DNA from: Candidatus Ligilactobacillus faecavium
GTDB lineage: Bacteria > Bacillota > Bacilli > Lactobacillales > Lactobacillaceae
DNA: 36,628 nucleotides
NCBI GenBank assembly: GCA_019120355.1
Contig: DWVG01000096.1
Span: 1 to 36,628, forward strand
Direction: 5' to 3'
Below the pieces are notes generated by a model that saw only the letters and a list, made by a program, of their open reading frames with translations, made no database searches and had not been told where the DNA came from. Position 1 is the first letter of the stretch, and every line of letters starts with the position of its first letter. Of this stretch, positions 1 through 36,628 are shown piece by piece. Position numbers and translations under genes: made by a program.

Positions 1-354
1 CTTACTTACAAGCTTCAATTGCGGATCGCGTTCATTCGTAATCTTGATGTACGGATAGCCCGTTCCACGTTTTAATTTTGTATTGTAATACGGTTGATGC
101 TTTTGAATCAACGTAATTTCCAACAAGAAAGCTTCCTTATCGGTTGACGTGATGATCGTTTCAAAATCCCGAATTTCCGCAACCAGTTGAGCCCGCTTTC
201 CGACCTGCTTGCTTTTGAAATATGACCGCACCCGGTTCTTCAAATTTTTAGCTTTTCCAACGTAAATAATATGACCGTTAACATCTTTCATCAGGTAACA
301 CCCCGGTAAATCCGGAAGTAATTTTAATTTTCGTTCAATGTGTTCCGTTGCCAT
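1..354 (-). CDS. uvrC: UvrC excinuclease subunit C, N-terminal part (runs off left edge)
   Basis: Minus-strand reading from ATG at 354 gives [58 protein letters not shown]..., the typical UvrC GIY-YIG N-terminus. Frame open to the window edge. Confidence 0.92.
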
Positions 355-437
355 TTTGATGGTCCCCCTTTCTTAGAATTGAAAACTTAAATAAAAACTG
401 GTACGCTAAAAGAAAAATAGCAGAAGGAAGTCGAATT

Positions 438-584
438 ATGAGTTTAAAGATCAACCGGCAAACAAACCTTGAAAAATTATTTGATGAATTTGCAATCGAC
501 CCGACTAACACATCAAATAATAAACCAAAGGATCCCGAAAAGGACTCCTCAAAGAAAAACGATTCCCAAAAGAAAGAAAAATAA
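438..584 (+). CDS. Small conserved lactobacillar protein (SPJ_0845-like), 48 aa
   Basis: MSLKINRQTNLEKLFDEFAIDPTNTSNNKPKDPEKDSSKKNDSQKKEK; RBS-like AGAAGGAAG upstream and a terminator directly downstream. Confidence 0.7.
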   Translation: MSLKINRQTNLEKLFDEFAIDPTNTSNNKPKDPEKDSSKKNDSQKKEK

Positions 585-591
585 TATTTAA

Positions 592-626
592 ATGAGGCTG
601 CGATTCAATCACAGCCTCATTTTTCC
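592..626 (+). terminator. Rho-independent terminator
   Basis: ATGAGGCTG-CGATTCAATCA-CAGCCTCAT followed by a T-run. Confidence 0.85.
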
Positions 627-639
627 TTCTCGCATTTCA

Positions 640-939
640 CTAATTTTCGCTCTTAAATCCATTTGGATAACGTTTATTCAACGTTTCAATGTTTTCCTTC
701 GCAACTTCATCAAACGGAATTCCTGCCCATTCAGCGATTTGAGACAAGTACCAAAGAACATCTCCCATTTCATGAGTTAATTGCTTTTTATCTAATTTTT
801 GGCCTTTAAACGTATATGCCTTTACAAGGTCGATTACTTGGCCGCTTTCACCTGCTAACCCTAACGCACAGTTAGTTAAAACCTGTTCTGTTCCGTAAAG
901 GGTCCGGTTTGCTGCTTCTTGATACTCATTAAATTCCAT
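640..939 (-). CDS. MazG-like nucleotide pyrophosphohydrolase
   Basis: MEFNEYQEAANRTLYGTEQVLTNCALGLAGESGQVIDLVKAYTFKGQKLDKKQLTHEMGDVLWYLSQIAEWAG; MazG-type ExxE/ExxD pattern; RBS GGAAGG before ATG at 939. Confidence 0.85.
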   Translation of the reverse strand: MEFNEYQEAANRTLYGTEQVLTNCALGLAGESGQVIDLVKAYTFKGQKLDKKQLTHEMGDVLWYLSQIAEWAGIPFDEVAKENIETLNKRYPNGFKSEN

Positions 940-953
940 TTGATTTTCCTTCC

Positions 954-1538
954 TTACATTGTATGCTTTTCGATCCAATCCCAAACCTCTTCTTTACCGT
1001 AGCGGGTTTGAGATGAGAATAATTGTAATTGATCATCGCCGCTTAAATGCAATCCTTTACGAATTTGGCTTTCGGCTTTATTCCATTTACTTTTCGGAAC
1101 TTTATCGATTTTTGTTCCAACAACTAATAACGGCAATTCGTAATAATGGATAAAGTTGATCATCTGTTGATCAAGCTTCGTTGGCGCATGCCGCGCATCA
1201 ACAAGTGAAACAACCCCACATGTTTCTTCGCGTTGAGCAAAGTAGGTTTCAATCATTTCAGCCCACTTTTCACGGTTCTTTTGTGAAACCTTGGCGTATC
1301 CGTATCCCGGAACATCAACAAAATACATTGCATCTTCAATCCGGTAGAAATTCAACGTTTGTGTTTTCCCAGGCTGGCTTGACGTATGGGCGAGCTTCTT
1401 CCGATTGATCAACGTATTGATCAACGATGATTTGCCGACATTTGACCGGCCGGTTAACGTGATTTCCGGTAATCCATCTTTTGGATATTGATCTGGGCGA
1501 ACTGCACTGATCGTGAGTTCAACGTTATGCACATCCAT
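954..1538 (-). CDS. engB: Ribosome biogenesis GTP-binding protein EngB (YihA/YsxC)
   Basis: G1 [13 protein letters not shown]3 [11 protein letters not shown]4 TKID; full length 194 aa. Confidence 0.95.
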
Positions 1539-1638
1539 GTGTTAATTCCTTTCTTCTGATAATATCTGTTTTCCATTCTAGCATAGGAATTTAATCAATG
1601 GTAAAAAAATAGCACTTCAGTTCACACTGATGTGCCGC

Positions 1639-1675
1639 AAAAAGATTGAGGGCCATGGTCCCATCGATCTTTTTA
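1639..1675. terminator. Bidirectional terminator-like hairpin near the host/prophage junction
   Basis: AAAAAGATTGAGGGCCATGGTCCCATCGATCTTTTT: long inverted repeat with A-run and T-run on the two sides. Confidence 0.7.
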
Positions 1676-1820
1676 TTCTTCAATTTTAAAAAATTAGTTG
1701 TTCTTTACTTTTATAAACCATCTTTTTATATCCATATATAATAGGTAGTTTTTGATAAAGCAAACATTAAAATTGAATAGCACTGTATAGAATTATAACA
1801 AACGTGGGTTACTTTGTGGG

Positions 1821-1915
1821 TAAAAAATACTCCAACTTCTTTAGTTGGAGCAACTACTTTAATAGCTAATTCTTTAAAGCTGCTCAAATGAATCGAGCTA
1901 TTAAGAGCTTTTACT
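1821..1915 (-). ncRNA. Candidate small RNA (~95 nt) at the left prophage end
   Basis: Minus-strand TTGGCG-N18-TGTATAAT promoter-like element (-10 at 1927-1922), then hairpin CTCCAACT-AAAGA-AGTTGGAG (1850-1830) and a T-run (1828-1821). Confidence 0.4.
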
Positions 1916-1926
1916 AGACTCATTAT

Positions 1927-1963
1927 ACAAAAAATAAACTCCCACCGCCAATTGCAGTGGGAG
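1927..1963 (-). terminator. Terminator downstream of endolysin (end of late operon)
   Basis: Minus strand CTCCCACTGC-AATTG-GCGGTGGGAG followed by TTTATTTTTT. Confidence 0.85.
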
Positions 1964-1992
1964 CTTATTCATTAATTCGATATTCAATTACA

Positions 1993-3183
1993 TTAATATG
2001 ATAACGTTTCGCCAACGAAAATCAAATTGGCGTTGTTGATTCCATTCTTGTTAACTAAATATGAAACCGAAACACCTAACTTGCGAGCAATACCGCTCAA
2101 AGTGTCGCCTGAACGAACTGTATAGGTACGGTTAACATTCGTCCGCCGTGTTCCGTATTCTTCGCCACCCATGCGACCCATGGCAACATAATGATAAGTG
2201 CCTGAATAACTCATATACCGAGCCCAAGCATAACCATCGCGGATATATACGTGATCGTAAATTAAACTTTCACCCGGTGCATATGAACCAACGATACTTG
2301 CCGAAGTGCTTGGAGCTGTGCGGATGTTCAGCGTGGTGTTCGTTGTGAACGTGCCACGTTGTGCATAGTCTTCATTCGATGGGCCACCGTCAGCCGTCAT
2401 GTTGCTGTTGTTTGCTGGCTTGTTTGTTGCATGTTGCGTATCAACATGGTGTGTGTCAGCATTGCTGATTACAGCGTTCTTATCAAGTCCACCTGTGTAA
2501 TAGTTATCATAAAGCTGGCTAGCGTCAAAATTTCCGTAACTATCTTTCAAGCGTTGCCTATCAGTCCATTGCCAAGCATGCCCTTTAGTATAACGGTCAA
2601 CAGTTAAATTGAATGGATAATTTGCAATCCAACCCATGTATTTCCATGGAACGACATTATCGCCCCATGAACTCATTGAGTAAACGTCGAACCGATACCC
2701 AGCGCTTTCGACAATTTGTTTCATAGCTTCAATTGCCAAGCTGTTTACGTAAGTACCTAATCCACGTTGCTGTGAACTTTCAACGTCAGCGCACAATACA
2801 GCGTTTGTTGGCAAACCGTCTTGTCTTGCAACTTGTACGGCGTATTCTGCTTCTGCTTTGGCACTAGCTACATCAGTATAGCGACAGAAGAAGTAGCCAT
2901 TAATATACAGCCCTGCTTGTTGAGCAGTTTTGATATTTCCTGCTGCGTAAGGGTCAGCATAATAATTGCCTTCACTGATTTTAGTTGTGATTGCTTTAAC
3001 ACCATAGTTATTCCGCATACTTTGAAATTCTGCTAAAGTAAATGATCCGTTATGATTACTCAAATCAATCATATCAACTCGAGCAGCTTCAACTTTAGGC
3101 GGTTCGATATGGTTAGCTAGCCCCGCACCAGCCGTTAAACCAGCTAACATTGCTGTACCAATGATGATTTTATTTTTCTCCAT
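1993..3183 (-). CDS. Endolysin: GH25 muramidase + SH3-like domain + C-terminal LysM
   Basis: [12 protein letters not shown]..., [23 protein letters not shown] (GH25); [23 protein letters not shown] (SH3b); [29 protein letters not shown] (LysM). N-terminal signal-like helix. Confidence 0.93.
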
Positions 3184-3646
3184 ATCCCGGCACTCCTTTC
3201 ATTAATTCTGGAATAATATTCCCGTCTTTATCGCACATTTCGCTAAGTTTGTATACCTTTTCGTGTGGATTTACTGTTTTGTCCTTATCAGTGGTTGGTG
3301 CATTATTTACATTATCCACTTGATATACTGATTCAATATCCTTCTTGAGTTCGCAATAAGCATGTTCAATGCAACCTGCAAGTAAACCTTCATCTTGTTT
3401 GTTGAAACCAGCTTGTTGCAACATGTCTTGGAGCTTATCAATTGCATATTGTTTCTTATCAAGCAATTTATCAGTAAGCCCCGCTTTTTCAGCAACAACT
3501 ACTGCGTCTTGTGCGAATTGTCCCAACGCTTGGAGTAAACTTTTATCAGGAATATATTTTTTAATCAAATTTGCAACATAGCCACAAATGACAGGAATTA
3601 GAACACCTGCCACCGCAACAATAATTTGCGTGATTGTATTAGTCAT
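3170..3646 (-). CDS. Phage holin, LLH-like family
   Basis: N-terminal TM segment [53 protein letters not shown]; position next to endolysin. Confidence 0.8.
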
Positions 3647-3953
3647 CTTTATCCTCTTCTTCCTTTTCTAGAACTTTAATTCGTGCTTCATGATCAACTA
3701 CTTGATCACTAATTTGTTCGACCTTATGCGAAACATCATCAATTGATTTTTGGTGGCTTTGTAATTGATATTTAAGCATATTGATGACATCACTAAGCCT
3801 TTCAATATTTTCGTTTAATGGTTTTGAATTTTTAGCAAAAGTATCATTAACCTTATGAACTAGCCACCCCATAAAACCGCCAAATACTATCGAAAAAATT
3901 GTGATAATGCTGGAAATTTCGTCCCAACCAAGCCCTAAAACATGATGTGGCAT
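3639..3953 (-). CDS. Haemolysin XhlA-like / accessory holin protein
   Basis: One TM segment (ISSIITIFSIVFGGFMGWLV) then a coiled coil; lysis-module position. Confidence 0.6.
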   Translation of the reverse strand: MPHHVLGLGWDEISSIITIFSIVFGGFMGWLVHKVNDTFAKNSKPLNENIERLSDVINMLKYQLQSHQKSIDDVSHKVEQISDQVVDHEARIKVLEKEEEDKDD

Positions 3954-3964
3954 TTCTCACTCTC

Positions 3965-5230
3965 CTAACTTTCTAAAAATTGAACATTATATTTAAAAGT
4001 CAAATCTCTATCAGTACCATTCCAACTAATAGACTTAGTAATTGGGGTAACAGATGGAGTCCAATAAACTAATTTCTTGTTTCCACTGTCATTAACATAT
4101 TCAAAAGCATATAAAGCACTTAAATATTTTGATTGATCAAAAATATCTATTCCTGTATCTATGGACTGATTGAAATGGTAACCTTTTAATTCTGTTAATA
4201 ATTCAAAAACGCCTTGACCTGTTTCGTTCATTGAATACGTATTAGTTTCAGAATTTCGAATGGTATTCCCGAAATTATATGTACATTCTTCTCCTCCCCA
4301 GTCATAGTTATAAACACGTGCACTATATGGAATCATAATGTCTACTCCCATATAATCTCCAATCAAAATTTGTCGTTGCACCAAAGCACGTTGTGTACTT
4401 GGTGGGAAGTTCCCGTTCCAATCTTGCTTGTTAGCAAAACCAAACTCTGTCCAAGCCTGTGGAATGGTGTTAATGTTTGCATAATCACTATATGAACCTT
4501 GAAAAAGTAAAATTTCAGGGTTCCCATTATCGTATGCTGTTTCCATATACGGATGAAAGCTAATATAGTCTGCTTTTCTATTGCTACCTGCATCTGAAAG
4601 TTTTGCGTAACGATTAGATAGAGTTATTAGTACCGTATCAAGAGCTTTAGGATTATAAATGCTTGTTCCTTGCCTATGGCCTGCCCATTGACACGAACAC
4701 AAGTCAATAAACTTACTTGAGCTATATGAGTAAACAGTCTGGCGCATATAATCATTCATATCCATGTAACTATTAATAGTATCTTGATTATTATAGGAAT
4801 AACCATAACTACTCCAAAAACCTCCGGGAGCTTCATTAAAGGCTTCATAGATAACTTTAATCCCCATACTTTCGATATGTTGTACTACTTCTTTGAAAAA
4901 ACGTTTAAACTGACTCTGGAGAGTATCACTCCAATAGCAATGAGTAGAATTATCAGAAGCATTAATATCTTGCTTTTTAGCGGGATAATCAATGATTAAA
5001 GGCAATACAGGAGTAAATCCTTGATTAGCAACTTCCTGAACATTGTCATAAAGATAATTCATCTTACATGTATTAGAATCAAAACTAGCCTGTTCTACGT
5101 TAGAATACAGCCTAATATATTTAGCACCAACAGCCTTTAACTTCTGATAGATATACCTATTAGCAATATCTCCATTGTAATTAGGATGTAATCGCATATT
5201 GTAACCTAACTTGTCATTGAGCTTGATCAT
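3965..5230 (-). CDS. Tail-associated glycoside hydrolase-like protein (clan GH-A/cellulase-type TIM barrel)
   Basis: MIKLNDKLGYNMRLHPNYNGDIANRYIYQKLKAVGAKYIRLY; candidate acid/base in VIYEAFNEAPGG and nucleophile in AWTEFGFA; located in tail-tip operon. Confidence 0.65.
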   Translation of the reverse strand: MIKLNDKLGYNMRLHPNYNGDIANRYIYQKLKAVGAKYIRLYSNVEQASFDSNTCKMNYLYDNVQEVANQGFTPVLPLIIDYPAKKQDINASDNSTHCYWSDTLQSQFKRFFKEVVQHIESMGIKVIYEAFNEAPGGFWSSYGYSYNNQDTINSYMDMNDYMRQTVYSYSSSKFIDLCSCQWAGHRQGTSIYNPKALDTVLITLSNRYAKLSDAGSNRKADYISFHPYMETAYDNGNPEILLFQGSYSDYANINTIPQAWTEFGFANKQDWNGNFPPSTQRALVQRQILIGDYMGVDIMIPYSARVYNYDWGGEECTYNFGNTIRNSETNTYSMNETGQGVFELLTELKGYHFNQSIDTGIDIFDQSKYLSALYAFEYVNDSGNKKLVYWTPSVTPITKSISWNGTDRDLTFKYNVQFLES

Positions 5231-5241
5231 AACTATTCCTC

Positions 5242-6438
5242 CTAGTTATTCAGGGTCACTGGAAATATTCCATTGAAATTAAATTCAACTAAACCGTCAG
5301 TACCGACATTGCCTAAGTTCTGCCATGTGTTAAGAATGATTTGATTATTTTTAACTTTTAGACTACATTCGCCACCTGCCGTTACACAAGGCATAAAGAT
5401 ATTAGTGGTACCATCAACTGTCACATTAGATGGAAAAGTAGCTATCAATTTACCCCAAGCATTCATATCTGTTTTAGGAAATTTAACTGAGCAGAACAAA
5501 GTTAATAGGCTACTTCCGTTAATTGTGTCAATTTTATATTTCAAACGAATGGCAGATGCGTTACTCGGAAAAGTAAACCCACTTTGTAGCCACCCTGTGG
5601 AAACACAATACGTACCAATATCTCCTGTGTCTCCTTTTTCCCCTTGCGGACCTGCCGGAAGTACAAAATCTAAAATTGCTGCACTATCTGTTCCGGAATT
5701 AGTTACACTCGCCGATTGCCCCGGGTCTGTTGTTTTTGTTGTTCCAACAGTTACCGTTGCAGCTTTCCCATCACTTCCCGGATTTCCTTGAGGGCCTTGT
5801 TTTCCTTGCGGAATTGTAAAGTTCAAAATTGCAGCACTACTTGTCCCTGAGTTAGTTACACTTGCTGAAGAACCAACGTCGCCAGTGGTTGTTGAGCCGA
5901 CAATAATCGAAGCTGATTTACCGTCTGGTCCTGGTTCGCCTTGCGGTCCGGTTGGTCCTTGCTTAACATTAGCTACATAATCATCAAAATCTGATTTAAT
6001 TGATTCCAATTTCCCATTGGTTTGAGTCTGAACATATTGTTCTAGTTGTTGTTTGAACGAATCTAAGCTCATTGTCGGAATCTGTGTTCCAGTAACTGTC
6101 AAAGCACTGTTTGCGATGCTGAATGAGCAGAAACCAGTATCAGGGAAAATTAATTCTTCATTTGTTTGTGTATCCGTAACCGTTAATTCAATCTCATACG
6201 TTCCCGGAACTAAGCCAACTAAGTCCTTTGTATTCAATTGGAAAATATAACCACTAGCTGTGCTAGTGGCATTGACGGATTTTAGAAATCCCATGTCATT
6301 CTTAATTCGGAATACTGATGTTTCGTTTTCAGTGACTCCAAAGGGTTGATTGTTTTCAAAAGCATTAAACGGAATAACCGTCCCTGTATCATTAACTTTG
6401 AAACTTGTTGATTGGTCTAATAGATTTAATTTCTTCAT
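5242..6438 (-). CDS. BppU-type baseplate/tail fibre protein with collagen-like repeats
   Basis: N-terminal BppU-like region; GPTGPQGEPGPDG, GPQGNPGSDG, GPQGEKGDTG; repeated ..G.SASVTNSGT.SAAIL.F.. units. Confidence 0.75.
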   Translation of the reverse strand: MKKLNLLDQSTSFKVNDTGTVIPFNAFENNQPFGVTENETSVFRIKNDMGFLKSVNATSTASGYIFQLNTKDLVGLVPGTYEIELTVTDTQTNEELIFPDTGFCSFSIANSALTVTGTQIPTMSLDSFKQQLEQYVQTQTNGKLESIKSDFDDYVANVKQGPTGPQGEPGPDGKSASIIVGSTTTGDVGSSASVTNSGTSSAAILNFTIPQGKQGPQGNPGSDGKAATVTVGTTKTTDPGQSASVTNSGTDSAAILDFVLPAGPQGEKGDTGDIGTYCVSTGWLQSGFTFPSNASAIRLKYKIDTINGSSLLTLFCSVKFPKTDMNAWGKLIATFPSNVTVDGTTNIFMPCVTAGGECSLKVKNNQIILNTWQNLGNVGTDGLVEFNFNGIFPVTLNN

Positions 6439-6484
6439 GCCTTATCCTTTCTGCCTCCCACCCACCTCATAAATTTAACAATTT

Positions 6485-6640
6485 CTATCCTGCAACTGAT
6501 GTGTTAGACTTAACGCCCGAAATTTCATCAGCCTGTTGTGATGTGATCCAGCCGCAATTTACATAAACCTGAAGCTGGTCACGTGATGTATAACAACCCC
6601 AATTCCACTGCTCTTTAATAATGTCATACCAGCTCATCAT
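6485..6640 (-). CDS. XkdX-family small phage protein (not in ORF track)
   Basis: MMSWYDIIKEQWNWGCYTSRDQLQVYVNCGWITSQQADEISGVKSNTSVAG; start overlaps the upstream ORF stop by 4 nt. Confidence 0.8.
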   Translation of the reverse strand: MMSWYDIIKEQWNWGCYTSRDQLQVYVNCGWITSQQADEISGVKSNTSVAG

Positions 6641-6984
6641 GATTGACTACCACCTTTCAATTGGTTAATTGTTTGACTTTGTGCCTGTACCATTGCTGTC
6701 AGTCCTGTTACAGTTTGATTTAACTGAGCAACCGTTGATGTTAAACTCGAAATTTGTTGTTGAACTGCTGACGGCTGAGCCTTTGTAACTTCCTGTTTTT
6801 CAGCATAATCATTGCTTTCTTCCAATGTGGCAGATACTAGATTACCCGAACTATCCAATTTCATTGGTGTATAGCACGGAGTCGGAAGCCCAGCCAATTC
6901 GCCTTTTTGCAATTCATAATCATCTGCTACATTAACAATCTCAAAACCAGTTGGACTGTTTGCCTTATACCGATAGATTTGCAT
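6637..6984 (-). CDS. Hypothetical tail-associated protein
   Basis: MQIYRYKANSPTGFEIVNVADDYELQKGELAG... with C-terminal coiled coil; in operon. Confidence 0.6.
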   Translation of the reverse strand: MQIYRYKANSPTGFEIVNVADDYELQKGELAGLPTPCYTPMKLDSSGNLVSATLEESNDYAEKQEVTKAQPSAVQQQISSLTSTVAQLNQTVTGLTAMVQAQSQTINQLKGGSQS

Positions 6985-6995
6985 TGTTACACCTC

Positions 6996-8207
6996 CTAGA
7001 ACAAACCTGTAAACCTTACTCGACCTTTACCGCTAATTCCAGTCACGCTATCAAGATATAAAACGCCGGTACTGTCAACGTGATAAGTCATCGTCCCACC
7101 TGTGCCGTTCATATATACAGCTTGTGTAGAGCCGGCGTTATTTGATGAGGCAAAAACGCTGTTGTTAAACGTGGCTATCGGTTTACCTACATCAGATGTA
7201 TCCAGTGTCAAATCAAAGTGCATGATATAACATGGATAATCAACGCCCACACCAATATTTACCTTAGAGGCCCAAAGCCACCAATTCTTGTTCCACTGGC
7301 TCTGATCATTAGCGTTCTTCGTAGCATTCATTAGCATTCCTGAAAAGCCGGGGACTAAAACAGCATTTAAAATTTGATTTGCCTTGAAATCACCAAATGA
7401 AGTTGTATTCGGGAACGTAACTGTTCCCGTGGCGGTCAAATCACCAGTTCCGATAGTATTAACAACTAAGTTATCACCCTGCGCATTGTTTCCGAATGTG
7501 ATACCACCATTGAAATGCTGTTTAGCAGTCCAAGTATTCTCAGTATCTAGTTTCTTTTGCCATGCTGCATCCACATATTGTTGAGCTTTAGCAATATAGT
7601 TATTCATTAACTGTTCTAGTTGGTCCGCTGATGTATTTAAGTTGTTTAGCTTATCTGTTAAGGCGTTAATTTCTTGCTCTACTTTGTTCTTCCATTCGGT
7701 GTAATCACTATCGAATGGGTTAACCCCATTCTTAAAATCAGCAGCTAAAAGCGTTGCATTTTGTGTAACTTGGAAGAAACAATAGTGCGATGTAGCAAGA
7801 TTACCGCTTTCGTCCGTGATTTCAAATTGGAACTTATAAATTCCAGCTTCTTGAAATAAACCAAGTGGGAAAGTGAAGTCAATTAAACTTGAATTGGCTT
7901 GGTTTTCTGAACCGGTTACGTGGAATCGTTCGCCACTTGGGTATGCACCGTCAATGCTGATCGTTTTACCATTCAATTGCCACGGAACAGCATTGTTCAT
8001 GAACATAATCTTTAAATCCTTCCCACCTTCACCTGTACTGGCGTTAAACACCGTTCGCAAGTCAAAGAAGAATTTACCCGGTTTATCAACGTCCAAAATG
8101 ATATAAACCAGGCGGCCATTCTTGAATACGGCATTTTGTCCTTCTTGAATAACTTTTTGAACATAGCCAGTATCGATTAACGGTGTGATGTCTACGTCAT
8201 TATTCAT
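6996..8207 (-). CDS. BppU N-terminal-domain baseplate protein
   Basis: VDITPLIDTGYVQKVIQEGQNAVFKNGRLVYIILDVDKPGKFFFDLRTVF...; BppU-like N-terminus, distal beta-rich region. Confidence 0.65.
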   Translation of the reverse strand: MNNDVDITPLIDTGYVQKVIQEGQNAVFKNGRLVYIILDVDKPGKFFFDLRTVFNASTGEGGKDLKIMFMNNAVPWQLNGKTISIDGAYPSGERFHVTGSENQANSSLIDFTFPLGLFQEAGIYKFQFEITDESGNLATSHYCFFQVTQNATLLAADFKNGVNPFDSDYTEWKNKVEQEINALTDKLNNLNTSADQLEQLMNNYIAKAQQYVDAAWQKKLDTENTWTAKQHFNGGITFGNNAQGDNLVVNTIGTGDLTATGTVTFPNTTSFGDFKANQILNAVLVPGFSGMLMNATKNANDQSQWNKNWWLWASKVNIGVGVDYPCYIMHFDLTLDTSDVGKPIATFNNSVFASSNNAGSTQAVYMNGTGGTMTYHVDSTGVLYLDSVTGISGKGRVRFTGLF

Positions 8208-9457
8208 TAATTTTTGCCTCCTGTGATTTGATTGATTGCGTTGGTGATTAAATTCAAATCATCAGCAACCGCTTGCCAGTAGTTATTCCACATCGTTTTA
8301 TCAAAATATAAAACAGTGGGTATCACTGGCTTTTTATATTCATAATCAATAATGCCGGCCATTAATAGAATATCTTCCATTAAGGTCGGCATTAATTTGT
8401 CTAATAGATTTGCATTGTTTAAAAATTGAACCCTTGCATTTCGATTAAGCAGCGGTAATAGCTGCAAATCAAAACTTACATTGTACTCACTAAATAAGGG
8501 GTTCGTTTGTGCTAACTGATTAATACGATCAATCAGTTTTTGAATAACCGTAAAGTTATCCTGATTCGTCTGATTCAGCGTACCGGGATTTCCGTCCCAT
8601 AGTTCAATATCTATTGAAATTGGTTCTTGCGGAACATTATTATTACTACCACTTTCATTTGTCCCGATATATAACGGCGTGAAATGCCTCATAGTTACAT
8701 CAGCGTTGCATCTTTGCATGTTAGTCCAAGTAACTAAATCATCACTTTCTGCACGATATATATTACGTTTACTTTCATCATCTCCATAATTCCATGGGTC
8801 AGAATACAGGTAGTATTTGCCACCTACTTTAAGCATTTCAGGAGCTTCATCCCATGTAAAACCAGCATTATTAATCAGCTCTTTAATGTTCGTTTGAATC
8901 TCGTCATAAGGGCCAAGTACATTACTTGATTTAAACAAATGCAATTCCTGTGTTGGTGTACTTGTTTTTGAACACCAAAGATAATAGCTACCGTTAATAT
9001 AGTTGATATTAGGATCAATATATCCCCCACCAGCTTTTAAAATAATATCCATACGCGAACTATCGATTTGATATTTTTCTGGGTACATCTTAGAAGCATA
9101 TAACTTAAATTCTAAATAATCGACATCGGTTTCTGAGCCGCAATAAATGAACCACCATTGACCGCTATTATCTTGAAAGAACTCACTTGCCCATAGGTTT
9201 TTAAGCCCCATATCAGGACAATTAACTTGAGTAAAGTTTTCAAAATCTTTCGTGTGATTAATACATGTCCCGGTACACGTCCAAAATTCGCCATTGATAT
9301 AAGCAATATCTGTATCACGCCAGCCAAAATCATATGATTTCAAATCGTCCCAATTAACACCATCATTGCTACCCATCAAATGACTATAAACCGGTTGTGG
9401 GAAACCTACTGCATGGAATGGCATGCCAATATATTTATAATCTTTAAAACTCGCCAT
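8207..9457 (-). CDS. Tail-tip protein with five-bladed beta-propeller glycosidase-like domain (GH43-like)
   Basis: Propeller-like repeats DTDIAYINGEFWTCTG, DPNINYINGSYYLWCS, WDEAPEMLKVGGKYYLYSD with candidate acidic residues. Confidence 0.6.
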   Translation of the reverse strand: MASFKDYKYIGMPFHAVGFPQPVYSHLMGSNDGVNWDDLKSYDFGWRDTDIAYINGEFWTCTGTCINHTKDFENFTQVNCPDMGLKNLWASEFFQDNSGQWWFIYCGSETDVDYLEFKLYASKMYPEKYQIDSSRMDIILKAGGGYIDPNINYINGSYYLWCSKTSTPTQELHLFKSSNVLGPYDEIQTNIKELINNAGFTWDEAPEMLKVGGKYYLYSDPWNYGDDESKRNIYRAESDDLVTWTNMQRCNADVTMRHFTPLYIGTNESGSNNNVPQEPISIDIELWDGNPGTLNQTNQDNFTVIQKLIDRINQLAQTNPLFSEYNVSFDLQLLPLLNRNARVQFLNNANLLDKLMPTLMEDILLMAGIIDYEYKKPVIPTVLYFDKTMWNNYWQAVADDLNLITNAINQITGGKN

Positions 9458-9471
9458 AACGAACCTCCTTT

Positions 9472-10875
9472 CTAAATCAAATAATTAAAGTTTCCGTTAA
9501 CTGGACTCATTAACTCACTGACGGGGGTTCCTGATAAATCCGAAATACTTAGAATGTTAAATTCTCCGTCTGTTTGAACCACGTAATTAACGATGTAATT
9601 CTTATCGGATGAAATAATGAAATTCCCTGTTCTTTGACTTTTCGGTCGATATGGTTCGTCTAAGGTTCCCAAAGTTCTTTGAGATACCAGTTCTTGCATC
9701 GATAAGTCAACGTAAACTATTCCGCTTGAAAGTGAAAGAGTAATCGCTCCTGACAATTCTCCAGTATTAACCCTAATCGTTGAGGTTGTTCCTGAACTTT
9801 CTTCATTTCCTGAAACAATCGAACTAACATCGTTAACCAACTTGTTATGAGCTTGCTCTAGTTGAACCATGACCTGTGACGGATCAAGTTGTAAGTTACC
9901 AAATGTGATGACGTCTGCCGTTCCCGGTGTATCGCGGTAAATATCCAACTTACTAATCCGTGTCGTTATATCAATTCCCCAACGACTGCGGACAATACCA
10001 TAATTTCCAATTTCATAATTATTAGATAATCCGTCCGCATATTCCTTGAACTTATTGACGTTAGTTTGATACTGAACTAACGGGTAATCTTGGAGTTGAG
10101 CTTTCAATTCGCTTGTTAGCGTATTAACATCTGTACAACGATCATCTGAATACGGATTAGCTTCGATAATTCCAAATTGCTTATAGTTTGGACTGGTATA
10201 CGTTGTACTTACGGTTGGATTCCCGTTATCGTCCGTTTTGCCGGTCCCGTAAATTCGTGTTTTAATTGTGGTAAAATCAGACGTTTCTTGTAAGGCGTAA
10301 ACGTCGTCTTTATCGATACATACAAACTGATTTTCGCTACCAATCTGATTGTATAAATCAATATGGTAACCATGACACGACCACTCAACGTTGTAGTCCT
10401 TAACAACCGAATTAATAAACAAATCATAAGCTAGCGCATTGCCAAATGGCGAACCACCGTCAGAACCTTTTGCACCAAAATCATGATTAGCAAAATTACC
10501 GTGTAAAGAGTAGCTAAACTTTGTACCCTTAGTAATAAAACTCATAACCGAATCAAGCGACTGCGTGTTGTACATCACGTCTTTAATGTATGTATCGCTT
10601 AAATCAGTCAGGACTTGTAATGCGGTAATTTGTAATTGGTATAAATCTCCAAGCTCTTGACCAGTTTTCTGACTAATGCGATAAATCTCATTGTCTACTG
10701 GATCAATAAAGATTGAACGGGGTTGAATCATTTCAAAAGCAGATTCATTATCCGGCGTGTTTACCGTATTGAAATCAATCTGCGTCAATGTGTTTAATTG
10801 CTTAGTAATATGCAGGTTCTGAACCATTAACGGCTCTTGATGTCCCTGAATATCTTGAACGATTAACATTGTCAT
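9472..10875 (-). CDS. Phage tail endopeptidase / tail-associated lysin (Tal)-like protein
   Basis: MTMLIVQDIQGHQEPLMVQNLHITKQLNTLTQIDF...; downstream of Dit. Confidence 0.7.
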   Translation of the reverse strand: MTMLIVQDIQGHQEPLMVQNLHITKQLNTLTQIDFNTVNTPDNESAFEMIQPRSIFIDPVDNEIYRISQKTGQELGDLYQLQITALQVLTDLSDTYIKDVMYNTQSLDSVMSFITKGTKFSYSLHGNFANHDFGAKGSDGGSPFGNALAYDLFINSVVKDYNVEWSCHGYHIDLYNQIGSENQFVCIDKDDVYALQETSDFTTIKTRIYGTGKTDDNGNPTVSTTYTSPNYKQFGIIEANPYSDDRCTDVNTLTSELKAQLQDYPLVQYQTNVNKFKEYADGLSNNYEIGNYGIVRSRWGIDITTRISKLDIYRDTPGTADVITFGNLQLDPSQVMVQLEQAHNKLVNDVSSIVSGNEESSGTTSTIRVNTGELSGAITLSLSSGIVYVDLSMQELVSQRTLGTLDEPYRPKSQRTGNFIISSDKNYIVNYVVQTDGEFNILSISDLSGTPVSELMSPVNGNFNYLI

Positions 10876-11690
10876 TAGTAATAGAACCTCGTTTCAAATG
10901 AAATATTGAAGTCACTTGCATTTTGGACTTGGATTTTATTTTCACCCACAGCGAAATCAAGGTAAGCGTGGTTAGTATTCGCAAACAGATTTGAACCATC
11001 ATAAACAGGCTTCATTCCTGTAATATCTAGTTCTTTATCCGATGTGATTTGCGAATTTAATTGCCACGTTTGGTTTGTCGTATCATTCTTAATGATTAAG
11101 TTATTAGCATTCCCTTTGAACTTAATCAGAACCGGTCGGCTATCGGCTTTTAGTGGGATATTACCTAAATTCCAAAAACTAAAACTATTGCTGTTAAAGC
11201 TGTATTTCAGTGGCGTATTAGGTGCGTTCTCGCCGTAACCCCAAGAACTTAAATCATTAACAAATGAATCATCAGACGTCATTCCAACTGTTTCCCCGCA
11301 ACCATCAACCATTAATAGATTGATCGTTACATTTTGAGAAAAATAAAAGTTGTTCAAGCGCTTAATATCAAAGCCTTGAGCAACTACTTTGTATCTGATA
11401 TATGGAATGCGACTATTAATCACGTAAAATGGTTCAAAGCTCGAAAATACTTTTCGCAGCTTAACAACCTGCAATTCGTAATCTTCAAAATCATGCGCTC
11501 GAACCATTAGAGTAAGCGGAATTGTTGCTTGCTGAATAGTCGTTTGTGAAAGAATCGGCTTGTCATCATAAATCTGTTGGAAAGATTGATTGTAAGCCAA
11601 TTGTGGCGGGTCAAAGCTGATTACCTTAAAATCGCAATCGTCCAAGTCGTATGACGTTCCGTCTGATTGCTGAACAATAATACTAGGCAA
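10875..11690 (-). CDS. Distal tail protein (Dit)
   Basis: PSIIVQQSDGTSYDLDDCDFKVISFDPPQ...; probable TTG start at 11690 preceded by GGGAGGTGG; the ORF-track start at 11792 overlaps the tape-measure gene. Confidence 0.75.
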   Translation of the reverse strand: MPSIIVQQSDGTSYDLDDCDFKVISFDPPQLAYNQSFQQIYDDKPILSQTTIQQATIPLTLMVRAHDFEDYELQVVKLRKVFSSFEPFYVINSRIPYIRYKVVAQGFDIKRLNNFYFSQNVTINLLMVDGCGETVGMTSDDSFVNDLSSWGYGENAPNTPLKYSFNSNSFSFWNLGNIPLKADSRPVLIKFKGNANNLIIKNDTTNQTWQLNSQITSDKELDITGMKPVYDGSNLFANTNHAYLDFAVGENKIQVQNASDFNISFETRFYY

Positions 11691-14600
11691 AAGCTCCACC
11701 TCCCTTTCTTGCTTGAATACGAATATCTGACGCTTGCAACATTTTCTGATATGGATATGACACATTGGCGATTGTGCGCCCGTCCAATTCAACCGAAATA
11801 TTAATTGGTCGATTGTCTTGAACAGATGAAGCCACCGCTGGATTTGATGACGTATAAGCGTTACTAATTTGCGTTACGTTAGGAATCATTGACCCGTTAG
11901 ATTGCCGTGCCATGTTCATTCCTGAAATAGCCTTGGCAATTTCTGAATTAGGATCATAAGCCGCTCTTTCTTCTGCTGCTTTCCTAAGTAACTCATCAGC
12001 GCTTGCACGTTGTGGGTTAATAACGTATTCTCGATTATTTTCAGCTATCCAAGCCTTTTGCTTATAATCAACGATTCCGCCATTGTCCCAACCATGACCA
12101 TTACCAATGTTTCCCCAACCACCTTCGCCACCGTGGTCAAGGCAGTAAATGGCCGCCATTAATTGGTCTAACCCTGAATAAATATTTGTGTGTCCTGGTC
12201 TACTCCAAGCAGCAAACGTACTTGGAACGAATTGAAGTAAACCTTGCGCAGGAGTTCCCCGCAAGTTGTTAATATCGCCAATATTTCCTTGGTGAGCATT
12301 AGGATTCCCACCAGATTCAGTAGCGATTTGTCTAAGCAACTTTTCAATTTTCCAGTCAGGCGGGTTATCTTGGCCTAAATTCTTAAAGGCTTCAATAATG
12401 ACCGGACGCCAACGAGCTACACCAGCACCGCCGGGGTTATTAGCTGCACCATAACTAACACCATTCCCGCTACCTGATTCCATTTGTTCCTTGAAATCTT
12501 TAGCCAGTTTCTTAACCCAATTAATACCCCATTTAGCAAATGCGCTTGGAGCATGCTTGATTAATTCTTCGGGGAATACCGCTTTGGCTGATAACTTACC
12601 AATTTTATTAGTGAAAATTTTTTCCAAGAATTCCAATGGGTGGGCAATAATATCGGTAATATCTTCAAAAATATCGTGTGCCTTGTCGAAAATCTTTTCA
12701 AACAGGTTCTTATCTTTGGTCCCGTCTTTAAATGCTGGAATTCCCATCATATCAGCTAACATTCTACTGTTTTTACCGTCTAAAACTTGTGTTCCTTCGG
12801 GTAAGAACGTCATAAAGTCACGCTGTTCTGGGAATGCACCAATTTTTCCGTCAGGAGTAGCAAACATTTCGCGGTAGTCGTCATCTCCGCTATCGTTTAC
12901 CATTGCAAAAGTTCCACCTGAACCAACAGTCCCACCAGTTGCAAAGTGTGAGAGTTCAGGAATAGTTGGTGCTTTAATTTTGTCGCCACCAAACTTGTCA
13001 ATTACCCAGTTAACACCGTCAGTAACCTTGCTAATCATGTCATTAATCGGCTTGATTACGTTGTTGACAATATCAACGGCGTGGTTTCCGATAGACCGAA
13101 CACATGAACCGACCTTTTCCGTGATGTCGTCCCAAATCTTGTGCCAAGTATTCCGAATATCGGTTAACTTACCATTCGTCATATCGTCCAACTTGTTGTA
13201 CATATCTTTAAACAAGCTTTTAGCGGTTGAAACAAGGCCATTTGTTACTCTCTTTAAATCGCCGTTTAAATCGCTCCAGTTTCCTGAAACGAGGTCATGC
13301 CACGTTTTTGTATAATCTTGGATAGTTTTATATCCGTTCTTAAACGTGGTACTAGATACTCCCATGGTGTCTCTAACCTTAGAAATTACTTGATTGTGAA
13401 GCTTACTGTGGGAATTAACAACCGCTTTGACACCGTTTGAAATGTCATGCGTCATGTTTTTCCAACCTGTGCTGACTTTCTTGCCGGCTTGGTTCATCAT
13501 ATCGTTAAAACGTTTCGTCACATCACTAGCCATGCTTTTAACGTTTTTACCAATATCCGTCCCCATTTTCTTCACTTGGTTTACTGTGCTAGTACACCAA
13601 CGACCAAATTTAGTATCTTTAACCAAATTTCCAATCGCTTTGGTAATCAAACCGAACGGGCTTGTTTTGGCAAAGAACTTACCAAGTGTTCCAAAATCAG
13701 AAGTGATCTTTGAGCAGAATTGCTTAAAAGTGATATTGCCTTTAAGTAAATCGCTGATTGATTTTCCAATATCTTGAAACGCCTTGGCAGGTTTGCTTTG
13801 AGTAACACCCTTAACCATGCTTTGAGCGTCTTTAACAATTCCTGATACAAACTTGCCAAAATCTTTTTGCCATTTGGTTTGTCCTTTAAAGAAGTCACCA
13901 ATTGCTTTGAACGCTTGGCCAAAGAACTTACCCACGTTTTCGGCAACCTGCTTAGCGCCTTTAACAATACCATCAACGAACGCTTTGAATTTTGGATTAT
14001 TTTTGTACAAGCCTACAAAAGCAACGGTTAAACCGGCGATAGCCGCTACGGCAATTCCGATAGGCCCACCTAACATTGCAAATGTCGCTTTTAATCCATC
14101 TACAATTCCTGTGACTTCTTTTGCTTTAGCAACAAAGGAAGTCAATCCAATAATAAAACCGCTTATTTTCTTAGTAACAAAGATACTTGCTAAAATCGTT
14201 CCAATATCCTTAAGAGCCTGCTTATGACTAGCGATTTCCTTCAAAGCATTAGAAACATTTTTTAATGGATCACTAGACTTTCCCGCATTACCGCTTAGCG
14301 AATTAAATGCACTGGCAATTCCTGAAATAACGCTCTTAAACGTGTCCCAAACAGAGCCGCCGATTGTACCAGTAATTGAAGCAATGCTCTTAATTACTCC
14401 CATGATGTCGTCTTTGTGTTCTGAAACGTACAGAATAACCTTTGAAACACCACTCATAACATTGGCGAATGCCTGACTAATCATATTGGCATATTGTTGC
14501 ATGCTTTTATCATCGGTGATCTGTTGAATTGCAGCTAATGTTGACTTGCTCATATTGAATGAAGATTTCATAATATCCCCGCTCAACATGCTGAATTGAG

Positions 14601-15855
14601 ATTTCAAGTGCATGCTCATACCTTGAAATGATGTCATCGCTTCGGACTGTGAACTTTTATATTTCGTTCCCAATTCGTCCATGGCTTTCGTAAATACATC
14701 AGCCGTCAATTTACCCTGTGCAGATAATTGATACAGCTGTTGCATTGATTTCCCAGTTGCCTTTTGCAAAGCTTCACCAAACATTGGGAAACGGTTAATC
14801 ATGACTTGCATATCTTCCGCATTAGCTTTCCCACCGGCTTCAATTTTTGCAAATTGTTCCGCTGCTTCGGCTAAAGCGTCATTTGATACGTGCAACGTAC
14901 TACCTAAATTAACGAAATCTTGAGTCCATTGCTTAGTTTCCTGGGCGTTTGAATGAACGTGATAAAACGATTGCGCCATTTTGTCTAAACATTCGCTAGA
15001 ATAGATAGACTTTTGCGCAAAGTCATTAATCATCGAAACCATGTTTTTACCGTCTTGCGGTGCCTCACGGGTAAGGTTTTCCCAGTTGATCTTCATGGTA
15101 TCTTGCTGAACGTTGTATTCTTCCCCAGCTTGCGTCATTGCATGTAAACCGTTAGTGATTGCAGAAATACCGCTTTGTACAAGACCTCCAACAAACGTAC
15201 CCATCATCACATCACGCAAGGTGTGTGTCTTTTCACTCGCTTGGCTGACCGATGACGTATAGCGTCTAACTGGTTCGGTTGCTTCATCATTGACTTTTAA
15301 CGTTGTCGCCTTTTCCTTTGGAATCTTGCGCAACGTCTCTTCAAAATCAATTGCTTTACCGTCACGAACATCGGCAATTAATTCTGTTTTAATTGATTTT
15401 GGAATTTTATCAAGGATCTTTTCAAAGTTGATAATTCCGGCGTCGTTTGCCTGCGCGATAATTTCAGACTTAACCGATTTCGGAATCTTATCTAAAGCTT
15501 TGTCGCTTTGCTCTGCTTTTTCAAGCAGGTTGGCCGCGTCTGCTTTAATCTTGGCAGACACTTTCTTATTGCCGATTGAGTCAAGCTGTTCTTTGCTTTC
15601 TTCGGCCTTGTCTTTTAACTGCTCATCGTTTGCGCCAATCTTCGGCTCTGCTTTTTTGCCGTTGATGTCGTTGATTGCGTCCTTAACCGTTCCTTTAGCG
15701 TCATTCATTGCATTTTCAAATTTTTCAGAAATCTGATCGGCGCTGACATTTGCACCAATATTCTTCAGATTATCCGTTAACCATTGAATGTCTGATTGAA
15801 TGCCGTCTTTACGCAAGGACAGGTCAATTACGACTTGGCCGTCACTGTCTGCCAT
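11683..15855 (-). CDS. Tape measure protein with C-terminal lytic transglycosylase (SLT) domain
   Basis: 1390 aa; coiled-coil and hydrophobic regions; LRQIATESGGNPNAHQGNIGDINNLRGTPAQGLLQFVPSTFAAW is an SLT-type catalytic region. Confidence 0.93.
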   Translation of the reverse strand: MADSDGQVVIDLSLRKDGIQSDIQWLTDNLKNIGANVSADQISEKFENAMNDAKGTVKDAINDINGKKAEPKIGANDEQLKDKAEESKEQLDSIGNKKVSAKIKADAANLLEKAEQSDKALDKIPKSVKSEIIAQANDAGIINFEKILDKIPKSIKTELIADVRDGKAIDFEETLRKIPKEKATTLKVNDEATEPVRRYTSSVSQASEKTHTLRDVMMGTFVGGLVQSGISAITNGLHAMTQAGEEYNVQQDTMKINWENLTREAPQDGKNMVSMINDFAQKSIYSSECLDKMAQSFYHVHSNAQETKQWTQDFVNLGSTLHVSNDALAEAAEQFAKIEAGGKANAEDMQVMINRFPMFGEALQKATGKSMQQLYQLSAQGKLTADVFTKAMDELGTKYKSSQSEAMTSFQGMSMHLKSQFSMLSGDIMKSSFNMSKSTLAAIQQITDDKSMQQYANMISQAFANVMSGVSKVILYVSEHKDDIMGVIKSIASITGTIGGSVWDTFKSVISGIASAFNSLSGNAGKSSDPLKNVSNALKEIASHKQALKDIGTILASIFVTKKISGFIIGLTSFVAKAKEVTGIVDGLKATFAMLGGPIGIAVAAIAGLTVAFVGLYKNNPKFKAFVDGIVKGAKQVAENVGKFFGQAFKAIGDFFKGQTKWQKDFGKFVSGIVKDAQSMVKGVTQSKPAKAFQDIGKSISDLLKGNITFKQFCSKITSDFGTLGKFFAKTSPFGLITKAIGNLVKDTKFGRWCTSTVNQVKKMGTDIGKNVKSMASDVTKRFNDMMNQAGKKVSTGWKNMTHDISNGVKAVVNSHSKLHNQVISKVRDTMGVSSTTFKNGYKTIQDYTKTWHDLVSGNWSDLNGDLKRVTNGLVSTAKSLFKDMYNKLDDMTNGKLTDIRNTWHKIWDDITEKVGSCVRSIGNHAVDIVNNVIKPINDMISKVTDGVNWVIDKFGGDKIKAPTIPELSHFATGGTVGSGGTFAMVNDSGDDDYREMFATPDGKIGAFPEQRDFMTFLPEGTQVLDGKNSRMLADMMGIPAFKDGTKDKNLFEKIFDKAHDIFEDITDIIAHPLEFLEKIFTNKIGKLSAKAVFPEELIKHAPSAFAKWGINWVKKLAKDFKEQMESGSGNGVSYGAANNPGGAGVARWRPVIIEAFKNLGQDNPPDWKIEKLLRQIATESGGNPNAHQGNIGDINNLRGTPAQGLLQFVPSTFAAWSRPGHTNIYSGLDQLMAAIYCLDHGGEGGWGNIGNGHGWDNGGIVDYKQKAWIAENNREYVINPQRASADELLRKAAEERAAYDPNSEIAKAISGMNMARQSNGSMIPNVTQISNAYTSSNPAVASSVQDNRPINISVELDGRTIANVSYPYQKMLQASDIRIQARKGGGAFA

Positions 15856-15858
15856 ATT

Positions 15859-16473
15859 TTATCCTCCTTTCCGAACAGAATTTGCTTTCAACATTCCAAA
15901 CACGCTCGTCATATCTTGCTCAACGTTTTCGGCCGTATCTTTTTCATCAAGCATGTAGTATGTTTGAAGTTCCATGATACGTTCTAGTTGTTCGCCTTCC
16001 ATGTTTGACGTATCTGTTTGTCTGATCCGGACAATTCGCATAAGTGGACTGTCTTCGGATAAATTGTTGAAAAGTGCTTGAAATTTCTCCCACCGCATAC
16101 CCGGGCACTCCAGCAAGTCAATGTTGTAGTCATACAAAAAGGACGCATAGATTGCTTCTGCGTCCTTGGTATATGAGAAATATTTGTGATTAACATTGTG
16201 CTTTGTGTCCTCTAGCACTTTATTATTGCCGTACGGCCGTTCTGTGATTATTTGAGCAACGTAATTGACTAATCTAGCCTTTTCATTAACTGAAACCGGG
16301 ACATCGCCAACAAACAACGAAAAAGCATTGATGACTTTGTCGTATTCGGTCAAATCATCATCTTCCAGCATTTCATACCATGTCAACACAGTTTGAAAAT
16401 CCAATCTTAACTTGTATGTTTTGCCATCTGACAATTTAACCCGATCTTCAAAGCCTTTTGTCAGCGATAGCAT
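15859..16473 (-). CDS. Gp15-like protein (tail assembly)
   Basis: MLSLTKGFEDRVKLSDGKTYKLRLDFQTVLTWYEMLEDDDLTEYDKVINAFSLFVG. Confidence 0.75.
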   Translation of the reverse strand: MLSLTKGFEDRVKLSDGKTYKLRLDFQTVLTWYEMLEDDDLTEYDKVINAFSLFVGDVPVSVNEKARLVNYVAQIITERPYGNNKVLEDTKHNVNHKYFSYTKDAEAIYASFLYDYNIDLLECPGMRWEKFQALFNNLSEDSPLMRIVRIRQTDTSNMEGEQLERIMELQTYYMLDEKDTAENVEQDMTSVFGMLKANSVRKGG

Positions 16474-16475
16474 GA

Positions 16476-16904
16476 TTAGACTTCTTCCGGTTTCTTATGG
16501 TACTTGTTGTGCATTTCGGCGTTTTTAGCGTATAACTCATCAGTTACATCATTCATGACTTGAGCCATAACAATTGTTGAGTTACCTACTGCCTTATAAA
16601 TCGCATTTCCCGCACCACGACCAAAAATCGCATTCGCTAATTCCACGTAATCTTCCTTAGCGTTTGCCACGGTATCAACCGCGCTATCTACTAATTGATC
16701 GATTTGTTTATTTGTTAAATCGTTATCTGAAAGTTTTTCAAAATTACGACTTGAAACAAACCCGTCTTTGATTTGTTTCTTGCCTGCTGCGATGATCTTA
16801 TCCAATGTTTTATCATTAGCAACCGCAGAAAATTCCTTATCTCCGCACTTAACTACCACTTTATTTTGCTTATACTTTTCACCAGTTAAATCAATTACTG
16901 TCAT
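16476..16904 (-). CDS. Tail assembly chaperone-like protein
   Basis: 142 aa between major tail protein and Gp15; MTVIDLTGEKYKQNKVVVKCGDKEFSAVAND. Confidence 0.6.
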   Translation of the reverse strand: MTVIDLTGEKYKQNKVVVKCGDKEFSAVANDKTLDKIIAAGKKQIKDGFVSSRNFEKLSDNDLTNKQIDQLVDSAVDTVANAKEDYVELANAIFGRGAGNAIYKAVGNSTIVMAQVMNDVTDELYAKNAEMHNKYHKKPEEV

Positions 16905-16924
16905 GAATAATCACTCCTTAATTA

Positions 16925-17569
16925 CTATTGAACTCCACCGTTTGAACTACCGGCTGTATTTGATACACCATTCAAACCTGTTCCATCATCATTGTTCTTA
17001 CCTGTTCCTGCTGAATAGATAGGAGCACCGTTTAAGTTCATTGTGAATGAGAATGTTTGATATGCGTTAGCATTCCCACCCATTGTTTGAATCTTAGTAA
17101 TTGTGACAGAAGCAAGAATGACGTTGTTTGATTGGTCCGTCCAACGCAATAACGTCCGGCATTGGTCGCCCATCTTCAAGAATAACGATGAGATGAAATC
17201 TTGTGCCGGATCGTTAACAACACGAACACCTTTAACAGCGATTGAAATATCTTTCCCTGTAACGTCCATTTCTTGGAAACCTTTGTCGTTCCAATATGAC
17301 GCCTTGGTTGTTGTGTCATTTGACGTTGGTGTAATTGATGAAATACCTTGAGCAAGGTCAACCCATTTAGCGTTTGAAATATTTGCTGGATCCTTGCCCA
17401 TGTTCATATCCAATTCAAACTTGTTGACCCAGTTTTGAGGACGTTTTAAGTTGCCTAATTGTGAACTTGTCTTATCGCCAACATCTCCTAAAGTTGCGCC
17501 AGTTGATGTTACTGGAGATGAGCTTGCTCCTGCTGGAGTTACTGATGATGTATTTTCTGTATCAGCCAT
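16925..17569 (-). CDS. Major tail (tube) protein
   Basis: Position and composition; NWVNKFELDMNMGKDPANISNAKWVDLAQGISSITPTSND. Confidence 0.8.
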   Translation of the reverse strand: MADTENTSSVTPAGASSSPVTSTGATLGDVGDKTSSQLGNLKRPQNWVNKFELDMNMGKDPANISNAKWVDLAQGISSITPTSNDTTTKASYWNDKGFQEMDVTGKDISIAVKGVRVVNDPAQDFISSLFLKMGDQCRTLLRWTDQSNNVILASVTITKIQTMGGNANAYQTFSFTMNLNGAPIYSAGTGKNNDDGTGLNGVSNTAGSSNGGVQ

Positions 17570-17969
17570 TGTTTAACATTCCTTTCGTTTGATAAATTTG
17601 AACAGAAAAGCCAAGCGTGTACTGGAAATGACCGCTAGTGTCAGCGTCCGTTAAGCTTGGCTCATTGTCGATATTTAAATCTTGGAAAATATACGAACCG
17701 TTTTTACTATCGAGTTTCTCTAAGCTATCTAGCATGCTTGCAATTCGCCACATGGTATTAGTGCATAGTTGCGGATCAGTACCACGCATTTGAATCTCGT
17801 ATTTGATGTTCTTAGTCAAATTTCCGGCCCAGTCTGCAAATTCGGTCGCTGAACCAACGACCGGATAGATTGCTAAGCCTTCATTCTCTGATAAGTAATT
17901 AATCACGCACGGATAAGGCAAATTTTGCATTTCGTTAATCTTTGTTGCCAACATTTCTGTTAAATCCAT
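17562..17969 (-). CDS. Tail terminator / minor capsid protein
   Basis: MDLTEMLATKINEMQNLPYPCVINYLSENEGLAIYPVVG; synteny. Confidence 0.65.
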   Translation of the reverse strand: MDLTEMLATKINEMQNLPYPCVINYLSENEGLAIYPVVGSATEFADWAGNLTKNIKYEIQMRGTDPQLCTNTMWRIASMLDSLEKLDSKNGSYIFQDLNIDNEPSLTDADTSGHFQYTLGFSVQIYQTKGMLNNG

Positions 17970-18308
17970 TTAAAAACTCCTTCTAAAAGCGTCTGCAATA
18001 TTCTTCATTGCCTGCGGATCACTCTTTACTCTTTCGTCCCATTTTGGCCCAGTTCCAGGCGTGGTATACGTCCAGTCTGTTTTCCCTAATTTTGAAACTC
18101 CCAAGTATTGATAGTGAGCGTATGGCGTATTCCATTGAATAGACTTACCACCGTTGATAATTTGCCCGCTTTGCCGCAATGTTCCATTTCTGCGTGGGAC
18201 ATATTTACCGGCTTCCAACATGAACTGGTTAGCCATTGGCTTACGGGCTTTGTTAATGCGACTATTAATTCTATTCATATCAATGTTTACATCAACCTTG
18301 ATAGGCAT
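17970..18308 (-). CDS. Minor capsid protein (HK97 gp10-like)
   Basis: MPIKVDVNIDMNRINSRINKARKPMANQFMLEAGKYVPRRNGTLRQSG. Confidence 0.75.
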   Translation of the reverse strand: MPIKVDVNIDMNRINSRINKARKPMANQFMLEAGKYVPRRNGTLRQSGQIINGGKSIQWNTPYAHYQYLGVSKLGKTDWTYTTPGTGPKWDERVKSDPQAMKNIADAFRRSF

Positions 18309-18663
18309 TGACTTGTACCTCGTAGCTCCAAATATTGTTGCTTGTTGGTTCTTTATTGATTGATATATGCGAAATACTGTATTTCTTACCTTCGCATTCG
18401 ATATATCCCGTAGAATCTACTGGAATATCAGGAAAAGGTGTTGAAACTTGGTTGAAGATGAATAACGTGCCGTCCGCAACTTTAACACGGTTGTTATTGT
18501 CGCCGGAATAAATCGTTTCAAGCTGAAAAACAACGTTGTCAATATTAATTGGTGGTTGTTTCTCTTTTTGACCGTACAAATTAGTTTTCGTACTGTCCAA
18601 AACAATCGACACGCTTTGATTGCAGAATGCTTTCGGAATTCTATAAGGGAAGATCAACGACAT
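18292..18663 (-). CDS. Minor capsid / head-closure protein
   Basis: MSLIFPYRIPKAFCNQSVSIVLDSTKTNLYGQKEKQPPINIDN; synteny. Confidence 0.65.
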   Translation of the reverse strand: MSLIFPYRIPKAFCNQSVSIVLDSTKTNLYGQKEKQPPINIDNVVFQLETIYSGDNNNRVKVADGTLFIFNQVSTPFPDIPVDSTGYIECEGKKYSISHISINKEPTSNNIWSYEVQVNAYQG

Positions 18664-19075
18664 TTACTCCTGAATAAAGTAAGCCTGTTGGGTACAGAAT
18701 GTTAAAGACTAACATTGAAACACCTGAATTGCCGTAGGTAACATCGTCAACCGTTGCTCCTTTGTTGTAGTTGATTGACGCATTACCAATATGCACGCTG
18801 TTAATCGCTCCCGTGGTTTGTTCCGCTGGTGTTGCTCCGTATTCCTGCGCAAAATCGCACTGCATACAGATTGCTTTTTCATAAATTAAAGCACGGCGCT
18901 TAATAAAGCTATCCGTGCTTTGTAAATCTTGCTCGATAGTATGTTCTGAACCGTCAGCGTAGAACTGGTTCGTAATGTTCTCCACTAACGTTTGCGCAAT
19001 CGCAACTTGTTTCTCAAATTGTTCTTGCGTCAAGGCTTTGAAACCTAATTGAGTATAGGTGTCATAACTTAACAT
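18641..19075 (-). CDS. Head-tail connector protein
   Basis: MLSYDTYTQLGFKALTQEQFEKQVAIAQTLVENIT; synteny. Confidence 0.65.
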   Translation of the reverse strand: MLSYDTYTQLGFKALTQEQFEKQVAIAQTLVENITNQFYADGSEHTIEQDLQSTDSFIKRRALIYEKAICMQCDFAQEYGATPAEQTTGAINSVHIGNASINYNKGATVDDVTYGNSGVSMLVFNILYPTGLLYSGVNVVDLPL

Positions 19076-19093
19076 CTAGACACCTCCTGTTTT

Positions 19094-20041
19094 CTATTTG
19101 CCTGCTGTACTTGATGAAGCTGGAGCAGTTAATGTGATGACACAAACCTTTGAATCATCGTTGATAGCTGTTGCATAGTGTTCGTCAGCTGTGATGATTG
19201 TAGCTTTGTGAATGATGTCCCGTTGAGTTTCAACTGCAACGCCACGCTTCATGTAAATACCTAAAGCGCCTTGCTTCATAGCAACTGCTTTACCCTTAGC
19301 TAACTTACGTGATGTAACAATTTGCCAACCTAAGATTTCGCCTAATGCACCGTTACCTTGGATCAATACGTTATCGCCTAATTGTGTTGGGCGCTTATAA
19401 GCATCCATTGCAGCAGCGATTAAATCGTTGGCGTCTTGTGGATTCATAACAATAACACCATTCATCATTGCTGTGGCTTCGGTCGTATCGTTTCCAACCG
19501 TTGTATTGTTTACAAACGTTGCTTCCAAAGCATTGATTAATGTTAAATCATTTGCATTTGAGCAAGTCAATTTAGCTTTGAGCAATGTATTCATGCAATC
19601 GTTATCCACGTGATCGGCGATTGACATACCTAATTGGCGTGTAATTTCTGAAATCGGGTCGCCGTAAGCAGATAAAGCAAATTCATCTGAATATTGAGAA
19701 CCGATACCAGCCTTTTTAATCTTAATGTCTTGCATTGAAGCAGATAATTCTTTCAAAGGAATTGCGCCTAATTCTTTAACGTCTGTTGCTTCGCCAATAT
19801 ATTTCCAACGTGGAACTGTTACGGTCGTTCCCGGGCGTCCTTCCAATGTAGTATCAACAACAGCCATTGGAGCAAACTTTAAGTAGTTTGGTAATTGTGC
19901 CGAAACCATTGCTGTTAAGACTTGAGGATCAATAAATCCGTTCCCTTGTGTTGTATTTGATTGGCTCATCATTGTTGAGTCGCTTTCTACGGCGTTTGAA
20001 CCTACGCCTGATGTTGTCATATCTGTTGGTGTAATAGCCAT
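19094..20041 (-). CDS. Major capsid protein
   Basis: 315 aa after scaffold gene; VTVPRWKYIGEATDVKELGAIPLKELSASMQDIKIKKAGIG. Confidence 0.85.
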   Translation of the reverse strand: MAITPTDMTTSGVGSNAVESDSTMMSQSNTTQGNGFIDPQVLTAMVSAQLPNYLKFAPMAVVDTTLEGRPGTTVTVPRWKYIGEATDVKELGAIPLKELSASMQDIKIKKAGIGSQYSDEFALSAYGDPISEITRQLGMSIADHVDNDCMNTLLKAKLTCSNANDLTLINALEATFVNNTTVGNDTTEATAMMNGVIVMNPQDANDLIAAAMDAYKRPTQLGDNVLIQGNGALGEILGWQIVTSRKLAKGKAVAMKQGALGIYMKRGVAVETQRDIIHKATIITADEHYATAINDDSKVCVITLTAPASSSTAGK

Positions 20042-20054
20042 TATTCTATACCTC

Positions 20055-20687
20055 CTAAATAAATTCTTTGATAGCCTGTTGGTATCTTTCCGGGTTGGTT
20101 TCTTTGAGTTTAAGCAATTCTCCGTAACTCATGTTCTTAACATCAATCGGAGTTGGTTTGCCGTCATCGCCCTTTGAAACCTTACCGGCAGTTGCCTTAA
20201 TTCCTTGCGGTTCTTCCGGCTCTTTTGGTGGTTCAAGTTGTTCAAACAAGAATGACTTATTCTTTTGCAATTCTTCAATTTGACCTTTCAAACCAGTTAA
20301 ACCGTCATCGTTAAACTTGATTTCGTCTGTATTAAGAAATGGCATGATCGCCTTGTTATCACGGACATGTGCTTCACGCAAAGCGTTGTTAATAGCATTA
20401 TTCTTTTTAACGCTTAATAACTCTGCTTTGGCGTTTTCTTGGTTTTCTTTAAGTTGTCCTTGCAAGTCTGCAATTTGACTCTTTAGCTCATCATTATCCT
20501 TAATGTTGGCTTTCATTTCGTCTAATTGCTTATTACTGTTATCAACTTGCTTTTTGAAACTATCACGTTCAGCAGTTAAGGTGTCGACTTGTTCCTTTAA
20601 TCCGTTCACGCTTTTACCAAATTCAGCCATGATCGTGTTTACTTGGTCTTTATCTAAGCCCATTTCTTCTAATGTTTTTCTTTCCAT
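20055..20687 (-). CDS. Phage scaffolding protein (gp20-like)
   Basis: MERKTLEEMGLDKDQVNTIMAEFGKSVNGLKEQVDTLTAERDSFKKQVDN; coiled coil upstream of MCP. Confidence 0.85.
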   Translation of the reverse strand: MERKTLEEMGLDKDQVNTIMAEFGKSVNGLKEQVDTLTAERDSFKKQVDNSNKQLDEMKANIKDNDELKSQIADLQGQLKENQENAKAELLSVKKNNAINNALREAHVRDNKAIMPFLNTDEIKFNDDGLTGLKGQIEELQKNKSFLFEQLEPPKEPEEPQGIKATAGKVSKGDDGKPTPIDVKNMSYGELLKLKETNPERYQQAIKEFI

Positions 20688-20783
20688 GTGTTCCTCCTAC
20701 GAGTTTTACGTGTTCGCCACGATAGAGTTTTTGGAATAAAAAATAAGCAGTTTATTAACGTGTCATGCTCAGGACACGGAATT

Positions 20784-21125
20784 TCATTTTTCATAGTCAA
20801 TTTTTCCACGTTTAGTACCATTTAATTTAATAGTTTGGTTGTATTTATCTACCATTTCATGCAATTTTTCTTCGTCATTGCATACATAACTTGCATAGTC
20901 GCTTTCTACGGTATTTATTAAGCTTGTACGAATTAATAAGGGCTTAATATGATCTACGTTATAGAATTCAAAAAGTTTAATAAAACAGGTGTTTAAATTA
21001 ATACGTTCATAAATTTCTGTCGTACTTTCAACAACTTTGAATGATTGCCCGTCGCTTAAAGTGACCTTAGATAAATCAATTCGTAGTATCTTTCCGCCCG
21101 GTTGTTTTGATTCAAAATTAAACAT
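20784..21125 (-). CDS. Hypothetical protein in head operon
   Basis: Likely start MFNFESKQPGGK at 21125 with RBS AGGAG; ORF-track start at 21176 overlaps the preceding gene. Confidence 0.6.
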   Translation of the reverse strand: MFNFESKQPGGKILRIDLSKVTLSDGQSFKVVESTTEIYERINLNTCFIKLFEFYNVDHIKPLLIRTSLINTVESDYASYVCNDEEKLHEMVDKYNQTIKLNGTKRGKIDYEK

Positions 21126-21129
21126 TCGA

Positions 21130-22257
21130 TCAACTCCTAATCTGTTCTCTTGAATAGTCCCGTGATAAGAAATCATTTTCTTTAATTAATTGCCGTAACC
21201 TTGCCTGGCGTCCCTTGATGAGCTGGTTAAATCGATTAATACCTTGTTCATCGCCTAAACGCTTCGCCATTGTAAGCTGCTTCTTTGCTTGGCGAATTGC
21301 ACGCTCATACTGACGCTGTTTTGCTTGAATTTGACCATTCTTAACCGCTTGCTCTGGTGTTAGATCAGGAAACGGGCTATCAGGCACACTACTTACGCCT
21401 TCGACAAACGGCGTGATGTAGTGCTTGCAATTAATACCTCTTGCACCTCCCGGTTCGCCATATCCGTGATTATATAAGCTGTCGTACTTATCGTTATAGT
21501 CCGGACTTTCGGGCGGTACTAAATTAATCACTTGATGTTGAATTGGTGCACATGCTTGCCGACTTGCCAAGTGCATTGAATACAACCCCAGCGTTACGCC
21601 GTAATTGCTCATTGCATTCATGCGAATATCTTCAAAGGTTCGATTAACCGCAGTTTGAATACAAAGCCTTGAATAACCTTCAAGCGACAACACCGCACCA
21701 CGTTTATTCACTAAACCGGTTGGAATACCTTTGGCGACTTGCTGATAAATATTGTCATCAATCGCCCGTTCAAGTGTTTTTCCACCGTTTACCACGTCTG
21801 TAACGCACTGATTAGTGATGTTCTTGTAAATATCTGCTAAGGCGTTACTTGATACGTTTCGATTAATCAGGTTCATCATGCCTGTTTTAATCTCCTGTGA
21901 CACCGTTGTAACGTTATCGTGGATAATTTCACTTGATTGTGTTTTGACGTGCTTAGACGTTAAATTTGATAGCTCTGCGTTAATCTCATCGCTAATCTGT
22001 TGTCCGTTAGCCTCTAACATTGCCTTGGTATCTTTCAAATTACTATCTTGAAAATGCTGAGCAATAAAAGCGGCGGTTGCTGCCAATTCGTCAGCGTTGG
22101 CAGTGTGTTCTGCTTGCCATTGGTAAATCTCATCAACCGAATCAATATCGCCTTTTTTAAGATAATCAGCGATTAGGTTTAACAATGCGGTTTCAATGTC
22201 GCCGTATTGCTTAACCATTTTGTCGATGAGCCTATCTAAATCTTGTCGTGATAGCAT
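21130..22257 (-). CDS. Phage minor capsid protein 2
   Basis: GVTLGLYSMHLASRQACAPIQHQVINL...GARGINCKHYITPFVEG typical of minor capsid protein 2. Confidence 0.85.
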   Translation of the reverse strand: MLSRQDLDRLIDKMVKQYGDIETALLNLIADYLKKGDIDSVDEIYQWQAEHTANADELAATAAFIAQHFQDSNLKDTKAMLEANGQQISDEINAELSNLTSKHVKTQSSEIIHDNVTTVSQEIKTGMMNLINRNVSSNALADIYKNITNQCVTDVVNGGKTLERAIDDNIYQQVAKGIPTGLVNKRGAVLSLEGYSRLCIQTAVNRTFEDIRMNAMSNYGVTLGLYSMHLASRQACAPIQHQVINLVPPESPDYNDKYDSLYNHGYGEPGGARGINCKHYITPFVEGVSSVPDSPFPDLTPEQAVKNGQIQAKQRQYERAIRQAKKQLTMAKRLGDEQGINRFNQLIKGRQARLRQLIKENDFLSRDYSREQIRS

Positions 22258-22259
22258 GG

Positions 22260-23774
22260 TTAATCACCCTCGTCCTCATCAAATGAGGTCATCGCCTGAT
22301 CAAGTGCCGTCATTTTTGGCATTGGCTTTTCGGCATTTTCTTTGTTGATTTCCTGAATTTCCTGTTCGGCTTGTTCTTCACTCATACCGTAATTACGCAT
22401 TAAGAACGTCTTCTTACTCATGATTCCGGCATTAACTACTTTCAAATCTTCATCACGCTGCGTATTAGCGTCAACAAACACGCTATCATCGTGATGAATT
22501 GATAAGCCGATATTTCCAAAATCAATTGAGTTTAACAAGTCCGCCGGTAATGGTGTTTCGCCATTGTTAAATAATGCCGGTGTCAACGCCATTTCAATAA
22601 TTGCAGTTGCTAGATCAGTAATACATTTATCAAGGTTCGTCAGGATACTTTCCCGCGTTTGATACGTCTGAGAATTTTCACTGATAACCTGTGTTGCAGT
22701 TTGCAGACCACTTTGCGGGTTAAAACTAAACGTACCATTTGAAACACCGCAACCACTTTCAAACTCCGCAATCCAGTAATTAATGGTTTGCGTAAATTCT
22801 TCAACACGAATATCTGAATTTAATTCAGTTGGCTTAAAGTCTTGTGCGCTTGCATTGACTGCAACAAAAGCGTCTGAATCAACATCAAATGACGGTTTAT
22901 GGTTCTTATCAAATGCGATCATTTGCGCAGGCGCTAAAACCGTACGCTTACCAGTTCTAACATCCCACATAAAGGCGTCATGCGTGTAATTGATGTTGTC
23001 TAACGTGTCTTTGTTATTGGCAACAATACCTAAACCTAACGGGCAACGCAAAACCTTGTTATTAGCGCTTGGCATTTTAAAATAGGCAAACAACGGGCGC
23101 GAGATATTATGAAATACTACTTCATCTTGCAAATCGTCATATACTTCATCAAGTGGAACTTGTTCACCAACAGTTGACTCATTATCTGATTTGTACAATT
23201 CGTTAGTGATCGTATATGTTCCGTCTTGTTGCCATTGATGAAATTCCAACAGCGTGTAATACGTGTATTCGTTCTTTTCTTCGCCAGCTTTAACAGTCGT
23301 TGACGCAATGCAGCATTCTTTAATTTCGTTTGAATTACTTTCAAGCGGATAGAACTGGTCAGCGTCACACCACGCAATTTTAACCTCATCATTTTCAACA
23401 TACGGACGAACAGCAAAACCACCGGTCGCAATCGCCTTTTCAAGCTTTTCTTGAAGATTGTCATTAAACCGATTTTGCTGGAATACGTCATTAATAAACA
23501 CACCAAGTTGTTCATTTTCAAAACTGTATTCCGCTGTTTTGCCAAAGATGATTGACGCCATTCGGCGGCACATTGCTTTTGTCATGTTCAAAGCGTTAAA
23601 CGGACGCTCTTTAATATATTCATGGCGTCCATCATTCCCAACGCTTGGTCGATACTTAACCTTAGGGAAATTACCTTTGTAGTAAACTAACGCCTCTTTG
23701 ATATACGTGTCGTACATTTCCGGATTAACGTTAATTCGCGGATCATCGGTAATACTCATTAATTCTTTTGGCAC
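22260..23774 (-). CDS. Portal protein (SPP1/A118 type)
   Basis: 504 aa between minor capsid and terminase genes; ...NALNMTKAMCRRMASIIFGKTAEYSFEN.... Confidence 0.88.
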   Translation of the reverse strand: MPKELMSITDDPRINVNPEMYDTYIKEALVYYKGNFPKVKYRPSVGNDGRHEYIKERPFNALNMTKAMCRRMASIIFGKTAEYSFENEQLGVFINDVFQQNRFNDNLQEKLEKAIATGGFAVRPYVENDEVKIAWCDADQFYPLESNSNEIKECCIASTTVKAGEEKNEYTYYTLLEFHQWQQDGTYTITNELYKSDNESTVGEQVPLDEVYDDLQDEVVFHNISRPLFAYFKMPSANNKVLRCPLGLGIVANNKDTLDNINYTHDAFMWDVRTGKRTVLAPAQMIAFDKNHKPSFDVDSDAFVAVNASAQDFKPTELNSDIRVEEFTQTINYWIAEFESGCGVSNGTFSFNPQSGLQTATQVISENSQTYQTRESILTNLDKCITDLATAIIEMALTPALFNNGETPLPADLLNSIDFGNIGLSIHHDDSVFVDANTQRDEDLKVVNAGIMSKKTFLMRNYGMSEEQAEQEIQEINKENAEKPMPKMTALDQAMTSFDEDEGD

Positions 23775-23787
23775 GTTTCCACCTCCT

Positions 23788-25095
23788 TTAAATCAAATTC
23801 AAATCGAACCGATTTTCTAAAATGGCATATTGCAAGCAGTCACACGTATGGTCATGCTCTTTAATCGGTTTTGGAATATCATCGTGCATGGTATTTTCGT
23901 CCCATCGGTATTTTTTATGCTCATCTAAAAAAATCTGATTGCTTTCGGTATTCAAATAAAAAAACTTCCCAGTCGCTAGGAAGTTCTGTACATAGCCAAT
24001 CATGGCGTCTTTGCGCTTTTTATGTGCGTGTTCAAAGTAAATGCCATATTGTTTCTGAAACTCATTATCCAACGCAAAATCAGCCGTGGCGCTATCCGCT
24101 AAGCGTTGGACGTAATCAATGCGATATTTTTGCATATTGCGTTCTTCAAACTCGTGTAAATCTTTTGCCAAATCGCTTGGCGCTTTCTTTTGGCTGTGTT
24201 TGGTTGGATCATAATAATACGTGTCTAATAAGCAAACTTCATTGTCGTAAGTGATTGCTAAACACAGGTAAGCCGTTGCTGATACTTCATAACCTGTATC
24301 GCAACTAAAGACCAGCTTTTTAATCTGTTCTGGTGGAACGTTGTCCGTAGCATGAAATAGCTTCATGTTATAGATATTCGTACCAAGTCCAACAACTTCG
24401 CCGAGATACAGCCAACGATAATATTCTTCATCGTTCTTTTTGTAATTCTCGATTAATCTTAGTTGTTGCGGTGTTGTGAAACCTAATTCATCATCGAGAT
24501 ACGTTGACGTGTCAATAAAGTAATCTTCGTTTTGATAACATTGCTCTATCCATTCATTAATCCAAGCGTAAGCATTTCTTGGCGGGTTGTATGAATAAAA
24601 CACTTTAACGTCATCAACGTAATCAGATTTGTGACGGATAAAAGTTGGATTTGATTGGTCAAACACTTCCGGCGAACGCATATTTGCCGCTTCTTCATAC
24701 CAAACAGCAATAATATTTGGCACGGTATTTGACTTTAATTTGTATGGATCATTAGCGCCATAAAAATAAAACGCTGAACCTGTCCGCCGATGAACGATTG
24801 ACAATGGATTAACTTTAAATTGGAACTCATCACGACAATCTAACCAGTCCATTGCCATTTCAATTTGTCGATAAACGCTATCACGCAAGTTACTTTGGTT
24901 TTCACGAATACAAACCACATTTGCTTGATGATTTTGAATGATTTCTTTCTTCATCATTGTAAGCAGTTTAAGGCTGATAACCGATGACTTAAACGAACCA
25001 CGCCCACCTTTAGCGATGATATACGGCTTTTTCGTGTTCCACATCTTATAAAAATGCGGATTAACGTTGTCGCTTAGTTTAATCGTCTTTCCCAT
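23788..25095 (-). CDS. Terminase large subunit (PBSX type)
   Basis: KPYIIAKGGRGSFKSSVISLKLL (Walker A), IIAVWYEEAANM (Walker B). Confidence 0.95.
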   Translation of the reverse strand: MGKTIKLSDNVNPHFYKMWNTKKPYIIAKGGRGSFKSSVISLKLLTMMKKEIIQNHQANVVCIRENQSNLRDSVYRQIEMAMDWLDCRDEFQFKVNPLSIVHRRTGSAFYFYGANDPYKLKSNTVPNIIAVWYEEAANMRSPEVFDQSNPTFIRHKSDYVDDVKVFYSYNPPRNAYAWINEWIEQCYQNEDYFIDTSTYLDDELGFTTPQQLRLIENYKKNDEEYYRWLYLGEVVGLGTNIYNMKLFHATDNVPPEQIKKLVFSCDTGYEVSATAYLCLAITYDNEVCLLDTYYYDPTKHSQKKAPSDLAKDLHEFEERNMQKYRIDYVQRLADSATADFALDNEFQKQYGIYFEHAHKKRKDAMIGYVQNFLATGKFFYLNTESNQIFLDEHKKYRWDENTMHDDIPKPIKEHDHTCDCLQYAILENRFDLNLI

Positions 25096-25546
25096 CGTCA
25101 GACTCCTTCGTTATATCATCAATGATGATTGTTTTATCTTCAATTGAATCAGGATCAGCAACCGATTTGGCTTGAAACTCTGCAAGGTCGGCTTCTGCTT
25201 TGAGCTTTCTTGCACGTTGCTTAGCTTGGTCACGTTCTTCAACGGATAATTGACTATCGTTATACTTATCACGCCAATTATTCTTTAACCAAAAAATCAT
25301 GGCGGTAGTGTTGCCCTTGCGAGCTTTTTCAAACAGTTTATTTTCGACAATGAAATTGGCTTGTTGTTTACCTACTTTTAATGCCTGTTGAATCTGCCCG
25401 TATTTCGCTTTCCACTTCCAAAGCGTCCTAACATTAACACCGATATTCTTTGCAATTTGCTCATCAGTCAGTCCGTCACGTTTCCACCCTTGCAATAATA
25501 TTAGATTTTCGGGCTTTAACCACTCTTTGTACATTCCTTGAGCCAC
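25079..25546 (-). CDS. Terminase small subunit
   Basis: N-terminal HTH (LTDEQIAKNIGVNVRTLWKWKAKYGQI); overlaps terminase large. Confidence 0.85.
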   Translation of the reverse strand: MAQGMYKEWLKPENLILLQGWKRDGLTDEQIAKNIGVNVRTLWKWKAKYGQIQQALKVGKQQANFIVENKLFEKARKGNTTAMIFWLKNNWRDKYNDSQLSVEERDQAKQRARKLKAEADLAEFQAKSVADPDSIEDKTIIIDDITKESDDGKDD

Positions 25547-25563
25547 ATACTGCCACCACCTTT

Positions 25564-26271
25564 CTAATCTTCAAAGCCACGTTTTAATTGATCTATCGTG
25601 ACGTATTCTTCATTTGCCGGAATATTGGCTTTCTTAAAGAATTTTCGTTTAGCTTCATTGCTTGGGAACACCACTTTGCAATAGAAATCAATTACATCTT
25701 CTTCCTGCATTTGTTTCCGTGCTTTCTTCTTTTGCTGCTTGAGTTCTTCCAAACCAGCTTTTTCTTTTTCGATTTCTTCTTCAGTCTTTTCTTTCTCTTC
25801 GTCGGGCTCGTCGTCTTTAAATTCTCCATTGATGTCGATTTCTCCGTCAAACATTAAATCAATCTCTCCGGCGTCAAAGCCCATATCTTCAAAAGAAATA
25901 CCGTCATCAATTGCCAAGTCAGCCAATGCGGATAAGTCCCATTCACCCTGCATTGACGGGTTATTGAGTTGAACATTCAATTTCTTTTCTGTTTCTTCGT
26001 CAACGTCAATGAGTGAAACCGGAACGTCATAATCTTTTTTGTAAATCTTGTCCGCTGCTGTTAAACGTTGATGACCTGAAACCAAAGTATTTCCTGTTCT
26101 TTTATTAACGACTAACGGTTCAACCAAGCCATTTTCTCGAATGACTTTAATCAGCTTCTTTTGGTTGCTGTCATCAATAACTCTCGGATTGTAAGTTGCA
26201 AACTTGATTTGGCTTCTTTTTAGTGTTCCAAATTCAAATTGCTGTAATTGTTTTGCCATATTAACCACCAC
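25564..26271 (-). CDS. ParB N-terminal-domain protein (IbrB-like)
   Basis: IKFATYNPRVIDDSNQKKLIKVIRENGLVEPLVVNKRTGNTLVSGHQRLTAA; probable start at 26259. Confidence 0.85.
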   Translation of the reverse strand: MVVNMAKQLQQFEFGTLKRSQIKFATYNPRVIDDSNQKKLIKVIRENGLVEPLVVNKRTGNTLVSGHQRLTAADKIYKKDYDVPVSLIDVDEETEKKLNVQLNNPSMQGEWDLSALADLAIDDGISFEDMGFDAGEIDLMFDGEIDINGEFKDDEPDEEKEKTEEEIEKEKAGLEELKQQKKKARKQMQEEDVIDFYCKVVFPSNEAKRKFFKKANIPANEEYVTIDQLKRGFED

Positions 26272-26749
26272 TCGAACCTAAATGAGATTTTGAACCAAAT
26301 TTCTTATGAGAGCTTTTAAACGAAGAAGCAAGCATTCTTTCAGTTTTTGAATTAGAACTTGCCAAAGCGTTACGAGCATAATCGGACTTTGTGCGCATAA
26401 TGCTTCCACCGTGCTTATAAACAGTTTCAACGCTTATTCCTTTTCTGTCTTCATCATGTCGACTCCCTGAAACAAGTTTCCCGTTTGAAAGCATAGCTGT
26501 ATTAACTTCTTTGTTATGGACAACGTGAACATCAGGAACACCCAACGCTTTATTGCCTTTAACAATAGCGTGTGAACCTTTGTATTTTCCGCTTACCATT
26601 CGCTCAGCAATCGAACGAGCTTTTGATAAGTTCTTTTGGTTCATTTCTTTGGCTCGCATTCTTTTTTGGTCGCTTTGGTAGCTTTTGCTCCGTTTTTTTC
26701 GTTCAATGTATTCTCTGAACGTTTCATCAGGTCTTTTTTTAATACTCAT
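26261..26749 (-). CDS. Small basic protein with C-terminal ...KKFGSKSHLGSSGG
   Basis: 162 aa, coding position in packed operon. Confidence 0.65.
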   Translation of the reverse strand: MSIKKRPDETFREYIERKKRSKSYQSDQKRMRAKEMNQKNLSKARSIAERMVSGKYKGSHAIVKGNKALGVPDVHVVHNKEVNTAMLSNGKLVSGSRHDEDRKGISVETVYKHGGSIMRTKSDYARNALASSNSKTERMLASSFKSSHKKFGSKSHLGSSGG

Positions 26750-26751
26750 AA

Positions 26752-27171
26752 TCAGCCTCCACTTGAACCAAACTTTGCTTTGCGAGAAGAGCTAGAACGT
26801 TTACCCTTGGCGTGGTCTAAAATTTCATGTAGCTTATTTCCAAAACCTTTTCCTAATTTATTTCCACCTCGTTGTTTGAGTCTCTGAACGATTTCTCTTG
26901 AATGCTTCCCGCTTGCTTGCATAAAATCGCTGCCGCTAGCTCCTCTTCGTTGAATTGTCACAGTAGCTTTTTTGCCGCGTCCATAAGTGTCAACGGTTGT
27001 AAAATTTTTTGTTACTTTTCCGTCTTTCCCTTTGTGGTTAGAAACGAACGTATAACGGCGCCCGTCTAACCCGTCTTGAAGTGTCGAACCGGTGTTCATA
27101 TATCTAATTTTTCCGTCGTCTACTGGCGACATTTGGAAAAAACCACCGTCGTACTTTTTGAATTTACTCAA
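26752..27171 (-). CDS. Small basic protein with C-terminal ...KAKFGSSGG
   Basis: 139 aa, coding position in packed operon. Confidence 0.65.
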   Translation of the reverse strand: MSKFKKYDGGFFQMSPVDDGKIRYMNTGSTLQDGLDGRRYTFVSNHKGKDGKVTKNFTTVDTYGRGKKATVTIQRRGASGSDFMQASGKHSREIVQRLKQRGGNKLGKGFGNKLHEILDHAKGKRSSSSRKAKFGSSGG

Positions 27172-27173
27172 CG

Positions 27174-27839
27174 TTATTCACTCCCTTTCTTGTACGCTTC
27201 ATATTGCAAAACTCCCGCTTGTGCCTCCGGAAAAAATTTCAAAACTCGTTTGTAATCATCAGGGTAAACCTGCTTGAGCTGATACAACTCTTTACCTGCT
27301 AACGAGTGCAAAGAAAAGCCGAGTTCTTTATAGAATCTCGGCATATAACACTTATTCAATTTGATGTACCGCAAAACATCAGCTTTCTTCCAGTACGCTA
27401 ATGGATACATTCTTCCACGCTTAACGTCTAAGCTGGTTGACTTGTTAATCATTCCATTTCGGAAAATGCTATCCGCTTTACGTTCTCCGCCTGCTATCCA
27501 ATAACAGTCAAACAAATCTCGAACATGTTCGTAAACATCATTGATAGTTACCTTTGGAACAAAATAATCAGCTTCTCTAAAACTGCCATATCGGTAAAAC
27601 TCTGACGTTTCAAAATGTGGCACTCGTTCAATTTTGATGTTGTAAATCTGCTCATATTTCTTCAATGCTCGTTCCTGAAATTCTAAATCAGGAACCATAT
27701 ACATATAGAAAGCGTGAACTTTTTTGAAATACTTCATCGCCAAATCTAAAACAACGATTGAGTCTTTACCCATGGAAAACGAAACAATAACTTCATCGGT
27801 TACCGTACTCATCATTTTAATTTGGTCTAACAAACTCAT
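27174..27839 (-). CDS. PAPS reductase-like ATP-pyrophosphatase family protein
   Basis: EVIVSFSMGKDSIVVLDLAMKYFKKVHAFYMYMVPDLEF: SxGKDS PP-loop. Confidence 0.9.
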   Translation of the reverse strand: MSLLDQIKMMSTVTDEVIVSFSMGKDSIVVLDLAMKYFKKVHAFYMYMVPDLEFQERALKKYEQIYNIKIERVPHFETSEFYRYGSFREADYFVPKVTINDVYEHVRDLFDCYWIAGGERKADSIFRNGMINKSTSLDVKRGRMYPLAYWKKADVLRYIKLNKCYMPRFYKELGFSLHSLAGKELYQLKQVYPDDYKRVLKFFPEAQAGVLQYEAYKKGSE

Positions 27840-28021
27840 TTTGAACTCCTTAAAGAAATAGGCGGCACGTCTTGTGTGTACCGCCTACGTTTCTTATTCT
27901 TTTTGTTGAGTTTAATCTCTTTCTCTAACCGGCAAAGCATGAGATACTCTTCGCTCGTTCTAACTTTGCCGAAACGTTTCGTATTTCTCATTCGCTTCGC
28001 CTCATCTTTCGACAATATCAT
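27836..28021 (-). CDS. Small basic hypothetical protein
   Basis: 61 aa overlapping the PAPS-reductase-like start. Confidence 0.5.
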   Translation of the reverse strand: MILSKDEAKRMRNTKRFGKVRTSEEYLMLCRLEKEIKLNKKNKKRRRYTQDVPPISLRSSK

Positions 28022-28096
28022 AATAACATCTTAGGAGTTTGAGCAGTGTTCGAGAATTGTTTTCGATTTGTATTGTGATTGTTTAATTTGATAATT

Positions 28097-28140
28097 TTTT
28101 TATTAAATAAAAAGCGGTAGCATTTCGCTATCGCTTATTT
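28097..28140 (-). terminator. Terminator of the ATPase/nuclease cargo locus
   Basis: Minus strand AAGCGATAGC-GAAAT-GCTACCGCTT followed by TTTATTT, immediately after the stop at 28144. Confidence 0.75.
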
Positions 28141-28143
28141 TCA

Positions 28144-28734
28144 TTACATTGTGTAATAACCATCACGCAAATGGGGATGCTTTGCATTCTTAATGATTTT
28201 CCTAAGATTGTGAGTTCCGTACTTTTGTCTTCTACTTATTGGAATTCTCACAACCTTATATTCACTATTATCTTCATAACAAATTCCCCGCTCTAGAGAC
28301 TCTCTTTGCTTTCTTATGTGTACTATGATATGTTCAGAATTAAAATTTTTTAAACCGCACTCATCTGCTGGGTCAACAAACCATAAAATAAAACGCAATA
28401 TATTATCACTATTAATGAGTTGTTTATTAGCTTCTTCAAAACATGAATTAGCATTTGATTTATTAACATCCTTTATTTCAATTTGATAAACCTTATTGCC
28501 TTCTAGTAAAGTTAAATCACATTCTTGCGGCCCTCTGCGTTTATTTCCAAGAAAATATTCTTTATAATCTTCTAAGCGAAAATAAACCACGTCTTCACCC
28601 AAGATGTCAAGTCTTAAATTTAATGTATAGTCCTTATCCTCAAGGATTATTTCTTCCGTTTCTTTAACACCCGCTTCTTTATATGTATACCATTCTCCTT
28701 GATAACTTTTAAATTTACTAAGGAGGCTATCCAT
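28144..28734 (-). CDS. Putative PD-(D/E)XK-like nuclease, partner of adjacent ATPase
   Basis: QECDLTLLEGNKVYQIEIKD: D-X12-EIK pattern; start overlaps ATPase gene by 8 nt. Confidence 0.6.
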   Translation of the reverse strand: MDSLLSKFKSYQGEWYTYKEAGVKETEEIILEDKDYTLNLRLDILGEDVVYFRLEDYKEYFLGNKRRGPQECDLTLLEGNKVYQIEIKDVNKSNANSCFEEANKQLINSDNILRFILWFVDPADECGLKNFNSEHIIVHIRKQRESLERGICYEDNSEYKVVRIPISRRQKYGTHNLRKIIKNAKHPHLRDGYYTM

Positions 28735-30142
28735 TATCTTTGCACCTTCTGTCTTCTAACTCATCAACAATATCATAATATTCATCATTAATTTTTCGTG
28801 TTGTGTTATCAAAATTATCAACAGATTCATCTATATCAAATATATTGTTTATCTTAGTAGCAGTTCCGTCTTTGAATTCATAAACATTAATTTCATTATT
28901 TTCTTGTCCATTTAATTTATCTTTCAAAACACAGTTAATTAATTCTTTAACAAAATAATCACTATGCGTAGATATGACAAACTTAATATTTTTTTTCATT
29001 AATTTAAAAAGTAAATCTGCAATAGTTTTTTGATTTTCTGGATGAAAATTCATTTCAGGCTCATCAAAAAATAACCATTTACCTTCTGGATTAGATTTTA
29101 AAAATAAATCAAACCCAAAAATGGACTTTAAGGAACTTGAAAGCATTTCAAAATCTATTACCTTTGATCTACCGTCAATTCCAGGCAATTGATAACCAAA
29201 AATATTATGCTCTTCATCGTACATGAAATTTCCTGGAATCAACTTATTAATTAGTTTACTATTATCTAGTTCTTTTATATGTCTATTAACATTTCTCATA
29301 CTGTTATTAACAAAACCAATATAATGTTCAATTGGTGAAACATATTTTTTAAAATTATTATTTTGACTATCCGAAGGATTTGACAACCCAACTGAAATGT
29401 TTAACCTATTTACATTTAAATCATTTATAAAAACATTTATTCCTAGTCGTTCTGCGGGTAAATAAATAGGATCATATGGTGCAGTTGCTCTAAATAATAC
29501 ATTCTGTATGCTTAAATTAATAATTTGAATTGCATCTTTAACATTTTTCTCAAACTCATTTAATTGATCTACATAGTCTATATTATTAGATGCAGCTCTA
29601 ACTATATACTTTAACTCTATTTTATCATTATCTGGAGTAGCCAAAATCTCGTTTCCATCTTTACGTCCGCTTGTATTTTCCGTATTTACTAACTGTTCGC
29701 TAAAAGCATTTCCTTTACTTTCTATATAATTCCATGAATAATACCAACCATGCCTTAAGCTCTTAGAAATTTCGAAAGCTCTAATATCATCCGATGTAAC
29801 TTTAATTTCACTTTCATTTGTATAAATACTTGTATGATTAAAAAAATTATCAAAATAGTCAAAAGGAAGCGCATTAAACTGCCTTGAAGCCTGATTTACT
29901 ATTTCATTTTCTAATTCACTAATATCAAATGATATCGACTTTTTTTTTCCTAAAATTAAATCTTTAATTTCCTCATGATTAATTAAATTATTTACTAGAA
30001 AAATTTTATTAAACCAATCAAAAAACAAATATATTGCATATGCCGCAATAGTCTTTCCAACTCCATTTTCTCCAACAAAGACATTCATTTTATTTAAATC
30101 TATTTCAAGATCCTTTATAGGTCCTAAATTTCGTATTTGCAT
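28727..30142 (-). CDS. AAA/ABC-type ATPase (OLD/RecF-like)
   Basis: Walker A FVGENGVGKT; Walker B WLFFDEPEMNFHPENQ; ISTHS switch motif. Confidence 0.9.
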   Translation of the reverse strand: MQIRNLGPIKDLEIDLNKMNVFVGENGVGKTIAAYAIYLFFDWFNKIFLVNNLINHEEIKDLILGKKKSISFDISELENEIVNQASRQFNALPFDYFDNFFNHTSIYTNESEIKVTSDDIRAFEISKSLRHGWYYSWNYIESKGNAFSEQLVNTENTSGRKDGNEILATPDNDKIELKYIVRAASNNIDYVDQLNEFEKNVKDAIQIINLSIQNVLFRATAPYDPIYLPAERLGINVFINDLNVNRLNISVGLSNPSDSQNNNFKKYVSPIEHYIGFVNNSMRNVNRHIKELDNSKLINKLIPGNFMYDEEHNIFGYQLPGIDGRSKVIDFEMLSSSLKSIFGFDLFLKSNPEGKWLFFDEPEMNFHPENQKTIADLLFKLMKKNIKFVISTHSDYFVKELINCVLKDKLNGQENNEINVYEFKDGTATKINNIFDIDESVDNFDNTTRKINDEYYDIVDELEDRRCKDNG

Positions 30143-30218
30143 AATCTTTCCTCTTTAATCTTTATGGTAATTTAAAAATAAAATTCAAACATAATTCTCT
30201 GATAGATTTAACAAAAAG

Positions 30219-30650
30219 TCAATTGCATACATGCAAGTCTTGACACCCTTTTTGCAACTCAAAACAATCCGCAAACTCATTATACGCTTTATCACGCAGT
30301 TTAAAATATGTTGAATGTGAACAATACATCAATTGCTCTACTTGCCAATCTTGTAAGCCGTCAATGTATTTACTCTTTAAAATTTGAAATGACGTCTTAG
30401 AGCAACCTTGAAAAGCCTTAGAAACTCCGTTAATTAAATTCTTGGCAGCGATATACTTAACAATCTTATCTTCATTGTGATTAGATCCGTCATGATTAAT
30501 TGGCATATCCGAGATAACAGGTGATTTTAAACTTGCTGGGCTTTCATTTGCCAATCTTAAAATATGCGGTAATTTATGGTCTAAGAAATCTTGAACATTT
30601 AAAGCGGTCTTTTTGTAATCAATATTATCAATATCCAGTAATAAATCCAC
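30219..30650 (-). CDS. ArpU-like late transcription regulator
   Basis: C-terminal HTH-like SKYIDGLQDWQVEQLMYCSHSTYFKLRDKAYNEFAD; position upstream of late genes. Confidence 0.7.
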   Translation of the reverse strand: MDLLLDIDNIDYKKTALNVQDFLDHKLPHILRLANESPASLKSPVISDMPINHDGSNHNEDKIVKYIAAKNLINGVSKAFQGCSKTSFQILKSKYIDGLQDWQVEQLMYCSHSTYFKLRDKAYNEFADCFELQKGCQDLHVCN

Positions 30651-30700
30651 AATGCGTCATCTCCATCTGTTATAATAATGTTGTTGATTTTATTGGAGTG

Positions 30701-30727
30701 ACGCCGTGTTGGCGTTATTTTTTTATG
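30701..30727 (+). terminator. Plus-strand terminator-like hairpin
   Basis: ACGCC-GTGTT-GGCGT then TATTTTTTTAT. Confidence 0.55.
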
Positions 30728-30783
30728 CAAATAATAGCGATAAACAAGATAAATTCAAAAATAATTGAAATCACTAATGCCAT
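30715..30783 (-). CDS. Tiny hydrophobic peptide, possible holin-like/type I toxin
   Basis: ATG at 30783: MALVISIIFEFILFIAIICIKK*; RBS GTGGAG 8 nt upstream; one TM segment then KK tail. Confidence 0.45.
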   Translation of the reverse strand: MALVISIIFEFILFIAIICIKK

Positions 30784-30951
30784 GATGTCCACTCCACGAT
30801 ATATGACCACGTTTCTGAGTCGATGTCATACCATTTGACGTCAAGATTGATTTAAAAAAAATTATTCTGTGTATCTTTGTATAACATATCCTTATTTCGG
30901 CGATTCAAAGTCTTAACATGATTGTCATTCGTGATGAAATAGAGTGTCGTT

Positions 30952-31146
30952 TCATTCAAGACGTTCACACTCCTTTGCTAAAACTATTTGTCCGTTATCA
31001 AGCATTAATGCTGCACCTTTCTTCAAAGCCACTACTTTATATTTGCTTTCATTAAACATAACGTTTTGTCCAGCTTTGATTCCGTTGTAGTTCATTCTCC
31101 GTTTACGTTTCTTCAATACGCTACGCTTTTTATTTCTTTTGCTCAC
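30952..31146 (-). CDS. Small basic hypothetical protein
   Basis: Probable GTG start (SKRNKKRSVLKKRKRRMNYNG...) with AGAAGG RBS. Confidence 0.5.
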   Translation of the reverse strand: MSKRNKKRSVLKKRKRRMNYNGIKAGQNVMFNESKYKVVALKKGAALMLDNGQIVLAKECERLE

Positions 31147-31462
31147 GTTTTTCCTTCTTTCCGTAATATTCTTCTTTAGTAACACCAAATTCTCTTGCTA
31201 CTGCAATCTTAAATGGTTCTAGCACTTCTTCTTGTGTAGGATTGTCACTGTTTTCCTTTAAGATTTTCACAAGAGAAACAATGGCCTTAGCAATAGAATC
31301 TTGCAACGCTTCTTTCTTGTTTTGCGCTTTAAGCGAACGATACTTTACATAAATAGCACCATCTAATTTCCATTTCATTTTGAAAGTTGATTCATTGATA
31401 TGATGCTTGCAAAAGTACAACAAACGTTTGTTAATCTTTTTTATAGATTCTGTTAATTGCAT
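31130..31462 (-). CDS. Hypothetical phage protein
   Basis: MQLTESIKKINKRLLYFCKHH..., start at 31462 likelier than 31513. Confidence 0.5.
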   Translation of the reverse strand: MQLTESIKKINKRLLYFCKHHINESTFKMKWKLDGAIYVKYRSLKAQNKKEALQDSIAKAIVSLVKILKENSDNPTQEEVLEPFKIAVAREFGVTKEEYYGKKEKREQKK

Positions 31463-31685
31463 AATGTTTCTTTCCTTTCCTGAATTTTGGTGTAGGACCA
31501 TTGATAGTTCCACTCTTGCAATATGTGATAATTTCTCCTGTTAACAAACTAGGTGCTTCTAATCCGAAACATGCTGTAATGTAATCTTGACCGTCAATTA
31601 TCATTTTTCTATGATGTAAGCAAGTTGGAACAACCAATTCTGTTCCAGTGTGTTTAACAATTCTTCTCCAACGATTATTCATCAT
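31431..31685 (-). CDS. Hypothetical phage protein
   Basis: MMNNRWRRIVKHTGTELVVPTCLHHRKMIIDGQDYITACFG; 4-nt overlap with upstream ORF. Confidence 0.55.
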   Translation of the reverse strand: MMNNRWRRIVKHTGTELVVPTCLHHRKMIIDGQDYITACFGLEAPSLLTGEIITYCKSGTINGPTPKFRKGKKHYAINRIYKKD

Positions 31686-32050
31686 TCCACCTCATTCAAT
31701 GCATTCAAATATTCTTTGAACACTTTATTTAGCTTGCTAACTGACTTATCTAACCTAGATTGAATTTTTTGTTCATGCTCTTTCTTAGAAACCAAAGCTA
31801 AAACTCTCTGTTCAAAATCCTTGATTGCTTCCAACTCATTATCGAAATCATCTCCATATGGATTTGCAGAGAATTCTTTATCGTCAATATCAAAAAGACA
31901 AATACGCTTATCAGTATCTTTATTGACAAGTTTTAAAAAGTGATCATTTACATTCATACCAAACCAACTGCCTTGCACCTCATAAGCTACTTCGTAATTT
32001 TTGAAATCGTTACTAATCAATTGTTTTAATTCTGCTTTTGAAAAATCCAT
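31682..32050 (-). CDS. Hypothetical phage protein
   Basis: 122 aa, overlapping neighbours in operon. Confidence 0.6.
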   Translation of the reverse strand: MDFSKAELKQLISNDFKNYEVAYEVQGSWFGMNVNDHFLKLVNKDTDKRICLFDIDDKEFSANPYGDDFDNELEAIKDFEQRVLALVSKKEHEQKIQSRLDKSVSKLNKVFKEYLNALNEVE

Positions 32051-32457
32051 TATTCTTCGCTCGCTTTCTCTGATTCAATGTCTTCAATAACACCTTCCAA
32101 GCATTCAAGATTATTCTTTAATGCTCGAATATCGAGTCCTTTCAAATTTTTATTAGCGTCATCGATAAATTCTTTAACCGAATCCAATAAGTCGTTATCG
32201 CTATTTTTTAAACCATATTTTGAAGTCATTTCTTTTTCATCGTCGCCTTGAATTTTTTCGATAACGTTTAACAAGCTATCAACAACGGCTTCCTCGGGAA
32301 AACCGTTATTTACGATCATCGTTTGCTTATCGTTTCCAGCGATTAGATATGCTCCACCATATTTAGTATTCAAATGTGCCGCCAATGCTTGAACGATGTA
32401 TTGGTCTTCTGCTGTAAATTCCATTATTCCACTTCCTCCAGTCGTACCTTGTCCCAA
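32050..32457 (-). CDS. Hypothetical phage protein
   Basis: Likely start MEFTAEDQYIVQALAAHL within the ORF; operon position. Confidence 0.55.
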   Translation of the reverse strand: MGQGTTGGSGIMEFTAEDQYIVQALAAHLNTKYGGAYLIAGNDKQTMIVNNGFPEEAVVDSLLNVIEKIQGDDEKEMTSKYGLKNSDNDLLDSVKEFIDDANKNLKGLDIRALKNNLECLEGVIEDIESEKASEE

Positions 32458-32948
32458 TCAATAGCTAAATCTTTATCTTTCTTCAATTTTTCAATTTCCT
32501 TTGCTGAGAGTTCAAAGCGAAACATTTCACCACGTTCGCCATTCCCAAAACCAATATCATATCTTTTCGTATCTGCATTCCATGAAATTCCTAGATATTT
32601 TTGAGGGTTTGCATACCACGGGTTGCGATATTTGCCATTCAGAATATCAACTTTGAACCTTCTACCGTCTTGGTATTCTTGCAGCACCTCCACACCAGCT
32701 TTGTAGAATTCTGTCAGTAAACCACTTTTGATAAGGTCACCGTCATCTGAACTTTTTGCATTAGGCACTCTGTTAATCTCAAATCTGTTAGGGTCACAAT
32801 CGTGAAAAAATGCAACCGGTACTTTGTTATTGTTAACGTATAGATTTAAGTCGTCATCAATTGTATCGACTTGAGCTTTTTGTACACTTCCCATTAAAAC
32901 AGTTTTACGGTTGAGAATCTCAGTCAATCTACCAATATTAATTTTCAT
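32424..32948 (-). CDS. Hypothetical phage protein
   Basis: MKINIGRLTEILNRKTVLMG..., ATG at 32948 with AGGAGG RBS; ORF-track start at 33026 lies in the RNA region. Confidence 0.65.
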   Translation of the reverse strand: MKINIGRLTEILNRKTVLMGSVQKAQVDTIDDDLNLYVNNNKVPVAFFHDCDPNRFEINRVPNAKSSDDGDLIKSGLLTEFYKAGVEVLQEYQDGRRFKVDILNGKYRNPWYANPQKYLGISWNADTKRYDIGFGNGERGEMFRFELSAKEIEKLKKDKDLAIDWDKVRLEEVE

Positions 32949-33020
32949 CGCGCTTAACCTCCTAAATTCTTTCGTGTCCACATTTACCATTCCATAATTT
33001 AGAATTTTTATCCGGATAAC

Positions 33021-33061
33021 AGCCACTCACGGAGTCGAACCGTGATCATACCGATGTGGCT
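33021..33061 (-). ncRNA. tRNA acceptor/T-arm-like minihelix (3' boundary)
   Basis: AGCCAC-ATCGGTATGA-TCACGG-TTCGACT-CCGTGA-GTGGCT: 6+6 bp, T-loop fits TTCRANY; no D or anticodon arm. Confidence 0.65.
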
Positions 33062-33988
33062 TTTCGATAGTTGGTCAATTACTTTGAATCCTGATTTACG
33101 TTTGCTCATCTCAAAGAATCACAAAGTCGTAATACCTATGCTCCCAAGTCCGAGGAGCAATGACTTAACAGCCTGCGAAAGCTGCTAAGCCGTGGAAGTT
33201 TATAAATTTTTTACAAAGGAAATTGAAAAGCGAATAGCGAAAAATCATAAGGTAAGTTGTTAATTTTGCGTTATTCATTTTTCAAAGAGCTAATTTAATT
33301 TCGTGCTATTTTCGTTTCTAAGAGCTTTTATCTCATTTCAATGTAAATACACCCCATTTCTTTTAAAGCGCCTGTACGGTGAAAATATCCACCACAAAGT
33401 TAAAAACAACATGTCAGAAAGTTTGCAAACAGAAGTTGTTTAATAATAGAAAGAAAGATTCCTACTTTCTATATAAATTTGTTCCCACTTGAAACTATTC
33501 TGTTTGCAGTGTTTCTCGTGGTATAATCTGCTAGCCTTTGACAACTAGCAGACTCTCGTATCATTTTGAAAGTTTATTAAATTGTCGCTTGAGTGCTGAT
33601 TAATATTGAATAAGAGTTGCTTTTTCACTTCACTTTCATCTTTTCAATTTCATTTCTTGCAGACTATTCGCACTCCTAAACACTCTGCCGGCTTAAAGGT
33701 TGATGACCCAATATCCGTTGTGGAATGCAATAAGAATAAGCACTTAAAGGAGATCTTCCATCTCTTTTCTGTATATTTTTAATTGTGGCTGCATTCCATA
33801 ACCACGTTGTATTAAACTGGTCTTTATTTATTTTGCGGTGAAACCATAAACCGCAATGGTTTGCTAACCTTTGACAGTCAGCAAATCGTGAATAGTTATA
33901 GGGGTATGAGATACTTTTGAAAGACTTTTTTATGGAGATTTCTCATCTCCTAATATTTATTTAGCAGCCCGTATCTCAAAGGCTGCAA

Positions 33989-34029
33989 AGCCCTGCCGAA
34001 GACTCGAACTTCGGAAGCCATACAGGACT
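33989..34029 (-). ncRNA. tRNA acceptor/T-arm-like minihelix (internal)
   Basis: AGTCCTG-TATGGCTT-CCGAAG-TTCGAGT-CTTCGG-CAGGGCT: 7+6 bp, T-loop fits TTCRANY. Confidence 0.65.
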
Positions 34030-34130
34030 CTGTCAGATTAATTAAACGTGCATGTATATCTTTTCTAAAACCAATTAAGAGGTGAAATAGGACCAAGGTT
34101 CTTTTCGCCGCTCTGACAGCGTGCGGCAAC

Positions 34131-34169
34131 ATCTAGTGGCGGAGTTGCACCGCCTAAACTGTTCTAGAT
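34131..34169 (-). ncRNA. T-arm-like minihelix (5' boundary)
   Basis: ATCTAG-AACAGTTTA-GGCGG-TGCAACT-CCGCC-A-CTAGAT; loop one change from TTCAACT; begins in the stop codon of the upstream ORF. Confidence 0.5.
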
Positions 34170-34390
34170 CAATCTTCAACATATCCCTGAAGTCTAAATA
34201 GATGAATCATTTCGTTGATTGCCATTTTTGCCTTACATGCGTCATCATACGCATTAACCGGCGAATCAATGTCTTGTTCAAAATCTTGCATATGTTCATC
34301 AATACTCTTTTTAAAAAGCATGATTTGCTTTCGATCTTCGGCTTTCATCGTCTCATCTCCATTTAGGGTTTCATTTTTCCAATCGCCCAA
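34169..34390 (-). CDS. Hypothetical phage protein
   Basis: Likely start MKAEDRKQIMLFKKSIDEHMQDFEQD; operon position. Confidence 0.55.
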   Translation of the reverse strand: MGDWKNETLNGDETMKAEDRKQIMLFKKSIDEHMQDFEQDIDSPVNAYDDACKAKMAINEMIHLFRLQGYVED

Positions 34391-34602
34391 TCGTACATAT
34401 CATCAATTTGCTTAATGATTGGCGAAAGCTGACTTTCAAAATGCTTTTCGTCAGTTCCGTCAACGAATTCAAACTTTGAAACGTCAATCGCTTTTTGAAG
34501 CGTCATTGTTGCAGTTTGAATTAACTGAACAAATTGATCTTGTGTGTTAGCTTCTTCCAAAGCACTGTCAAGGATTTCAAGTTGTTGTTCAAGTCCTATC
34601 AT
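34363..34602 (-). CDS. Hypothetical phage protein
   Basis: MIGLEQQLEILDSALEEANTQDQFVQLIQ; RBS AGGAGG upstream. Confidence 0.6.
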   Translation of the reverse strand: MIGLEQQLEILDSALEEANTQDQFVQLIQTATMTLQKAIDVSKFEFVDGTDEKHFESQLSPIIKQIDDMYDWAIGKMKP

Positions 34603-34604
34603 GT

Positions 34605-34703
34605 TTACTCCTCCTTTAATTCTGGGTATTCTTTATCTAAGATTTCGTACAACAAGTCTCTGTTTTCCGAGATACTAGCCCATTTATCAAAATCTTCTAT
34701 CAT
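34605..34703 (-). CDS. Very small hypothetical phage protein (32 aa)
   Basis: MIEDFDKWASISENRDLLYEILDKEYPELKEE; directly between two ORFs. Confidence 0.5.
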   Translation of the reverse strand: MIEDFDKWASISENRDLLYEILDKEYPELKEE

Positions 34704-34706
34704 GTC

Positions 34707-35507
34707 TTATGCCTCAGTCCTCTGTCTGTAATCTCCAATGCGTTCTCCATTAAATGTGATACTGTGATTTCTTGCTCCCATAAACAAACGACTTAAGGTT
34801 GCTGAATTATACATGTGATTTAATTCAGCAGTTGAAAAATTACTTGTGATTACCACAGCCTTGTTTTTTCTCAACGAAATATCCGCAATTCTGTACCATG
34901 CGCTTTGAATTAAGTTATTTGCTTCCCGTTCTTCGGTTTGCAAATTAGCTTCTTTCCCTAAATCATCAATCACTAAGATGTCGCATTTTTCTTTGAAACG
35001 TTTGATAAATACTTCAAAATCTGATTTCTTACGTTCTTTTTCTGCCCTAGCGTCATCATAGGTATTAACTAAGTTTCCAATTTTCGTTGCGTTTACAATG
35101 GCGCACATCGTTGGTTTTTTGCTGTTGTGAACAACGTCATTAATCAAACACGCTGCAAGGGTTGTTTTCCCTCGCCCTTGTTTTCCTTGAAATAACACGT
35201 TATATCGTTTGCCGGCTTTGAAATCTTCCGCAATTTGTTTAACTTGCTTTGTGATTTCAACAAATTCATCAGATACTCTTTCAAGTTTTCCGAAACTGCG
35301 TTCTAATACGTCATACTCATTAAGCATTGAATTTTCCCTGACAAACTGTTCAGGCAGTCGTTTAAGATACCTATTAACCTGTTCCTGTTCTTTTGCTTTG
35401 GAAGCAGCAAGTCCTTGTTCTCTTGTTAAAATAGGTATCTGATATTCATTCCCTGTTTTCGGGTCAACAATCTTTTTTCCTGCTAAGTTAGCAAAAGCAT
35501 TCTGCAT
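34707..35507 (-). CDS. DnaC/IstB-like helicase loader ATPase
   Basis: Walker A LFQGKQGRGKTTLAACL; Walker B CDILVIDDLGKE; sensor VVITSNFS. Confidence 0.9.
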   Translation of the reverse strand: MQNAFANLAGKKIVDPKTGNEYQIPILTREQGLAASKAKEQEQVNRYLKRLPEQFVRENSMLNEYDVLERSFGKLERVSDEFVEITKQVKQIAEDFKAGKRYNVLFQGKQGRGKTTLAACLINDVVHNSKKPTMCAIVNATKIGNLVNTYDDARAEKERKKSDFEVFIKRFKEKCDILVIDDLGKEANLQTEEREANNLIQSAWYRIADISLRKNKAVVITSNFSTAELNHMYNSATLSRLFMGARNHSITFNGERIGDYRQRTEA

Positions 35508-35519
35508 GTTTACTCCTTC

Positions 35520-36245
35520 CTAATCAAAGTTGAAATCATTAACCGGTTCGGCTTTTCCAACTCTGCTTTGTTGGTTCAGATAACTTTCAAACTTTGTACC
35601 AAACAATGTTTCAGGTCTTAGGTACTTACTCATACGTTCGTCCTTACTCCATTCAGTTGCCTTGTTATCGATAACGATTTTGAAATCATCAACAGTAAAG
35701 CCTTCATTCATACGAGCTTTAATCAGCGATTGAGTTTTCCGAGTAGTTGCTCGATAATGAGTTCCAATCTTTGAATTCAAATAATCAACGATTTCATGAG
35801 CTGCGGTCGAGTGCGAACTCGACAATATATTCTTTTTATTATTAATACTTGTATTATTATTTCTTGTATTATTATCCGTACAATCTGTGATACCAGGGGT
35901 AGTGTCATCATTTATACTAGGGGTGGTACAATCTGCGATACCAGGGGTGGTACAAATTGAAAGAAATCTCTTTTCAACCTGTTTCGTTTCCTTTTTGTAT
36001 TTAATTGTCCGCTTGATATATCCTTTACAGACAAGTAAATTGATGTAATTAACAACACTTTGCTTTGATATTCCTAACCTTTTTCCGAAATACTCATTTG
36101 TTGCCCAACAATAGCCTTTTTTATTTGCTAATGTCGAAATGTGACCATATAGCAAAATCGCTTTCGGTTTTCTCAATAAGTCTTTATCGTCCCAAACAAA
36201 AGCAGGTATATTCATGTAGTAATGTGGCTGCATTTCTTCACTCAT
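35520..36245 (-). CDS. Phage replication initiator (HTH N-terminus, conserved phage_rep_org C-terminus)
   Basis: GYCWATNEYFGKRLGISKQSVVNYINLLVCKGYIKR; HEIVDYLNSKIGTHYRATTRKTQSLIKARMNEGFTVDDFKIVIDNKATEWSKDERMSKYLRPETLFGTKFESYLN. Confidence 0.88.
   Translation of the reverse strand: MSEEMQPHYYMNIPAFVWDDKDLLRKPKAILLYGHISTLANKKGYCWATNEYFGKRLGISKQSVVNYINLLVCKGYIKRTIKYKKETKQVEKRFLSICTTPGIADCTTPSINDDTTPGITDCTDNNTRNNNTSINNKKNILSSSHSTAAHEIVDYLNSKIGTHYRATTRKTQSLIKARMNEGFTVDDFKIVIDNKATEWSKDERMSKYLRPETLFGTKFESYLNQQSRVGKAEPVNDFNFD
35887..35955. repeat. Three iteron-like repeats (24-bp period) inside the initiator gene; putative replication origin
   Basis: ATACCAGGGGT (35890), ATACTAGGGGT (35914), ATACCAGGGGT (35938), exactly 24 nt apart; flanked by AT-rich sequence at 35825-35880. 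Confidence 0.65.
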
Positions 36246-36628
36246 CGCTTATCACTCCTCCCTACTAGATAGTCGATTGATACATCAAAATACTCTGCTA
36301 ATTTAATTAGTGTTGATATATTAGGCTCGCTTCTACCAACCTCATAATTATTAATGGTTGCTCTTCCTATTCCCAACTGTTTTGACATTTCATCAAGAGT
36401 TAAATCTCTCTCAATTCTTAGTTCTTTTATTCGCGATAAATAATTAACTTTCCCTGCGTTAATCAATTCATAGCGGCTTATTCGAAATAGAATTGCTAAT
36501 TTTTCTAAATTTTTATCGCTAGGAACTGCCTGTCCTCTTTCCCAACTATTAACGGTTGATTTACTGCCTGCACCAATAAAAGTAGCTACATTTTCCATAG
36601 TCCAATGATTTTCAATTCTTAATGTGCG
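36242..36628 (-). CDS. XRE-family regulator with two tandem HTH domains (5' end beyond window)
   Basis: MENVATFIGAGSKSTVNSWERGQAVPSDKNLEKLAILF and IKELRIERDLTLDEMSKQLGIGRATINNYEVGRSEPNISTLIKLAEYF; frame stays open (RTLRIENHWTMENVA) to the window edge. Confidence 0.8.
   Translation of the reverse strand, partial: RTLRIENHWTMENVATFIGAGSKSTVNSWERGQAVPSDKNLEKLAILFRISRYELINAGKVNYLSRIKELRIERDLTLDEMSKQLGIGRATINNYEVGRSEPNISTLIKLAEYFDVSIDYLVGRSDKR

Follow-up and report, generated by a model that had tools for sequence, protein, structure and literature searches.

A large structured RNA of Ligilactobacillus prophages, with tRNA-like minihelices and a repeated octaloop hairpin

We describe a large structured prophage RNA of Ligilactobacillus, previously uncatalogued, which combines three bare tRNA-like minihelices (TLS) with several copies of a hairpin that carries a conserved 8-nt loop. 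Judged by sequence comparison, the minus strand of the region studied specifies a large, structured RNA, which has many conserved helices, helices of long range and a pseudoknot. The best explanation of our observations, and one that we regard as fairly probable, is that the TLS would excise this RNA from a polycistronic transcript and that its octaloops would serve as repeated docking sites. To our knowledge, few large structured RNAs of bacteria have been described, and so far no function is known for the phage ones, ROOL and GOLLD.

Results

Locus and coding content

The window, by which we mean the whole 36,628-nt stretch of DNA that was analysed, is a siphophage-type prophage contig from a Ligilactobacillus genome, with genes for terminase, tape measure, a DnaC-like loader and replication initiation. 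The RNA stretch (33027-34170) is set among early-region genes of the prophage, between an ORF of 73 aa and the next gene, and it is adjoined by the replication genes (DnaC-like, 34707-35507; replication initiation, 35520-36245). RNA size is ~0.9-1.15 kb in the window and down to ~0.5 kb in relatives. Protein-coding content was rejected, since, from one flanking gene to the other, the ORF list for the RNA strand held nothing of >60 aa, and the homologue alignments contained indels of 1, 2 and 4 nt. Signals for an own promoter or terminator of the RNA were not above those in shuffled sequences. The features are as follows.

34169-34390, minus strand: upstream small ORF, 73 aa (ORF list and sequence)
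34128-34169, minus strand: TLS1 minihelix, acceptor ATCTAG/CTAGAT, T stem GGCGG/CCGCC, T loop TGCAACT, then GTT (scan, covariation)
34030-34119, minus strand: helix P2, CTGTCAG (34119-34113) with CTGACAG (34036-34030), enclosing a variable insert (G003 and G025 have compensatory changes)
33987-34028, minus strand: TLS2 minihelix, acceptor GTCCTGT/GCAGGGC, T arm CGAAG-TTCGAGT-CTTCG, then TTT (scan, helix table, covariance model)
33907-33986, minus strand: pseudoknot, hairpin GCAGCC/GGCTGC (33986-33964), its loop TGAGATAC (33978-33971) being paired to GTATCTCA (33914-33907) (covariation)
33860-33885, minus strand: HP1 octaloop hairpin, loop UGUCAAAG
33722-33797, minus strand: helix LR1, GGAATGCA/TGCATTCC, enclosing an internal domain (helix table and RNAalifold)
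33406-33810, minus strand: long-range helix, ACAACGTG (33810-33803) with CATGTTGT (33413-33406) (RNAalifold)
33527-33552, minus strand: HP2 octaloop hairpin, loop UGUCAAAG
33424-33508, minus strand: helix LR2, TGCAAACAGAA (33508-33498) with TTCTGTTTGCA (33434-33424) (helix table and RNAalifold)
33223-33285, minus strand: long hairpin LR3, TTGAAAA/TTTTCAA plus TGAATAACG/CG.TATTCG, including the CTTTGA at 33287-33282 (helix table and RNAalifold)
33164-33189, minus strand: HP3 octaloop hairpin, loop UUUCGCAG
33139-33159, minus strand: HP3B hairpin, TGCTCC/GGAGCA, immediately 3' of HP3 (GCCTCC/GGAGGC in G025)
33018-33061, minus strand: TLS3 minihelix, acceptor AGCCAC/GTGGCT, T arm CACGG-TTCGACT-CCGTG, then GTT (scan, helix table, covariance model)

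TLS3 is likely the 3' boundary of the RNA. Directly 3' of it on the minus strand (33019-33008) we observed a palindrome, TTATCCGGATAA, retained also in the copies from L. aviarius and C15.

Relatives and overall fold

Another contig of the source genome carries a second copy, comprising most of the RNA and 91% identical. Further relatives were found in L. aviarius (two), in G003, G025, G016 and G052, and on one IMG/VR contig; the matching public records are L. aviarius DSM 20655 and Ligilactobacillus sp. E04. When the whole RNA was compared by blastn with annotated phage and plasmid records, there were no matches, because the relatives are mainly unannotated prophages. In IMG/VR, TTTAAGTGCTTATTCTTAT gave 2 true matches and 2 chance matches in coding sequence. 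A scan of genomes and viral sequences for the loop together with AAGTCATWGC returned mostly chance matches, the true ones being Ligilactobacillus and contig 3300006879_000090, and a similar scan with AAGCCTTTGC gave chance matches apart from the contig already known.

RNAalifold analysis of 4 near-full-length sequences predicted 277 pairs, 31 of them with compensatory change. In the helix table, from which entries mislocated by short-string matches (for example Gav2 PKhp and PK2, W J_CCAC) were left out, concerted changes were clear in LR2, the pseudoknot hairpin, P2 and the minihelices. LR2, for which the RNAalifold alignment shows 5 pairs with both partners altered, has its counterpart at the same place in L. 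aviarius (TGAGCTGAT/ATCAGCTCA); in the stem of the pseudoknot hairpin 4 pairs covary in C15, and its loop and the partner of the loop are retained in W, C15, Gav1 and Gav2. A single 521-nt piece folds 4.1 SD below shuffled sequences. Since there were only 4 near-full-length sequences, 2 of which are close to each other, we are less sure of the core fold than of the hairpins.

The octaloop hairpins

A preliminary description of this DNA had pointed to 2 minus-strand hairpins with 9-bp stems and a common octaloop, UGUCAAAG, and we found both exactly as described in sequence and position: HP1 (33885-33860) reads TTTGCTGAC-TGTCAAAG-GTTAGCAAA and HP2 (33552-33527) reads TCTGCTAGT-TGTCAAAG-GCTAGCAGA. 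The element TGTCAAAG occurs 4 times in the window (all occurrences listed), with 9-bp stems around the HP1 and HP2 copies only. HP3 (33189-33164, loop UUUCGCAG) is a third such hairpin, which the description lacked. When the 1.15-kb stretch was shuffled 3000 times with its dinucleotides preserved, a 9-bp hairpin with the HP1/HP2 loop or with the consensus UKUCRNNG did not occur; for 9-bp octaloop hairpins with any loop, 3 were observed vs 0.18 expected, and all 3 belong to the same loop class. The idea of an RNA module in multiple copies was borne out, in that the stems covary and the loop is conserved, and the stem-loop form, on whose conservation the description had staked its reading, is retained in homologues. 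The CTTTCAAAA segment that it placed 5' of both hairpins is there in the window but is not conserved in the L. aviarius homologue.

We aligned 18 distinct octaloop hairpins over 10 stem pairs and observed that 96.7% of the cells were paired, with compensatory change in 9 of the 10 pairs. The covariation score was 0.818, vs 0.396 for shuffled alignments, and it was at most 0.191 in a control in which the partner was slid by 1-3 columns. Loop positions U1, U3, C4 and G8 were invariant in all 18 hairpins, which gives the consensus UKUCRNNG (G or U at position 2, A or G at position 5, positions 6-7 variable). On the minus strand, 34 of the 180 stem cells (19%) are G-U, corresponding to A-C on the opposite strand, so that it is the minus-strand RNA, and not a DNA cruciform, that is selected. 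The fixed frame with its variable interior suggests a motif for structural or protein recognition rather than for simple kissing, and the frame itself (U1-G8 and U3-C4-R5) points to a compact turn whose shape may be what is recognised. Classification as a strict T-loop was rejected, as the A58 equivalent is not retained.

It had also been proposed that TCAAAG in the loops might kiss complementary CTTTGA segments. Such segments are present in the window but are not conserved as free partners, and their conservation and pairing contradict the proposal. The CTTTGA at 33981 is located in the loop of the hairpin whose TGAGATAC pairs with the conserved downstream GTATCTCA, and the C15 copy has no CTTTGA at the equivalent position; the one at 33287-33282 is conserved, but lies within the 7-bp helix TTGAAAA/TTTTCAA; the one at 33116 is not conserved. 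In addition, loops of the same frame differ in their interiors (UUUCGCAG, UUUCAUCG, UGUCGGAG), so that one CTTTGA-type partner cannot pair with all of them.

The homologous Ligilactobacillus prophage RNAs carry 2-5 octaloop copies each. With an octaloop covariance model, for which E-values are rough, we obtained 6 matches in the source genome and 8 in L. aviarius, and at E up to 0.01 there were matches in 8 of 401 genomes of the family. Weaker single octaloops were found 3' of stop codons in Streptococcus phages and in a few other Lactobacillales. In the Streptococcus phages KX077891 and MK448987 a single hairpin is located just 3' of a stop codon, and in G207 and G507 single hairpins are intergenic. 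These loci are without a comparable large RNA, and the loop may thus have a simpler role after stop codons. G507, from another Lactobacillales family, also has a non-coding stretch of ~400 nt (L329, minus strand, 4760-4330) with a TLS, an octaloop hairpin and a 10-bp P2-like helix, TTAATCAGAC/GTCTGATTAA; this stretch is possibly a distant, shorter relative of the prophage RNA.

The tRNA-like minihelices

A scan for a 6-7-bp acceptor, a short linker, a 5-bp T stem and a T loop, with no anticodon arm, found exactly 3 TLS in the window, all within the RNA stretch and all on the minus strand, vs 0.17 per shuffled window. TLS1 is at the 5' end of the RNA, TLS2 is internal and TLS3 is at the 3' end. 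The final base of the TGA stop codon of the upstream ORF (34171-34169) is the first base of TLS1, which also matched the minihelix covariance model R2 at 47.4 bits. TLS1 and TLS3 begin with A-U instead of G-C. Among 19 aligned TLS covariation was 0.780 vs 0.237. ARAGORN called no tRNA or tmRNA gene in the window and the homologous loci, and the tRNA and tmRNA models gave no match in the Rfam scans.

With an acceptor of 6-7 bp, a 5-bp T stem and a canonical T loop, the 3 TLS have the form of minimal RNase P substrates, in which a 7-bp acceptor is stacked on the T stem, and model substrates consisting of acceptor and T arm are cleaved by bacterial RNase P (PMC11143913). They also resemble Bacillota-type RNase Z substrates in that CCA is not encoded and a U lies within 2 nt after the discriminator. 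In 17 of 17 TLS examined the second base past the acceptor stem, just after the discriminator, is U (UU in 16 of the 17); a U just after the discriminator stimulates RNase Z of B. subtilis ~200-fold (PMC10100781). We infer from these features that the TLS are cleaved, and take them as candidate substrates of both enzymes.

The TLS form was also observed in other Lactobacillaceae, often a few nucleotides from a stop codon, and in several cases beside phage genes. Isolated intergenic TLS were found in L345, L361, L362, L363, L369, L350, L351 and L356 (~position 1500 of the locus); L350 has 2 TLS upstream of the terminase small subunit, and some of these Lactobacillaceae TLS are in prophages. On the minus strand of an unrelated phage contig (L203, IMGVR 3300032330_001073, rc 2434-4674), 6 TLS of the type ACCTAGC..GGTTCGATTCC..CTAGGT, directly 3' of stop codons, separate successive small ORFs; this series looks like tRNA punctuation of phage transcripts. 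Single TLS are present in L202 and in L204. We found no account of tRNA-like punctuation in phages in the literature searched, the coverage of which was incomplete, so that its absence is not proved.

More elaborate forms were also seen. In the G052 copy (L339, 480-570) the place of TLS3 is taken by a larger tRNA-like fold, with 2 T-loop-type arms in one 7-bp acceptor stem, and the C15 TLS2 has a D-arm-like hairpin. A conserved tRNA-like element of ~90 nt, with core GACTCCTCTGCTCGGTTGAAAGTCCTAGGTTCCGAAGGCAGTTT and T arm GCAGGTTCGATTCCTGC, occurs near a late-regulator gene in Streptococcus phage phiJH1301-1 (L340, ~3410-3494) and in L328 (minus strand, ~3180-3100), and is not called by ARAGORN.

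Comparison with known RNAs

Rfam searches at the gathering threshold and at E up to 10 gave no relevant family in the RNA stretch. The ROOL model (RF03087, threshold 99.1 bits) matched nothing in the window, not even when E up to 10 was allowed; by the same method ROOL was detected in 5 of 26 Ligilactobacillus genomes (L371-L375), which indicates that the search works in this genus. None of the 5 is a clear carrier of the octaloop RNA, while G005 has one weak octaloop. ROOL resembles the RNA described here as a large structured non-coding RNA of phages and prophages, present in the same bacterial genus and having conserved loops. It differs in its length (~550 nt in Ligilactobacillus), in lacking the octaloop and TLS of this form, and in the promoter-like box and terminator-like hairpin that flank the 2 loci inspected. 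One ROOL locus has a tRNA-like fold carrying a 52-nt insert. The GOLLD model (RF02032, threshold 150 bits) had no match in the RNA stretch at E up to 10, and none in 100 genomes of relatives, where the controls were silent too. GOLLD is likewise a large RNA of Lactobacillales and phages, often near tRNAs (PMC12286853). By analogy, ROOL and GOLLD may at most be functional counterparts of the prophage RNA, which belongs to neither family.

In the tmRNA tRNA-like domain, MALAT1 mascRNA and mitochondrial tRNA punctuation, an acceptor and T arm serve as a processing or recognition mark within a longer RNA. The prophage RNA differs from these in having 3 bare minihelices and no anticodon arm, tag ORF or encoded CCA.

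Discussion

In the mechanism that we propose, the RNA would be transcribed with the early operon as part of a polycistronic transcript, in which the minihelices would act as punctuation, host RNase P cutting on their 5' side and RNase Z on their 3' side. The excised RNA would fold into a large scaffold presenting the same structured loop 2-5 times. The octaloop, closed by U1-G8 and with its UCR turn, would be repeatedly docked or bound by a receptor, which might be a protein or a site in another part of the RNA or in a copy next to it, and the RNA would act as a multivalent scaffold or assembly in phage development.

Two other readings concern what the octaloops contact. They may be sites for a putative phage or host RNA-binding protein, with the RNA as a sponge or scaffold and the single post-stop copies as mRNA targets. 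The invariant loop frame on otherwise free stems agrees with this, as do the single hairpins, which follow stop codons in KX077891 and MK448987 and are intergenic in G207 and G507, and we hold it to be a serious possibility, short of an even chance. Only slightly less likely, in our judgement, is a homo-oligomeric 'ornate' RNA like ROOL and GOLLD, in which the octaloops or other loops would join one molecule of an RNA cage to the next. ROOL and GOLLD build their cages from RNA alone, by means of kissing loops and A-minor contacts (PMC12286853). The prophage RNA resembles them in its size, in coming from phages, in its AU-rich fold of several domains with pseudoknots, and in keeping its loops conserved while the stems vary. 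Yet it matches neither in sequence or structure, its octaloops are not self-complementary, their CTTTGA partners fail, and the ROOL loci of the same genus have neither octaloops nor TLS of this kind.

Descent of the minihelices from tRNA genes, or from att cores left by recombination, would make them remnants instead of processing signals. The larger tRNA-like fold at the end of the G052 copy, with its extra arms, and the D-arm-like hairpin in C15 TLS2 would suit such an origin; the covariation of stems within an unchanged minimal form, at fixed places and 3 per RNA, the recurrence of TLS 3' of stop codons in unrelated phages, and the constant presence of a downstream U make it improbable. An element acting at the DNA level, such as a replication origin or cruciform, is very improbable indeed: replication genes do adjoin the region and inverted repeats abound in it, but the G-U cells of the octaloop stems pair only as minus-strand RNA, and both the T-loops and the abutment on a stop codon are meaningful only in RNA.

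Returning to our own proposal, we suggest, with slightly less than even confidence, that the RNA represents a new class of large phage RNA, in which bare tRNA minihelices serve as excision marks and the UKUCRNNG octaloop as a repeated docking module, and that it is one case of a wider, undescribed phage practice, in which tRNA minihelices lacking the anticodon arm set transcripts apart. As a large structured bacterial RNA family unrelated to ROOL and GOLLD, located at the early/late boundary of prophages, it offers a tractable case, in which a specific receptor is to be expected for the octaloop and exact RNA ends can be predicted from the minihelices. That minihelices also stand between genes in unrelated phages hints at a general device for transcript processing.
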